DNA from: Candidatus Marithrix sp. Canyon 246
Lineage (GTDB): Bacteria; Pseudomonadota; Gammaproteobacteria; Beggiatoales; Beggiatoaceae
Assembly: GCF_001723685.1 (NCBI RefSeq)
Contig: NZ_MCBX01000002.1
Coordinates: forward strand, 124,001-188,000
Reading direction: 5' to 3'
DNA: 64,000 nt
Shown in pieces: positions 1-64,000 of this stretch. Numbering within the stretch: position 1 is the first letter of the stretch; each line of letters begins with the position of its first letter. Both the position numbers and the translations under genes were made by a program. The notes beneath the pieces are model-generated. The model was not told the origin of the DNA and did not search any database. It saw only the letters and a program-made list of their open reading frames with translations.

Positions 1-2350
1 TCCCGGTTTCAAGTAAATCTCCTGTTTAGTAGCACGTAGTGGTATATCTACATATATAATAGCCTGATATTTTTTACCTTCATTATCAGTAACTGTTACA
101 GTAACTGTTTCAGAGACTTGAGGTGCTTCATAAGTAACACGATTACCACTTGTAGTTACCTTACCTGCTGTTGTATTCCATTGATAAGGTGCTGTACCAC
201 CAACTACATCAAATGCTACTGTACCACCTTTATCTAACCAAGCAAATGCAGGACTAATCACAGGTATATTCTTAACTTCAACAGTAACTGAGGCTTGATT
301 GCCATTAGCATCTTTAGCAGTAACTACATAAGTACCTAAACCTGATGGTGCGGTATAATTACCTTTATCATCAATTTTACCTTGTGTAACAATCCATTCA
401 ATTGTACCACTACCACCAAATACCGTAAATTGTTTAGTACCATTAGGTGACAATATTGCTTTTTCAGGTGTAATCACCATAGTGCCACTGACTTTGATCT
501 TAACTTGACCAGTAACACCTTGATTATCTGAAACAATTAAACTAACTTCACCAGCACTACTACCAGCAGTAAAGCGCACACTGTCGCCAGTATTACTATC
601 TAAGAATCCTTCACCTATTACATTCCAACTATAAGGTGATTCGCCACCAGTAACACTAAAGCTGCTACTACCACCAGCACTAACTTGAGCTTCAGTAGGA
701 GTTACAATTAATTTAGAACCTACTATAACAGTAGCTTCTACGCTACGACCACTCTTATAGTCTATTGCTGTAATAGTATAGCTACCGCCGCTTGGAGGTG
801 CAGTGAAAGTACCATTACTATCAATAAAACCACCAGATGCACTCCAGCTTATACCACCTATATTATTAGCAATTGTAAAAGTTTGTGTATCGCTGGGATT
901 TATAGTTACTTGTTTTGGTGTAATGGATAAAACACCTACTGTTGATAACACATTAACATTAACTGTTGCAGTATTGCCTTTATCATCCGCTACTGTAACT
1001 TCATCAGTACCAGCTAAGTTTGGTGCTGTATAAGTTATACTAGCACCTTTATTAGGTGAAACAGTACCATTTTTAACAGTCCAAGTATAATTTCCACTAC
1101 CACCTTGTGCAGTAAAGGTTTTAGTTTGTCCAACTTGCACCGCAGCAACAGATGGAGTTACCCGTACACCGAGTACACCTGTAGTACCAATTACTTGAAC
1201 ACTTACTGTTGCTTCGTTACCAGCAGTATCTCTAATTGTAATAGTATCTGCGCCTATAGAATTTGGTGCAGTATAAGTAACATTTCCACCAGTGCTAGGA
1301 GATAAAGTACCTTTTGTAGCACTCCAAGTATAACTACCATTACCACCAGTTGCTGTTAATGTTGTAGTACTATTAACATCTACACTTATAGTAGATGGTG
1401 TTACTATAATACCTTCTGCAACTTGTACACATAGTTTTGCAATTGCACCACTGGCATCATGTACAGTAACTTCATAAAGTCCGATATTTGACTCAGGTGT
1501 AAAGCTAATTTTGCTGCCACTAGTAGAAGATAAGCTACCAAAGTTAGCTTCCCATTTATAAGGAGCTGTACCACTAACAATTTCAAAATCAGCAATTTCA
1601 TTACGTTGAATACGAGCGCAATGTGGTGTTACTATTAAAGGAGTACCAGAATTTAGAATAAGTGAAGCTGAAGCTCCGCTGCCATCTTTTACTAAGATAT
1701 GATAAGTTCCCGGTACGCTAGCAGCTTTATATTTAACTGTATTTGCTGTTGGATTATCAACATCTCCACCAATTGTAGTCCATTGATAAGAACCATCACC
1801 ACCAGATATTGTAAACTCTGTTTCAGAATCAGGTTGAATTGTTACATTTGGACCGTTAGGACTAATTTTTAATTGCCCGTTATTGGTAAAAGAAACAGTT
1901 TGAGTACGTCCAGCAGCATCTGTCAGTGTTGCTTTAATTGTTGCAGGATCAGCACCTAAAGTTATTTCAACATTTTCATTGTTATTACCAGAAGCTTGGA
2001 ATGTAGCACCATCAACTTGCCATTCATAAGGTTCTTCACCACCAATCCCGTTTAAAGAAATATTAGTAGATGGTGTAAATTTCTGACCATTTACTGGTGG
2101 ATCAATTGTTAATGCAGGTAACACTTTAAGAATTACAGTAGCGGTAAAACCTTTTTTATCTTTAACACTAAGTTTCTCTAAACCTGTTAAAGTTGGTGTA
2201 TAACTGGTTTTATCACCCAAAGTGGTTGATAAAGTACCATCTAATGCAGACCATTCATAAGTACCATAACCACCAGTTACTACAAATTCCACTGGGCTAT
2301 CACCAACTGCCATAATAGAAGATGCTGGCGTTACTGCTAAAGGCGAAATA
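1..2350 (-). repeat. Tandem coding repeat, about 10 Ig-like units of ~232 bp
   Basis: Within the large VWA gene, the repeated tryptophan codon of each unit falls near positions 170, 400, 630, 850, 1085, 1325, 1550, 1780, 2015 and 2255, a spacing of about 232 bp. The units are similar in pattern but clearly diverged in sequence, so this is an old repeat array, not a recent expansion. The array probably continues beyond base 1. Confidence 0.75.
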
Positions 2351-4215
2351 GGTTGCAGAACTTCAAAGCAAGTTTCTGTAGATTGTACATTAGTTGTTGG
2401 ATTACTAGCTTTTACAGAATAGCAAACCTTATCACCCGGATTTGCTGCTGCAATTTTAGCTACGTAAATATTAGAATTACTCAACATTTGCGCATTCGTA
2501 CCAGTAATTGATTGTGTCATGGCGATTGTTGCACCATTGGAAACTAATTCAACTTGTCCACCATTAGAAACATCCAAACCAACTACAATTGCATGTACTG
2601 AGAAAGGTCCAACATCTGTAGTATCTGTATGTTTAGTAACATCTACAATAGTTACAGGAATAGCATTAACAGTCAAAGTTTTAAGTTGATTGCTAACATT
2701 ACTGTTTGCATCTTGTGCTACAACATCTAATTCAAGTCCTTTAAATCCTGCAACAGCAGCCGGTATAGTAGCTGTAAATGTACCACCACTTTCAGACATA
2801 GCTATATGTTGCCAAGTAGCATCACCTACTTCACGATATTTTAAGGTAACAACTAAACTAGCACTACCATTATCATCACTAATATCTACACTAATATTTA
2901 CATCTTGTTGATAATCATAATTATTAGAACTTATAGTACCTATAACTGGTGGAGTATCAGAAGCACAAATTCTCCATTTACCACCCGGTGTATTACCTGA
3001 GTTAGCAGGAACAGTAGTATTGCGTCCCTCATTATCTAATGCTTGAACTGCGAAAGCAAAACATTGATTTTGATTAAGAGTACCTGAATAAGTGTGACCA
3101 TAAATATTATTACCCAGAGCAGTCATGGCATTAGTACCATTATTACTTGGGTCATCCCATAAAATATTTACCTGACTAATACTACCATCTGGATCAGTAA
3201 CTTGAGCTTCAATATTGATTGTAACAGCACCGGGAGTGACACCATTATTGATTAAATCAGTGAGTGATTGAGGAGGAGAAACAACTGGATTAGCTCCAAT
3301 TTTAAATGGTTCTTTATCTTCACCAACTGGATCATTAGTACTAGGTGTAACATGTAAGAAATGTTGACCGGGACCAACATTAGTCAATAGTGAAACACTA
3401 TAAGTATTGATAATAGAATTGGCAATACTATTTAGAATGCTATTAAAGTTATCACGAGCGTTGAATAACTTACCACCAGTTTCATTAACTGCTTTCACAA
3501 CATTACCTAAATGAGTATAAGAAATACCATATACTTTAGAGGCATTATTTTTTACTATTGGTAAAGCTGTGTTTATATTATATTTACTACGATCACCATT
3601 TTCATCAGTAATTAGAATGGTAATTCGTTCAGCACCAGAACGATATGGATATTGAGAAGCATATACAAGACAATCAAACCATTCTTCAAAACCTCCGCTA
3701 GCACGTAAGCTTTTAAATTCATTTATAAAACCTTGTGAATTGGAATAAAAATTACCATTATTACGTTTACGAAGTTGAGGCGATCCACCTTGACCAAATG
3801 TAATCAAACCAAGCCGTACATCAAAGTTTTTACTGGATAATTGGTTGACAAAACTCTGAGTATTATTTTTGACTGAATTAATTTCGCCACTCATACTACC
3901 AGAAATATCCATGCAGAACACAATATCTGCCATCTTATTGGTATTCTGCTGATTAGGTGGTACAACAGTAGCTTGTACTGGATTTCCATCCACTTTAACA
4001 GTAAATGCTGAAGATCCTAAAGCATTTGAAGCTGCATTGTTGTTGTATAGTTTGAAATTGCCCTGAACTATAGCAGAACCATTAGGGTTATCTACAACTT
4101 GTATTCCCGGTTCGACATCAGTATTATACCCTTTAAAGCTTGGCGAACCGGCAATTGTCAAGCTAGGTATTAATAATAGGCTTAACCAAAGCCATAATAT
4201 ATTTTTTCGTTTCAT
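1..4215 (-). CDS. Large secreted VWA protein with tandem Ig-like repeats (3' end outside window)
   Basis: The frame stays open from the ATG at 4215 to base 1 (1405 codons), so the C-terminus lies outside the window. An in-frame ATG at 4221 is an alternative, but the AAGGA is better spaced for 4215. Residues 1-22 form a Sec signal peptide (cleavage near SLTIA/GS). A von Willebrand A domain follows at about residues 97-285, with a MIDAS motif DISGS near residue 103. Residues 305-620 look like Ig/fibronectin-type beta domains (ITVDISDDNG-like strands). Residues 620-1405 hold about ten Ig-like repeats of about 77 residues, each with a conserved pattern of GGxGxYxW, then YTAP, then VTVTVxDxxG. It is probably a surface or secreted adhesin, metal-dependent through the VWA. 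The 148-residue secreted protein lies just upstream and the two are probably co-transcribed. The ligand cannot be told. Confidence 0.85.
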   Translation of the reverse strand, partial: MKRKNILWLWLSLLLIPSLTIAGSPSFKGYNTDVEPGIQVVDNPNGSAIVQGNFKLYNNNAASNALGSSAFTVKVDGNPVQATVVPPNQQNTNKMADIVFCMDISGSMSGEINSVKNNTQSFVNQLSSKNFDVRLGLITFGQGGSPQLRKRNNGNFYSNSQGFINEFKSLRASGGFEEWFDCLVYASQYPYRSGAERITILITDENGDRSKYNINTALPIVKNNASKVYGISYTHLGNVVKAVNETGGKLFNARDNFNSILNSIANSIINTYSVSLLTNVGPGQHFLHVTPSTNDPVGEDKEPFKIGANPVVSPPQSLTDLINNGVTPGAVTINIEAQVTDPDGSISQVNILWDDPSNNGTNAMTALGNNIYGHTYSGTLNQNQCFAFAVQALDNEGRNTTVPANSGNTPGGKWRICASDTPPVIGTISSNNYDYQQDVNISVDISDDNGSASLVVTLKYREVGDATWQHIAMSESGGTFTATIPAAVAGFKGLELDVVAQDANSNVSNQLKTLTVNAIPVTIVDVTKHTDTTDVGPFSVHAIVVGLDVSNGGQVELVSNGATIAMTQSITGTNAQMLSNSNIYVAKIAAANPGDKVCYSVKASNPTTNVQSTETCFEVLQPISPLAVTPASSIMAVGDSPVEFVVTGGYGTYEWSALDGTLSTTLGDKTSYTPTLTGLEKLSVKDKKGFTATVILKVLPALTIDPPVNGQKFTPSTNISLNGIGGEEPYEWQVDGATFQASGNNNENVEITLGADPATIKATLTDAAGRTQTVSFTNNGQLKISPNGPNVTIQPDSETEFTISGGDGSYQWTTIGGDVDNPTANTVKYKAASVPGTYHILVKDGSGASASLILNSGTPLIVTPHCARIQRNEIADFEIVSGTAPYKWEANFGSLSSTSGSKISFTPESNIGLYEVTVHDASGAIAKLCVQVAEGIIVTPSTISVDVNSTTTLTATGGNGSYTWSATKGTLSPSTGGNVTYTAPNSIGADTITIRDTAGNEATVSVQVIGTTGVLGVRVTPSVAAVQVGQTKTFTAQGGSGNYTWTVKNGTVSPNKGASITYTAPNLAGTDEVTVADDKGNTATVNVNVLSTVGVLSITPKQVTINPSDTQTFTIANNIGGISWSASGGFIDSNGTFTAPPSGGSYTITAIDYKSGRSVEATVIVGSKLIVTPTEAQVSAGGSSSFSVTGGESPYSWNVIGEGFLDSNTGDSVRFTAGSSAGEVSLIVSDNQGVTGQVKIKVSGTMVITPEKAILSPNGTKQFTVFGGSGTIEWIVTQGKIDDKGNYTAPSGLGTYVVTAKDANGNQASVTVEVKNIPVISPAFAWLDKGGTVAFDVVGGTAPYQWNTTAGKVTTSGNRVTYEAPQVSETVTVTVTDNEGKKYQAIIYVDIPLRATKQEIYLKPG

Positions 4216-4228
4216 AATCATATTCCTT

Positions 4229-4675
4229 TTATTTTAATACCACAAAAATTTCATCTATTAACTTAAAATCCAATTGACCGGGTGTAGTTAAAGCAGCAGT
4301 GAGTTTGTATCTACCAGCTATATTTTCAAACTTCAATCTTGGAAGAAGTGTTATAATTTTCTTCTGAAGATTTAAAGTTTCTATATCGATATTAGCACGT
4401 AATTTTTGAGGTGACTGATCGTTTCGAAGTACCCATTGACCATCTTTATTAACAGTTAATGTAGCACCGTCTAATACGCCACCTTCTATCCATATATAAG
4501 CGTCATATACACCATCGCCATTTAAGACAACTTTGATACCAATCTCTTCACCAGATTGAACATTAGTATCATTAACCAACACAATAATATTGCCAGCCGC
4601 AGCCGCTATCCCACAGGATAAAGACAAACTTGCAGCAACCCCCAAGCCTAACAGGCTTTTTGATATTTTATTCAT
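4229..4675 (-). CDS. Small secreted protein of unknown function
   Basis: 148 residues. It starts with a typical Sec signal peptide (MNKISKSLLGLGVAASLSLS, cleavage near AAAAG). The mature part is short and beta-rich, with alternating hydrophobic strands (GNIIVLVNDTNVQSGEEIGI, then KFENIAGRYKLTAAL). I do not recognise the family. It lies 13 bp upstream of the large VWA protein on the same strand, so the two are probably one operon and both are exported; a role in the same surface structure is inference. Confidence 0.8.
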   Translation of the reverse strand: MNKISKSLLGLGVAASLSLSCGIAAAAGNIIVLVNDTNVQSGEEIGIKVVLNGDGVYDAYIWIEGGVLDGATLTVNKDGQWVLRNDQSPQKLRANIDIETLNLQKKIITLLPRLKFENIAGRYKLTAALTTPGQLDFKLIDEIFVVLK

Positions 4676-4934
4676 GCACGTACTCCAATTTTAATAATAT
4701 TGAAATTATTTTCCCTAACAACCTAAAATCCATGTGCCATATATAATACTCGGTATTATTTTTTATGTCAAGATTTATTTTTGCGTAAACTTATTAGTGT
4801 TTTTTTTAAAAAAAACATCATGCTATATAATATAGAATGCAACAATGAGGAACAAGGTCAGGGCAAAATTGAATTTTTTTTGAAATATTTTAAATTATTG
4901 AAATAAGTATTTGAAAACAATATATAATTAACTA

Positions 4935-4960
4935 GTTGGGCTTACGAAAGTAAGCCCAAC
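4935..4960. repeat. Perfect hairpin with GAAA loop
   Basis: An 11-bp perfect stem (GTTGGGCTTAC / GTAAGCCCAAC) closes a GAAA tetraloop. No T-run follows on either strand, so it is not a classical intrinsic terminator. It resembles the REP-type palindromes scattered through AT-rich genomes. No second copy was noticed in the window. Confidence 0.6.
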
Positions 4961-4990
4961 GCGAATCATGATGGAAATATAAAGTTGAAT

Positions 4991-5062
4991 TTAGTACAAC
5001 GAATTAAGAAATAAACGAATTGTGAAGTTTTATTAGTTTATCCACGTAATTCGCTGTACTTA
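4991..5062. mobile_element. MITE-like inverted-repeat element, copy 1
   Basis: A 72-bp unit begins TTAGTACAACGAATTA and ends TAATTCGCTGTACTTAA-like, so its ends are imperfect inverted repeats. Inside are the sub-ends AAACGAATTG and TTAGTTTATCCACG. A second copy with the same ends and order occurs at 19317-19394. The unit has no coding capacity. Terminal inverted repeats plus two dispersed copies fit a miniature non-autonomous transposable element; no transposase lies in the window. Confidence 0.55.
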
Positions 5063-5080
5063 ATTTAACAAGTTTTTATG

Positions 5081-5113
5081 AACCTATCCCACTAATTAAT
5101 AGTGGGATAGGTT
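5081..5113. terminator. Hairpin downstream of the original mutS stop
   Basis: A 14-bp stem (AACCTATCCCACTA / TAGTGGGATAGGTT) with a 5-base loop. It lies 6 bp beyond the stop codon of the mutS fossil, where the ancestral mutS would have ended. There is no clear T-run, so termination is inferred from position and stem strength only. The intact mutS copy no longer has this hairpin behind it. Confidence 0.45.
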
Positions 5114-5119
5114 AATGTA

Positions 5120-5908
5120 TCAAGCTAATTTTTTTGATAAATCTCCCTTCAACTCATAAATCATATCCAAAGCCTCTCTTGGAGACATATCATCTGGTGA
5201 CAAATCATATAACTTGCTTATTACTGGATTAGTATTTGTTTGTTTACTTTCTAATTGCTGAAGCCGAAGTTGGGCTTGTTTTACTATATGTTCTGGCACT
5301 CCAGCCAATAAGGCTACTTGTAAACCATAACTTTTATTTGCCGCTCCTTCTTTTACAGTGTGCATAAATCTTAAAGTATCATCTTGTTCTATCGCTTCTA
5401 AACATACATTATGTATTCTGTTAAATTTTTCTGGTAAGCGCGTTAGTTCAAAATAATGTGTCGCAAACAGAGTATATGCTCCAATGGTATTTGCCAAATA
5501 TTCAACACACGCCCAAGCCAAGGATAAACCATCAAATGTACTAGTGCCACGCCCAATTTCATCCATCAATATCAAGCTATTACGAGTTGCATTATGCAAT
5601 ATGTTGGCTGTTTCTGTCATTTCCACCATAAAAGTAGAACGCCCACCTGCCAAATCATCATGCGCCGCTGTTCATCTAAGCGTCTATAATTTCAATGCCT
5701 TCATTATTAGAAAATTCTGGTGGATATAATTTTAAAGTATTAGCCCGTTCAGCAAAATTATTTAGCACATCCCTAAAAGACGCGCCGCTTGAATAGCATC
5801 ATCAAAAAAGAACTCATAAAAATCACCCATCCGATAAAACAACAACATATCGGGATATTCATCTTTTAATTCCAAATAATGCTGCATAGCGGGGGAATGT
5901 TTAGTTTT
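5120..5908 (-). pseudogene. mutS: Decayed mutS copy (DNA mismatch repair protein MutS)
   Basis: Bases 5139-5908 are near-identical to parts of the intact mutS at 8925-11420, on the same strand. Three internal deletions have removed about 1.7 kb: about 153 bp at 5660 (intact 9461-9613), about 58 bp at 5683 (intact 9638-9695), and about 1.49 kb at 5773 (intact 9784-11275). The copy starts at codon 4 of MutS and has lost the ATG. It keeps a different C-terminus, [10 protein letters not shown], which looks like the ancestral end. An open frame of 177 codons survives at 5120-5653 (ABC-ATPase Walker B region DEIGRGTST and C-terminal helix), but it lacks Walker A. It is probably not functional. Confidence 0.93.
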
Positions 5909-6051
5909 AATTAATATTTTTTTAAGTATATTATAAAATATTAAAATTCAATTAAGTGTATGTGTTTATATAAACTAAATTGTAGATCTAGTGTATAATA
6001 CAATAAAACAGAATATACATTTACTTAAAAGTTTAAACCAAGGAACCACAA
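5909..6051 (+). promoter_or_regulatory. Upstream region of the restriction-modification genes
   Basis: An AT-rich gap between the mutS fossil and the endonuclease gene. A -10-like TATAAT lies at 5994-5999, about 50 bp before the start codon, but no well-spaced -35 is evident. A perfect 12-bp palindrome, GTTTATATAAAC (5964-5975), and a smaller TAGATCTA (5983-5990) sit just upstream and could be regulatory sites. No controller-protein gene is present nearby. Promoter and operator function are inference. Confidence 0.35.
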
Positions 6052-6864
6052 ATGTTTCAAAACCCACATCAAATCATCAGTAAAATTGAAAATGGAGTGA
6101 TTCCCATTGAGTTACGCCCATCAAATATTATTGGTACAGTTCAAGATGATCCTTTTGATTCTATGATTGCACAAAAATTATCAACAGCATTTTCTGAGCT
6201 TGAAATAACTAGTTCAGGCAAACTAACCACTCCTGATATTATCTTGCGCGATAAGCAAACTGGGGTAATAGTTGGTATTGAGGTTAAGAAACTAATTCAG
6301 AAAAAGAGTGGTGCTGATTCTCGTGGTTTAACAATAGATTACAATAGTAGTTTACCCTGTGGCACTACTTTGATTAAGATGAGTTCTGCTACTGTTGATA
6401 TTCCTTGTTATTATCTCTTTTGCTTATTAAGTATTGATAGCACCAGTATTGTCACATTTATTTTGATACATGGTGATTTTATAAACTACGATTTTAATCT
6501 ACACAAAAAGGCTAAAATTTCTAACTACACAGAATATGGTCATGGTCCATATGGTGAAGGTTCCGTGCGTCACCGTGCAATGTACACTTATCCCAATCCA
6601 CTTAATTACAAGCTGAAGTGTTTCCATACAAGGAAAGTTTTTGTCGCTAAGAAAATAGATATTGATAATCTTCAATTGACTGAATATGTAACTCATGAAG
6701 TAGAACGTTGCGATATTTATGAAAATAACTTTTTGTATTCAATTGTTGATAAGGCAAAACAGGATAAATCTCAGCAACCAGAACTTATCAAAGATATTTT
6801 CGCTGACTGCAAAAAACGTACTGCAAAGCCCCGAACCCCTTCAATGCCTATCTTGAGTGAGTAA
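6052..6864 (+). CDS. Probable type II restriction endonuclease (PD-(D/E)XK fold)
   Basis: 270 residues, starting at an ATG behind AAGGA. Residues 61-80 carry a nuclease core pattern: P61-D62, then a hydrophobic strand ending E77-V-K79. This matches the PD-(D/E)XK motif of many restriction enzymes. A second hydrophobic strand (IPCYYLFCLLSI, about residues 120-131) fits the core beta-sheet. It lies 6 bp before a DNA methylase on the same strand, the usual pairing for a restriction-modification system. The recognition sequence cannot be read from sequence. The family name is not recognised with certainty; the call rests on the motif and the partner. Confidence 0.75.
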   Translation: MFQNPHQIISKIENGVIPIELRPSNIIGTVQDDPFDSMIAQKLSTAFSELEITSSGKLTTPDIILRDKQTGVIVGIEVKKLIQKKSGADSRGLTIDYNSSLPCGTTLIKMSSATVDIPCYYLFCLLSIDSTSIVTFILIHGDFINYDFNLHKKAKISNYTEYGHGPYGEGSVRHRAMYTYPNPLNYKLKCFHTRKVFVAKKIDIDNLQLTEYVTHEVERCDIYENNFLYSIVDKAKQDKSQQPELIKDIFADCKKRTAKPRTPSMPILSE

Positions 6865-6870
6865 TGATTA

Positions 6871-8928
6871 GTGAAACGTGCCATCGAATTAGATTTTCCA
6901 TTTGAAATGATAGATGAAATTGCGGAACTCGAAAGTTATCGCAAAGAAATTAATCGTCCTATTTATTATATACATAAATGGTGGGCAAAACGCTTAGGAA
7001 GTGTCTTTCGTGCCATAGTTTCAGGTTCCTTGTCTGAAAATTGTTGGTCTAATTTTCACGAACAGCAAAACTATGCCGGCAAAGTAGTTCTTGATCCATT
7101 CATGGGATCTGGTACAACTCTTGGTGAATCGATTAAGCTAGGAGCAAAGGTAATCGGTTGTGATGTCAACCCAGTTAGCACATTTATAGTTAAACAGGCA
7201 TTAACATCTGTCAACTTAAATGATCTCGAAACAGAGTTTCAGGCGATTGAAAAAGATGTTAAAAATGAAATTCTATCGTTTTATACTACCAAAGTGCCGG
7301 GCGCATCAAAGCACACACCAGCATTATATTATTTTTGGGTAAAAATAGTTACTACGCCAGATGGTGAAGAGATATCTTTGTTTTCAAGTTATGTATTTAG
7401 TAAAAATGCTTATCCTAAAAAGAAGCCAGAATCACAAATATTGTGTCCATTATGCGAAAATATTTTTACAGGAAAATACAATAGTATTAATGAACAGTGT
7501 CCACAATGTACCCATATTTTTAATCCCCAAATTGGGACTGTTAAAGGTGCTAAGGTATTTGATAAATATGGAAAAGAATATAAAATCAAGGATTTGGTCA
7601 ACGATAACAATCATGCACCAAATCATAAGCTCTATGCAATTTTGGCACTTAATGAACAAGGTAAAAAGGTTTATATCAAGCCCACTGAATTTGATCATAA
7701 ATTGTTTAATCGCGCCAAACAGCGGTTTGAAGAATTAAAAAAAGAGTTACCTTTACCAACAATGGCAATTCGTTTTGGATATAACACTAAGCAAGCCAAA
7801 GGCTATAATTATCATTATTGGCATGACTTTTTTAATGAACGGCAATTATTATGTTTAGGAATCTTGTTAAAGCGTATCTTAAAAATAGAAAATACAACTA
7901 TTCGTGATCAATTTGTTTGTTTATTTAGCGGAACCCTTGAATTTAATAATCTGTTTTGTAGCTTCAAAGGCGAAGGTACAGGTGCAGTTCGCCATCTTTT
8001 TTCACATCATATTTTAAAGCCAGAACGAACTCCCTTAGAAAATACAGTATGGGGAATTGATGGTAAGAGTAGTGGTAGTTTTAGCACTTTGTTTAAAAGT
8101 CGTTTACTAAAAGCAAAGGCATATCTTGATAATCCTTTTGAAATAATGATTGATAACAGCAAAACTAAACGCACTTCAAAAAAGCTGGTTTGTAGCACTC
8201 CAATTGATGTTGTGATCACAGATGATTGGAATTCTTTTAAAGCCAAAGACAATAGTGCTTTAGTTTTGAATGGTGACAGTTCAATACTTGATATTCCTGA
8301 TAGTTCAGTTGATGCAATTGTCACTGATCCACCTTATTTTGACTTTATACATTACAGTGAATTAAGTGATTTTTTTTATGCATGGCTTAGTAAGGCACTT
8401 AGTGATGAATATGCTTATCTTTCGCACCCAGATTCATCTCATAAAAATGAGGTTCAGGATAAAGATTATCAGCAGTTTTCGTACAAGATAAGTAAAATAT
8501 TTGCCGAATGTTTTCGTGTGTTAAAAAGTGAGGGTTTAATGTGCTTTAGCTATCATCATTCAACTATTGAAGGATGGATAGCGATATATAATGCAGTAAC
8601 TCAAGCGGGATTTAATATCGTCGCAGCACATCCTGTCAAGGCAGAAATGTCTGTATCTACTCCAAAGAGTGCTGCAAAAGAACCAATTAACCTTGATATC
8701 ATATTGATTTGTAAAAAACAAAATGAATCATCAATTATTAAATATAATAGAATTAACTTGAAAAAAAATATTGAAAAATATATGCAAAGATTTGACTCAA
8801 TTGGTAGAAATTTAAGTTCAGGTGATAAATTTGTTATTGCTTGTTCACAAGCAATCTCATTCGCATCCTGTAATAATATTACTGAAAAAGAAACAACTGA
8901 ATTATTACAAAGGATATCAAGTTATTAA
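6871..8928 (+). CDS. DNA methyltransferase of a restriction-modification system (zinc-ribbon, DUF1156-like)
   Basis: 685 residues from a GTG start; the frame is closed just upstream by TGA, and no nearer ATG keeps the conserved N-terminus ([19 protein letters not shown]). The SAM-binding motif is [10 protein letters not shown] at about residues 74-83. The catalytic motif is TDPPYF at about 484-489, which points to amino-methylation (N6-adenine or N4-cytosine). A four-cysteine zinc ribbon (CPLC ... CPQC, about residues 192-213) splits the two halves, as in the DUF1156 type of methylases. It should protect DNA from the endonuclease just upstream. Its last four bases overlap the 3' end of mutS, which faces it. 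The pair appears to have entered the mutS locus as a unit. Confidence 0.85.
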
Positions 8929-11420
8929 ATAATATCCAAATCTCCCTTCAACTCATAAATCATATCCAAAGCCTCTCTTGGAGACATATCATCAGGTGAC
9001 AAATCATATAACTTGCTTATTACTGGATTAGTATTTGTTTGTTTACTTTCTAATTGCTGAAGCCGAAGTTGGGCTTGTTTTACTATATGTTCTGGCACTC
9101 CAGCCAATAAGGCTACTTGTAAGCCATAGCTTTTGTTTGCAGCTCCTTCTTTTACAGTGTGCATAAATCTTAAAGTATCATCTTGTTCTATCGCTTCTAA
9201 ACATACATTATGTATTCTGTTAAATTTTTCTGGTAAGCGCGTTAGTTCAAAATAATGTGTCGCAAACAGAGTATATGCTCCAATGGTATTTGCCAAATAT
9301 TCTACACATGCCCAAGCCAAGGATAAGCCATCAAAAGTACTAGTGCCACGCCCAATTTCATCCATCAATATCAAGCTATTACGAGTTGCATTATGCAATA
9401 TATTGGCGGTTTCTGTCATTTCCACCATAAAAGTAGAACGCCCACCTGCCAAATCATCATTTGCACCAATACGGGTAAAAATACCATCTATCGGTCCCAA
9501 GATTGCCTGTTGAGCCGGAACAAAACTGCCAATATGAGCCAACAAGACTATTAAAGCAGTTTGACGCATATAAGTACTTTTGCCACCCATATTAGGAGAA
9601 GTCAAAATCAACATGCGCCGCTGTTCATCTAAGCGTAAATCATTGGGAATAAAAGCTTGTTCTTGTACAGCTTCAACAACTGGATGTCGCCCTTCTATAA
9701 TTTCAATGCCTTCATTATTAGAAAATTCTGGTGGATATAACTTTAAACTATTAGCCCGTTCAGCAAAATTATTTAGCACATCCAATTCGGCTAAAGCGGC
9801 ACTGCTGGCTTGTAATTTTTCTAATGATTTAGCAATTTTTTCTAATAAACACTCATATAAATACTTCTCTCTACTTAATGCTCGCTCCTTCGCGCTTAAT
9901 ACCTTATCCTCAAAAGTTTTTAATTCATCAGTTATATAACGTTCAACCGCTTTTAAGGTTTGACGACGTATATAATTATCAGGTACTTGTTTATTCCTAG
10001 CAACTTCTATATAGTAACCATGCACCCTATTAAAACCAACTTTTAATTTAGGGATTCCAGAACGTTCACGTTCGCGCTGTTCTAATTCTATTAAATATTC
10101 ACCAGCATTTTCACTTAAACTAGATAATTCATCAAATTCTTTATCATATTTAGGCGCAATAACTCCACCATCACGCACCAACATTGGTGGATTTTCAACT
10201 ATTGCAGACTTTAATAAATCATAAAGCCCCGGAAAAATTCCAATTTGCTTAGCTAGATTTTGTATATTTGGATTATCAATTTTAACTAAAACTATTTGTA
10301 AATCAGGTAAATTTGCTAAAGCGGTTCTTAAATTACTTAAATCTCTTGGACGCGCGGATTTTAAAGCAATTCGTGTTAAAATTCGCTCAATATCACCAAT
10401 AGCCCGTAATTTTTGATATACATTATCAACACTTTGCTGTTCCAACAAACTACCAACACTCTGATGACGCGCTGTTAAAATCTTAATATCTCGTAACGGG
10501 CGATGTAACCAGCGACGCAATAAACGCCCACCCATTGGAGTAGCACACTCATCCATAATATTAACCAGAGTATGCTCAGATTTACCAATAATACGACTAT
10601 CAAGTTCCAAATTGCGCCGACTAGCAACATCTAAAAAAATACTATCTTCGCGCCGCTCCCAATGTAAAGCTTTAAGATGAGGTAAAGCAGACTTCTGGGT
10701 TTCACGCACATACTGCAACAAACAACCAGCGGCTCTTAAAGCCACGATCAAATCTTCACAACCAAAACCCACTAAATCTCGTGTAGCAAACTGCTTGGTT
10801 AATAAACGTCGCGCCGTATCCAAATCAAAATACCAGTCTGATTGTTGACGTATAGCTAACTGAGGCAAATGTAAGTTGCTATTTTCACTAACTAATAATT
10901 CCTTGGGCGACAAACGTTCCAATTCATTATGAAGCAAAGTAAGCCCTTGTAACTCCATAACAGTAAACCGCCCACTAGCCAAATCCAAACTAGCAATACC
11001 AATAACATTATCAACAACATGAATAGCCACCAACAAACTTTCCTGACGCTCCTCTAACAAAGCCTCATCAGTAACAGTGCCCGGCGTAATAATACGAGTT
11101 ACCTTACGCTCAACCAAACCTTTACTAGTAGCAGGATCACCAACCTGCTCACAAATAACAGCCGACTCACCCAAACGAATCAACTTAGCCAAATAATTCT
11201 CAACGGCATGAAAAGGGATTCCAGACATAGGAATAGGCTGACCATTCTTTTTACTACGAGAAGTAACAGTAATATCTAAAAGACGCGCCGCTTGAATAGC
11301 ATCATCAAAAAAGAACTCATAAAAATCGCCCATCCGATAAAACAACAACATATCGGGATATTCATCCTTGAGTTCCAAATAATGCTGCATAGCGGGGGAA
11401 TGTTTAGTTTTGCTTGACAT
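8925..11420 (-). CDS. mutS: DNA mismatch repair ATPase MutS
   Basis: 831 residues, near the usual 850. The protein recognises mismatches and recruits MutL. The N-terminal mismatch-binding domain is intact ([10 protein letters not shown], with the Phe-x-Glu pair at about residues 34-36), followed by connector, lever and clamp domains. The C-terminal ABC ATPase has Walker A (SPNMGGKST, about residues 614-622) and Walker B ([10 protein letters not shown]). The start at 11420 matches the family's N-terminus. The last residues are LKGDLDII, whereas the fossil copy reads [10 protein letters not shown]. The original tail of this copy has therefore been replaced at the junction with the methylase gene, 4 bp of which it overlaps. 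Loss of five C-terminal residues should be harmless. Confidence 0.96.
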
Positions 11421-11450
11421 GGTCTGATTTATAATAATTAAATTATCTTA

Positions 11451-11765
11451 TTATAAACCAATTGAAGTGGTAACACCTTTCAAATAATATTCATCAATAT
11501 CAATATAAGCCTTATTATTTTCTAGCTTTAACAATTTCCATGTTGTACCAGTTGTTACTATTCCATAGATAATATCTATTGTGTTATTTTCTTGTTTATT
11601 AAATTGGTACTTTCCCAAGGATCGCCTTTTGCTGTCATTATTACGCCGCAGCCAAAATATTGACCTTTTTTCCAGCCGGTTGGTATTTCAAATTGGGGTA
11701 TTGAGAAGTTTTGTTCGCCACTTAGGAAATCTTGCCATTTGTCGGGTTTTAGACCTGACAGGTTT
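11451..11765 (-). pseudogene. Remnant of an unrecognised gene, frameshifted
   Basis: Two overlapping minus-strand frames look like parts of decayed protein genes. One (about 11451-11606, ending at the TAA at 11451) reads IDIIYGIVTTGTTWKLLKLE and then a YIDIDEYYL stretch, a pattern seen in nuclease-like hypothetical proteins. The other (about 11590-11765) contains PDKWQDFLSGEQ and GWKKGQYFGCGVI. No frame is continuous, and the 5' side is interrupted by a palindromic repeat at 11751. I cannot name the family or tell whether it was one gene or two. Confidence 0.5.
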
Positions 11766-11783
11766 TAAAAACCTGTCAGGTCT
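11751..11783. repeat. 33-bp REP-like palindrome, copy 1
   Basis: The sequence is a perfect inverted repeat (AGACCTGACAGG arm, TTTTAAAAA centre). Identical copies lie at 16094 and 31712, and a variant at 40666. This copy interrupts the remnant gene next to it. Confidence 0.85.
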
Positions 11784-11960
11784 TTCGCCTTGGAATAAAT
11801 TCAAGGTCCCTACGGGATTATTAATGATAAGATTAGTCACCTTAAGGTGACTTTAGAAGTATTTGGGCATGTCAAAATGTTTTTTTAACATCATATTTCC
11901 GTCACACCCAAAAATATCATTCTGCAAATCCTAAAATCCTGTAAATTATGATTCAGACAC
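11784..11960. other. Gene-free stretch with short palindrome
   Basis: No coding signal. It contains the perfect 18-bp palindrome AGTCACCTTAAGGTGACT (11836-11853) and an imperfect CCTTGGAATAAATTCAAGG (about 11790-11808). The DGQHR gene ends at 11961. Confidence 0.45.
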
Positions 11961-14048
11961 TTATTTATATTTAACCTGATAAACAGTCATAGACTCCTTA
12001 ATCTGTGGTGCCAGATTAATCGTATCATTTGCTTCCAAAGTATTTTTTAATGCTAGATTAGCCAGTTCTATATCTGTTTTGATATGTTCATGTATTAATA
12101 TATCAAAATGGTCGGATACATCTTTTTTTGCGCGTTTCTTTTCTTTAACTTCTTGTAAATTATATTTTTGTTCAGCTTCTGCTTGTGCTAATGCAGCGCG
12201 TTCTTCTCCGCTAATTGAAATATAAACTCGATAATTTGCCTTAAAAATTCGTTTGCGAGCCATTTCATAAAATTTAGGAAATTCTTTAACTATTGTTTGC
12301 CCTTTCTTCAATAATTTTTGTACTAGTTTGGCAAACTTATCATCTGCTACATCCATTTCAGCCGCTATTTGTTGACAGTTAAAAGGAGTCATTAAATGAG
12401 TCATTAATAATTGGGTTAGAATTTTGCGAGTATCTTGTCTAACTATGATTTGTGAACCGATAAAAACAGTATTTTGCATATACAGTTGATCAAAACTGAA
12501 AAACTTGCCTTTTTCTGCTAGTGCTATATCTAATAATTTTATAAAGCCTTGAGTCACATCCAGCGGATTGGCAACATAAGTACGAGCTATATCTAATAAT
12601 TGCGCCCATGCTTCTATAATTGCTCTTTGAAATAAGGCATATTGTAAGATTGTAGAAACTTGTTTTTCTTTTTTTAGCTTAATATCGCTTTCAAAGTTTC
12701 TATATACTAAACGCGCACTTTCAAATGATTTACCTTCATTAATTGGCATATAATCTAAAATTTGATTCAGCACTTGCCGTGCTTCAATAGCCTCTGCTTG
12801 CTCACTAGCGGCTAATTTTTTTAGTTTCATTAAAGCTTTATTAAAAATATCAAGAGCGGTTTTAAATTCATTACTTTCAAAAAATATCTTCTCTAAACAA
12901 GGAATTAAATATTTATCAACTTGATTGTCAAGAATGTTTTTTTGAGTAATAGAAAACTTATTCCATTGAACCAGAGGATAATCCAACATGATTTCATCAT
13001 CATCTTCTCCATTTGGATAAAGTTCATCTTTGACGCTATCAAGATTTAACAGATATTTGGTCAATAATTTACGATTACTAAAACTATCATCTAATGCCTT
13101 ATTTATAATGCCAATATTGCTTAGAGAATAAGAGCGAGCTATTTTAGTACAGTCTTTTTTAGATTTACTATTCCATTCAATAACAGCTAAACCTTCTATA
13201 CTGCGTTTATTCAGAATAAAATCACAAAATTTACGACAAGCAATACTAGCAATAGTGTCATCAGATAATAAAATATTAAAATGCCCACCAACTTGTTTAG
13301 CAGTATTATTAACATCCACAAATAGATGTCGAAACACTTCCGGTACAGTTGGAATCCGATAAGGAGCAGATTCTTGATTTTTTTTAGCGGTAGCATTAGG
13401 AGCAAATAAAATACAAACTGGAACTCCCATATTTTCTAGCAATTCAGGATAATTTGCATAAACTTTTTTTAAGGTAAAAAGTCGATGTTGCCCATCAATA
13501 ACAACTAATTTGCCACCATATTCATTACCTTTAGCAATTCTGATTTCTAATTTTACTGGTTCTGATTGAACACTTATAGTTTCTGAAAGTTTATAAGCAT
13601 GTGGATTATTGCTGATAAAATAAGTCAGTTGAAATAAACCTTTCCATTCTCTAATAATATGCTTATCGTCATCAGGTATGATTTGTTCATCGGTATAATA
13701 AGCATCCATAGTTTTGCCCTTACTAGGTACAATAGCGGCAAGTAATGGCGGAAAGAAAACTGAGCGTGCGCGAATTTCAGTAGCTGTTAATTTATTCATG
13801 TCTGGATTTAAATAAGGTTCCATTTCGAGACGAATTCTTTCTTCATCAATATCGCGCTGCATCAATAATTCAAAATCAATTTTTTCTGGATGAATATCTC
13901 TAGCAAAACTTAATTCAGACAATTCAGCGGCGGAAAAAGTGGTCATAATATATTCAATAGGAAAAGATGCGCCGCTATAAAACCTACCAAAACTACCAAT
14001 GCGTTCAAAATTATAAATCTGTTCCTCACCAAAGTTTTCTAATGACAT
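11961..14048 (-). CDS. DGQHR-domain protein (DndB-like)
   Basis: 695 residues. The signature VIDGQHRLFTL (about residues 183-193) defines the DGQHR domain, shared with DndB, the regulator of DNA phosphorothioation, and with proteins of other DNA-modification systems. The surroundings of the motif (N-terminal FPIEYIMTTFSAAELSEL, then PPLLAAIVP) fit a ParB/DGQHR-like fold. The C-terminal 200 residues are helical and charged (KKRAKKDVSDHF). No dndA, dndC, dndD or dndE homologue lies in the window, so it is an orphan here. It is divergent from the next gene, with an 81-bp gap. A role in DNA modification or defence is inference from the family. Confidence 0.7.
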   Translation of the reverse strand: MSLENFGEEQIYNFERIGSFGRFYSGASFPIEYIMTTFSAAELSELSFARDIHPEKIDFELLMQRDIDEERIRLEMEPYLNPDMNKLTATEIRARSVFFPPLLAAIVPSKGKTMDAYYTDEQIIPDDDKHIIREWKGLFQLTYFISNNPHAYKLSETISVQSEPVKLEIRIAKGNEYGGKLVVIDGQHRLFTLKKVYANYPELLENMGVPVCILFAPNATAKKNQESAPYRIPTVPEVFRHLFVDVNNTAKQVGGHFNILLSDDTIASIACRKFCDFILNKRSIEGLAVIEWNSKSKKDCTKIARSYSLSNIGIINKALDDSFSNRKLLTKYLLNLDSVKDELYPNGEDDDEIMLDYPLVQWNKFSITQKNILDNQVDKYLIPCLEKIFFESNEFKTALDIFNKALMKLKKLAASEQAEAIEARQVLNQILDYMPINEGKSFESARLVYRNFESDIKLKKEKQVSTILQYALFQRAIIEAWAQLLDIARTYVANPLDVTQGFIKLLDIALAEKGKFFSFDQLYMQNTVFIGSQIIVRQDTRKILTQLLMTHLMTPFNCQQIAAEMDVADDKFAKLVQKLLKKGQTIVKEFPKFYEMARKRIFKANYRVYISISGEERAALAQAEAEQKYNLQEVKEKKRAKKDVSDHFDILIHEHIKTDIELANLALKNTLEANDTINLAPQIKESMTVYQVKYK

Positions 14049-14129
14049 ATTTAATTCTAGCTGATAAAAATGTGAGTCAAGAGTTTATCATATGATAGGC
14101 TATAAGATTTTTAATCTAGGTATGTTTGT

Positions 14130-14396
14130 ATGAGTTTCAAAGAATTATCAAAAGAACAACAAATTATGGTATCGATGCGTAAGACATTAAGTAGCATTAT
14201 CCGAGAAATTACACCTGAACCCGGTACGGTATATCCTTTAACTGAAGAAACAGTGAAAGATATACGCATGTGTTTAGCCTTAATAACAGCACGTGAACAA
14301 GAATTAGGGGCAGAAAAAGGGCTGACAAAAGAACGCCCATACTTTAGTGATGAAGAACCTAAAGTAGTACCAATCACTCCATTTCTGCGTCGTTAA
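14130..14396 (+). CDS. Small conserved protein of unknown function
   Basis: 88 residues, starting MSFKELSKEQQIM. It is soluble, with helical N-terminal half (MRKTLSSIIREIT) and a conserved-looking central part (YPLTEETVKDIRMCLALITA). Short proteins of this appearance occur in gammaproteobacteria and are sometimes labelled as related to segregation/condensation protein A, but they are far too short to be ScpA, and I do not endorse that label. It ends 2 bp before the GTG of the pseudopilin gene, so the two are probably co-transcribed. Confidence 0.7.
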   Translation: MSFKELSKEQQIMVSMRKTLSSIIREITPEPGTVYPLTEETVKDIRMCLALITAREQELGAEKGLTKERPYFSDEEPKVVPITPFLRR

Positions 14397-14398
14397 TT

Positions 14399-15016
14399 GT
14401 GCAGAAAGGCTTTAGTTTAATTGAAGTAGTAGTAGTATTGTTTGTTATAAGTTTATTAACGACTAATGTATTAACATTGATTTCTGCACAAAGACAATGG
14501 CAAAAGATTCAAGATACCAAAACTACTTTAATTGAAATTGAAGACGCAGTATTAGGTTTTGCTGCGATTCATGGCTATTTGCCCTATCCTGCCTCAAACC
14601 CAGAAACTGGAATACAAGATAAAAACTTGAATGGTAAAGAGGCTTATTTAGCTTGGGCAGATTTAGGAGTAAATAGCTATGATCAATGGGGTAATTATTT
14701 TCGTTATCGAGTAGAAACCGAATATTCTGAAAAATCATTTGATTTTAAAAAAATTTTCGGCATAATAGGTAGTGGCAGTGGATTAAGAATTAGAGATAAA
14801 CAAGGCAATTATTTAACGGTAAAATCTGGAGATTCTCGTGTTGCTGCTATAATTTTTTCAGTTGGTAGTAATGGAATTGCAGATGATGATAATTCCAATC
14901 TTTTAAAAAAAACTTATGTATATGACCAATATCAGAAAAATTCGTTTGATGATATTTTAATATATTTATCCAGAAATATTTTAATTAAATATTTACATAT
15001 TTATTATGAAATATAA
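14399..15016 (+). CDS. Type IV pilin-like / type II secretion pseudopilin
   Basis: 205 residues from a GTG start. The N-terminus is a short leader ending at the prepilin peptidase site KG/FSLIE, with Glu at +5 and a long hydrophobic helix (VVVVLFVISLLTTNVLTLI). This is the class III signal of pilins and pseudopilins, so the protein is inserted in the inner membrane and processed by a prepilin peptidase (PilD-like). The mature globular part begins with GFAAIHGYLPYPA, typical of minor pseudopilins. No other secretion or pilus genes lie in the window. The last 11 bp overlap the next gene. Confidence 0.85.
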   Translation: MQKGFSLIEVVVVLFVISLLTTNVLTLISAQRQWQKIQDTKTTLIEIEDAVLGFAAIHGYLPYPASNPETGIQDKNLNGKEAYLAWADLGVNSYDQWGNYFRYRVETEYSEKSFDFKKIFGIIGSGSGLRIRDKQGNYLTVKSGDSRVAAIIFSVGSNGIADDDNSNLLKKTYVYDQYQKNSFDDILIYLSRNILIKYLHIYYEI

Positions 15017-15476
15017 ATTATATAAAGTTGGCATAACATTAATATTGTTAAGTGTATTAACTGCTTGTGCCAATATGCCTTTACAACCACAATCCCCAAA
15101 AGTTCGTTTAACAGATTTTAGAATCATGAAATTAGGTTTTACCGAGCAAAGTTATAAACTTAAATTAACTTTAAACAACCCCAATCCTTTTCCATTACCA
15201 TTAATCGGTATGGATTATAAATTACTGTTAAATGATAAGGAATTTACGCAAGGCTCGACTAATCAGCCTCTTACAATTGCAGCATTAGGTGAACAAGTGA
15301 TTGAAATTAATGTCATAAGTAACTTAATGAAAATTATTGGAGAATGGCACGATATAAGCTCTATTTTCAATCGTAAGTTGGATTATCGTTTATTAGGTAG
15401 TATGAATATAGTTAATTCGGCATTGCAAATCCCTTTTGAATATCGTGGTGATATTCCTATTAGTAACGGAAAATAA
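15006..15476 (+). CDS. LEA-type (WHy-domain) lipoprotein
   Basis: 156 residues. A lipoprotein signal peptide ends in the lipobox LTAC (Cys21), so the protein should be anchored in a membrane facing the periplasm. The rest matches the LEA14-like/WHy fold: PKVRLTDFRIMKLGF, then KLKLTLNNPNPFPLPLIGMD, the characteristic N-P-N-P-F-x-L-P motif. Such proteins are linked to desiccation or stress in plants and are widespread, of unclear role, in bacteria. It overlaps the pseudopilin gene by 11 bp and is followed 4 bp later by another lipoprotein. Confidence 0.8.
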   Translation: MKYKLYKVGITLILLSVLTACANMPLQPQSPKVRLTDFRIMKLGFTEQSYKLKLTLNNPNPFPLPLIGMDYKLLLNDKEFTQGSTNQPLTIAALGEQVIEINVISNLMKIIGEWHDISSIFNRKLDYRLLGSMNIVNSALQIPFEYRGDIPISNGK

Positions 15477-15480
15477 AAAA

Positions 15481-16080
15481 ATGAAAACATTTCATTCACT
15501 AATTATACTTACATTAGTAACCGGATGTACAACATCAGAATCAAATATTAAAAGTAGAAACATTAATAATAATAATAATAATAGTGTTAATCTAAGTGAA
15601 ATTACAATGATTGAATTAGATGAAACAAAAGAATTTCCAATTCATACTATTATAAGTTTAACCAATGAAAAGAAACCACATATATCATATACAAAAAAAA
15701 TAGTAGTGGCTTCATATAATATTAATGATGTAAAAAAACGATGGGGAGAAAGCGCGTTTAAACGAATAGAAAAATCTTGGACAAGAGATTTTTCTGTATC
15801 AGATTTAAAATATATTTCTCGTTATGCTGATGGATTAAAAATTTTTGTAAAAAATGAGAAAGAATTTCTATCAGCTCGATCAAATAAAACTTGTAATCAT
15901 AATAATGTTAGATTTTATATAAAGTCAAAAACAAAGGAAGAAAATAGTTTTACTATTCCGGGTAATCTGTTATGTCAAAAAACTACGATTATGATAGGCT
16001 TTAAAAAATTTATCAAAGAAATGAATTCCTTGGTATTAAAATATAAACCAAATTTAAATATGGAACTAGCGGCTTTATAG
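15481..16080 (+). CDS. Lipoprotein of unknown function
   Basis: 199 residues when started at the ATG at 15481, which gives a clean lipoprotein signal (MKTFHSLIILTLVTGC, lipobox LVTGC). An earlier in-frame start would run through the previous gene and destroy the signal. A run of asparagines (NINNNNNN) follows, then a charged domain with no motif that I recognise. It lies four bases after the WHy lipoprotein and is probably co-transcribed. The ribosome-binding site is poor, which fits translational coupling. Confidence 0.7.
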   Translation: MKTFHSLIILTLVTGCTTSESNIKSRNINNNNNNSVNLSEITMIELDETKEFPIHTIISLTNEKKPHISYTKKIVVASYNINDVKKRWGESAFKRIEKSWTRDFSVSDLKYISRYADGLKIFVKNEKEFLSARSNKTCNHNNVRFYIKSKTKEENSFTIPGNLLCQKTTIMIGFKKFIKEMNSLVLKYKPNLNMELAAL

Positions 16081-16093
16081 TTGCAAAGTTGTT

Positions 16094-16126
16094 AGACCTG
16101 ACAGGTTTTAAAAACCTGTCAGGTCT
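16094..16126. repeat. 33-bp REP-like palindrome, copy 2
   Basis: Identical to the copies at 11751 and 31712. It lies between the convergent ends of a lipoprotein gene and the cyclophilin gene, 13 bp after one stop and 7 bp after the other, so it may also act as a two-way transcription terminator. Confidence 0.85.
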
Positions 16127-16133
16127 TTGGCAA

Positions 16134-16688
16134 TTACATAATTGTAATTTTTTCTATCATTATATTTTTTAATGGTACATTTTGGTATCCATTACGATTT
16201 CCAGTTGTTACTTGTTTAATTTTATTAATAACACTCATACTTTTTGCAGTCACTTTACCAAATACCGCATAACCCCATCTCCAACGACTAGCGTTATAAT
16301 TCAGAAAATTATTATCTTTGACATTAATAAAAAATTGTGCAGTAGCTGAATGTGGATTATTAGTGCGTGCCATTGCAATTGTGCCTATGCTATTTGTTAA
16401 GCCATTATTTGCTTCATTACGAATTGGTTTGTGTGTAGCCTTTTTGGTAAAATTTGCTGTAAAACCACCACCTTGAATCATAAAATTACCAATAACGCGA
16501 TGAAATATGGTGCCATTATAAAAACCTTCTTTTACATAACGCAAAAAATTAGCAACAGTTTTAGGTGCTTTTTCATCATTTAATTCGATAATAATCGAAC
16601 CTAAATTGGTTTTGATGTTGACTGTAGTAGCATAACTGTTTTGAATGCTTAATAATAGAAATAAAGATATACTAATAATAGACTTCAT
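16134..16688 (-). CDS. ppiA: Periplasmic peptidyl-prolyl cis-trans isomerase, cyclophilin type
   Basis: 184 residues with a Sec signal peptide (MKSIISISLFLLLSIQNSYA). The cyclophilin core is complete: VANFLRYVKEGFYNGTIFHR (catalytic Arg in FHRV), GNFMIQGGGF, and TAQFFINVKDN. These are the substrate-binding residues of PpiA-type enzymes that fold exported proteins by isomerising X-Pro bonds. It ends with FGKVTAKSMSVINKIK, as usual. The gene stands alone between convergent and divergent neighbours. Confidence 0.9.
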   Translation of the reverse strand: MKSIISISLFLLLSIQNSYATTVNIKTNLGSIIIELNDEKAPKTVANFLRYVKEGFYNGTIFHRVIGNFMIQGGGFTANFTKKATHKPIRNEANNGLTNSIGTIAMARTNNPHSATAQFFINVKDNNFLNYNASRWRWGYAVFGKVTAKSMSVINKIKQVTTGNRNGYQNVPLKNIMIEKITIM

Positions 16689-16730
16689 TTAAAACTCCAA
16701 AAAAAATAAAACAGAGATTATATACAAATA

Positions 16731-16994
16731 ATGGATAAAAAGAATGATGAATTATTTCCTTGTGAATTTCCAATCAAGGTAATGGGGATGGTATCAGCAG
16801 ATTTTGATCTGTTAGTGGTGGAAATTGTGCGTCGCCATTGCCAAGATTTAACAGAAGGCTGCGTTAAAAAACGTACTAGTAGTGGAGGCAAATATATGTC
16901 AGTTACATTGACATTTACTGCTGAAAGTCGTAGTCAATTAGACGCTTTATATGCGGAACTTAATCAACACGAAAAAATAAAATTTGTTTTATAA
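16731..16994 (+). CDS. ybeD: YbeD-like (DUF493) protein
   Basis: 87 residues; the family is usually about 87. The N-terminus (FPCEFPIKVMG) and the C-terminal half (SGGKYMSVTLTFTAESRSQL, then DALYAEL) match YbeD, a small ferredoxin-like fold, often next to lipB in other gammaproteobacteria. Here it sits between a cyclophilin and ssrA, with no lipoate genes in view. The exact role is unknown. Confidence 0.82.
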   Translation: MDKKNDELFPCEFPIKVMGMVSADFDLLVVEIVRRHCQDLTEGCVKKRTSSGGKYMSVTLTFTAESRSQLDALYAELNQHEKIKFVL

Positions 16995-17024
16995 CTTGAA
17001 ATATTTATATTATGGTAGTATAAT
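16995..17024 (+). promoter_or_regulatory. Sigma70-type promoter of ssrA
   Basis: -35 CTTGAA at 16995-17000 and -10 TATAAT at 17019-17024, spaced by 18 bp. The start of transcription is expected near 17031, about 20 bases before the mature tmRNA end. Confidence 0.75.
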
Positions 17025-17051
17025 AAGTAGTTCAGATTGTAACTATCTGTA

Positions 17052-17430
17052 GGGGACGTCAAGGTTTCGACGCGGGTTACAAAACCTGAAGTGCATGTCG
17101 AGGAGCGACACACCTCGTAAATCCAGTCGCAAAACAATGTATAATCGCCAACGACGATATTTACGCTCTAGCTGCTTAGGTAGCTAGCCTCTGACTGAGA
17201 TTGTGCTTGTACGCTCAGAGTCTAAGTTGTTTTTAGGCATTCAGGGGTCAAATTTTACAAGATCGTAGAAAAATATGTTCAGGGTTTTTCTATTAAACTT
17301 ACTGGGCTCACCGTTGATTTATCCTGCCTGTCGGATAAATAACGGCTAAATTAAAGATTAGGCTAAACATGTAAATGAGCTAAGGGCGGAGGACTTGCGG
17401 ACGCGGGTTCGATTCCCGCCGTCTCCACCA
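17052..17430 (+). ncRNA. ssrA: Transfer-messenger RNA (tmRNA)
   Basis: A one-piece tmRNA. The 5' end (GGGGACG) pairs with the 3' end (GTCTCCACCA), forming the tRNA-like acceptor, with the T-arm GGTTCGATTCC close to the 3' end and the CCA encoded. The tag frame at 17147-17179 begins GCC AAC GAC and ends at a TAG: ANDDIYALAA, with the expected C-terminal LAA degron. It rescues stalled ribosomes and marks the products for proteolysis. Confidence 0.97.
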
Positions 17431-17440
17431 TTCAATATAT

Positions 17441-17462
17441 AGAACAGATGTAAATCTGTTCT
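17441..17462 (+). terminator. Hairpin after ssrA
   Basis: Inverted repeat AGAACAGA / TCTGTTCT with a 6-base loop, 10 bases after the tmRNA CCA. The following run is only moderately T-rich, so termination is likely by position but not certain. Confidence 0.5.
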
Positions 17463-17528
17463 AATCCTTGCATTCTTATCATTCCACCATAATAAATCAT
17501 ATTTTTAATTCTGCTTATTATAATCTTT

Positions 17529-18134
17529 ATGAGTATCGAAAATAGTACAATTGCCTTAGCTGGAATGTATCAAAGCGCGAAATTAGTTCGAGATATTGCT
17601 CGGCAAGGTTTGATAGATCAAGAACCATTTGAGGCTAGCCTGAATAGTATTTTAAAAATTGATGCTTCTTCAGTTGAAGATGTTTATGGTGAATCAGTTG
17701 CTTTGAAATTAGGTTTGCAAACTTTATGTAAACAATTAGGAACTGGAACTAAGCGAACTTTAGAAATTACCCATTATGTGCTGGGTATGATGATTTTGGA
17801 ACGTAAGCTTATTAAAAATAATGAGATGCTAGATAAAATACAATCTGGTGTTGAGGCTATTAAAGCAAAAACTGAAACTCTTGCTTTATCTGATCCTGAA
17901 ATTATTAAAGATTTAGCTACTTTATATACAGAGACTTTAAGCCAATTTAATTTTCGTATTAAAGTCAATGGGGAGCGACGGTTTTTAGATAATCCAAATA
18001 ATGCTGATAAAGTTAGGGCGTTATTATTAGCTGGTATTCGTTCAGGAGTATTATGGCGACAAATGGGTGGTCATCGTTTGCAGTTGATTTTTTCACGCAA
18101 AAAAATGGTTAAGATTGCTCAAGCTTATTTATAA
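17529..18134 (+). CDS. hflD: HflD, high-frequency lysogenisation protein homologue
   Basis: 201 residues, a typical length. The protein is all-helical and membrane-associated. Family features seen are the N-terminal [20 protein letters not shown], the central [18 protein letters not shown], and the C-terminal [20 protein letters not shown] followed by [10 protein letters not shown]. HflD binds the phage lambda CII regulator in E. coli; its normal host role is unclear. In E. coli hflD follows mnmA in the same direction. Here the two genes face each other and their 3' ends overlap by 26 bp, an unusual rearrangement. Confidence 0.9.
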
Positions 18135-19203
18135 TGCCTCCGCCTAAACATTCATTTCCATGATAAAAGACAATGGATTGCCCGGGGGTTACTGCTCTTT
18201 GGGCTTGTTTGAAGCTTACTTGGCAAGTATCAGCATCTAAATTTGTAATGATGCAATCTTGATCTGCTTGACGATAGCGGGTTTTAGCACGACATTGAAA
18301 TGGAGCTAGTGGCGCGATTCCAGATATCCAGTGTATTTGGTTAGCAGTTAATTTATTATTAAATAATAATGGGTGATCATGCCCTTGACCTACAATTAGT
18401 AGGTTATTTGTTATGTCTTTAGCTACTACGTACCATGCTTGTCCATTTCCATTGGCTTGTCCACCTATGTTTAAGCCTTGACGCTGTCCAAGTGTATAAT
18501 ACATTAGTCCATCATGTTGCCCTAAAATATGCCCGTCTGGTGTTTCAATGTTACCGGGTTGTGCTGGCAAAAAACGTGATAGAAATTCTTTAAATGGACG
18601 TTCGCCAATGAAACAAATTCCAGTACTATCTTTTTTGGCTTGAGTAATTAAATTTGCTTGTGCTGCTAAGTTACGTACTGTGGTTTTTTCTAATTCTCCA
18701 ATTGGAAATAAGCTACGCGCTAATTGTTGTTGTCCTAATGTATATAGGAAGTAACTTTGGTCTTTTTTTGGGTCTAAGCCTTTTAGTAATTGGTAATTGC
18801 CATTGTTGTTAGTGATACGCGCATAATGTCCAGTTGCAATAGCTGTGGCACCTAAATTTAGCGCGTATTCTAAAAATACTTTAAATTTAATTTCGCGATT
18901 GCACCAAATATCAGGATTAGGTGTACGCCCTGCTTGATATTCGGTTAGGCAATGAGAGAATACATTTTCCCAATATTCAGTGGCAAAATTGACTGTATGT
19001 AATGGTATATCTAAAATATCACATACAGCTTGTGCATCTTTTAAATCTTCAGCGGCACTGCAATAGTTATCATCATCATCCTCTTCCCAATTTTTCATAA
19101 ATAAGGCTTCTACATCGTAGCCTTGTTGTTTTAGGAGTAAGGCTACGACGGAAGAATCTACGCCACCGGAAATGCCTACTATGATTTTTTTTGAATTTGA
19201 CAT
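18109..19203 (-). CDS. mnmA: tRNA-specific 2-thiouridylase MnmA
   Basis: 364 residues. The enzyme makes 2-thiouridine at the wobble base of Lys, Glu and Gln tRNAs, taking sulfur from a TusE-type donor. The PP-loop ATP-binding motif SGGVDSS lies at residues 10-16. The catalytic cysteines are in [12 protein letters not shown] (about residue 103) and GICFIGER (about residue 200). The C-terminal domain is complete. Its 3' end overlaps hflD by 26 bp in the opposite direction. Confidence 0.96.
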
Positions 19204-19316
19204 GGTATGATATATTATCCAAGGATTTAGAATTTACATATATAGATGATGTGGAAGATTTGAAGCTTTTACAACAAACAAGACATGAGACAACAATATC
19301 ATTTGATGAGTATAAT
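19204..19316 (+). pseudogene. Possible antitoxin-like gene remnant
   Basis: A short plus-strand frame reads [20 protein letters not shown] and then HETTISFDEY, which resembles the C-terminal part of small type II antitoxins. It has no start codon or N-terminus, and its frame runs into the repeat at 19317. The identification is weak. Confidence 0.25.
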
Positions 19317-19394
19317 TTAGTACAACGAATTACGGGGATAAGCGAATCTTAAATTAACACTTAATTAGTTTATCCACGTAATTCGTTGTACTAA
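19317..19394. mobile_element. MITE-like inverted-repeat element, copy 2
   Basis: A 78-bp unit. The ends TTAGTACAACGAATTACG and CGTAATTCGTTGTACTAA form nearly perfect inverted repeats, and a second inner pair (GGATAAGCGAAT with TTTATCC) extends the symmetry. It corresponds to the 4991-5062 element, whose ends are more eroded. It lies just downstream of the S24-like gene and contains no reading frame of its own. Confidence 0.6.
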
Positions 19395-19398
19395 TTAG

Positions 19399-19707
19399 TT
19401 AAACATAAGATTTATGTTCTCTACGACGCTTGCCAGCTCGTTGTGTTATCACTCCATGAATTGCATCCAAACCTGAGATATTCAGTGTCGGGTATTTATC
19501 ATTTAATGGTTTTAGAAAATGTTTATCTTCTTCAATCACTAATTGTCTAAAAATATATTCTTCTTCGTGCATTGCAAATACATAGGAGCCATTTTCTATT
19601 ACTCCGTCTAGTTCTATAACTATAATATTTCCATCTTTGAATTCTGGTTCCATACTATCACCTAGTACTTGCAATGCTATTGGGTCTTTACCTGTACAAT
19701 CACTCAT
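19399..19707 (-). CDS. S24-like (LexA/repressor C-domain) protein without DNA-binding domain
   Basis: 102 residues when started at the ATG at 19707, which has an AGGAG 7 bases upstream and overlaps the recD stop as ATGA; the longer reading frame start at 19737 lacks this. The whole protein is an S24/LexA peptidase fold: VLGDSMEPEF with the nucleophile-position Ser18, and YVFAMHEEEYIFRQL. The residue matching the LexA catalytic Lys156 is Arg54, so the Ser-Lys dyad is broken. There is no helix-turn-helix. It is therefore probably not a self-cleaving repressor; it may be a binding or regulatory module. Translational coupling ties it to recD. Confidence 0.8.
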   Translation of the reverse strand: MSDCTGKDPIALQVLGDSMEPEFKDGNIIVIELDGVIENGSYVFAMHEEEYIFRQLVIEEDKHFLKPLNDKYPTLNISGLDAIHGVITQRAGKRRREHKSYV

Positions 19708-21338
19708 ATTAAATCTCCTAATCCTGAAAAGCGGCAACTTTGTTGTGAAATCGCCTCTAAAAATATATCTTTATTACCCCAAATACTAACATGACTACGC
19801 GCACGACTGATTCCCGTATAAAGTAGTTCTCGTGTTAGCAATGGAGATAGTTTATCTGGCAATACAATGAATACCTGTTCAAATTCAGAACCTTGGCTTT
19901 TATGAATTGTCATAGCATAGGCTGTTTCATGTTTTGGCAAGCAATTGGGTGAAAAAGCCCGAATTTCTCCTGTTGCATCTGGAAAAAACGCATTATTATT
20001 TAGTATCGTACCCATATCACCGTTAAATAGTTTTAAGCGGTAGTCATTATGAGTTATCATTATTGGGCGGGCATTATACCAATGACTTGTTGTTGCTATT
20101 AAACCTTTTCTTCTAAATTCTTCTTCTAGCTGCTGATTTATGAATTCCATTCCATATAATCCACGACGATTTGCGCATAAAATACCAATTTTATTATAAT
20201 TTTCTAAAATTTTTGCAGGTACAGATTCCAGAAAACAAGGGGAAAAAATATTGCTTATTTGTTCTATTAAATTTGAATCTAAATCATACCACTTTAAATC
20301 TGGTTTAGAGTCTAATAGTTCTAAAGCTTTATTCGCTTCGCCCTGTTTAATTGTTTGCGCTAATTGCCAAATGCCGCTATTTTTCTTAAACCGATAATTT
20401 TTATTTAAATATACAGTATCTTTGCTATTTTCAGTATGACATAAATCAGCTAACACGGTACCAGTTGCGACTGAGGCTAATTGATCTTTGTCACCAAGCA
20501 ATATTAAACGCGCTGATTTTGATATATTTTTTGTAATTTTTGCCATTAAGGCTAAATCAATCATTGATGCTTCATCAATAACTATTACATCATAAGCTAA
20601 TTGCTTAGCAAATAAACGATGTATTGTATAAGATTCTTTAGGAATCAAATCTTTGATTTCGCTACTACAAGCTAACTCTGGTAAAATTTCTCTAATTGTT
20701 TCTTGTAAGCGCACTGTAGCTTTACCAGTTGGTGCAGCTAAAGCTATGTTTAATTGAGGATTTTGTTCCAACAATAGAGTTAAAATTTTAACAATAGTTG
20801 AAGTCTTACCAGTACCCGGACCACCGGATATTAAGCAAAAATTATGCAATACTGCTGCTTGTGCCGCTTGTTTTTGTTCTTCACTGGCTTTGGAAAATAG
20901 ACGTAATAAACCATTTTCTAATAAGGCATGGTTTATATCTGTACGTTGCATTGTACGACGACTGCTGATCTGCGCAGCTAATTGTTGTTCATAAGACCAA
21001 TAACGATGTAAATATAAACGCATTTTATCCAAAATTAAAGGTTTATAATCACCAGCTTGTCCAACTATAGAACAGTTTTTTAATTGTTGTTCCCATGTCA
21101 GCAGATTAGGACATAAAATCCTTTCTGTCTCTACCGATTCCAAGGGAAAATATTGTTCAGCTAATTGGCTTAAATCAACACAAGAGGAACCATTACTAGT
21201 AAAATGGCTAGTCAGCGCAGCACCTAATAATAAACCATCATTAGTCTCATTAGACAGATCAATGATAAATTTTAGGAATTGAATATCGAGATCAGAAAAA
21301 ATGTTTTGATCTCTTAAATTATTAATCTTGCTTAACAT
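19704..21338 (-). CDS. recD: RecD, exodeoxyribonuclease V alpha subunit
   Basis: 544 residues, slightly short for RecD (about 600). It is the 5'-3' helicase subunit of RecBCD, which processes double-strand breaks. Walker A is GGPGTGKTST at residues 172-181; Walker B is VIVIDEASMID; further helicase motifs are LLGDKDQLASV and the C-terminal TIHKSQGSEFEQVF. recB and recC are not in the window. The start overlaps the end of the FtsK-like gene by 17 bp, and the stop overlaps the S24-like gene by 4 bp, so the three are one translationally linked unit. Confidence 0.92.
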   Translation of the reverse strand: MLSKINNLRDQNIFSDLDIQFLKFIIDLSNETNDGLLLGAALTSHFTSNGSSCVDLSQLAEQYFPLESVETERILCPNLLTWEQQLKNCSIVGQAGDYKPLILDKMRLYLHRYWSYEQQLAAQISSRRTMQRTDINHALLENGLLRLFSKASEEQKQAAQAAVLHNFCLISGGPGTGKTSTIVKILTLLLEQNPQLNIALAAPTGKATVRLQETIREILPELACSSEIKDLIPKESYTIHRLFAKQLAYDVIVIDEASMIDLALMAKITKNISKSARLILLGDKDQLASVATGTVLADLCHTENSKDTVYLNKNYRFKKNSGIWQLAQTIKQGEANKALELLDSKPDLKWYDLDSNLIEQISNIFSPCFLESVPAKILENYNKIGILCANRRGLYGMEFINQQLEEEFRRKGLIATTSHWYNARPIMITHNDYRLKLFNGDMGTILNNNAFFPDATGEIRAFSPNCLPKHETAYAMTIHKSQGSEFEQVFIVLPDKLSPLLTRELLYTGISRARSHVSIWGNKDIFLEAISQQSCRFSGLGDLI

Positions 21339-23397
21339 CTAATTCTACAAATTCTGGGGCTTCATGAGCTAATAAATCATTAATAACATCATCAATTTCC
21401 TGTTCAGAGATCATGCCACCATGTACACGTACAGGGCTGCCTGTGCCAGCCGTCATATATAGCATATCTCCGTCACCCAATAAATTTTCGGCACCAATTT
21501 GACCTAATACATTTCTTGATTCAGATTCATTATCAACTTTAAATCCAATACGAGTTGGAATATTAGCTTTTATTAAGCCTGTTATAACATTCACGTTTGG
21601 ATGCTGGGTAGTTAAAATTATATGAATACCTGCCGCTCGTGCTTTTTGAGTTAAGCGAGTAATATCAAATTCAACTTGTTTTTCCACATTAACATTCATA
21701 AAATCAGCAAGTTCACTAATAATAATGACAATATAATACAATTTCTCTTCTTGAATTTCTAAAACTTGATTATAGTCATGAATATTTCTAACTCCCATAT
21801 TTGCCATCAAATGATAACGACGTTCCATTTCTTGAACAGACCATCTGAATACTTCAGGTATTTGTTCTACGTCATTAATTATAGGTGTTAATAAATGTGG
21901 TAAGTCTGTATAAATAGATAAATGTTTATTATCTATTAATAAAAAACGAACTAGATCAGGTGTAGATTTATATAAGATACTTAGAATTAAAGTATGAATT
22001 ACGGTTATATTTTCTTGTGGATTATTACCAGCAATCAAAATATGTGGAATACGGCTTAAATCAATCACCACTGCTTGCCCAGCAACATCTTTACCTAAAG
22101 CTACTGTTAATGGAGATGAGTTATCTTGATATTCAGAACTATGAAGTAATTCACTGAAATAAACTATTTGACGTTTTGAATTCAGCATTTCAACATTCAA
22201 GGTATTTGCTTGTTGTGTTGCTGCTACATCAATAGTTTTAATATTTAAGACTTTAACTAATGCTTCAGCTAATTCATCAAGATGATTGGTGTTAATATGT
22301 GTTATAGTATTAACTTCAAAATTAGTCAATACTGGACCTATATGTACTGCATTAATTTCTGTTTCAATTGTTAAATCGGCAAAAGCTTTCTTCATCCGTT
22401 GCGATAACATTTTGGCATTAGGTGATTGAATCAAATGTGGCACTGGTTCTAATAGGTTTAAGGCAGGTAATAGTGCAGATTCTGGCTGAGTCAGATCCAC
22501 AGTAGCTGCTGGGATTTCATTAGTTACTTCATTAGATTTTTTTTCATAAAGATCATCATGATCTGCATGATCATCTATATCGTATCGTTCACGCTCCTGT
22601 TGCCATTGTGAACGACGTTGCTGCCAACGTGTATAAGCGGTTTTTGACCATTTGCTGCTATTTTTAAAAAATACTTTTAACCATTGATTACCTAGTTTTG
22701 ATCCTTGCTTAGCATGTGTAAACAGCCAAGGTAAGAATTCTTTATCCATATATTTTCTAATTTTTGGTAACCAAATTAAAGTATGATAGCCTAATAAATC
22801 CATTAATTTAAGCCATGATAATCCAGTTAATAATGTGACTCCGGTAAAAAATATGGCTAGTAAAATTAAAGTTGCGCCTAAACGATTTACAATGGATACT
22901 AAACCATTGCCAATCCATAAACCCAGAATACCACCAGCATGAGTAGGCAATAAGGCACTTTCAACCATAAAATGCACAATAGCTAAACCGCATCCTGCAC
23001 TCAAAGTTAAGATAAAACCAATACCCGGCACTATTAAACTTTTAGGTTCTGCTAAAATATCATGATGTTTGCCTTGATAAATTATCCAACCAGTATATCC
23101 CACCATAAGAGGGAATAAATAGGCAAAATAACCAAATAAATAAAAAAATATATCAGCAAATACTGCCCCTGCTATACCACCTTTGTTATGAATTTCTTCT
23201 ATAGGGCCATTATGTGACCAACCGGGATCTCCACCGTTATAAGTGACTAAAGATACAAAAAAGTATAAACCTACAAAACAAAAAAAGATTAATACAATCT
23301 CTCGTAAACCATGTTCAATAGGTTTATTATTTCTATTATTATTCGATGAATGAATTCTACGATTACTACGGCGTGCTTGTGGATTAGATCGCATCAC
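21322..23397 (-). CDS. FtsK-like membrane protein with degenerate ATPase motifs
   Basis: 691 residues. Residues 30-195 form the four-helix FtsK membrane domain (LREIVLIFFCFVGLYFFVSL and so on). The motor domain is recognisable along its length (PHLLTPIIND, VQEMERRYHLMANMGVRNI, VITGLIKANIPTRIGF, GDGDMLY), but the Walker A position reads AGNNPQENIT (456-465) instead of AGTTGSGKS. The Walker B position reads IVIIISELADFM (556-567) instead of an IVxxxDExAD type. The gamma DNA-orienting domain is missing. ATP-driven DNA pumping is thus unlikely, while a structural role in the divisome is possible. A genuine ftsK should be elsewhere. Sequencing error is unlikely because the frame is otherwise well conserved. 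Confidence 0.85.
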   Translation of the reverse strand: MMRSNPQARRSNRRIHSSNNNRNNKPIEHGLREIVLIFFCFVGLYFFVSLVTYNGGDPGWSHNGPIEEIHNKGGIAGAVFADIFFYLFGYFAYLFPLMVGYTGWIIYQGKHHDILAEPKSLIVPGIGFILTLSAGCGLAIVHFMVESALLPTHAGGILGLWIGNGLVSIVNRLGATLILLAIFFTGVTLLTGLSWLKLMDLLGYHTLIWLPKIRKYMDKEFLPWLFTHAKQGSKLGNQWLKVFFKNSSKWSKTAYTRWQQRRSQWQQERERYDIDDHADHDDLYEKKSNEVTNEIPAATVDLTQPESALLPALNLLEPVPHLIQSPNAKMLSQRMKKAFADLTIETEINAVHIGPVLTNFEVNTITHINTNHLDELAEALVKVLNIKTIDVAATQQANTLNVEMLNSKRQIVYFSELLHSSEYQDNSSPLTVALGKDVAGQAVVIDLSRIPHILIAGNNPQENITVIHTLILSILYKSTPDLVRFLLIDNKHLSIYTDLPHLLTPIINDVEQIPEVFRWSVQEMERRYHLMANMGVRNIHDYNQVLEIQEEKLYYIVIIISELADFMNVNVEKQVEFDITRLTQKARAAGIHIILTTQHPNVNVITGLIKANIPTRIGFKVDNESESRNVLGQIGAENLLGDGDMLYMTAGTGSPVRVHGGMISEQEIDDVINDLLAHEAPEFVELDVKQD

Positions 23398-23469
23398 AAG
23401 ATCCTTATTAATATTATCATTAAATATATTTTGGCTTTATGAAATAATAAGGATATTAGTGTTACAAAA

Positions 23470-25406
<1,937 letters not shown>

Positions 25407-25427
25407 ATTGTTTTAAGAGTTTTTTAT

Positions 25428-25451
25428 GAGTTCAGAACTATATCTGAACTC
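25428..25451 (-). terminator. Hairpin between dnaK and dnaJ
   Basis: Inverted repeat GAGTTCAGA / TCTGAACTC with a 6-base loop, in the short gap between the two genes; on the minus strand it is followed by ATAAAAAACTC, which is not a T-run. It is more likely an attenuator or an RNA-processing hairpin setting the dnaK to dnaJ ratio than a full stop. Confidence 0.5.
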
Positions 25452-25469
25452 TTGCACCGTGCTTAGCTA

Positions 25470-27413
25470 TTATTTTTTATCTTTAACTTCTTCAAATTCA
25501 GCATCTACAACATCATCTTTAGGTGTTTTTTCTGCTTTTTTAGCTGCATCAGTAAAACCACCCATATCAACGCCACCAGCGTCTGCCCCACCTTGTTGAG
25601 CATAAGCTTGTTGTGCTATTTTACCAGAGAGTTCGGTTAAAGTTTGAGTTTTAGCTTCAATTGCTTCTTTATCATCACCTTTAACAGCTTGTTTTAAATC
25701 TTCGATAGCCGCTTCAATAGCTGTTTTATCATTAGTCTCAACTTTATCAGCTAAATCTTTTAAAGATTTGCTAGTTGCATGAATTAAACTATCGGCAACA
25801 TTACGAGCTTCAACTAGCTCATGGAATTTTTTATCTTCACTAGCATGTGCTTCTGCGTCTTGCACCATTTTTTCTACTTCTTCATCAGATAAACCACTAG
25901 AAGCTTTAATAGAAATAGATTGTTCTTTACCAGTGGCTTTATCTTTTGCAGATACATGCAAAATACCATTAGCGTCAATATCGAAAGTTACTTCAACTTG
26001 AGGAATACCGCGTGGTGAAGGTGGTATATCGGTTAAATCAAATTTTTCTAATGACTTATTAGCTGATGCTAGTTCACGTTCACCTTGTAATACATGTACA
26101 GTAACAGCAGTTTGATTGTCTTCAGCAGTTGAAAATACTTGTGAATGTTTAGTTGGGATGGTAGTATTTTTCGCAATAAGTTTTGTCATTACACCACCCA
26201 TTGTTTCAATACCTAAAGACAATGGTGTAACATCCAACAATAACACATCTGTAACATCACCAGCTAAAACGCCACCTTGAATAGCGGCACCAATAGCAAC
26301 TGCTTCATCAGGATTAACATCTTTACGTGGTTCTTTGCCAAACAACTCTTGCACAGCTTCTTGCACTTTAGGCATACGACTTTGACCACCAACTAAAATG
26401 ATGTCATCAATTTCATTAGCATCTAAACCGGCATCTTTTAATGCAATACGGCATGGTTCTAAACTGCGATCAATTAAATCTTCTACTAAAGATTCAAGTT
26501 TGGCGCGAGTTAATTTAATATTAAGATGTTTTGGACCACTGGCATCAGCGGTTACATATGGTAAATTAATATCTGTTTGTTGACTAGAAGATAATTCAAT
26601 TTTAGCTTTTTCAGCAGCTTCTTTCAAACGTTGTAAAGCTAAAGGATCATTTTTTAAATCAATTGCAGATTCTTTTTTAAATTCATCTACTAAATAATTA
26701 ATAATTTGTAAATCAAAATCTTCACCGCCTAAGAAAGTATCACCATTGGTTGATAATACTTCAAATTGATGTTCACCATCAATTTCAGCAATTTCTATGA
26801 TTGAGATATCAAAAGTACCACCACCTAAATCATAAACAACAATTTTAGAATCACCACGTTGTTTATCCATTCCATAAGCTAAAGCAGCCGCTGTAGGTTC
26901 ATTGATAATACGTTTTACATCTAAACCAGCAATACGACCAGCGTCTTTAGTGGCTTGACGTTGTGAATCATTAAAATAAGCGGGTACAGTAATAACTGCT
27001 TCATGGATTTCTTCACCTAAATAATCTTCAGCAGTTTTTTTCATTTTCATCAAAGTACGAGCTGAAATTTCAGGTGGTGCCATTTTTTTACTATTAACAT
27101 CAACCCAAGCATCACCATTATCTGCTTTAACGATTTTATAAGGCACCATGTCAACATCACGTTGAACAACCTTATCATTAAATTTACGTCCAATTAAACG
27201 TTTAACTGCAAATAAAGTATTAGTTGGATTAGTGACTGCTTGACGTTTAGCTGCTTGTCCTACTAAAACTTCATCATTATCATTTGTATAAGCAACAATT
27301 GATGGGGTAGTACGCCCACCTTCACTATTTTCAATAACGCGAGTAGTTTTACCTTCCATTACTGCGACGCAAGAATTAGTGGTTCCTAAATCTATACCTA
27401 TAATTTTAGCCAT
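25470..27413 (-). CDS. dnaK: Chaperone DnaK (Hsp70)
   Basis: 647 residues, standard. The N-terminal ATPase shows [16 protein letters not shown], the phosphate motif [12 protein letters not shown] and the adenosine motif [11 protein letters not shown]. The substrate-binding domain ([20 protein letters not shown]) and the lid follow, and the C-terminus ends in an acidic [12 protein letters not shown] tail. It has a good AAGGA eight bases before its ATG. It is the second gene behind the heat-shock promoter of grpE. Confidence 0.98.
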
Positions 27414-27476
27414 ATTTATGTTCCTTTTAATTGATTAGTTTAAATTTTATTAAATAACTCGCGGTTATATAAGGTC

Positions 27477-28034
27477 TTATCCTTGATTGTCAATAGCTTT
27501 AGCAACAATGACTCTTGCAGGGCGTAATAATCTATCGTGGAGTTTATAACCTTTTTGATGTACGTGTAATATTGTACCGTCTTCAACATTTGGTAGTGTT
27601 TGCATTGACATTGCCTCATGTTGTTGAGGGTCAAATTTTTCGTCGGTAGGATCTAATTCAACTATGTTAAATTTTGACATTGCATCAAGTAACATTTTTA
27701 GGGTTAAATCCATACCCTCACAAACACTATCAAGTTGAGTTTCTGGTTTTTGTGCGGCTTCCAAGCCTAATTCCATAGTGTCTTTAATACTAAGTAATTC
27801 GATTGCAAGTTTTTCTACCGCATATTTATGTGCATTTTCTAAATCACGTTTAGTACGTTTTTCTAAATTGTCATATTCGGCTTGTTTACGAAGTAAACTA
27901 TCCCAATGCTGTTCTGCTTTTTGTTCTGCTTCATGTAATTTCTTGGTTAAATCTTCAGTTGTTACTGTAGATTCATGAATTTCAGAATGTTCTTGTGGCT
28001 TTTCTTCTTCTGTTGTTTTATTTTCTTCAGTCAT
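27477..28034 (-). CDS. grpE: Nucleotide exchange factor GrpE
   Basis: 185 residues. The long N-terminal coiled coil (KKLHEAEQKAEQHWDSLLRK) is followed by the DnaK-contacting beta domain (LDPTDEKFDPQQHEAMSM, then GYKLHDRLLRPARVIVAK). It speeds ADP release from DnaK. It is the first gene of grpE-dnaK-dnaJ-dapB and lies about 24 bases after a sigma32-type -10 element. Confidence 0.97.
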   Translation of the reverse strand: MTEENKTTEEEKPQEHSEIHESTVTTEDLTKKLHEAEQKAEQHWDSLLRKQAEYDNLEKRTKRDLENAHKYAVEKLAIELLSIKDTMELGLEAAQKPETQLDSVCEGMDLTLKMLLDAMSKFNIVELDPTDEKFDPQQHEAMSMQTLPNVEDGTILHVHQKGYKLHDRLLRPARVIVAKAIDNQG

Positions 28035-28063
28035 AGCGTAATATAATGATAAGATTAAAGCTG

Positions 28064-28094
28064 ATGAATGGGGATATTTTTACAATCGTTCAAG
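28064..28094 (-). promoter_or_regulatory. Sigma32 (RpoH) heat-shock promoter of the grpE operon
   Basis: Reading the minus strand, CTTGAA (28094-28089) and CCCCATTCAT (28073-28064) are separated by 15 bp. This is very close to the RpoH consensus CTTGAAA-(13-15)-CCCCATNT. It lies 30 bp before the grpE start codon and drives grpE, dnaK, dnaJ and, by overlap, dapB. Confidence 0.85.
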
Positions 28095-28118
28095 TTTTGT
28101 GAAACTGTAATATAAATT

Positions 28119-28931
28119 ATGTTTAAAAATATAGGAATTATCGCTAAACGTGATCACATTCATATCAATGAATATTTATCTAAAGTATTAACTTTTCTGA
28201 ATGAACAAAATTTAAATATTTTTAATTTAAATTCAAAGACTGAGATTGAAAGCTTAGGTAGTAGTTGTGATTTAGTAATTGTGATTGGTGGCGATGGCAC
28301 TTTATTGCAAGCGGCGCGTTTATTAGCACAATATAAGGTTTATTTATTAGGTATAAATTTAGGACGTTTAGGATTTTTAGCTGATATTTCACCTACAGAA
28401 ATTGAAAAATCTCTTGATGAAATTTTAAATGGAAAATTTATTGAGGAAAAACGCTTTTTAATTAGGGCTAAGGTTTATCGTGAAAATAATTACCTTTGTG
28501 AATGTAATGCTTTAAATGATATTGTAATTCATCGTGGTAATATGCCACATTTAATAACATTTGAGACTTCAGTTAATAAACATTTTGTAAATAAGCAAAG
28601 TGCCGATGGTTTAATAGTATCAACTCCAACAGGTTCAACAGCTTACGCTTTATCATCAGGTGGTCCTCTTATACATCCAGCTTTAAATGCCTTACTATTA
28701 GTAACAATATGTCCACATACACTAAGTAACCGCCCACTTGTATTTGATGGCAATAGTGAGGTAGAAATAATTATAGATCCATTAGCGCAATTAAATTGTG
28801 ATGGTATTTTATATCATGAATTAGAACAAGGAGATAAGATCATAATTGAAAAGCATCAAGATGTAAGTTTAATTCACCCACAAGGCTATGATCATTATGC
28901 TACTTTACGTGCTAAATTAAATTGGGGGTGA
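28119..28931 (+). CDS. nadK: NAD kinase
   Basis: 270 residues. The enzyme phosphorylates NAD to NADP. The ATP/diphosphate motif is GGDGTLLQAARLL; the NAD site is STPTGSTAYALSSGGP; also CNALNDIVIHRG. It starts 85 bp from grpE on the other strand, the same arrangement as in E. coli. The next gene in E. coli, recN, is replaced here by gene fossils. Confidence 0.95.
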   Translation: MFKNIGIIAKRDHIHINEYLSKVLTFLNEQNLNIFNLNSKTEIESLGSSCDLVIVIGGDGTLLQAARLLAQYKVYLLGINLGRLGFLADISPTEIEKSLDEILNGKFIEEKRFLIRAKVYRENNYLCECNALNDIVIHRGNMPHLITFETSVNKHFVNKQSADGLIVSTPTGSTAYALSSGGPLIHPALNALLLVTICPHTLSNRPLVFDGNSEVEIIIDPLAQLNCDGILYHELEQGDKIIIEKHQDVSLIHPQGYDHYATLRAKLNWG

Positions 28932-28954
28932 TTAAGTCTTAAGATTTTTAATTC

Positions 28955-29826
28955 CTACATCATTTCCCATTCAAATGAATCAATATTTTTATCTTCAGGA
29001 TTAAATTCGACTCCTACCAAATAAATAGCGGCTGGTTCATCTTGATATTTTTCAAAATAACGCCGCTGTTTTATTTGTTCTAAAACCTTCTCCGGCTGAT
29101 TTATCAACTTAAATTCTATAATATCAAAACTACCTAATAAATTTTCAGTAGTTTTAATGTTTTCTAAATTTGGTAGGAAATATTGTTTTTGTTGAATTAA
29201 TTTGACTAAAAAGGAAGGTGTTGCGGTTTCAAACCAATAATTTCTAAGATTTTTATATTTTAAATAAAGCAAAACCTCAAATGGATTATAAACAGATGTT
29301 CCTAAAAAATTATAACCATTATACCAACGCCTCAACAAATCAAAATCAACACCTTCTAATCTATCAAAAAAGATGTCTTTGATTTCAGTTTCTTCATAAC
29401 CACAAATAGAAGCATAATCATAAATTAAACTAATATCATCTAAATTATTCAAACCACTAAACAAACTAACTTTAGAAAATTTAGTAACAAATACAAATTT
29501 TAACCACTCGTCACAATCTTTTATTACTGAATATAGGTTTTTTAAACCTTCTCTCATTTTTATAGCTAATTCAGTGTTGTAAAACTTCTTCAGTGATTGA
29601 AAGTCCATAATTTATGGCATTTTTTCTAATTAATGCCTGAATGCTTTTATCCAAAACTTCACGACTTTCTATTACTCCTCCACCAAAACTTATATGAATC
29701 ACTGGATATTTAATATCCAAATTCCAATTTGTTTCTAAAAACAAACCTTTGAAATACTTTTTTTCTGCCAAAAAGGCTTGTTTTAAAGTATCTATAAGTA
29801 GAGGCACCTATTGGTAATGTTTTCAT
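28955..29826 (-). pseudogene. Broken AAA-ATPase-like / PD-(D/E)XK nuclease gene (DUF1703 type)
   Basis: The start (MKTLPIGAST at 29826) is typical of this family, but about 60 codons that should contain the Walker A motif are missing; the frame resumes as LLIDTLKQAFLAEKKYFKGL and HISFGGGVIESREVLDKS at 29807-29571. A frameshift near 29590 leads to a second segment (29608-28955) with WLKFVFVTKFSKVSLFSGLN and WYNGYNFLGTSVYNPFEVLL. The C-terminal nuclease part (FDIIEFKLINQP) is cut short. Such genes are multi-copy in many bacteria. This copy is dead. Confidence 0.8.
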
Positions 29827-29864
29827 ATTTAAATGCTTATTTCACTTGTTTCTTGTAATTATAT

Positions 29865-30143
29865 CATACAAATATATTTTTTTATGATATAATCATATTA
29901 TGCGATATCTAACTGTTTTAGCTACACCGGTATTGTTAGCTGAGCAAAAACAAAATGTATATTTACGAGCCTCATTAACGGGTTTGCCTTTTAAACAACA
30001 AAAGCGTGTGCCAATTAGTGAAGGTGTACGCCCTCTTCGGGTGCTAGGCAGAGATGCTCAAATTCTAGCACAACATTTAGAATGTAATGTTGTGGGTTAA
30101 ACAACGTAAATTAATGCGTACCAAACATTGATGAATCAAACAA
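29865..30143 (+). pseudogene. Fossil of the VWA-protein gene (copy of 35164-36489)
   Basis: The open frame 29900-30100 (66 codons) is a collage of pieces of the intact VWA gene at 35164: MRY-TV, then LATPVLLAEQKQNVYLR and LTGLPFK, then EGVRPLRVLGRDAQI; after this, noncoding bases 30091-30126 match the very end of the intact gene. The pieces are separated by deletions, the largest near 30017 (about 570 bp) and 30080. The match continues into the shared sequence ATTGATGAATCAAACAA at 30127-30143, which contains the nadB start codon. The VWA metal site is lost, so it cannot function. Confidence 0.85.
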
Positions 30144-31708
30144 ATAATATAGATGTATTAATAATAGGTAGTGGCGCCGCTGGTTTAAGCCTTGCCTTAG
30201 AATTAGCTGATCATGTTAATGTAACTATTTTATCAAAGGCATCGCTTCAATACAGTTCCACCAAATATGCTCAAGGAGGCATTTCAGCGGTATTAAGTGA
30301 AGATGATTCACTGGATTCACATGTAGAAGATACACTTAATGCTGGTGCTGGATTATGTGATCCTGATATTGTCAATTTTACGGTTTCACAAGGTGCTGAT
30401 CGTATAAATTGGCTAATTAAGCAAGGAATGCCTTTTACACAAGCAACTGATTTGCATGGTAATATTAATTACCATTTAACTCGTGAAGGTGGGCATAGTC
30501 ATCGGCGTGTAATACATGCCGCTGATGCTACTGGTGCTGCTATAGTTTCTACTTTATCACATAAAGTCAATGTTAATTCAAAAATCAACTTATTAGAAAA
30601 TCATATTGTAATTGATTTAATTTTATCTGATTCCAGATGTGTTGGTGCTTATACTTTAAACATAAATACCAATAAAATTTCTATTATTCGCGCTAAATTT
30701 GTAGTATTAGCTACTGGTGGAGCTGGTAAAGCCTATTTATATACCAGTAATCCAGATGTTACTACTGGTGATGGAATTGCTATGGCTTGGCGTGCTGGTT
30801 GTCGCGTTGCTAATATGGAATTTATTCAATTTCATCCAAGCTGTTTATATCATCCCGAGGCTAAATCATTTCTCATAAGTGAAGCTGTCAGAGGTGAAGG
30901 TGGAAAATTATGCTTACCAGATGGTAGTAGGTTTATGGATAAGTTTGATTCACGAGCCGAACTTGCACCTCGCGACATTGTAGCACGAGCTATTGATCAT
31001 GAAATGAAACGCTTAGGTTGTGATTGTGTATATCTTGATATTACACATAAATCTAAAGATTTTATTATCAAACATTTTCCTAATATTTATCATCGTTGCT
31101 TATCATTAGGCATTAATATGAGCAATGAAGCGATTCCAGTAGTGCCAGCGGCTCATTATACTTGTGGAGGTGTGATGACAGATCGTAATGCACGTACAGA
31201 TATAGAAGGATTATATGCGATAGGAGAAGTGGCTTTTACTGGTTTGCATGGAGCCAATCGTATGGCAAGCAATTCATTATTAGAATGTTTAGTGTTTGCA
31301 CATGCTGCTAGCCTTGATATTTTAGCCCATATAAATGATATTCCAATGCCAGCTAATTTAGCTGAGTGGGATGAAAGCCGCGTTACAGATTCAGATGAAG
31401 AAGTAATTGTATCGCATAACTGGGATGAATTACGTAGATTTATGTGGGATTATGTTGGTATAGTGAGAACTACTAAACGTCTGCAACGCGCTAAAAATAG
31501 AATTGACTTATTACAAAGCGAAATTGAAGAATACTATAGCAACTTCAAAATCACCAATGACTTACTAGAATTACGTAATTTAGCAGTTGTAGCTGAATTA
31601 ATAATTCGCTCTGCTCAACTTAGACAAGAAAGCAGAGGCTTGCATTATATACTTGATTATCCTAATATTAATGAAGTTGCAGAAAATACTATTTTGACAC
31701 CAAACTAA
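30131..31708 (+). CDS. nadB: L-aspartate oxidase NadB
   Basis: 525 residues, usual length, from the ATG at 30131 (a TTG lies in frame just before). The enzyme is an FAD protein making iminoaspartate, the first step of NAD biosynthesis, to be used by NadA. The Rossmann motif [16 protein letters not shown] is at the N-terminus; the substrate region is [19 protein letters not shown]; the catalytic region [16 protein letters not shown], and [13 protein letters not shown] with [15 protein letters not shown], are complete. Its start region is shared with the 3' end of the VWA fossil, so its upstream control may have been changed by that event. nadA is not in view. Confidence 0.96.
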
Positions 31709-31711
31709 TAA

Positions 31712-31744
31712 AGACCTGACAGGTTTTAAAAACCTGTCAGGTCT
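31712..31744. repeat. 33-bp REP-like palindrome, copy 3
   Basis: Identical to the copies at 11751 and 16094. It lies three bases after the nadB stop and before the PhoX-like gene. Confidence 0.85.
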
Positions 31745-31814
31745 GAGAGCTTTTATTTTTCTGAAGGTCTATAGGCATATCCGATTAACAGCTTTATTAG
31801 AAGGTAGTAAATTT

Positions 31815-33617
31815 ATGAAATTAAAAAAAATTATTGTTCCAACCCTGATAATCTCATTATCAGGAGTCGTACAAGCGAATAGCATTGAATTCAGTCCAGT
31901 TAAAGTACCTGAAACTGATGCTGAAAAAAGTTCTATTTTAGTTTCTCAGTCAGTTAAAATCAATGGTCGTGATGAGGCTCATCAGATTGGATTTCATACT
32001 ATTTTACGTAGTGGTGATAAAGTTGGCGATCGAATCTTTGGTCAATTAATTGATAGTAATGGCAATCCACTTTTAGCTGAAGACGGAAGTGTTAAAATCA
32101 GCAACAATAATGACTTTGCTTCTTTGTTGCCAATTGGCAATAAATTGTTTATGGTTTCTCATTTTGAAAGCCGCCCCGGGGCAATATATATAACTGAACT
32201 CAATCAAAATTTGAAAACCGGTTTATTGACCGCTGTTAATACTAAACCTGCTGATTTATCAAAAGTTAAGGGTGGCTGGCTACATTGTGCTGGCAGCGTG
32301 ACTCCTTGGAATACTCATCTAGGTAGTGAAGAGTATGAACCAAATGCTGAATTACATGATGCAAAAACTGGTAGTCTTGACCGTCATTATGAGGCAATGG
32401 CTGCTTATTATGGTGGCAATTTGTTGAAACTTAATCCTTATTATTATGGCTATACTATTGAAATAAAAATACTAAACCAAGCAGGCGATTATGATGTCAT
32501 CAAGCATTATGCTATGGGACGTTTGGCGTTTGAACTTTCTTATGTATTGCCAGACCAAAAAACTGTTTATCTTTCAGATGACGGAATTAATGTAGGTCTT
32601 TATATGTTTGTTGCTGATCGTAAGATGGACTTGAGCAGTGGAACACTCTATGCTGCTGTTTGGAATCAAATAAGTGCTGAAAATGGTGGTAATGCTAAAT
32701 TAGAATGGGTTAATCTAGGACATGCTACTCATAGTGAAATAAAGCAATATCTTGATCAAGGCATTACTTTTGCTGAGATTTTTGATAAGGTAGCACCTGT
32801 AGAAGCAGGTGTATGTCCCGATACTTATACCTCAATTAATGCTGGATACAAAGCAGATAAATATGGTCGTTTTCATCAATGTTTAAAAGTTAAACCGGGT
32901 ATGGAAAAAGCCGCATCTCGCCTAGAAACGCGCCGTTATGCAGCCATGAAAGGTGCCACTACAGAATTGGGAAAAGAAGAAGGTATCACTTTTAACCAAG
33001 TAACAAATACACTTTATGTAGCTATCAGTGGAATTGTGCGTGGTATGGAAGATAATCAGAAAAATGGTAAAGCTAATACCAAGTATGATATTGGTGGACC
33101 TAATAAAATCAAACTACCTTATAATCGTTGTGGTGGTGTTTATGCGCTAGATTTAGGAACAGATGCAGCTATTGGTAGTAATTTTGTGGCTAAAAATATG
33201 TATGGATTAATAATGGGCAACATGACACAAGCCTATGATAAAAAAAGTCATATTCCTGTGTACCAACAACCATTTACTAAAAATAAATGTGATATTGATG
33301 GAATAGCTAATCCTGATAACCTTGCTTTTATTCCTGACTATCATACACTCCTTATTGCTGAAGATACCGGTTCTGGTCACCAAAATGACATGATGTGGTC
33401 TTATAATCTCAAAACCAAAAAACTCACACGGATTCAAACCACACCTTATGGTAGCGAAACCACCTCCCCATATTTCTATAAAGACATCAATGGTTTTGGC
33501 TACTTAATGACAGTGATACAACATCCTTATGCTGAAAGTGATCAGGATAAATTAAATAATGCCAGACAAGCCTTAACTTACACTGGCTACATTGGACCTT
33601 TTTCCGCTTTAAAATAA
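31815..33617 (+). CDS. PhoX-like phosphatase (DUF839 family), exported
   Basis: 600 residues. A Sec signal peptide (IIVPTLIISLSGVVQA) leads to a periplasmic or secreted beta-propeller type protein. Seen: HCAGSVTPWNTHLGSEEYEP (metal and substrate region of PhoX/DUF839 proteins), RLAFELSYVLPDQKTVYLSD, and GIANPDNLAFIPDYHTLLIAEDTG near the C-terminus. PhoX enzymes are calcium- and iron-dependent alkaline phosphatases; activity here is inference. Three bases later begins the cytochrome-like gene, so they form an operon. Confidence 0.8.
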   Translation: MKLKKIIVPTLIISLSGVVQANSIEFSPVKVPETDAEKSSILVSQSVKINGRDEAHQIGFHTILRSGDKVGDRIFGQLIDSNGNPLLAEDGSVKISNNNDFASLLPIGNKLFMVSHFESRPGAIYITELNQNLKTGLLTAVNTKPADLSKVKGGWLHCAGSVTPWNTHLGSEEYEPNAELHDAKTGSLDRHYEAMAAYYGGNLLKLNPYYYGYTIEIKILNQAGDYDVIKHYAMGRLAFELSYVLPDQKTVYLSDDGINVGLYMFVADRKMDLSSGTLYAAVWNQISAENGGNAKLEWVNLGHATHSEIKQYLDQGITFAEIFDKVAPVEAGVCPDTYTSINAGYKADKYGRFHQCLKVKPGMEKAASRLETRRYAAMKGATTELGKEEGITFNQVTNTLYVAISGIVRGMEDNQKNGKANTKYDIGGPNKIKLPYNRCGGVYALDLGTDAAIGSNFVAKNMYGLIMGNMTQAYDKKSHIPVYQQPFTKNKCDIDGIANPDNLAFIPDYHTLLIAEDTGSGHQNDMMWSYNLKTKKLTRIQTTPYGSETTSPYFYKDINGFGYLMTVIQHPYAESDQDKLNNARQALTYTGYIGPFSALK

Positions 33618-33619
33618 AA

Positions 33620-35131
33620 TTGAACCTATTAAATTTACTAGTTATAATGACTTTGCAAAGCAAAGCATTAAGCAATGAAGCGGCTTATATTCCGCCACAA
33701 TGTTATACCAAAACAATAGATTCTCAAAGCAGGGTTTATAATCCCTGCTTTACTTGTCATCAAGACAGTATTGCTCCCAATTATAATAATGATGCAGACT
33801 TGCAACAATCTTATGCCTTTCCAGAATATGCCTTAACTAACCATTGGACGAATTTATTTAAGGATCGTTCACAGGAAGTTGCAGCTATTAGTGACGCTGA
33901 TATTTTAGCTTATATTCGGACTGATAATTATAAACTTCTAATTGATAAATTAAGTAATAATGCTCAATGGGATGGCTTTGTTCCCGATTGTTATTTTAAT
34001 TTTGATGCTGAAGGTTTTGATCGCGATACTGTTGGTAATTATACTGGTTGGCGAGTTTTTGCTTATTATCCTTTTCCGGGTACATTTTGGCCCGCCAATG
34101 GTTCTACTGATGATGTATTAATTCGTTTATCGCCAGAGTTTCAGCAAAATGACAGCGGCGAATTTAATCTACAAATTTATAAACTCAATTTAGCTATAGT
34201 TGAAGCTCTAATCAAACGACAAGATGTTGCTATTTTTCCGGTAGATGAACGGCAATATGGAGTCGATTTAGATAAAAATGGACTTGTGGCAACTGCTAAT
34301 AAAATAGTCTATGATTGGGCACCTTTGCAAAAACGCTATATGAGCTATGTCGGCAAAGCTAAGCAAAAAAAACTAGCGGCAGGATTATTTCCGTTAGCAA
34401 CAGAATTTCTTCATAGCGTTCGCTATATTGATATTGATAAACAAAACAATATAAAAATGGCTGCTCGTATGAAAGAATTACGTTATGCGCGTAAAGCATC
34501 ATGGCGTAACTATGGTCAACTTGAAGACTTTGCTCTTGATGAAATCAAAGAAGCAGATGACTTTCCAGATCGCTTAGATCAAGTTATTGGAGACATGGAA
34601 CATGGCGTAAGCAATAAACATGGTTGGATTTTGCAAGGATTTATCGAAAATGCTGAAGGCGATTTACGCCCTCAAACTTACGAAGAACATGTATTTTGCG
34701 TAGGCTGTCATTCAACTATTGGCGCAACCACTGATGGTATGTTCGCCTATGCCCGTAAACTGCCCGGCGAAACAGCTTGGTATCATTGGAATCAAAAGGG
34801 GCTTAAAAATTTACCCGAACCAGTTAATAATGAATATAGCTTATATTTAGAAAAAAATGGTGCAGGTGACGAATTTCGAGCTAACAATGAGATCATTGAA
34901 GCTTTCTTTAATCAAGACGGATCACTAAAGCAAGACATGCTGAATAAATTACATAATGATATATCATTATTATTATGGCCATCGCCAGCGCGTGCATTAC
35001 AACTAAATAAAGCCTATCGAGTAATTGTCCAAGAACAAAGTTTTAAACAAGGGCGAGATGCGACAATTATCCCTCCAGAAAATGTTCATCGAAAAGTTGA
35101 AGAAGATCAGACAACTGGAATTGGTGGTTGA
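33620..35131 (+). CDS. Exported cytochrome c-type protein with two CxxCH sites
   Basis: 503 residues when started at the TTG at 33620 (stop codon of the previous gene lies 3 bp upstream); an ATG 27 bases on is the alternative, but the TTG gives a better hydrophobic N-terminus (MNLLNLLVIMTLQSKALS). Two haem-binding sites are present: CFTCH (about residue 43) and CVGCH (about residue 361). The rest (NYTGWRVFAYYPFPGTFWPA) is not a family that I can name. A redox partner for the PhoX-like protein just upstream is possible. It ends 32 bp before the VWA gene. Confidence 0.75.
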   Translation: MNLLNLLVIMTLQSKALSNEAAYIPPQCYTKTIDSQSRVYNPCFTCHQDSIAPNYNNDADLQQSYAFPEYALTNHWTNLFKDRSQEVAAISDADILAYIRTDNYKLLIDKLSNNAQWDGFVPDCYFNFDAEGFDRDTVGNYTGWRVFAYYPFPGTFWPANGSTDDVLIRLSPEFQQNDSGEFNLQIYKLNLAIVEALIKRQDVAIFPVDERQYGVDLDKNGLVATANKIVYDWAPLQKRYMSYVGKAKQKKLAAGLFPLATEFLHSVRYIDIDKQNNIKMAARMKELRYARKASWRNYGQLEDFALDEIKEADDFPDRLDQVIGDMEHGVSNKHGWILQGFIENAEGDLRPQTYEEHVFCVGCHSTIGATTDGMFAYARKLPGETAWYHWNQKGLKNLPEPVNNEYSLYLEKNGAGDEFRANNEIIEAFFNQDGSLKQDMLNKLHNDISLLLWPSPARALQLNKAYRVIVQEQSFKQGRDATIIPPENVHRKVEEDQTTGIGG

Positions 35132-35163
35132 TATATTAAAAATATATGTCATAATAAATCATT

Positions 35164-36489
35164 ATGCGATATATAACTGTTTTCTTCATTGTTTTAATAA
35201 TCTTTGTTGTAATTAAAATGTCAAACACTGTTTTAGCTTACCAAATAAAATTAGATACTGCTTTAGCTACACCGGTATTGTTAGCTGAGCAAAAACAAAA
35301 TGTATATTTACGAGTCTCATTAACTGGTTTGCCTTTTAAAGAAAAACAAAAGCGTGTGCCAATTAATGTGGCTTTAGTAATTGATAAATCAGGTTCAATG
35401 CAGGGTGAAAAAATTGTTAATGCCAAAAAAGCCGCTATTATGGCTGTTGAGCATTTGCGCCCATATGATATTATTTCAGTAATCACTTATGATCATCAGG
35501 CTGAAATTTTGTTGCCAGCGACTAAGGCGACTGATAAGCAGATGATAATTCAAGAGATTAATAATTTAAAAGCTGGTGGTTCAACTGCGCTTTATGATGG
35601 AATGGAAAAAGGTGCAAGAGAAATTCGCAAGTTTTTAGATAGGAAACGAGTTAATCGTATTGTTTTAGTATCGGATGGGCTAGCAAATGTTGGACCAAGT
35701 ACCCCTGAAGAGTTAGGAAAATTAGGTGCTGCATTAGGTGAAGAAAATATTTCTGTTACTACCATTGGTTTGGGTTTAGGCTATAATGAGGATTTAATGA
35801 CTCAATTAGCTAAAAAAAGTGATGGTAATCATGCTTTTGTCGAACATGCTAATGATTTGTTAGCTTTTTTTGAACATGAGTTTAGTGATATATTATCGGT
35901 AGTATCTCAAGAGGTTAATGTTACTATTATTTGTGCTGAAGGTGTACGCCCTCTTCGGGTGCTAGGCAGAGATGCTCAAATTGTAGCCCAACAAGTGTTA
36001 ATAAAATTAAACCAATTGTATAGTGAACAAGAAAAATATATTCTATTAGAATTGGAAGTGGCTGCCAATAAAGTTGCTGAAGAGCGTATGATTGCTGGAA
36101 TAGCAGTGGTTTATCGCCGTATGGATAATGATAAAATGGAACGTATGAGTAGTATGGCAACAGCCAGTTTTACTGATTCACTAGAGCTAGTGGCAAAAAA
36201 TACAGATGTTAGTGTAATGACAGCGGTGGCAGAACAATTAGCGGTAGAAAAAAATGAGTTAGCAGTAAAATTACGCGATGAAGGTAAAATAAAAGAAGCA
36301 CAGCGCGTTTTAATAGAAAATGCTAATAAGTTAGGCGAAGAAGCGGCTAAATATAATTCCAAGTCATTGAAAAAGCAGCAACAGATGAATTTGGATGATG
36401 CTAAAAATTTAGAAGGTAAGAAGTGGGTTAAACAACGTAAATTAATGCGTACCAAACAGTATAAGTCAAAAACCCAGCAGAAATATTGA
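35164..36489 (+). CDS. Secreted or membrane-anchored VWA-domain protein
   Basis: 441 residues. The N-terminal hydrophobic segment (ITVFFIVLIIFVVIKMSNTV) is a signal or anchor. A von Willebrand A domain follows with an intact MIDAS: ALVIDKSGSMQG (about residue 70), and GGSTALYDGM and LVSDGLANVG. The C-terminal part is charged and probably helical (KKQQQMNLDDAKNLEGKKWV). This is the intact partner of the fossil at 29865-30143. The stop codon overlaps a following ATG (TGATG), as in many coupled gene pairs. Role unknown; binding of a surface partner by the metal site is likely. Confidence 0.85.
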   Translation: MRYITVFFIVLIIFVVIKMSNTVLAYQIKLDTALATPVLLAEQKQNVYLRVSLTGLPFKEKQKRVPINVALVIDKSGSMQGEKIVNAKKAAIMAVEHLRPYDIISVITYDHQAEILLPATKATDKQMIIQEINNLKAGGSTALYDGMEKGAREIRKFLDRKRVNRIVLVSDGLANVGPSTPEELGKLGAALGEENISVTTIGLGLGYNEDLMTQLAKKSDGNHAFVEHANDLLAFFEHEFSDILSVVSQEVNVTIICAEGVRPLRVLGRDAQIVAQQVLIKLNQLYSEQEKYILLELEVAANKVAEERMIAGIAVVYRRMDNDKMERMSSMATASFTDSLELVAKNTDVSVMTAVAEQLAVEKNELAVKLRDEGKIKEAQRVLIENANKLGEEAAKYNSKSLKKQQQMNLDDAKNLEGKKWVKQRKLMRTKQYKSKTQQKY

Positions 36490-36923
36490 TGAATCAAACA
36501 ATTTACACTATCTACTATCTTCTGATGCGTACCCGTCAATTGATTCGTACACTGATTTATTTTGGTTTGGACAGCGAAAAGGGGCAACAAGCCATTGCAA
36601 CCATAAATCATGCGCATCGCTCAGTTAAAGCGAATAATGATGATTATCGCTATGTGCTGTCCACTTTTTTTTTAGAACCATTTCGTTGGAATAGCCACTT
36701 TTAAAAACCAGATATTAGCTCAGAAGATCAACAGATGTCAATTTACGATCTCTTCACGACATTCCAGCGAGATTATGAAGTCGAACATATGGGCTATAGC
36801 GATGAGGGTCATTGATCCACAGGTTCAACGTTGCCTGAATTTACCCAATCCCCTAATACCACAAAAGGTGATTGTTTGGTTGTTGAACAGCATCCGTATC
36901 AATCTTTGTATAAGTATCTGTAG
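36489..36923 (+). pseudogene. Decayed gene of unknown function
   Basis: A continuous frame broken by two stops (TAA about 36702, TGA about 36812) gives MNQTIYTIYYLLMRTRQLIR, then RYVLSTFFLEPFRWN, then FTTFQRDYEVEHMGYSD, and finally VVEQHPYQSLYKYL before a TAG at 36921. This looks like one gene of about 145 codons in decay. The pattern of H-x-x-V with an R-Y-V-L-S-T-F-F motif is like some uncharacterised alpha-helical proteins that I cannot name. Its first codons share 17 bases with the start of nadB. Confidence 0.6.
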
Positions 36924-36932
36924 GCGTTGACT

Positions 36933-38462
36933 ATGTTTAGATATATGAAAACATTCCCAGAATATGAACAATATGATGCTTTAGCCTTAGCAGAGTTGGT
37001 AAAAAAGGGAGAAGTATCTCCTAAAGAACTATTAGCTGAGGCAAATGAACGCTTATCAAAAATTAATCACAAGTATAATGCCGTTATCTATCAGGATAAT
37101 TCTTTCGCAGAAACACTTATCAATAATTTAGATAAAAATAGTCTTTTTTGCGGTGTTCCATTTTTAGTAAAAGATTTAATGCTTGCATTTAAAGGTATGC
37201 CAATGTCAAATGGCAGCAATGCAATGAAGTCATATGTTCCAAATGAAAATAACAGAATGGCAGATCAGCTTAATTCTGCTGGATTAATTACATTCGGAAA
37301 AACAACAACATCAGAAATAGGTAATTCACCTATAACAAAAACCACGGCTTTTGGTGCGACCCTAAATCCTTGGGATATATCAAAAAATTCAGGTGGATCA
37401 AGTGGTGGTAGCTCAGTAGTTGTAGCTTCAAGAGTTGTTCCAATGGCTTATTCTAGTGATGGTGGCGGTTCTATCAGGCTTCCTGCATCATATTGTGGAA
37501 TCTTTGGATTCAAACCTTCACAAGGGCTAAATAAATATGAAGATATGACTAAGGCTTGGGCTGGTGCTGTAGTTAGTCATGTTTCTACAATTTCAGTTCG
37601 AGATAGTGCCGCTTATCTTGATATGGTTGCAGGAAACCTAGGAAATGATTATTCAATATTAAATCCCAAAGAAAATAGTTATCTATTTTCAGCTACATGT
37701 GAGGAAAAGAAATTAAAAATTGGATTGATTACAGAATCACCAATAAAAACTAAAGTTCATGCTGAATGTATTAAAGGTGCCGAATTAGCAGCAAAATATT
37801 GTGAAGATTTAGGTCATGATGTAGAAGCAACGCAATGGAACTTTGATGGAAGAGAATTAATGCGTGCATTTATAATAATAGTTATTCATTATACACATGG
37901 TAATATAATTGATATGGCAACTTTATTCGGAGTTAAAGAAAATGAATTGGATATTGAATTAAATACAAAATTTATGTCCATTGCAGGAAGTGGAATTAGT
38001 CAGGATAAAGTGAATCAAGCATTGAAAATATGGAAAACTACATCTCAAAAAATGTCAATACTACATCAAAAATATGATGTTATCTTAACCCCTACGGTTG
38101 CAACTTTACCCCTAACAAGCAATGCTCTTGAGTTTAATGTTTTTGAAAAATTGTTACTTAAATTTCTGATTGTTACAGGATTAGGTAAAAATGCTATTTA
38201 TAAAAATACTTTAGAGATTCTTATTGATAAATTATTGTATCACATGCCTTTCACACCAATAGCGAATATTACAGGGCAACCAGCCATGTCAGTTCCACTA
38301 TACTGGGATCAAAATGGTTTGCCTCATGGGGCACATTTTATGGCGGCAGTTGGAAATGATAAGGTATTATTTATGTTAGCAAAACAACTAGAATCAGAAC
38401 ATTCTTGGCAGAATAAAATTCCTAGTCATGTTGGGTCAGTTAAACAGGTTTTGCTGAAATAG
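36933..38462 (+). CDS. Amidase-signature enzyme
   Basis: 509 residues from the ATG at 36933 (TTG at 36927 and ATG at 36945 are alternatives). The amidase signature is complete: catalytic Lys in FLVKDLM, the Gly-Ser-rich segment GGSSGGSSVVVA, and the nucleophile Ser in SDGGGSIRLPASYCG; also GFKPSQG. Such enzymes hydrolyse amides (amidase, 6-aminohexanoate-cyclic-dimer hydrolase or GatA-like enzymes). It is not GatA because there are no gatB/gatC neighbours and the N-terminus differs. The substrate cannot be predicted. Confidence 0.85.
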   Translation: MFRYMKTFPEYEQYDALALAELVKKGEVSPKELLAEANERLSKINHKYNAVIYQDNSFAETLINNLDKNSLFCGVPFLVKDLMLAFKGMPMSNGSNAMKSYVPNENNRMADQLNSAGLITFGKTTTSEIGNSPITKTTAFGATLNPWDISKNSGGSSGGSSVVVASRVVPMAYSSDGGGSIRLPASYCGIFGFKPSQGLNKYEDMTKAWAGAVVSHVSTISVRDSAAYLDMVAGNLGNDYSILNPKENSYLFSATCEEKKLKIGLITESPIKTKVHAECIKGAELAAKYCEDLGHDVEATQWNFDGRELMRAFIIIVIHYTHGNIIDMATLFGVKENELDIELNTKFMSIAGSGISQDKVNQALKIWKTTSQKMSILHQKYDVILTPTVATLPLTSNALEFNVFEKLLLKFLIVTGLGKNAIYKNTLEILIDKLLYHMPFTPIANITGQPAMSVPLYWDQNGLPHGAHFMAAVGNDKVLFMLAKQLESEHSWQNKIPSHVGSVKQVLLK

Positions 38463-38657
38463 AAATTCAATTGAAAGATGAAAGTAAGGATTTTATCCAA
38501 TTTAGTTTTTAAACAAGTTCCAGTTTTGGCTCTAATCTTTCCCTTTGCTGGTGATTTCTTTAAGCGGCTAAATTATCATTTAGCTAGTTATTGGCTGGAA
38601 TATTTTCCTAAGAAGCGGTAATTAAATAAACTTGTCAGGCTTGAGAGAATTAAAATC
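38463..38657. other. dacB: Gene-free stretch holding a dacB fragment
   Basis: Bases 38516-38569 are identical over 54 bp to the dacB coding region at 40889-40942, in the same orientation. The rest has no coding signal; a short frame ending at about 38620 (SYWLEYFPKKR) may be another scrap. The 54-bp piece encodes the dacB active-site region around its KTG motif and cannot function on its own. Confidence 0.7.
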
Positions 38658-38822
38658 ATGGTAATCCTTTCATCCTTTAAACGAAGTAACGTTAAAATTC
38701 TAAATTCCATAAGGGAAGCGAATGATGTTGTTGCCACTGTACCTACTAGTAAAGAACTTGGGTTGGTAAAGCGGGATGTTCGCTCTTCTTTTTATGATAG
38801 CATGACAAGATTAATGATATGA
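38658..38822 (+). CDS. Small protein, first of an overlapping pair
   Basis: 54 codons, starting MVILSSFKRSNVKILNSIRE and ending YDSMTRLMI. The stop overlaps the next start as ATGA. It is soluble and basic; no family recognised. It could be the remnant of a larger gene, but the 4-bp overlap with the next small frame, in an otherwise stop-rich region, argues for a real coupled pair. Confidence 0.45.
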   Translation: MVILSSFKRSNVKILNSIREANDVVATVPTSKELGLVKRDVRSSFYDSMTRLMI

Positions 38823-38998
38823 GCGATATACAAGATTTATTTGATAAAATAACCTCGGAAGATACCAACATAGATGCTGTATTTGAATTTACACCAGTAA
38901 CAGTTAGTATTGTGCTTGTTGGCAAAAACCAAACACGTTTATTGCTTCCTAAAATTACTGAATGTCTCCTTGATGCAGGAGATATATACGAAAAATAA
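38819..38998 (+). CDS. Small acidic protein, second of an overlapping pair
   Basis: 59 residues: MSDIQDLFDKITSEDTNIDA, then FTPVTVSIVLVGKNQTRLLL, ending LLDAGDIYEK. It is acidic and predicted compact (helix-strand-strand-helix). It starts inside the stop of the previous small frame and ends 19 bp before glucokinase. Toxin-antitoxin like size and layout, but no known family, so this is only a possibility. Confidence 0.45.
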   Translation: MSDIQDLFDKITSEDTNIDAVFEFTPVTVSIVLVGKNQTRLLLPKITECLLDAGDIYEK

Positions 38999-39017
38999 CT
39001 TACAAAAGGATAAACAA

Positions 39018-40058
39018 ATGATTTTAGCTGGTGATGTTGGTGGTACTAAAACTCATTTAGGAATTTTCAAACAAGAAAATGATAGAATAATATCTCTTAT
39101 AGAAAATAAATATGAAAGCCAACAGTATGATAGTTTTGAAAGTTTGATAAATGACTTTTTAGCTCATGTCAGCGAAGACAACAAAATAATTGACACTGCT
39201 TGTTTTGGCATAGCTGGACCTATAGAAAAAGATCAAGAAGGAAAATGCTCTTGTCAAATGACTAATATTAAGCAATGGCCACTGATGACAGAAACTAACT
39301 TAAGCAAGCTAATTAAGGAAAAACCTGTATTTTTTCTTAATGATATGGAAGCTATAGCTTATGGTATTTCTCAACTTGGTGAACAAGATTTAGAAATTAT
39401 TAATCAGGGTAAATATTTAGAAGGTAATCGCGCTATTATTGCCGCTGGTACTGGACTAGGAAAAGTAAAATTGCCTTGGAAAGAAAATGAACATTATCCT
39501 TCGGCTTCTGAAGGTGGACATGTCAACTTTGCACCTAGCTATGACAAAGATAATTTACAATTAAAATTATTAAGTTATTTACAAGATAGAAATCAAGGCA
39601 ATGTTAGTATTGAACAAATTTTGTCAGGAAATGGACTGATAAATATTTATCAATTCCTGACAAATGAAAAAGACGCTCAAGAATCTGAAGTTTTGATAGA
39701 ACGTATGAAGCAAGCTGATGATGTAGCTCAAGTTATTAGTGAATCAGCATTAGCTAAAGAAGATGCTTTGTGTGAAAAAGCATTAGACCTATTTGTATCA
39801 ATTTATGGATCAGTTGCCGGTGATTTAGCATTGCATGATAAGACGGTAGGTGGTATCTATATTGGAGGTGGTATTGCTCCGAAAATATTAGAAAAAATGC
39901 GTGATGCTAACTTTATGCGTTTTTTTACAGCCAAAGACACTCAAAATCCTAAATTTGCTCAACTCAATGCCGATATACCAGTTAAAGTAATTATGAATGA
40001 TAAAGTAGGATTATTGGGAGCCGCAGGATACGCAGCAAAAAGTGGAGTGTACGTATGA
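39018..40058 (+). CDS. glk: Glucokinase (Glk family)
   Basis: 346 residues from the ATG at 39018, with AAAAGGA at the right distance. The phosphate-binding motif MILAGDVGGTKTHLGIF is at the N-terminus; FFLNDMEAIAYGI carries the catalytic Asp; AAGTGLGK and GGIYIGGGIAPKIL complete the Glk fold. It phosphorylates glucose at entry to glycolysis. A second, decayed copy follows immediately. The usual GTGLGxA is here GTGLGKV, a small deviation near the nucleotide site. Confidence 0.88.
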   Translation: MILAGDVGGTKTHLGIFKQENDRIISLIENKYESQQYDSFESLINDFLAHVSEDNKIIDTACFGIAGPIEKDQEGKCSCQMTNIKQWPLMTETNLSKLIKEKPVFFLNDMEAIAYGISQLGEQDLEIINQGKYLEGNRAIIAAGTGLGKVKLPWKENEHYPSASEGGHVNFAPSYDKDNLQLKLLSYLQDRNQGNVSIEQILSGNGLINIYQFLTNEKDAQESEVLIERMKQADDVAQVISESALAKEDALCEKALDLFVSIYGSVAGDLALHDKTVGGIYIGGGIAPKILEKMRDANFMRFFTAKDTQNPKFAQLNADIPVKVIMNDKVGLLGAAGYAAKSGVYV

Positions 40059-40303
40059 TTTTAATAGGCGAAATTGGCGCGACAAATAGTCAACTAGAAT
40101 AAATAAGATGCAAAAGTTGTTATTGACATGACATTGAATAATAAAAATGCTTTATGTCAACAAACACTCAAATTATTTGCCTCAATTTTTGGTGCCGAAG
40201 CGGGTAATATAGCATTAAGTTTTCTGACTTCTGATGGTATATATATAAGTGGCGAATTAGCATTAGCAGTTTTAGGAAAATCTCCAGATTATGATAAAAG
40301 ATA
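40055..40303 (+). pseudogene. Fossil of a second glucokinase
   Basis: Begins MILIGEIGATNSQLE with the ATG overlapping the glk stop (ATGA), then hits a stop; a later frame gives ALCQQTLKLFASIFGAEAGN and SFLTSDGIYISGELALAVLG, which match the N- and C-terminal parts of Glk. About 230 codons in between are gone. Confidence 0.75.
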
Positions 40304-40667
40304 AATATATAGATCCATTTACAGATTTTGGATTTAAACGAATATTTGGAACTGAAGAAAATAAACGCTTTTTGATTGAATATTGGTTATATTATTTAAG
40401 TAATTTAGCCAAATGCCAGTCTATACCTAAGATATTAGAAAAAGATCAGTTAATAAAAGAGGCTTTGAATAAAGATGAACAATTTGCTTATCAATTAGAC
40501 TTAAAAGCCAAGTTGGATTATAAAAATGTACTTGATTATGCTAAAGAAGAAGCAGAAAAAAAGGGAATAGAACAAAAAATTTATTAGATATTTTGGATGT
40601 TGAAACGATTGCTTTGAAAACTAGTTTAACTGTAACAGAGGTGCAAAGATTGAAGAATGAGAAATAA
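40291..40667 (+). pseudogene. Remnant of a PD-(D/E)XK (Rpn-family) nuclease gene
   Basis: The start KYIDPFTDFGFKRIFGTEEN is the typical N-terminus of the Rpn/recombination-promoting nuclease family, and YQLDLKAKLDYKNVLDYAKE is its usual C-terminal part, but the middle with the catalytic residues is missing. A frameshift near 40585 leads to the last piece (DILDVETIALKTSLTVTEVQ) before a TAA at 40665. About 200 codons are deleted. Confidence 0.8.
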
Positions 40668-40698
40668 ACCTGACAGGTTTTTAAAACCTGTCAGGTTT
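40666..40698. repeat. 33-bp REP-like palindrome, variant copy 4
   Basis: Like the three identical copies, but with AA/TT instead of the outer GA/TC pairs (compensating changes keep the stem perfect). It lies between two convergent genes, the Rpn remnant and dacB. Confidence 0.8.
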
Positions 40699-40708
40699 GT
40701 TTAAAAAT

Positions 40709-42154
40709 CTATCTTTGAGCAGTATTTAAATAATTATGACCATAGCGATGAATGCTATTGACAATCTTATCTTCAATCTTATCAGCTTTCCAACCACCAC
40801 ATCGGTTGTTATTTAAAAATATTGCATATCCAAATACTTTGCCTACTGGAGTAGCTACATAACCTGCTAAGGTGCTTACTCCTCTTAAAGTTCCAGTTTT
40901 GGCTCTAATCTTTCCCTTTGCTGGTGATTTCTTTAAGCGGCTGGATAATACTCCATAAGCTCCCATTACACGTAATACTGACATAAAATCTGGACCAATA
41001 TCAAAACGAGAATACATTCTAGTTAATAAATCAGTTATTGCACGAGTTGTCATTCTATTTTTACGTGATAAACCAGAACCATCAGCTAAGCTTACTCCTC
41101 GCAAATCTACACGACTTAGAGTTAAAAATTGTCTAGTTAATTTCAAAGCTTCTGCATGAGTTCCCGGTGTACCATAACGCACTGCGGCAATTGTTTTGAG
41201 AACTTGTTCTGCGGTTAAATTATTAGAAAATGTATTTAACTCTTTTAAAATCAAAGATAAGGGTGGTGATAAATGTGTATAAATTGCCTTGCCTGCAACA
41301 GGTCTATATACTACTTTAGTTTTACCTTTAACTCTTATTCCAGCTTTTTTTAATAAATAATTAAATGTTTCACTTGCATAGCGCATTGGTTCTAAAACAT
41401 TTAGACGAATCAGTTTTTCTCTACTTTTAATAGGTAACTTACCTCTAAGTTGCATCTTTATATAACCTGAAGCATTTTCGCTTCTTTTTACGGATACTGT
41501 ATTGCGCCCACGTTTTATAGTTTTAGCATTATTAGATAATAACATATAAGGAACAGAAGGTTCTATCCAAGCATTGACTTTATCTCCTGAATAATCTCCC
41601 GGTTTAACATGTACTGCAATACTATTAAAATTTAGGGATAAAGCACCTATTTTTGCATCATAAGCCCAATCACTTCGGTTCACTTCCCATGCAGGTGCCC
41701 GATTATAACTATCGAAAAAGTGCAGATCAATTAGTAAATCACCTGTGACTTCATAAATACCACTGGCTTTCAGTTGTGTTGCTATTTTCCATAAATCTTT
41801 AGTTGATAAGAAGGGATCACCTCCTCCACGTATGACTAAATGTCCATTTATGGTGCCTTGACGTTTTTGTCCAGTATGTAAAATAGTTGTTTTAAAACGA
41901 TATTCTGGGCTTAAATAATGTAAAGCTGAAGCAGTGGTAATTAATTTCATTACTGAAGCGGCTAATAATGGTTTTAAGCTATTGTAATCATAAACTATAT
42001 GTCCGCTTGGCATTTCAACCACTCTGACAGATGTTTGGTTGCGATCTAAACAAGCATTTTTTAATGCTCCATCAATATTTTGAGTTAATATATTTTGTGA
42101 ATAAGCATAACTACTTATACACATTAATAGTAATACATTTATATATTTATACAT
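40709..42154 (-). CDS. dacB: D-alanyl-D-alanine carboxypeptidase/endopeptidase (PBP4)
   Basis: 481 residues from the ATG at 42154, which has GAGG six bases before it; the earlier ATG at 42166 is less well placed. Signal peptide MYKYINVLLLMCISSYAYS. The three penicillin-binding motifs are present: SVMK (about residue 51), SNN in FSNNLTAE, and KTG in AKTGTLRGVSTLAGY. It trims peptidoglycan cross-links in the periplasm. A 54-bp copy of the KTG region lies 2.4 kb away at 38516. Confidence 0.93.
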   Translation of the reverse strand: MYKYINVLLLMCISSYAYSQNILTQNIDGALKNACLDRNQTSVRVVEMPSGHIVYDYNSLKPLLAASVMKLITTASALHYLSPEYRFKTTILHTGQKRQGTINGHLVIRGGGDPFLSTKDLWKIATQLKASGIYEVTGDLLIDLHFFDSYNRAPAWEVNRSDWAYDAKIGALSLNFNSIAVHVKPGDYSGDKVNAWIEPSVPYMLLSNNAKTIKRGRNTVSVKRSENASGYIKMQLRGKLPIKSREKLIRLNVLEPMRYASETFNYLLKKAGIRVKGKTKVVYRPVAGKAIYTHLSPPLSLILKELNTFSNNLTAEQVLKTIAAVRYGTPGTHAEALKLTRQFLTLSRVDLRGVSLADGSGLSRKNRMTTRAITDLLTRMYSRFDIGPDFMSVLRVMGAYGVLSSRLKKSPAKGKIRAKTGTLRGVSTLAGYVATPVGKVFGYAIFLNNNRCGGWKADKIEDKIVNSIHRYGHNYLNTAQR

Positions 42155-42165
42155 AAAAAACCTCA

Positions 42166-42183
42166 TTCCCCCTTAAAGGGGGA
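42166..42183. repeat. Short palindrome before dacB
   Basis: TCCCCCTTAAAGGGGGA, a near-perfect short palindrome between the end of the RND gene and the start of dacB. On the minus strand it could be the end of the RND transcript, and it overlaps the upstream part of the dacB ribosome site. Confidence 0.4.
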
Positions 42184-42190
42184 TCTTAAT

Positions 42191-45100
42191 TTAATCTTTT
42201 TTATCCTGATATTGACTAACTAAATCTACATTATTTCTTTCTGTAGCATTTCGTTTTGAACGTCTTGAAGTTGTTGTTACAACATCTTCTTCTTCAGTTT
42301 CAGTTGACGGCTCTGTTGGTGGAGGCGATGGTTTTTTCTTACGACTCACATAAAAAATCATCGTGAATATCCCTAGTATTTTTTGGAATACTGTAATAAT
42401 AAACAGAAACACAGACATAATTGCCATCCAAATACGTAACCATAGTGGTAAACCGGCATTAGGATTCATTGGTTCTATTGGAGGTACATCTCCGCCTCCT
42501 GAACTGGCTCCAATTAGTCTATCTGGTCCAATACTAATACAACCTAAAGGAATAACTATTAACGTTAATACGGTTGACACTAATACGCCAAATAATAAAG
42601 AGATAGCCATACCTTGGAAAATCGGATCTAAAATAATAACACTAGAACCTCCAACTAAAGCAAAAGCAGTAATCATAATTGGACGAGTACGTGTTTTACA
42701 AGCTAAGATAACAGCATCTTCTATAGATGAACCTAAGTGAATTTGAGAAATAGAATAATCTACTAATAAAATTGAGTTACGTACAATGATACCTGCTAAA
42801 GCAATCCAGCCAATCATTGAAGTAGCTGTAAATTCAGCATCTAATAACCAATGACCGGGAATTATACCTAATAAAGTTAGAGGAATAGGTGCCATAATGA
42901 TAGCTGGAACAATAAAATTACCAAACAACCAAACCACTAATATATAAATTAACACCATTGCTACCAAGAATGCAATACCCATATCACGGAAAGTTTCATA
43001 AGTAACAGTCCATTCACCAGTCCATTCAAAGCCTGATTTACCAATTTCTGGCGGTCCAAGATAGCGGTCACATAAAGACATTACATAAAGATCTGTACAG
43101 TTTGCAGAATCTACTAAATTGACACCATCAGGGGCTTTATAATCCTTTAACATTCTCTCAACATCAAACATGCCATAAATAGTGGAACTTTCGCTATAAC
43201 TATGAGTTTGTCTGTTAAAGATACCGACTGGTTCACCTACCACATATTCAACTGGACGTAAATCTTTCTGGAAAATAATAGGATCTTGCAATTCCTGTTC
43301 AAAACTTCCAAGTTCTGCTAGAGGTACAGTACTACCTTTTTGTGAAGGTATAGGTAAATCATATAGGCGGCTTAATTGCGCTCTATCTACTAAAGGTACT
43401 TGAATCACAATATAAGTTGGCTCAAGCATAGTACCTTGTTTAATATCACCTAATTTAAAACCACCTAATGCCATAGATAAATTATTGTTGATTGTATCAA
43501 CAGAAATTCCGCGTTCTACAGCTTTTGCTGTATCAACCTTAAATCTCCATACTTTATGTGGTTTAGCAATTAAATTATCAACATCATCTAAAATTTCTGA
43601 TTTTTCAAAAACCTGAGTTAAATGTTTAGCCACTGCTTTACGAGTTTCATCATCTGGACCATAAACTTCAGCTACTACAGGCTGTAATACCGGTGGTCCG
43701 GGTGGCATTTCTACAATCGTTAGATGAGCTTGACTATTAAGTTCTTTAAGCAATTTTTTTAATGCTAAACGTGCTTCAACAGCAACTGCATGACTTGGTC
43801 TCTTATTTTTTACTAATTGTACATGAATATCTGCTTGCCACGGTTTATTACGTAAATAATAATGACGTACCATTCCATTGAAATCAAAGGGTTGTGAAGT
43901 ACCAACATAAGTTTGTAAAGCTATGACTTCAGGAAACTCTTCTTTATCACGTAATATTTGAGCTAATTGATCTGTCAAATTGGCTGTCACTGGTAAAGCA
44001 GTACCTTCTGGCATATCAATAAAGACATTAAATTCCGGTTTTTTATCCAATGGTAACATTTTTACTTCAACAGCTTTAAAATAAAACATTGAACAAGCAG
44101 CAAAAAATAAAAATATCAATCCAAATAAAAACCCTAAACCCAGAACCTTACTACTAAATAAAGGTGGTAAAATGGTACGGAATATTTTTTCCCACATTTC
44201 ACTAGATTTATGTTCCTTATGTTCAGCTTTTTGAAGTACTGCCATTGATGGCTTGAGACGCATTGCTAACCAAGGGGTAAAAGCAAAAGCAGCAAATAAA
44301 GAAAATATCATTGCTACTGAACCTAAAACTGGAATTGGCATCATATAAGGTCCCATCATGCCAGATACAAAACCCATAGGTAATAAAGCAGCAACTACTG
44401 TAAAGGTAGCTAAAATCGTCGGATTACCAACTTCGCGCACCGCATCTATAGCGGTGGCTGTATCGGTTTCACTGTGAAGTAGCCATCGCCGATAAATATT
44501 TTCCATCACCACAATAGCATCATCAACTAAAATTCCGATAGAAAAAATTAAAGCAAATAAACTAACACGATCAATTGACATACCTAATAGGTATGCTGCA
44601 AATACTGTCACTAAAATAACTACTGGGATAACTAAAGTTACAACTAGAGCTGGTCTCCAACCCAAGCTAAATAAGACCAATATTGTTACAGCACCAGTAG
44701 CAATAAATAATTTTTTAATTAAACTATTTACCTTCTCATTAGCACTTGCACCATAATTACGAGTCACCTCTACATGAACATTATCATAAATAACATTACC
44801 TTTAAGTGCCTCTACTCGATCTAAGATCGCATTAGCAACAGCAACTCCATTAGTTAAAACTTTTTTAGAAATAGCAATTGTTACCGCAGAAGCAGCATTG
44901 ACATCCATATCCTTACCATAAGCTGGACCAGAATAATAATTAACTATTTTATTAGCTTCTTTTTCTGGACCCTGTGTAACTTCAGCAACATCACGTACAT
45001 ATATAGGAGAACCTTGATAACTACCTACCACTAATTGTGCTACTTCCGCAGCATTAGTTAAAAATTTACCAGTATAAACAGATAAATGTTGATTATTAGA

Positions 45101-45793
45101 TTCTATTTGTCCAGCAGATTTTTCACTATTAGCTGTTTGTATGGTTTGCGCTACTTGTCCAATGCTAATTCCGTAACCTGATAAACGTTCAGGTTTAACT
45201 TCAATTAGAACTTGCTCTGAGCGTCCACCTACCACAAAACTTTGTCCTGTATTAGGAATACCTTTCAGCTTTTGCATCACATCAAGTGCTAGCGTCCGTA
45301 ATGCACCATCATCTACATCTTCAGACCACAAAGTTAATGTTACAACTGGCACATCATCAATACCCTTGGGTTTAACTAATGGTTGTCTGACTCCGGGGGG
45401 TATTTTATCCATATTGGATTGCAATTTATCATAGACTTTAAACACAGAATTTTCTAACTGTTGACCTACTTTAAACTGCACTGTTACCATGCCCTGTCCT
45501 CGTTCAGCAGCAGCATATACATGTTTAACACCGGGAATTTCACTCATAATCCGTTGTAGCGGATCAAGTGCCATTGTTGATACTTGTTGTGAAGAAGCTC
45601 CGGGATATTGAACAAATATGTCCACCATTGGAACAGATATTTGCGGATCTTCTTGACGAGGTGTTAAAATTAAACCCATAATTCCCATAAATAACATTGC
45701 AAAAAACAATAAGGGAGAAATAGGTGAATGAATAAAAGCTTTAGCGGTTTTACCCGCTAAACCTAAAGATTTATCTTGTGATTCTTGACTCAT
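42191..45793 (-). CDS. RND efflux transporter, inner-membrane pump
   Basis: 1200 residues. The protein has the AcrB-type plan: first helix near 20-42 (SPISPLLFFAMLFMGIMGLI), periplasmic porter loops, then helix blocks around 360-520 and 940-1060, with the proton-relay Asp pair in the segment FSIGILVDDAIVVMENIYRR. It drives proton-coupled export together with the adaptor gene just upstream. The substrate cannot be told. Beyond the usual end there is about 100 residues more, with one extra hydrophobic helix (IWMAIMSVFLFIITVFQKIL) and a charged tail rich in Pro, Ser, Thr and Glu. No outer-membrane TolC partner is nearby. Confidence 0.9.
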   Translation of the reverse strand: MSQESQDKSLGLAGKTAKAFIHSPISPLLFFAMLFMGIMGLILTPRQEDPQISVPMVDIFVQYPGASSQQVSTMALDPLQRIMSEIPGVKHVYAAAERGQGMVTVQFKVGQQLENSVFKVYDKLQSNMDKIPPGVRQPLVKPKGIDDVPVVTLTLWSEDVDDGALRTLALDVMQKLKGIPNTGQSFVVGGRSEQVLIEVKPERLSGYGISIGQVAQTIQTANSEKSAGQIESNNQHLSVYTGKFLTNAAEVAQLVVGSYQGSPIYVRDVAEVTQGPEKEANKIVNYYSGPAYGKDMDVNAASAVTIAISKKVLTNGVAVANAILDRVEALKGNVIYDNVHVEVTRNYGASANEKVNSLIKKLFIATGAVTILVLFSLGWRPALVVTLVIPVVILVTVFAAYLLGMSIDRVSLFALIFSIGILVDDAIVVMENIYRRWLLHSETDTATAIDAVREVGNPTILATFTVVAALLPMGFVSGMMGPYMMPIPVLGSVAMIFSLFAAFAFTPWLAMRLKPSMAVLQKAEHKEHKSSEMWEKIFRTILPPLFSSKVLGLGFLFGLIFLFFAACSMFYFKAVEVKMLPLDKKPEFNVFIDMPEGTALPVTANLTDQLAQILRDKEEFPEVIALQTYVGTSQPFDFNGMVRHYYLRNKPWQADIHVQLVKNKRPSHAVAVEARLALKKLLKELNSQAHLTIVEMPPGPPVLQPVVAEVYGPDDETRKAVAKHLTQVFEKSEILDDVDNLIAKPHKVWRFKVDTAKAVERGISVDTINNNLSMALGGFKLGDIKQGTMLEPTYIVIQVPLVDRAQLSRLYDLPIPSQKGSTVPLAELGSFEQELQDPIIFQKDLRPVEYVVGEPVGIFNRQTHSYSESSTIYGMFDVERMLKDYKAPDGVNLVDSANCTDLYVMSLCDRYLGPPEIGKSGFEWTGEWTVTYETFRDMGIAFLVAMVLIYILVVWLFGNFIVPAIIMAPIPLTLLGIIPGHWLLDAEFTATSMIGWIALAGIIVRNSILLVDYSISQIHLGSSIEDAVILACKTRTRPIMITAFALVGGSSVIILDPIFQGMAISLLFGVLVSTVLTLIVIPLGCISIGPDRLIGASSGGGDVPPIEPMNPNAGLPLWLRIWMAIMSVFLFIITVFQKILGIFTMIFYVSRKKKPSPPPTEPSTETEEEDVVTTTSRRSKRNATERNNVDLVSQYQDKKD

Positions 45794-46923
45794 TAACGAC
45801 TACCACAATTCAATATAATTTGATCACCAGCATTTAAACCACTTAAGACTGTAACAAAATCTCCCAAAGATTGATCAAGATCATTAATAATCATTGGATT
45901 TACTTTTTGACCAAGTCTAACTAAACGCTTCGCGGTTTTATTATTTCTTTTTAATACACAAACTCCGGGCAAACTACCCCGTTTCTTTACTGCTTTCATA
46001 GGTATTAATAATACTTTTTGTCTGCCAAAACTTCGTTCTGGTATATCTACTTTAGCATATTGACCGGGGGCTACATACTGATTATCAGTATCTATATCTA
46101 GCTTGACTTTAATAGTATGGCGTTTTATATTAGCAGTAGGAAAAATTTGTGCTACGGTTGCAACAATACGCTTATCCAATACATCTAATGATGCAGAAAG
46201 TCGTTGTCCGACTTTTAAACCTCGAATTAAACGAGCTGGTATATTTAATTCAATTTGTAAGCTAGAAAGATCAGCAAATTTTAATAAAGGCTTACCCGGT
46301 TGTACAGTATCACCAACTTCTATCCATTTTTGGGTTATAACACCATCAAAAGGGCTAATACTTTTTGCATCCTGCAATTTATCATCAATTTGTTCAATTT
46401 GAGCTTTAGCTTGTAATAAGGCATTACGTGCTTGTTCAATTTGCACACTATAATTATTAAGTTGAGCTTGACGATCAATTCCTTGATCACTTTGTCCCAT
46501 AAAATCACTTAGTGGTTTACTAAACACTTGATCAAATAGATTTGGCAGACCCATACCGCCGGGGGCTTTGCTAGGTGAATCTGGAGACAATAATTCACGT
46601 GAATATTGCATACCTGCATTACGTAAAGTAGCGTCTGCACTTCTCCAAGCTGCAATAGCAGCACGTCGTTTGGCTAACAATTCTTTATCATCTAAAATAA
46701 CTAAAACAGTTTGAGCATCAAATTCATCACCTTCCTTACCAGCAAGCATTTCTACTCTTCCGGGTAATTGAGCTGTAAAGGTTACTTCTTTTTTTGCTAT
46801 TACAGTTCCACTTAAAGTTACAGAGGAAGTCATATTATGAGCGCGTACTTGATAAGTTTCAGCTGCTACATTAACATTGATTCCAATAAATATTAATCCT
46901 GATATTAAAATATTTTTATACAT
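45793..46923 (-). CDS. RND periplasmic adaptor protein (HlyD-type)
   Basis: 376 residues with a signal peptide (ISGLIFIGINVNVAAETYQV). The lipoyl half-motif (PGRVEMLAGKEGDEFDAQ) and its partner (ISPFDGVITQKWIEVGDTVQ) flank a helical hairpin (residues about 90-170). It bridges the pump to an outer-membrane channel. The stop overlaps the pump start by one base, so the two form an operon. The upstream side is closed by a terminator at 46942. Confidence 0.9.
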   Translation of the reverse strand: MYKNILISGLIFIGINVNVAAETYQVRAHNMTSSVTLSGTVIAKKEVTFTAQLPGRVEMLAGKEGDEFDAQTVLVILDDKELLAKRRAAIAAWRSADATLRNAGMQYSRELLSPDSPSKAPGGMGLPNLFDQVFSKPLSDFMGQSDQGIDRQAQLNNYSVQIEQARNALLQAKAQIEQIDDKLQDAKSISPFDGVITQKWIEVGDTVQPGKPLLKFADLSSLQIELNIPARLIRGLKVGQRLSASLDVLDKRIVATVAQIFPTANIKRHTIKVKLDIDTDNQYVAPGQYAKVDIPERSFGRQKVLLIPMKAVKKRGSLPGVCVLKRNNKTAKRLVRLGQKVNPMIINDLDQSLGDFVTVLSGLNAGDQIILNCGSR

Positions 46924-46941
46924 TTATTTTATCCTATTAAA

Positions 46942-46968
46942 AAAGGCTTGTTATATAACAAGCCTTTA
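46942..46968 (-). terminator. Intrinsic terminator after the SCP2-like pair
   Basis: Perfect inverted repeat AAAGGCTTGTTAT / ATAACAAGCCTTT, followed on the minus strand by a T-run (CCTTTTTTAA). It ends the SCP2-like transcript before the adaptor gene; T-rich bases on the other side would allow two-way use. Confidence 0.8.
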
Positions 46969-46998
46969 AAAAATTATCACATAGTCATGATGTGATTT

Positions 46999-47478
46999 TT
47001 ATTTTACTTGTCCCATGACAGTAAAACTTTTAACAAAAGGACCCATCATGCTTGGGTTTTTTAACATAGCAGAATAGTTACCTTTTTGAAATTTTAACTT
47101 ACCACCCAACCAAGCTGGTCTAAATAACTGAGTTTTAGTAGGTCCATTTTCAGCCTCTAACCATTCTTTCCATGTTTCTTTAGGAGCGCGTAAATCCCAA
47201 TTGAGTTCTTCATCATTATAGGCACCAGCAGTGGTTACAATACCATCTTTAACCACTATAACACCTAATGGTTTATCATCATCTTTAAACCCATAAGCAA
47301 TGGTTGAATTAAAGTCAATCTTGCCAAGAGTTTCAGTTATTTCTGAATTTTTATTCCAAGCATCTTTAAAATCATTCATCCATTCTGGTGAAAAGTAATC
47401 AGGATCAGCAGCTTGGCTGAAACTCATAGAAAATAATAAACCTGCAAAGGCAGTAACTTTAACGAATTGTTTTAACAT
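46999..47478 (-). CDS. Exported SCP2-like protein
   Basis: 159 residues with a Sec signal peptide (TAFAGLLFSMSFSQAAD). The mature part matches the cytoplasmic paralogue just upstream: WMNDFKDAWNKNSEITETLG, GAYNDEELNWDLRAPKETWK, and GGKLKFQKGNYSAMLKNPSM followed by VKSFTVMGQV. This is the SCP2 sterol-carrier-like fold, which binds lipids in a hydrophobic cavity. It would be periplasmic. The ligand is unknown; quinones or hopanoids are possible. Confidence 0.75.
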   Translation of the reverse strand: MLKQFVKVTAFAGLLFSMSFSQAADPDYFSPEWMNDFKDAWNKNSEITETLGKIDFNSTIAYGFKDDDKPLGVIVVKDGIVTTAGAYNDEELNWDLRAPKETWKEWLEAENGPTKTQLFRPAWLGGKLKFQKGNYSAMLKNPSMMGPFVKSFTVMGQVK

Positions 47479-47504
47479 TTGAATTCTCCTATATTAATTA
47501 TTAA

Positions 47505-47906
47505 TTAAGCTTTAACACGACCCATAACAGTAAAGGTTTTGACAAATGGACCTGCCATACGTGGGTCTTTTACCATTGCCTTATAGTCACCAGTTTTGAA
47601 TTTTAACTTACCGCCAACATAAGCCATACCTAAACCAGCCATACCTAGACCCTTGGTCATCCATTTATCCCAATTATCTTGAGAAGCACGTAAATCCCAA
47701 TTTAATTCTTCACCATTATAAGCGCCAGCAGATTTCACTTTACCATTTTCAACTACTACAAAGCCTCTTGCTTGATCTTCATCAAGCAAACCGTAGCCAA
47801 TATTAGAAGTGAAATTGATCTTAGATAAAGCATCAGCTAAATCTGGTTCTTTATTCCATTCTTCCATGAAACTGTTCATCCAAGCGTCTGAAAAAAATTC
47901 AGCCAT
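47505..47906 (-). CDS. Cytoplasmic SCP2-like protein
   Basis: 133 residues with no signal peptide. It shares its whole length with the exported paralogue (about 45 percent identity by eye; conserved GAYNGEELNWDLRAS, GGKLKFKTGDYKAMVKDPRM and PFVKTFTVMG). It is the first gene of a two-gene transcript, 26 bp before the exported one. Same fold and probably the same ligand, in the cytoplasm. Confidence 0.75.
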   Translation of the reverse strand: MAEFFSDAWMNSFMEEWNKEPDLADALSKINFTSNIGYGLLDEDQARGFVVVENGKVKSAGAYNGEELNWDLRASQDNWDKWMTKGLGMAGLGMAYVGGKLKFKTGDYKAMVKDPRMAGPFVKTFTVMGRVKA

Positions 47907-48020
47907 TATTAAATTACTCCTGATTATGTAAATGTAAAATTTTAAAGTTTATAGTTTATCAAAACTGTTATTATTTAAACTGGTTTATTTTACCTTATAA
48001 AATGTTAGGAACATAGTATT

Positions 48021-49802
48021 ATGAGTTTTATCACTATTGGTAACGCTTTAGGTTGTACCATAAATTCTCATCGTAGTAATTGGGATGGTAGCATTTGTAA
48101 AAATGCTGAAACATGGAGTTGTTCTGCCAAACAACAATTTCGTACTGATTATTGTCAGCAAGGTGATCCACGTTGTTACCATATTCATATTTTTGAACAA
48201 GAAAATCCTTATTGTTTAATTGATGATTTAGGCATCGGCTGGCTTTTAGACCCATATCCAGAAGCTTTAAATAATCAAATTTTACTGTTTTGGGGTAAAC
48301 GGTTTCAAGAACCACGCGGTATTAGCGATATAAATACTAGACCTAAAGATTATGTTTTCGGTGCTTATCGTGTCCGTAGTGTATCCCCACAAAAAATAAA
48401 TGAATTTAAAACATTGTGGAAAATAGAACCTTATCCTGATGGATGGACACGTTTTCAACAGCCTTATACATTAACAGTATATTATAAAAGTATAATAGGT
48501 GGGGTTTATCTGAAAGAAGTCAATCGTGTAGCAGTAGAAAATATGTTTGAAAAAGCTGCTGAACAAGCACGTAGCCCTCATCCTAATTGGACAAATACTG
48601 AAGATGCTGAACGTTTTGCACATTTTCATGCAAACTTACATGATTGGTTTGAAGTTGCACGAAATAATGCAGAATTGTTACAGAAACAAAATACGATGCG
48701 TTCGGTGAGTTATAGAAGCACTCCATCAGCTAACATCAATAAAAGTCCTTTTGAGGGTCTTAAAAATTTAGATATTAAAAAAACCCCACCATTACCAATT
48801 AAAACCCAAGCAACTACAAAAAATGGTAGTACCATTTATCCATTAATAGAAAAAGAAAGTATTAAAGAAAAAATTAAAAAAAATTATAGTAAAGAAAATT
48901 TATATGCTTTAATGGCGGTTTCACTTACAAAAAATATTCTTATTATTACAGGTCATCCGGGTGTAGGTAAAAGTAGTTTAGCAATTGATTTAATAGATGA
49001 TTCAGAACGTCAGTTAATAGTTCCAGTGGGTTCAACTTGGCGTGGACGCGAAGATTTATTAGGTTATTTAAATCCAATTAGTAATGAATTTGAACCTACT
49101 GAGTTTACTCGTTTTTTAGTAAAAGCTGAATCTGCTTGGCGTAAAAACGATAAACGTACATATATGGTTATATTTGAAGAATTTAATTTAAGTCAGCCAG
49201 AGTATTGGTTTGCCGATATATTAGTGCGATCACAATATTCAGATAATGCAGAACAATCACGTATGATTGAATTAGGTGGTAAAAGTATTCGAGGTGTTAC
49301 AACTAATGGCAGTAAAATATTTATTTCACCTGCATTACGTTTTATAGCAACTATAAATAATGATCATACAACTTTATCATTATCGCCTCGTGTTTTAGAT
49401 CGCGCTTCAATTATAGAACTGGAATTGGAACCAAGGGCGACTTTGCAACGTTCTAAATTAGAGTTAGAAGAGCAACAAATTATGTCTATTGAGGAACTTG
49501 ATGTATTATTAAAATATAAGAATGCGATGTTTTCATTGCGTGCTGCTGAATCTTTAAAACGTTGCTTAGAAAATTTACAATTATTAAATATGAATAGTGC
49601 ATGGGATGCTTTAGATATAGTTTTATTACAACAAGTTTTGACTAAAGTAAAATTAATGGTTGGTGATCCTGCAAATGAGAGTTTAATGCAGGGATTAGAA
49701 GATTGGAGTGAAAGTTATGGTAAATATCTGCGTAAATCCGCTAGTCTTATTAATAGTTGGGCTGAGGCTTTAAAAGATGGGCGAGATGTAATACAAGCAT
49801 AA
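48021..49802 (+). CDS. AAA+ ATPase of the MoxR/McrB-like type
   Basis: 593 residues. The C-terminal half is an AAA+ module: Walker A GHPGVGKSS (about residues 312-320), Walker B VIFEEFNLSQPEYWF, sensor-like ATINNDHTTLSLSPRVLDRA. The asparagine-rich ATINNDHTTLS with LSPRVLDRA is like McrB and MoxR proteins. The N-terminal half (about 270 residues) with NWDGSICKNAETWSCSAKQQ is not recognised and may sense a target. No McrC-like nuclease is adjacent. It could be a defence component or a chaperone; the first is only hinted at by the family. Confidence 0.75.
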   Translation: MSFITIGNALGCTINSHRSNWDGSICKNAETWSCSAKQQFRTDYCQQGDPRCYHIHIFEQENPYCLIDDLGIGWLLDPYPEALNNQILLFWGKRFQEPRGISDINTRPKDYVFGAYRVRSVSPQKINEFKTLWKIEPYPDGWTRFQQPYTLTVYYKSIIGGVYLKEVNRVAVENMFEKAAEQARSPHPNWTNTEDAERFAHFHANLHDWFEVARNNAELLQKQNTMRSVSYRSTPSANINKSPFEGLKNLDIKKTPPLPIKTQATTKNGSTIYPLIEKESIKEKIKKNYSKENLYALMAVSLTKNILIITGHPGVGKSSLAIDLIDDSERQLIVPVGSTWRGREDLLGYLNPISNEFEPTEFTRFLVKAESAWRKNDKRTYMVIFEEFNLSQPEYWFADILVRSQYSDNAEQSRMIELGGKSIRGVTTNGSKIFISPALRFIATINNDHTTLSLSPRVLDRASIIELELEPRATLQRSKLELEEQQIMSIEELDVLLKYKNAMFSLRAAESLKRCLENLQLLNMNSAWDALDIVLLQQVLTKVKLMVGDPANESLMQGLEDWSESYGKYLRKSASLINSWAEALKDGRDVIQA

Positions 49803-49811
49803 TTTTTAAAA

Positions 49812-49840
49812 AAGCTACTTGTCATAAGTAGCTTGTTATT
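49812..49840 (+). terminator. Intrinsic terminator after the AAA+ gene
   Basis: AAGCTACTT / AAGTAGCTT stem with a 5-base loop, followed by TTGTTATT. It lies 10 bp after the stop codon. Confidence 0.7.
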
Positions 49841-49882
49841 ATAGAATCAAGTTTCTATTCAATAAATTATATCATATATAAT

Positions 49883-50431
49883 ATGGGTTTATATCAATTT
49901 AAAATAATAATAATAAGCATAATCATATTATTATTACAATCGTCATTAAGCTACGCCAAACAACCTACCATACGTGAATATCAAATAAAAGCGGTCTTTT
50001 TATATAATTTTACATACTTTGTAAGATGGCCACCAAGCGTATTTGAAAGTTCTATATCTCCATTCAGGATTTGTGTTTTAGGTACAGATCCATTTCGTGG
50101 ATTGCTGAAATTAGCTGTAAAAAATGAAACAGTTGATGCACATAATGTTCAGATACAAGTTCATAGCACTGTTAAAAACACTAATTCATGCCACATCCTC
50201 TTTATAAGCCGCTCTGAAGTAAAAAATCTAAGAAAAATATTTAAATATCTCAAACAACGTGCCATTCTTACTGTTAGTGGTATTGAAAATTTTGCTCGTG
50301 ATGGTGGCATGATTCAGTTTGTGAATATGGGTAAAAATATCAGATTTTATATGAATCGTCGTGTTGCAATAAAAGCGAATGTGAGAATCAGTGCGAATTT
50401 ATTGTATATAGCCAGAAAAGTTTTTCAATAG
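49883..50431 (+). CDS. YfiR-like periplasmic protein (DUF4154)
   Basis: 182 residues with a signal peptide (IIIISIIILLLQSSLSYAKQ). The family core is clear: EYQIKAVFLYNFTYFVRWP near the N-terminus, FRICVLGTDPF, CHILFISRSE, ILTVSGIENFARDGGMIQFV and the C-terminal VRISANLLYIAR. In Pseudomonas YfiR is the periplasmic inhibitor of the diguanylate cyclase YfiN. In other bacteria the family often sits beside TonB receptors. Here a TonB-dependent receptor follows 57 bp later. Confidence 0.88.
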   Translation: MGLYQFKIIIISIIILLLQSSLSYAKQPTIREYQIKAVFLYNFTYFVRWPPSVFESSISPFRICVLGTDPFRGLLKLAVKNETVDAHNVQIQVHSTVKNTNSCHILFISRSEVKNLRKIFKYLKQRAILTVSGIENFARDGGMIQFVNMGKNIRFYMNRRVAIKANVRISANLLYIARKVFQ

Positions 50432-50487
50432 CCTATATTTTGCATCTATTATGAATAATATAACTAATTTTAATTAAAGAATGTAAA

Positions 50488-52671
50488 ATGAGGCAGAATA
50501 TGTATATAAGATTATTAATAATTTTAATAAATTTAACAATAATAAGCTTTCCAAGCTATGCAGAAGATGAAACAACAGAAGCAGATCGTGAAGCAATAGA
50601 ATTTTTAAAAGGCTTAAAACTAGAGGAATTAGTAGAAGTAGAAGTAACACTAGATAATGTTTTTAATGTATTTGATGGGCTAATAAAGGCAAGAAAGGTC
50701 ACAATTGCCACGGGTAAAGAACAAACAACAGATCGCGCCCCATCAGTTACTACTGTGATAACAGCACAAGATATTGAGGCAACTGGTGCAACTGATTTAG
50801 ATGAAGTATTAGAAATGGTGCCTGGCCTGCATGTGGCTCGAAATCGCGCTTACAATCCTATTTATATTATTAGAGGAATTTATTCAACTTTTAATCCACA
50901 AATCTTAATGCTAGTTAATGGTATTCCTATTAATAGATTGTATTTTGGTAATAAAGGTGCTATGTGGGCAGGTATGCCAGTAGCGAATATTGCTCGTATA
51001 GAAGTTATACGTGGACCGGGTTCTGCGGTTTTTGGGGCTAATGCTTTTGCTGGAGTTATTAATATTATTACTAAAACTAAAAAAGATATTGAAGGTACTG
51101 AAATAGGTACACGAATAGGCAGTTTTAATACTCAAGATGCCTATATATTACATGGTGGAACTTGGGCAGGTTTTGATATTGCATCTTCTTTAGAATACCG
51201 TAATACCGATGGACATAATGAAATTATTGATATAGATGCTCAAAGCCATTTTGATAATCAATTTGGTACCAATGCCTCTCTTGCGCCGGGAGGCGTAAAT
51301 ATGCAAAAACGTAATCTTGATGCACGATTAGATATTTCTAAAGAAAATTGGCAATTACGTAGTGGTTATCAAGGACGACGTAATATTGGAACTGGTGCAG
51401 GTACAGGAGAAGCATTAGATCCTATTGGTCATTTTACTGATGACCGTTTCAACGCTGATCTTACTTATCATAATAGTACATTTACTGAAAATTGGGATGT
51501 TACTGCACAACTCAGTTATTTTCAAACTAGATATAATACTAATAATCAAACTATTTTTCCGTCGGGTGCTTTTGGTGGTGCTTATCCAAATGGAATGATT
51601 ATTGATACATCTATCTCTGAACGTAACAACCGTCTAGATTTATCAGGATTTTATACTGGTTTTAAAAAACATACAGTTCGTTTAGGTATTGGCTATCATT
51701 ATGGTGAAATGTATAAAATTAAACATTATACCAATACTAATCCAACAACAGGGTTTCCGATTCAAAATCTAATGGATATTAGTAATACATCATACAGCTT
51801 TATTCCAGAAGGTTCTCGTAAAAATTGGCATGTATTCTTACAGGATGTTTGGAATTTAACTCCAAATTGGGAATGGACTACTGGTTTCAGGTATGATAAT
51901 TATTCTGATTTTAAATCAACTCTAAACCCTCGTTTCGCACTAAGTTGGCAACCTATTTCAAAATTTTCTACTAAACTTATGTATGCTAGTGCTTTTCGTG
52001 CCCCTACTTTTTCAGAGTTATATATTACTAGTAATCCTGTACACAAAGGTAATTTAAATCTTAATCCTGAAACAATTGATACTTGGGAATTGGCATTTAA
52101 CTATCATGTCAGAAATAATCTGCATCTAGCAACAAATTTATTTAGTTATAAATGGTCAGATGGCATTCGTTATGTACCCGGTGCATCAAAAGGTATTTTT
52201 ATAGCAGACAATGTTGGTATTCAAAAAGCTTATGGTTTAGAATTTGAAGCACGTTGGAAAATGACAAAAAAATCTAGTTTATTGGCTAATTATGCTTTTG
52301 TTAAAGCTAGCGATGAAAATAATAAGCATGATGCTGGTAATTATCCCCAGCATTCTGCTTATGTACGTAGTGATTGGCTACTAATGCCTAACTGGTTCCT
52401 TGATACCCAAATAAATTGGGTTTCCGAAAGACAAAGGGCTTTTGGAGATTCAAGGTCCCCTGTTGACGATTATACTACTGTAGATTTTACCTTACGCCGC
52501 AAAAATATTAAAAAAGGACATTGGAACTTTGCAGTCAGTGTTAGAAATCTATTTGATGTTGATGCCCGTGAACCAAGTCAGGGACCAGACTCCAATGGAG
52601 TTATTAACATACCATATGATTTGCCTTTGGCTGGACGACATTATTGGTTGGAATTGCGTTATCATTTTTAG
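50488..52671 (+). CDS. TonB-dependent outer-membrane receptor
   Basis: 727 residues with a signal peptide (ILINLTIISFPSYAEDE). The plug domain is complete (VTTVITAQDIEATGATDLDE, VLMLVNGIPIN-like DxNG region, IARIEVIRGPGSAVFGANAF), then a 22-strand barrel typical of the vitamin B12/colicin receptor class, ending in the C-terminal Phe (YWLELRYHF). It takes up a metal chelate or other large solute. It is co-directional with the YfiR-like gene and overlaps the 3' end of the NRPS gene by 68 bp, tail to tail. Confidence 0.9.
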   Translation: MRQNMYIRLLIILINLTIISFPSYAEDETTEADREAIEFLKGLKLEELVEVEVTLDNVFNVFDGLIKARKVTIATGKEQTTDRAPSVTTVITAQDIEATGATDLDEVLEMVPGLHVARNRAYNPIYIIRGIYSTFNPQILMLVNGIPINRLYFGNKGAMWAGMPVANIARIEVIRGPGSAVFGANAFAGVINIITKTKKDIEGTEIGTRIGSFNTQDAYILHGGTWAGFDIASSLEYRNTDGHNEIIDIDAQSHFDNQFGTNASLAPGGVNMQKRNLDARLDISKENWQLRSGYQGRRNIGTGAGTGEALDPIGHFTDDRFNADLTYHNSTFTENWDVTAQLSYFQTRYNTNNQTIFPSGAFGGAYPNGMIIDTSISERNNRLDLSGFYTGFKKHTVRLGIGYHYGEMYKIKHYTNTNPTTGFPIQNLMDISNTSYSFIPEGSRKNWHVFLQDVWNLTPNWEWTTGFRYDNYSDFKSTLNPRFALSWQPISKFSTKLMYASAFRAPTFSELYITSNPVHKGNLNLNPETIDTWELAFNYHVRNNLHLATNLFSYKWSDGIRYVPGASKGIFIADNVGIQKAYGLEFEARWKMTKKSSLLANYAFVKASDENNKHDAGNYPQHSAYVRSDWLLMPNWFLDTQINWVSERQRAFGDSRSPVDDYTTVDFTLRRKNIKKGHWNFAVSVRNLFDVDAREPSQGPDSNGVINIPYDLPLAGRHYWLELRYHF

Positions 52672-55600
52672 ACGGTGGCTGTATGAAACCAATCTTAATT
52701 AAGTAGGATAAGTATGTATCAATTAATTGCACATTCATTGGTGGACAAGAAATTGAGGTATTTGCTAATCCATTTAATGTGTTTTGACAATCAACGTCTG
52801 GTGTATTTTGATACCATTCCAATCTAGTAATATTTCCATTTACTTTTTCTGTTAGTAAAGGTAAAAAAGGAAGTAGAGGATTGTTATTATCATGAATATT
52901 AGAAATATTTTTTTCTATCCAGTCTTGATAGGGAATTTTTTTGAATTTATAACCATATGAACATATCATTTCAAAGAAATTAATCAAACTAATATTTTGA
53001 GAATGTAATGGTACTATATGAAAAGCTTTTCCTAGAGACTCTTGTTGTCTTGATAAATATACAATAGCTTTGCTAGCATAATCTACTGGAATGAATTCAT
53101 ATTTCTGATTAACTATATTTGGAATGTATCCTGTTTGTATGCATCTTTTAATCATCCTAAATATATAATGACTACTATAAGTATGACCAGTTTTACTATG
53201 ACCCATTATAAACCCAGTTCTAAATACAGTAATAGGTATTCCCCTTGATTTAGCACTCCATATCAATTGTTCGGCTACCCATTTAGTTTGAGTATAACCT
53301 ATATCTTCATTAAGATAGGTTTTATGATTATTAATATCATCTTTTTCTGTTATGACTTTCGGAAAATTTAAACATCCTACTAAACTAAAAACAGCTAGAG
53401 TAGATATATAATGTACTGGTTTTACTTTTTTACGACATGCTAATCTCAATACTTCTTGAGTACCAAGAACATTTGCTGCCTTAAGAACTGAATAAGGTTT
53501 AGCAAAATTAACCTGAGCGCCATTATGATAAATAATATCAATTTGTTCTGCTAATATTTCAAACTTTTCAAAAGAAAGCCCTATAAGGGGTTGCTCTAAA
53601 TCCCCACATATAGGTATTAATCTTGAGGAATGATAATAATTAATATTATATTTATCAAGGTTGTTGTGCAATCTTTTTAGAGCTTCACGCTCATTAACGG
53701 CACGAATAAGACAATATATTTTTGCATCAGTATTTTTAAGTAATTCATCAATCAAATAAGCACCAATAAATCCAGTGGTTCCTGTAATAAAAATATTACG
53801 TGGTTTTGTTACATTTTCTATAACAAATTGGTTTTTTGGATAGATTTTTGGATCTAAAACTGCTTCTGCATTAAAATCAATTACTTTTGTAAGATCATAA
53901 ATTCCATCTTGTTGTTGAAGTTTTTCAATTGTCTTAGCTAATTTTTCTATAGTGGGTTTTTCAAATAAGTATTTGATAGATAATTCGACAGATAAAGTTT
54001 TTTGTAGTTTTGTGATGACTTGAACGGCAACTAAAGAGTTTCCACCTATTTCAAAAAAATTATCATAAATACCAACTTTATCAAGTTGTAATAATTTTGC
54101 CCATATATCTGCAAGCAATGTTTCCAATGGGTTACGTGGTGCTACAAAGGATTCTTTCAAATTTAAATATAAATTATCAGAAGGTGAAAATAAGGAACTT
54201 TTATCCACTTTTCCATTTGGAAGTAATGGTAATGTTTCTTGAAAAACAAATACAGATGGTATCATATAATCAGGTAATTTTTCTTGTAGAAAATCCCGTA
54301 ATTCTTTTGTAGAGAGGGTATGTTGTATCTGAGTAGTAAAATAGGCTATTAATCTTTTATCACTATTTATATTACTCTGTGTTGTTATTACTGCTACCTC
54401 TTGTATTGCTGCATGTTGCTTCAATATAGCTTCAATTTCCCCTAATTCAATGCGAAAGCCACGAATTTTAACTTGGTTATCAATACGAGCTAAAAATTCC
54501 AGTTTACCATTTGGTAAATATCTAACTAAATCACCAGTTTTATATAAAATTTTTTGATTACCATTATCTTTATAATAAATAAAGCTGTTTGCTGTTAGTT
54601 CAGGGTTATTGATATAGCCACGCGCTACACTAATTCCGCTAATATATAATTCGCCTACCATACCTATAGGTATCTGTTGTAAATATTTATCTAATGCATA
54701 AGTTTCTGTATTAGATATAGGATGTCCTATTGGTAATAGATTGTTGTCATTGTATTTATTAGTAGTAACACATACTGTTGTTTCTGTAAGCCCATAAGCA
54801 TTGAAGAAGCTACGATTTCGTGCCCAAGGTTTTACTAATTCAATTTCACATTTATTTCCTCCAACAACAATTGTTTTCAAAGATGGTAATGCTTCAAAAG
54901 GTAAAGTAGCAAGTACTGATGGTAGTAAATTAACTATGCTAATATCTTGTTTACGTAAAGTTTGCAATAATGGAATTCCTGGCAACAAGTCATTCTTTTT
55001 AGCTAAACATAGAGTAGCACCAGATAACAATGCCATAACAAATTCTGATATAAAAACATCAAAACTAAAAGAAGCAAATTGAAGTACTCGACTATTTTGT
55101 TCTACATTAAATATGTTAATGAGTTCAATGGCTAAATTACACAATCCTCGGTGTTCAATCATAACCCCTTTGGGTTTTCCAGTTGAGCCAGATGTATAAA
55201 TAACATAGACTAAATTATCTGGTATTGTAGTATTTACTGGATTTTCTGTACTTTCTTGCGCGATTTTTTCCCAGTTGCTATCTAAGTTGATTTGTGATTG
55301 TGTTAGTAGTTTGTTTTCTAAATGTTTTTGGGTCAATAATATTTGTACTTTGGCATCTTCTAACATGAAGTTTAGGCGTTGTTCTGGATAAGTGGGATCC
55401 AAAGGTACATAGGCTCCACCAGCTTTGAGGATGCCTAATATGCCTATTATCATTTCTAATGAACGTTCTACGCAAATACCTACTAATGTTTCTGGTTTTA
55501 CGCCTCGTTTTCTTAGATAGTGTGCTAGTTGGTTGGCGCGTTGGTTTAGTTGTTGGTAAGTTAGTTGTTGGTCTTCAAAAACAAGGGCTATTGCTTCTGG

Positions 55601-58600
55601 TGTACGTTCAACCTGTTCTTCAAATAGTTGGTGAATACATTGTTTGTCTGGTAAAACTTGTGAGGTGTTATTCCATTCTCTGAATTGTTGTTGTTCTTGT
55701 TTTGTTAATATAGCTAAGTGTGAGATAGATTGTTGAGGGTTAGTTATTATGCTTTCTAATAGGGTTTGATAATGACCTATCATACGGATAATACGTGATT
55801 GATCAAATAGGTCAGTGTTGTATTCAATGCGACCAATAATACCTTCTGCTCTTTCATCTAATTCTATAGTTAAGTCAAATTTTGATGTAGCTGTATGAAT
55901 ATCAAGTTGACTTGGAATCCAACCAGAATCCAGATTCAAGATCGTCGGTTCCATAATAAAGGAGACTTGAAATAGTGGATTGGTTCCTAATTGACGGTCT
56001 GGTTGTAATTCTTTAACTAATTTTTCAAATGCTAAGTCTTCATGAGCATAAGCTTCTAAGGTAACTTCTCGTACCCGTTTAAGTAGTTGTTGAAAACTTG
56101 GTTGTTTTGATAAATCAGTACGTAAAACTAAGGTGTTGAGAAAAAATCCAAAAACGGATTCTAGTTCAGGTTTATTGCGACCAGCGGTTACTGTTCCTAC
56201 GGAAATGTCTTCTTGTCCAGTATAACGGTATAATAACACATTAAATGCTGCGAATAGGGTCATAAATAAGGTTACGCCCTCTTTTTTGCTTAGTTCTTTT
56301 AAGGATTCAGTCAATTGTTTGGGTAATGCCAAACATTCTCTCGCGCCATTATAGGTTTGTTGTGCTGTTCTTGAATGATCTATTGGTAGTTGTAGCTTTG
56401 GTAAATCTGCGAGTTGTTGTTTCCAGTATTTTATTTGATCTTCTAAATCTGATTGTTGTCGTTGCCAAATTGCATAGTCTGCGTATTGAATATAAGGTGT
56501 TTCAAGTTGAGAAATTGTGCCCTTAGAAAAGCTTTTATAAAGGCTTTCTAATTCTGGTAATAATATGTTATATATGGAAATACCATCTAAAATAATATGA
56601 TGCCAAGTCAGAAATAAGCGATAGTCTTGATCATCTAATTTTATTAGAGTGGCACGGAATAATGGACCTGTTAGCAAATCAAATGGTTTGATTGCTTCTT
56701 TGGTGGCAATTTTTAAACTTTCAGTTTTTCGTTCATTTGCTGGCAACTTAGTAAGATCTATTAGCGGCAATGTGAATGCAATGGATGGAGAAATAATCTG
56801 AACTGGTTTGCCTTCTACTGTTTTAAATGTGGTTCGGAAGGCTTCGTGACGCTGTATAATTTCTTTGATGCTTTGTTCTAAAATAGCGGCATTAATAGCT
56901 CCTCCTAGATGAATGGTAGTTGGCTCATTATAGACTGGCATAGATTCCGGTATTAGTTGTTGAACTAGCCATAATTGTTGTTGAGCAAAGGATAATGGAA
57001 TATTATCGTTTCGTGGTGCTGGTTTGATAGTGTTTTGTGAATTATGTTTGGTTTGAGTTTCTATCTGCTTAGATAATTCCGCAATTGTGGGTGTTTCAAA
57101 TAAACTGTATAAAGGCAAGTTAATTCCTAATTCATTATTAACGCGAGAAATAATACGAGTTGCTAATAATGAATTTCCACCTAGAGCTAAAAAATTGTCA
57201 TGAATACCAATGACTTTTTGTGGTAGGAATTCAGACCAAATTTGTATGAGTTTTTCTTGAATGAAAGAATATGTTTGGAATGATTCAGCGGCGGGTAATG
57301 CTTGGCGATCAATTTTTCCATTTGCTGTCAGTGGTAAACTATCAAGTATCACAAAATATGATGGTATCATGTAACTGGGTAATGACTTTTGTAAAAAGTC
57401 GCGTAGATGTTCTACTAAAATGTTTTGTAAAGTGTGAACTAAGCCTTTTTTTTCTAGTATATATTTTATGCTATTGCGTATTTGGTCTTGTTTCTTAGGT
57501 GTTAAGTCAAATTCAATTCCTGCTCGTTGCTTGTAAATCCATGCAATTTTGCCTTTTACCCATAAGTCGTTATCTGCTTCTGGTAGCCATAGTTGTAGGC
57601 GAAGTTGTTGACCGATTTTGTAATCATCAGGCATTCCTAATAAGTCAACTCCACATGGGGATATTTCTTCTGTTGTTAATTCTATTTGATGTTTATTATC
57701 AAATTCTACTATACATGCACTGTGTAGTGGTACTCGTTCTAAAGCTGATTGATATACAATATAAGCAACTATTTGTTTATCATTAAGTTTATCTTTTTGA
57801 GCAACAACCACTGTATCTTCTATACCGGGATGTTTGTGTAATTTAGCTTCAATTTCTTCTAATTCTATACGAAAACCACGAATTTTAACTTGATGATCAA
57901 TCCTGCCTAAAAATTCTAGTTTGCCATCTGAACAATAACGCGCTAAGTCACCAGTTTTATATAATCTTCCATTTGGAGTATTAATAAACTTTTCCCTAGT
58001 CAGTTCAGGACGATTGAGATAAGCTCTGGCTAAGCCAACACTGCCTATATAAAGTTCTCCTGCAACACCTATTTCTACTGGTTGCATTTGTTTATCTAAG
58101 ATATAGATTTGAGTATTGGCTATAGGAGTACCTATGGGAGGGGTTTGATTGTTGTTGGTACATTTTTCTATAGTGGCACATACTGTTGCTTCTGTTGGTC
58201 CATAAGCATTGTAAAAGTTACGACTAGGTGCCCAACGAGATATTTGTTTCGCTGAAGCAGTTTCTCCTCCAATAATAATAGTCTTTAAATTTGGTAATTG
58301 TTCAGGTGATAAGGTGTCTAACACCGAAGGTAATAAACTGATTGTAGTAATTGCATTATCACGTAATACTTGTAATAAAGGTGTACCGGGTAATAATTTT
58401 TGTTTTGTTTCTAAATATAGAGATGCGCCTGACACCAGAGCCATAATAATTTCTGATATAGATACATCAAAACTAATAGAAGCAAATTGGAGTACACGAT
58501 TCTCAGCTTTTATTTTGAAAGTTTTAATCAGTGCAGCAGCTAAATTACATAAGCCACGATGTTCAAGTAGTACGCCTTTTGGTTGACCAGTTGATCCTGA

Positions 58601-59107
58601 TGTATATATGCAGTAAGCTAAGTTGTCTGGCTTGGTTTGGTTTATTGGGTTTTTAGTAGTTTCTTGAAATATGTTGTGCCAATCTTTATCTATTGATACT
58701 ATTTTTGCTTTATTCTGTGGTAGGCTTGTGGATAATTGATCTTGAGTTACTATTACTGATATTTGAGAATCTTTTAGCATAAATGCTAAACGTTCTTTTG
58801 GATAAGATGGATCTAAAGGTAGATAAGCTCCACCAGCTTTGAGAATGCCTAGTAAGCCTACTATCATTTCTATTGAGCGTTCAATACAAATTCCTACTAA
58901 TATTTCTCGTCTTATGCCTAATTTTCTGAGATAATGGGCGAGTTGGTTGGCTTGATTGTTCAGTTGTCGATAAGTAAACTGTTTATCTTCAAAAACAATT
59001 GCAATTGCTTCAGGAGTGCGTTCTACTTGTTGTTCAAACAATTGGTGAATGCACATATTATCTGGATACGAACTGTAGGTATTATTCCATTCAACTGGTG
59101 GTATCAT
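52604..59107 (-). CDS. Dimodular non-ribosomal peptide synthetase, A-T-C-A-T-R, with PilZ-like insert
   Basis: 2167 residues. Domains: A1 (about 20-605) with YTSGSTGQPKG and the C-terminal LTANGKIDR; PilZ-like insert inside A1 (about 455-556); T1 (LGGNSL, Ser646); C (about 700-1135) with HHIILDG (836-842); A2 (about 1158-1640) with YTSGSTGKPKG; T2 (IGGNSL, Ser1691); and a terminal reductase R (about 1770-2140) with GTTGFIG and Y1938-x3-K1942. It would join two amino acids and release the dipeptide as an aldehyde, as in the AusA synthetase, which has the same A-T-C-A-T-R order. No condensation domain starts the chain, so A1 loads the first residue. Specificity codes read from A4/A5 (A1 D-V-S-S-I-G-A-V-C, A2 D-V-S-N-V-G-A-V-C) do not match a substrate that I can name. 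No phosphopantetheinyl transferase is in the window. Confidence 0.95.
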   Translation of the reverse strand: MIPPVEWNNTYSSYPDNMCIHQLFEQQVERTPEAIAIVFEDKQFTYRQLNNQANQLAHYLRKLGIRREILVGICIERSIEMIVGLLGILKAGGAYLPLDPSYPKERLAFMLKDSQISVIVTQDQLSTSLPQNKAKIVSIDKDWHNIFQETTKNPINQTKPDNLAYCIYTSGSTGQPKGVLLEHRGLCNLAAALIKTFKIKAENRVLQFASISFDVSISEIIMALVSGASLYLETKQKLLPGTPLLQVLRDNAITTISLLPSVLDTLSPEQLPNLKTIIIGGETASAKQISRWAPSRNFYNAYGPTEATVCATIEKCTNNNQTPPIGTPIANTQIYILDKQMQPVEIGVAGELYIGSVGLARAYLNRPELTREKFINTPNGRLYKTGDLARYCSDGKLEFLGRIDHQVKIRGFRIELEEIEAKLHKHPGIEDTVVVAQKDKLNDKQIVAYIVYQSALERVPLHSACIVEFDNKHQIELTTEEISPCGVDLLGMPDDYKIGQQLRLQLWLPEADNDLWVKGKIAWIYKQRAGIEFDLTPKKQDQIRNSIKYILEKKGLVHTLQNILVEHLRDFLQKSLPSYMIPSYFVILDSLPLTANGKIDRQALPAAESFQTYSFIQEKLIQIWSEFLPQKVIGIHDNFLALGGNSLLATRIISRVNNELGINLPLYSLFETPTIAELSKQIETQTKHNSQNTIKPAPRNDNIPLSFAQQQLWLVQQLIPESMPVYNEPTTIHLGGAINAAILEQSIKEIIQRHEAFRTTFKTVEGKPVQIISPSIAFTLPLIDLTKLPANERKTESLKIATKEAIKPFDLLTGPLFRATLIKLDDQDYRLFLTWHHIILDGISIYNILLPELESLYKSFSKGTISQLETPYIQYADYAIWQRQQSDLEDQIKYWKQQLADLPKLQLPIDHSRTAQQTYNGARECLALPKQLTESLKELSKKEGVTLFMTLFAAFNVLLYRYTGQEDISVGTVTAGRNKPELESVFGFFLNTLVLRTDLSKQPSFQQLLKRVREVTLEAYAHEDLAFEKLVKELQPDRQLGTNPLFQVSFIMEPTILNLDSGWIPSQLDIHTATSKFDLTIELDERAEGIIGRIEYNTDLFDQSRIIRMIGHYQTLLESIITNPQQSISHLAILTKQEQQQFREWNNTSQVLPDKQCIHQLFEEQVERTPEAIALVFEDQQLTYQQLNQRANQLAHYLRKRGVKPETLVGICVERSLEMIIGILGILKAGGAYVPLDPTYPEQRLNFMLEDAKVQILLTQKHLENKLLTQSQINLDSNWEKIAQESTENPVNTTIPDNLVYVIYTSGSTGKPKGVMIEHRGLCNLAIELINIFNVEQNSRVLQFASFSFDVFISEFVMALLSGATLCLAKKNDLLPGIPLLQTLRKQDISIVNLLPSVLATLPFEALPSLKTIVVGGNKCEIELVKPWARNRSFFNAYGLTETTVCVTTNKYNDNNLLPIGHPISNTETYALDKYLQQIPIGMVGELYISGISVARGYINNPELTANSFIYYKDNGNQKILYKTGDLVRYLPNGKLEFLARIDNQVKIRGFRIELGEIEAILKQHAAIQEVAVITTQSNINSDKRLIAYFTTQIQHTLSTKELRDFLQEKLPDYMIPSVFVFQETLPLLPNGKVDKSSLFSPSDNLYLNLKESFVAPRNPLETLLADIWAKLLQLDKVGIYDNFFEIGGNSLVAVQVITKLQKTLSVELSIKYLFEKPTIEKLAKTIEKLQQQDGIYDLTKVIDFNAEAVLDPKIYPKNQFVIENVTKPRNIFITGTTGFIGAYLIDELLKNTDAKIYCLIRAVNEREALKRLHNNLDKYNINYYHSSRLIPICGDLEQPLIGLSFEKFEILAEQIDIIYHNGAQVNFAKPYSVLKAANVLGTQEVLRLACRKKVKPVHYISTLAVFSLVGCLNFPKVITEKDDINNHKTYLNEDIGYTQTKWVAEQLIWSAKSRGIPITVFRTGFIMGHSKTGHTYSSHYIFRMIKRCIQTGYIPNIVNQKYEFIPVDYASKAIVYLSRQQESLGKAFHIVPLHSQNISLINFFEMICSYGYKFKKIPYQDWIEKNISNIHDNNNPLLPFLPLLTEKVNGNITRLEWYQNTPDVDCQNTLNGLANTSISCPPMNVQLIDTYLSYLIKIGFIQPPSKNDNAIPTNNVVQPKANHMVC
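57440..57745 (-). other. PilZ-like domain inserted in NRPS adenylation domain 1
   Basis: Residues 455-556 interrupt the A-domain between the core (QIVAYIVYQS) and the small C-terminal subdomain (EHLRDFLQKSLPSYMIPSYF). The insert begins with RVPLHSACIVEF, then IELTTEEISPCGVDLLG, then IGQQLRLQLWLPEADNDLWV, then KGKIAWIYKQRAGIEF, the order of strands in PilZ domains. The c-di-GMP motifs are only partly kept: RxxxR is R458-VPL-H462, and the (D/N)xSxxG is E481-I-S-P-C-G486. Confidence 0.65.
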
Positions 59108-59157
59108 AATTTATGATCCTCTTTAATCTTAATGTCTGTTATTTATATAGTTAGTAA

Positions 59158-60918
<1,761 letters not shown>

Positions 60919-60925
60919 AATAATT

Positions 60926-62101
60926 CTAGGAATTAAAACGCTCAATAATAACATCAATTAATTGTTTAGCTAAAATTTTTTTATTAGCACGCGCTAATTC
61001 TAGCCCTCCATCTTGCCAAAATAGAGATAGAGCATTATCTTCACTGTCAAAACCTAAACCTTCAATACCAACTTGGTTGGCGGCTATCATGTCTAGTTTT
61101 TTTGCCACTAATTTTTTCTTGGCGTATTCAACCAGATTGTTAGTTTCAGCGGCAAAGCCTACTGTAAATGGTGGATTTTCTAAGTTGCTGACGCTGGCTA
61201 GAATGTCAGGGGTTGGTTCTAAATTGAGTTGTAATGTAACAGCCGTTTTTTTTAATTTTTGTTCGGCTTGTTTGACTGGGCGATAATCTGCTACTGCGGC
61301 GGTTGAGATAAATATATCTGTATTTTTAATCTGTGCCATTACGGCTTCATACATGTCTTGGGCACTATTCACAGAAATAGTTGCTGTTGATGAAGATAAA
61401 CATACTGGTCCACTTATTAATGTGACTTCATATCCAGCGGCTGAGGCGGCTTCTGCAATCGCATAACCCATTTTCCCACTGCTACGATTACTAATAAATC
61501 TAACAGGATCAATATGTTCACGAGTTGGTCCAGCGGTTATTAAGACTTTTTGAGTGGTTTTATGAAAAAACAATTGTAAAGAATCAATTAAATCAACAAC
61601 TTCTAACATTCTACCAGCTCCAACATCACCACAAGCTTGTGAGCCAATAGCTGGACCAAAAATCGTAATTCCTCGTTGTTGTAATTTCTGACAATTTTCC
61701 TGAGTAATAGCAGCGTGCCACATTTGTTGATTCATAGCAGGAGCTACACAAATCGGAGCCGCTGTAGCTAAACAGAGCGTACTAAGTAAATCATGAGCAT
61801 GACCATAAGTCAAATTAGCTAAAAAATTAGCAGTAGCAGGGGCTATTAAAACCATATCAGCCCAACGCGCTAATTCAATATGTGCCATAGCGTCTTGTAC
61901 AACATATACAGATTTTCCAGATAGAGCTTCTAAAGTCAAAGGAGTAATAAACTTAGTAGCCATTTCAGTCATTACTACTTGTACTTGGGCTTGCTGCTCA
62001 ATTAAGCGTCGTACTAAATCAGCGGATTTATAAGCGGCAATGCCGCCGGTAATGCCTAACAGGATTTGTTTGTTTTTTAGTAAGCTGTCAGATTTAATCA
62101 T
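60926..62101 (-). CDS. coaBC: Bifunctional phosphopantothenoylcysteine decarboxylase / phosphopantothenate-cysteine ligase
   Basis: 391 residues. The N-terminal CoaC domain starts [20 protein letters not shown]; its flavin and active-site region is [20 protein letters not shown]. The C-terminal CoaB domain has [20 protein letters not shown] and [12 protein letters not shown]. It makes 4'-phosphopantetheine for coenzyme A, which is needed for the carrier domains of the NRPS as well. Its ATG overlaps the pgsA stop by 8 bp. Confidence 0.96.
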
Positions 62102-62636
62102 CTGCTTTCAACAAAATCGGCATTGCTGCTTTTAAATACAAAATCATTGACCATAAAGTTAAAATTGCTGCAATATATAAACAAATAAAACCTAATCCTA
62201 AAAACGCTTCACCATACAACAACATTAACAATGCACACATTTGCGCAGTAGTTTTAACTTTACCAAAGTTTGATACCCCAACAGCGGCGCGTTCACCCAA
62301 TTCTGCCATCCATTCCCGTAAAGCAGAAATAGTAATTTCACGTCCAATAATAACCGCCGCAGGAATTGCCATCCACGGGGTTGGATTCTGTTCTACCAAC
62401 AAAACTAATGCTACTGCTACAATTAACTTATCTGCCACTGGATCTAAAAAAGCACCTAAAGCAGTAGTTTGATTCCAACGTCTAGCTAAATGCCCATCAA
62501 ACCAATCCGTCAGTGCCGCTACCGCAAAAATACCAGTAGTAATTATATTTTTCCCTTCCCACGGTAAATAAAAACAAATAACTAAAATTGGAATTAACGC
62601 AATTCTTAGCAAAGTTAAGATATTAGGTGTATTCAT
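62094..62636 (-). CDS. pgsA: CDP-diacylglycerol-glycerol-3-phosphate 3-phosphatidyltransferase
   Basis: 180 residues, an integral membrane enzyme of phosphatidylglycerol synthesis. The CDP-alcohol transferase motif D-G-x2-A-R-x8-G-x3-D-x3-D is complete in [20 protein letters not shown] followed by DPVADK. Helices are at residues 5-25, 30-45, 73-90, 130-150 and 150-170. It overlaps the upstream HisG-like gene by 14 bp. Confidence 0.95.
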
Positions 62637-63777
62637 TATAATAACTATCTAATTTTAATTTAGCTTGCTGAATTAAATCAAGTGCTTGTTCTTGTTTATA
62701 ATTATCATCAGCTTTCCAATTGCGAGTTTGCAATCTATAAGGGCGCAAACCATTTTTTATATCTTCTGAATGACAAAACAAATCCGTAATTGATGGCTTA
62801 TTTAACCATGAATCACCCATATTTTTTTCTAAAGCACAATACCATAAAGCAAACTGTTTAATATGTTCATCCTCAAAATAACCCATAGGTTTTAAATTAT
62901 CAACAAATTTTTCTAAAACTGGATTGTTTATATATCTATGATAGTCAACTACATACAAACTTTCAGACAAAAATAACGGCTCACCATGTAAAATCAAACC
63001 CTTTCTTTTAAGAGTATTACCAGTTTGAACAATCTCAAGCCCGACACATCCAGCCTCAGCCTCCAAAACTGCATCTTCTACATCTTCTACAGAAGTGATT
63101 TTAAGCTCAGGATAAGCAGCCGCAACAATACCAACATAACGCCCCTTAACAAAAACCCGTTGCCCATTTTTTGATAAATGAGCCACAAAATCTTTATATA
63201 TAGAACAAGAGGTTTTTGAAATCAAGAAAAAACCAACCATATCTTGAATATCCTGCCTCAAAACCGGATTATAACGAGTTAATTGAGCAGAACCAGCAAT
63301 TCGTATTCCAGTTGGTTTTTCTATATTATAATTATACATACCCCACTTAGTTACCAAAGTAGGATTATGCAAATAATACTGAGTCATAGTCAACAACTCA
63401 TCCAAACCAACTACTGCACAATCAATCTCATCCAACCTAATCAAAGACGAACCATTATGCGGCTCTTCGCCTTCAATACGCACACAAATATCATTAATCA
63501 TCCATTGATAAGCTAAAAACCCAACTCTATAAGGGCGATTTTCCCGCTTACGATCAACAGACAAACCAAAACAAGGAATTTCCTTCAAAGCCTCAAACAA
63601 AAATTCAGAAGCCTCCTCAAAAGAAACCCTGCTCATCTTCTTACTTTTTTTAGAAATCGCTAAAATTTGATCTATTTCATCATTATTAACCCCTAAATTT
63701 TTTAATTTAGCTAAAAAATTTTCAAATGTCCTACCAGTTCTTGGAATAGCACATGTTACTTCAAAATCTTGTTGCAT
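62623..63777 (-). CDS. HisG-like protein of unknown function
   Basis: 384 residues, longer than HisG (about 290 for the long form). The segment [20 protein letters not shown], then [20 protein letters not shown], corresponds to the PRPP-binding motif of ATP phosphoribosyltransferase (usually A-D-x-I-V-D-x-x-x-T-G-x-T-L-x-x-N-x-L). It is preceded by [20 protein letters not shown]. The first 110 residues and the last 100 do not match HisG. The catalytic-region residues are not fully conserved, so enzyme activity is uncertain. There are no histidine genes nearby. It overlaps pgsA by 14 bp and appears to lead that operon. Confidence 0.65.
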
Positions 63778-63788
63778 CTTAATTAACC

Positions 63789-64000
63789 TTAATAAACCAA
63801 GCTAAGCTCAAAATGAATACCCTTATCTTGTAAATTATCATTATCTTGTTCTGGTATGTCTTTTAATGCATAACCCCAATAAACTTGACTACGAATATAT
63901 TGATTAGGATGCCAACGTAATCCTAATCCTGCACTATAAATATGTTTTAACTGTTGCAGCTCATTATGGTTATTGTTCCAAGCACGCCCATAATCAATGA
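63789..64000 (-). CDS. Two-partner secretion outer-membrane transporter (TpsB/FhaC type), C-terminal part
   Basis: The gene runs off the window; the last about 70 codons are seen. They read IDYGRAWNN, then SAGLGLRWHPNQYIRSQVYW, then LQDKGIHFELSLVY and stop, the last strands of a ShlB/FhaC-type barrel with the aromatic C-terminal residue. It would export a large TpsA-type protein through the outer membrane. Its partner would be outside the window. Confidence 0.75.
   Translation of the reverse strand, partial: IDYGRAWNNNHNELQQLKHIYSAGLGLRWHPNQYIRSQVYWGYALKDIPEQDNDNLQDKGIHFELSLVY

Follow-up and report, generated by a model that had tools for sequence, protein, structure and literature searches.

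The ftsK locus of Candidatus Marithrix

The window, a 64,000-nucleotide stretch of the genome of Candidatus Marithrix sp. Canyon 246 (G000), carries on the minus strand an ftsK-like gene of 691 codons (21322-23397), whose frame, as the original prediction had stated, is open throughout. The gene starts with GTG, an ATG at 23394 being the alternative start, and an AAGGA ribosome-binding site lies shortly 5′ of the GTGATG sequence. Its upstream neighbour is dapB (23470-24279, minus strand). On the other side, the ATG of recD (19704-21338, minus strand) is located inside the 3′ end of ftsK, so that the two frames overlap by 17 nt. A scan for promoters and terminators retrieved nothing better than shuffles. 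The nearest named relative is Candidatus Marithrix sp. BB16 (92% identical). While the overlap agrees with the earlier proposal that ftsK is translationally coupled to recD, the gene order dapB-ftsK-recD was found in the two Marithrix genomes only, and the coupling is thus a genus-level arrangement, not a general one. For the same reason a functional link between ftsK and recD was rejected, and recD is not counted as part of the FtsK system.

The encoded protein consists of a membrane domain, a linker and an alpha/beta motor fold. Three Pfam domains were detected well over the cut-offs (all coordinates on the minus strand): FtsK_4TM (PF13491, residues 30-202, 22792-23310, E 7.9e-41), FtsK_alpha (PF17854, residues 310-404, 22186-22470, E 2.2e-12) and the FtsK_SpoIIIE motor, or beta, domain (PF01580, residues 416-601, 21595-22152, E 3.4e-43). 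The same Pfam search returned no FtsK_gamma match in the window protein. In place of the P-loop AGTTGSGKSV of its relatives, the protein has AGNNPQENIT (residues 456-465, 22003-22032), with Asn at the Lys position, Ile at the Ser position and an acid, Glu462 (22012-22014), replacing the third glycine. The Walker B motif, DE(L/F) in relatives, is reduced to SEL (residues 561-563, 21709-21717); here only the Asp has gone and the catalytic Glu has been retained, so that the earlier description of Walker A and Walker B as both altered was slightly too strong.

The genome, which is 98% complete, contains a single PF01580 match and no other FtsK/SpoIIIE-type gene. The second, complete ftsK for which a search had been suggested is therefore not present in G000.

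Loss of motor motifs throughout the Beggiatoaceae

We compared 35 FtsK proteins of the family, the window protein included, with 18 outgroup FtsKs. The family set covers Thioploca, Beggiatoa, Parabeggiatoa, Halobeggiatoa, Albibeggiatoa, Venteria and Thiomargarita-labelled genomes. GSGKS is present in all 18 outgroup proteins and in none of the 35 family proteins. Likewise, the Walker B Asp, found in 18/18 outgroup FtsKs, is replaced in 34 of the 35 family members and kept in one. Other residues have fared better: the Walker B Glu is kept in 34/35 proteins, the Walker A Lys in 23 (it is gone in the remaining 12, to which the window protein belongs), and an Arg at the position of the arginine finger in all 35. 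The gamma domain, a winged-helix domain that reads KOPS and activates XerD and whose absence from the window protein had been noticed earlier, is missing family-wide: FtsK_gamma (PF09397) was detected in 0/36 family genomes, compared with 19 of 21 other gammaproteobacterial families.

Many of the family genomes are metagenome bins, in which an absence is weak evidence when seen in a single bin and strong when seen in all. An assembly or sequencing error, which had been named as a possible cause of the motif change, can be excluded, since the same loss is carried by three 100%-complete genomes in 1-3 contigs (G003, G010 and G028) and GSGKS is gone in 35/35 members.

In the FtsK tree (a quick tree), a single branch with an SH-aLRT support of 100 sets the family apart, so that one event explains the loss of the motor. 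The trxB gene adjoins ftsK both in Beggiatoa and in outgroups, which identifies the family protein as the FtsK orthologue. Judged from synteny and phylogeny, the window protein is a true FtsK orthologue that descends vertically from gammaproteobacterial ftsK. The possibility of a horizontally acquired or mobile FtsK-like paralogue was rejected, given the 4TM domain, the single origin and the trxB synteny.

The FtsK_4TM domain was found in 35 of 42 family genomes. In two genera, g12 (G012 and G029) and g17 (G017, G031 and G062), neither the 4TM profile nor the whole-protein one detected an FtsK; these five genomes are drafts, 52-99% complete. RecA was found in four of the five, that is, in all four that were searched. 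Two further observations concern the surroundings of ftsK. In one genome, a stand-alone FtsK_4TM protein of 204 aa (L072, G005:C144:91999-92508) is encoded directly upstream of a full ftsK, and is a natural protein consisting of the FtsK N-terminal part only. Twelve family genomes encode, upstream of ftsK, a recurrent membrane protein of ~300 aa with a GGDEF-like stretch (for example, L099 of G060).

Xer recombinases, dif and RecA

The partners of the FtsK motor were searched for in the same 36 family genomes and 21 other families. XerD scored over the cut-off in 14/21 outgroups and in one family genome (G004), where the gene lies at one end of a 6-kb contig. A neighbouring gene on this contig shows up to 43% identity to other families and 32-39% to its own, and the contig is therefore likely foreign. 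XerC (E<=1e-40) was detected in 17/21 outgroups; in the family, the only matches are the same G004 XerD gene and a 179-aa fragment (G027). A dif-like 22-mer, defined as the gammaproteobacterial dif core with <=2 mismatches, a definition too strict to capture a strongly diverged dif, was present in 13/21 outgroups and 1/36 family genomes. In the window genome, XerC, XerD and the dif core (<=2 mismatches) were all searched for and not found.

RecA was found in 34/36 family genomes, so chromosome dimers should still form, and a loss of RecA was rejected as the reason why they would not matter. In G003, G007, G011 and G027 the recA frames are 536-682 aa long and the PF00154 match breaks off around position 198, pointing to an intein in the RecA of several Beggiatoaceae.

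Absence of Xer does not force the loss of the motor, since three outgroups with no XerC/D at E<=1e-40 (G039, G051 and G055) keep both gamma and GSGKS. The case that had been named against the original prediction, a sole ftsK with DNA translocation intact, is thus borne out in its first half only: the gene is indeed the only ftsK of the genome, but its product lacks residues needed to use ATP, and the gamma, Xer and dif partners are absent, which makes intact DNA translocation by the window FtsK appear very unlikely.

Fold and selection

The fold of the motor, said earlier to be kept along its whole length, is recovered both by the FtsK_alpha and FtsK_SpoIIIE matches and by structure prediction. 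The AlphaFold model of the window protein has a mean pLDDT of 82.6, with values of 90-96 across most of the motor. Among solved FtsK motors the best match of the model is 6t8b, with a Z score of 49.1 and an rmsd of 2.0 over 378 residues. As modelled, the FtsK motor fold is intact.

For the closest pairs, dN/dS is 0.10-0.20 over the whole ftsK gene and 0.07-0.25 over the motor; for genes neighbouring ftsK, it is 0.09-0.27 in the Marithrix pair. By this measure, the family ftsK is under purifying selection and is not decaying. The distribution of constraint along the protein is inverted. In FtsKs from outside the family, conservation is much higher in the motor than in the membrane domain. In the family, the membrane domain, which had been described as well preserved in the window protein, is the most conserved part (mean pairwise identity of 0.70 for 4TM and 0.53 for the motor). 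Identity in 4TM exceeds that in the motor (beta) in 591 of 595 family pairs and in none of 184 other pairs (153 outgroup pairs and 31 pairs within five other families). As read from these identities, the focus of selection has shifted away from the pump and onto the membrane domain.

A putative pseudo-translocase at the septum

The usual description of FtsK is that of a DNA pump linking the separation of chromosomes with cell division. We consider it quite probable that the Beggiatoaceae protein is instead a non-hydrolysing pseudo-translocase, a septal membrane scaffold with a passive motor, that arose once in the ancestor of the family. The suggestion that the gene has been kept for a non-motor task is supported by the lack of a second ftsK, the lineage-wide, monophyletic loss and the purifying selection. 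The conversion in the ancestor would have taken place together with the loss of Xer and dif. The four-helix membrane domain would then serve as an ATP-independent septal scaffold, which is the divisome job essential for E. coli FtsK, and the motor domain, no longer a pump, would persist in a passive role, as an oligomeric ring or a platform for docking. What E. coli cannot do without in FtsK is the N-terminal domain, and ATPase-dead ftsK alleles can be carried by otherwise wild-type cells (PMC2585057; PMC2680272).

In cells with very many genome copies, an unresolved dimer or one chromosome trapped per septum would presumably not be lethal, and this tolerance would remove the selection for KOPS/dif/XerCD processing. 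Marithrix cells have been described as highly polyploid (PMC4971068). Polyploidy would, however, permit the loss rather than cause it and is not sufficient alone, since Deinococcus radiodurans, which is also polyploid, keeps an active FtsK (PMC9764985). Even the scaffold role must be replaceable, judging from the two genera whose five draft genomes are devoid of any FtsK.

Residues of the former motor were examined by transferring P. aeruginosa FtsK numbering to the family via the alignment, with K472 of the P. aeruginosa protein taken by us as the anchor. Most positions of the dead P-loop vary freely within the family. The exception is the position of the third glycine, which does not vary in outgroups and is occupied by an acid in every family member (E in 31, D in 4). 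The Arg present at the arginine finger position throughout the family is R587 in the window protein (21637-21639, minus strand) and corresponds to R620 of the P. aeruginosa protein, a residue that extends as far as the nucleotide of the adjacent subunit (PMC7321959). We speculate, tentatively and with some doubt, that the ring is a hard-wired pseudo-ATPase in which E/D462 stands in for the phosphates of ATP and forms a pair with R587 of the adjacent subunit. If so, the hexamer would stay assembled permanently without nucleotide and serve a structural purpose, as a ring at the septum.

A passive DNA gate or tether, in which the ring encircles or clamps septal DNA without pumping and holds or guides chromosomes during closure of the septum, seems rather unlikely. 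Of the DNA contacts described for P. aeruginosa FtsK, namely R632 (the strong contact of loop II), K643, K657 and R661 (PMC7321959), the pore is still equipped with the equivalents of K643 in 35/35, R661 in 33/35 and K657 in 23/35 family proteins, as one would expect of such a gate. The loop II Arg, however, is lost in 35/35 (it is replaced by His599 in the window protein, 21601-21603, minus strand), the K657 equivalent is Glu in the window protein, and the conserved Lys and Arg residues may serve folding or subunit contacts.

Less probable still is that the motor is a slowly decaying relic dragged along by an essential membrane domain. A relic would be compatible with the motor and alpha domains diverging faster than in normal FtsK, with the free variation of P-loop letters other than E462, and with losses that have already gone as far as gamma and, in two genera, the whole gene. 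It fits poorly with a motor dN/dS like that of active neighbour genes, with zero frameshifts among 35 frames, and with residues that have been conserved anew: besides the acid at 462, family positions 626 (D->E) and 632 (D->G) are newly fixed.

That another recombinase or translocase took over from FtsK-Xer-dif is highly improbable. Other tyrosine recombinases do occur in some family genomes, but the XerD profile (E<=1e-3) matches no tyrosine recombinase in G000, in G001 and in many relatives, which means that there is no shared substitute of this type, and G000 has no second FtsK. An ATPase still active through a non-canonical P-loop can be practically dismissed in spite of the retained Walker A Lys (23/35), Walker B Glu (34/35) and arginine finger, because an acid has taken the place of a P-loop glycine in all members, the Mg-binding Ser has been lost along with the Walker B Asp, the Lys itself is gone in 12/35, the window protein has Asn for Lys and Ile for Ser, and gamma, XerC and dif are absent.

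Relation to known systems

The pseudo-translocase proposed here shares with the E. coli and P. aeruginosa FtsKs the 4TM domain, the linker, the alpha and beta motor fold, the arginine finger and, in some Beggiatoaceae members, the trxB neighbour. It differs from them by lacking a working P-loop (as predicted), the Walker B Asp, the loop II Arg and gamma, and the Beggiatoaceae genomes differ in that neither XerC nor dif is clearly present and XerD is confined to a single doubtful case. Close parallels are the ATPase-dead and delta-C ftsK laboratory alleles of E. coli, which are division-competent and do not translocate (PMC2585057, PMC2680272); in the Beggiatoaceae, this would be the natural state, fixed family-wide. 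Loss of dif/Xer in proteobacteria with large genomes, Legionellales among others, was reported in 2009 (PMC2731167). The Beggiatoaceae resemble these bacteria in combining large genomes with the absence of dif/Xer, but have also lost the FtsK motor and gamma, both of which some Xer-less outgroups keep. FtsK-type ATPase domains with predicted loss of catalysis are also known from conflict systems (PMC7159879), where, however, they are effector modules, while the Beggiatoaceae protein is a chromosomal divisome FtsK.

Our literature search retrieved nothing relevant on FtsK, FtsZ or the divisome of Thiomargarita or Beggiatoaceae, nor any report of a family-wide motor-dead FtsK. According to the T. 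magnifica genome paper, division genes are reportedly missing in that species.

Since the FtsK pump appears to be disabled and its recombination system lost, chromosome separation at division in many-genome Beggiatoaceae must differ from that of textbook bacteria. The family, whose members are free-living, have large genomes and are in many cases giant and polyploid, would represent a natural separation of function, with the membrane part sharpened, the pump off and dimer resolution gone. This indicates that bacteria can do without the FtsK pump over long evolutionary periods and offers a natural test of the role of the FtsK membrane domain at the septum. Genome partitioning in giant polyploid bacteria becomes directly testable in cultured Beggiatoa.

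FtsK motors elsewhere in the class

Motor scores were compared across 377 genomes of the class. The family scored at E 1e-36 to 1e-50, under nearly all others, and five low scorers outside the family were inspected. Three of them (G203, G133 and G234) keep GSGKS and were rejected as motor-dead FtsKs. A fourth, G115, was rejected as a fragment at a contig edge in which Walker B and gamma are intact, and in the fifth, G400, the P-loop region is unreadable. Two proteins from unrelated families, L140 (G203) and L141 (G133), have Asn-Glu for the Asp-Glu of Walker B next to an intact P-loop. Finally, in a 1.1-Mb genome (G382), the frame of the FtsK motor is broken (L145/L146), and the gene is possibly a pseudogene.

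Follow-up and report, generated by a model that had tools for sequence, protein, structure and literature searches.

A PilZ domain within the lid of an adenylation domain in a nonribosomal peptide synthetase of Candidatus Marithrix, a possible ligand-responsive insert

The stretch of DNA analysed here (the window, 64,000 nucleotides from Candidatus Marithrix sp. Canyon 246) encodes a nonribosomal peptide synthetase (NRPS) of 2167 amino acids, which ends in a thioester reductase. Its first adenylation (A) domain, A1, carries an insert in the C-terminal subdomain (Asub), the lid of the enzyme, and its second one, A2, is uninterrupted. The relevant features are the following, all of them on the minus strand of the window except the last entry, which refers to other genomes:

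52604..59107, minus strand: NRPS gene, 2167 aa, with the layout A1(PilZ)-T-C-A2-T-R (open reading frame and Pfam; reductase TIGR01746, 332.6 bits)
57899..59095, minus strand: A1 core, motifs A1 to A7, residues 5-403
57752..57898, minus strand: first part of the A1 Asub, residues 404-452, from motif A8 DHQVKIRGFRIE to VAYIVY
57458..57751, minus strand: PilZ insert, residues 453-550, a six-stranded barrel and a helix (Pfam match at 57470-57739)
57734..57736, minus strand: Arg458, the second Arg of RxxxR, the first being replaced by Ser454
57650..57667, minus strand: EISPCG, residues 481-486, at the [D/N]xSxxG position, with Asp changed to Glu in both Marithrix NRPS1 copies
57272..57457, minus strand: linker and second part of Asub, residues 551-612, with helix LRDFL, A9 (LPSYMIP) and A10 with Lys598
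54202..55672, minus strand: A2, an uninterrupted A domain of the same protein and an internal control without the insert
L075, L076, L077, L078 and L080 (genomes G020, G034, G061, G018 and G060): stand-alone Asub-PilZ proteins

The specificity code of A1, nine positions plus the invariant Lys, reads DVSLIGAVCK. The A-T-C-A-T-R layout of the protein resembles that of the aureusimine synthetase AusA (1294 bits, below the cut-off of 2500) and, by analogy with it, a dipeptide aldehyde or a pyrazinone is a possible product. Head-on to the NRPS gene, on the plus strand at 49883-52671, lie a YfiR/HmsC-like (DUF4154) gene and then a gene for a TonB-dependent receptor. YfiR proteins control diguanylate cyclases, and a possible link of this adjoining gene to cyclic-di-GMP (c-di-GMP) is suggested by that analogy.

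PilZ domains are normally receptors for the bacterial signal molecule c-di-GMP. The extra residues of A1 had originally been predicted to resemble one, and this identity is borne out both by profile and by fold. The Pfam PilZ profile (PF07238, gathering cut-off 22.5 bits) matches residues 457-546 of the NRPS, at 28.3 bits when the whole protein is searched and at 32.8 bits when the Asub unit is taken alone, and it was found in all 16 insert-bearing Asub units tested. An AlphaFold model of Asub with the insert (mean pLDDT 89) contains a PilZ barrel of six strands and a C-terminal helix. Compared with solved structures, the modelled insert comes closest to the PilZ domain of MotI/DgrA (Z 14.2, rmsd 2.0, 96 aligned residues), with further matches to BcsA (Z 13.7), MrkH (Z 13.6), the PilZ domain of CesA (Z 13.4) and that of Alg44, while the remainder of the model matches the Asub of the synthetases TycB, GrsA and TioS with Z of about 15. 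The model of the full A1 is moderate (pLDDT 69), its core being poorly modelled in places and too weak to read contacts between PilZ and core. A sequence search of the PDB with the insert alone gave nothing beyond weak matches, to PilZ fimbrial proteins (E 0.13 to 0.24). The A1 insert is a true PilZ domain. Pfam, the fold and the lack of an interruption in A2 of the same protein rule out an ordinary A-domain loop or a methyltransferase remnant, and a chance profile match is ruled out because some 50 non-redundant homologues share conserved motifs.

The original prediction had located the insert where the A core joins the small subdomain. This proved wrong, as the insert lies within the small subdomain, between motifs A8 and A9: about 49 Asub residues, starting with D404 of motif A8, precede it, and A9 (at residue 576) and A10 with the catalytic Lys598 come after. 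The chain leaves Asub after the strand VAYIV and re-enters it at helix LRDFL. About 115 residues (453-567) stand where LgrA has about 7; A2 is without them. With an A core up to A8, an insert, and then A9 and A10, A1 is an interrupted adenylation domain whose A8-A9 slot holds a PilZ domain in place of a methyltransferase. No catalytic insert of the methyltransferase, oxidase or ketoreductase type was detected there: apart from PilZ and AMP-binding_C, the Asub-insert units gave no Pfam match.

The insert is not limited to this protein. The window genome encodes a second PilZ-interrupted NRPS, and these two synthetases contain its sole PilZ matches; the same holds for its sister genome. A profile of the insert matched in 17 of the 43 genomes of the family (the Beggiatoa group), and the insert recurred in 10 of the 386 genomes sampled from the cyanobacterial phylum. 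A scan of GTDB genomes located it in Parabeggiatoa, Albibeggiatoa, Thiomargarita and Marithrix, as well as in the filamentous cyanobacteria Oscillatoria, Laspinema, Microcoleus and an unclassified member of the Oscillatoriales; the scan used two narrow peptide patterns, whose matches fell solely in the Beggiatoa group and the cyanobacteria, and covered other phyla poorly. Among 398 genomes sampled from the window's own phylum, only weak matches were found outside the window genome, and no copy of the insert was found in plasmid records. In the class sample, tandem PilZ inserts occur in three genomes of other gammaproteobacterial families, two of them in condensation-domain synthetases (one with AMP-binding matches) and one in a stand-alone protein.

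Several variants of the arrangement were observed. A condensation-containing protein of genome G929 (L101:1315-5277, plus strand) combines two PilZ domains with a degenerate Asub and shows no AMP-binding match; its A core may have been lost or be very divergent. In genome G594, from the cyanobacterial phylum, the whole Asub-PilZ unit of one synthetase (L083:7652-15148, minus strand) is tandemly duplicated after one A core. In this protein PilZ belongs to the second A domain, while matches to methyltransferases fall after the first A core and before the carrier domain that comes next; its other A domain appears to be interrupted by a methyltransferase. In an 883-residue polyketide-synthase-like protein of genome G012 (L079:6394-9042, minus strand), a PilZ domain with complete RVTGR and NISGSG motifs comes after the ketosynthase N-terminal and acyltransferase matches.

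The known c-di-GMP contacts of PilZ domains are the motifs RxxxR and [D/N]xSxxG (PMC7288161). Both had been described as only partly kept in the window copy, correctly so: the first reads Ser454-x-x-x-Arg458, with the second Arg alone retained, and the second reads ExSxxG (E481-I-S483-P-C-G486). Across 51 non-redundant inserts, the Arg preceding the PilZ barrel, which is the second of RxxxR, is invariant (51/51), and [D/N]x[SA]xxG is retained in 47; few positions of the insert vary as little as this lone Arg and the residues of DxSxxG. In the single-PilZ inserts another residue, usually Leu (37/51), stands in for the first Arg of RxxxR, and the complete motif is present in 2 of the 51, as well as in the tandem relatives G913 and G941. 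In the tandem forms, the second PilZ domain has both motifs complete, namely RTNFR and DISRDG in the NRPS of G913, RKDFR and DFSCGG in G941, and RSGSR and DLSYGG in G518; the tandem PilZ domains of G913 and G941 are also seen by Pfam. These relatives from other gammaproteobacteria, with their complete motifs, lend credibility to a c-di-GMP link across the whole group. The window copy, judged by Ser454, Arg458 and Glu481, is among the more degenerate inserts. With the first Arg of RxxxR gone and Glu in place of the Asp, it is uncertain whether this copy binds c-di-GMP specifically, and its affinity may be weak or lost, or its ligand a different one.

Comparison of the two Marithrix genomes indicates that the insert is under purifying selection, with a dN/dS of 0.28 in the insert versus 0.24 in the core for NRPS1, and of 0.095 versus 0.22 for NRPS2. 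The history of the insert was followed in trees, which are quick builds with moderate support. The insert tree tracks the phylum, with 5 changes against a shuffled mean of 16.6 and none of 500 shuffles as low, and insert-bearing A cores also group by phylum, although less cleanly (8 changes versus 13.0). On the A-core tree, PilZ presence is placed at random (18 changes, against a shuffled mean of 18.0), and the PilZ-interrupted A domains have diverse specificity codes, covering many predicted specificities. The random spread on the one tree and the phylum tracking on the other suggest that a PilZ-bearing lid is retained as cores are swapped, or that the unit moves between cores. The scatter of cores and codes, together with the phylum-following insert tree, fits an add-on that is maintained in its own right better than a tailoring enzyme for a particular substrate, and in either case the PilZ unit is not tied to one amino acid. 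The case for substrate-linked tailoring is weakened by the varied codes and by the lack of pattern with which the insert is spread over the A-core tree.

The stand-alone proteins listed above, of about 200 residues each, consist of just the two Asub halves around PilZ, with the A10 lysine changed in the five genomes examined. They form one clade in the insert tree, and judging from these features the stand-alone protein is probably derived from a synthetase lid. Their genes adjoin rmlB, rmlA and rmlC, for dTDP-rhamnose, followed by rmlD in two cases. A lid without its enzyme that keeps PilZ, and does so beside genes for a polysaccharide sugar, argues that PilZ is the working part of the unit.

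The lid of an A domain makes a large rotation between adenylation and thiolation in every catalytic cycle and, in known PilZ proteins, the loop before the barrel acts as the ligand switch. We consider it moderately likely that the insert is a nucleotide-responsive allosteric domain acting on lid rotation, with c-di-GMP as the most likely ligand. PilZ would bind a cyclic dinucleotide, most likely c-di-GMP, at the loop joining the barrel to the Asub strand VAYIV. This loop runs continuous with the lid, which would couple the ligand switch to Asub. Binding would then change the packing of the barrel on Asub and favour or hinder lid rotation, resulting in activation or inhibition, and the signal would gate amino-acid loading of the A1 module, and hence the peptide, without transcription. 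A ligand-gated switch on a rotating subdomain agrees with the anatomy, with the conservation and with the pattern across the family; both binding and regulation are inferred.

As for the signal itself, the genome (G000; contigs C12, C22 and C24) encodes one canonical GGDEF protein, one degenerate GGDEF-EAL protein and one degenerate GGDEF protein. In favour of gating, it has the means to make c-di-GMP, in its one canonical GGDEF protein, and to degrade it, in one EAL protein, and it shows no PilZ hits outside the NRPSs. The presence of a single canonical GGDEF protein implies that c-di-GMP signalling is minimal, which counts against gating.

The PilZ domain of the type IV pilus acts through partner proteins. 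Rather unlikely, yet the strongest competitor, is accordingly a degenerate PilZ domain that binds no nucleotide and offers a docking or scaffolding surface, for example one that positions the synthetase or docks a tailoring partner. The loss of RxxxR in nearly all single inserts and the Glu for Asp in both Marithrix NRPS1 copies would agree with such a surface, as would XCC6012, which is without intact motifs and may act via a partner, as in the FimX-PilZ complex (PMC3131395). However, a pure docking role does not require the near-invariance of the lone Arg and DxSxxG, nor does it sit well with the complete motifs of the tandem relatives.

It is improbable that the insert is a neutral, functionless passenger spread by NRPS-module recombination at a tolerant site. 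The A8-A9 slot does accept foreign domains (PMC11355689), and the A cores around the insert are scrambled; against this stand the purifying selection on the insert, the conservation of its motif residues, its persistence across two phyla and a derived stand-alone gene that retains PilZ. The idea that the insert is a tailoring catalyst or what is left of a methyltransferase, by analogy with other interrupted A domains, has in its favour the A8-A9 slot shared with methyltransferase insertions but is largely refuted and barely conceivable, given that Pfam and fold identify PilZ, that the insert has no methyltransferase match, that methyltransferase and PilZ occupy different A domains of one cyanobacterial synthetase, and that PilZ is a small beta barrel not known to have a catalytic function.

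In the boldest reading, an NRPS family spanning two phyla would be post-translationally gated by a cyclic-dinucleotide receptor in the rotating A-domain lid, with a lid-derived offshoot acting in polysaccharide sugar synthesis; this broader proposal is tentative, and we place it slightly short of an even chance. NRPS regulation is thought of mainly as transcriptional, and a receptor in a lid that rotates in each catalytic cycle would be a direct allosteric input. Peptide synthesis would thereby be tied to the switch between motile and sessile life, with a second messenger directly gating a natural-product assembly line. For engineering, it would also supply a switch already in place at a site that is known to tolerate foreign domains. 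The confinement of PilZ matches to the NRPSs in the window genome makes this a sharp and testable question. No description of PilZ in an NRPS was found in the published literature, with key subscription papers outside the search, and a 2020 survey of interrupted A domains reportedly contains methyltransferase inserts only. Interrupted A domains and PilZ-fused enzymes are each known; PilZ as an A-domain insert is rated a new insert type.

Among known systems, the interrupted A domains TioS, KtzH, TioN and McyA carry a methyltransferase at A8-A9 or A2-A3. The one of TioS (5wmm) occupies the same A8-A9 slot within Asub as the PilZ insert. This slot is tolerant of foreign domains, and the inserts reviewed for interrupted A domains comprise methylation, oxidase and ketoreductase domains (PMC11355689). 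All inserts named in the cited sources are catalytic, whereas here the slot holds a ligand-receptor fold with no single substrate specificity. In BcsA and Alg44, PilZ is likewise fused to a biosynthetic enzyme, with a fold matching that of the insert (BcsA, CesA, Alg44), and in BcsA c-di-GMP relieves autoinhibition (PMC7288161). Those systems, however, concern polysaccharides, the membrane and complete c-di-GMP motifs, whereas here PilZ is built into a mobile lid, that of a peptide synthetase, and RxxxR is reduced. The YcgR-type proteins (MotI/DgrA, MrkH, VCA0042) are the nearest PilZ structures by fold; unlike the NRPS insert, they are effectors with a YcgR N-terminal domain and no enzyme. 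When VCA0042 binds its ligand, its N-terminal domain swings around it, and RxxxR provides contacts (PMC3131395). Finally, the dTDP-rhamnose setting of the stand-alone offshoot is similar to the known control of polysaccharides by PilZ domains.
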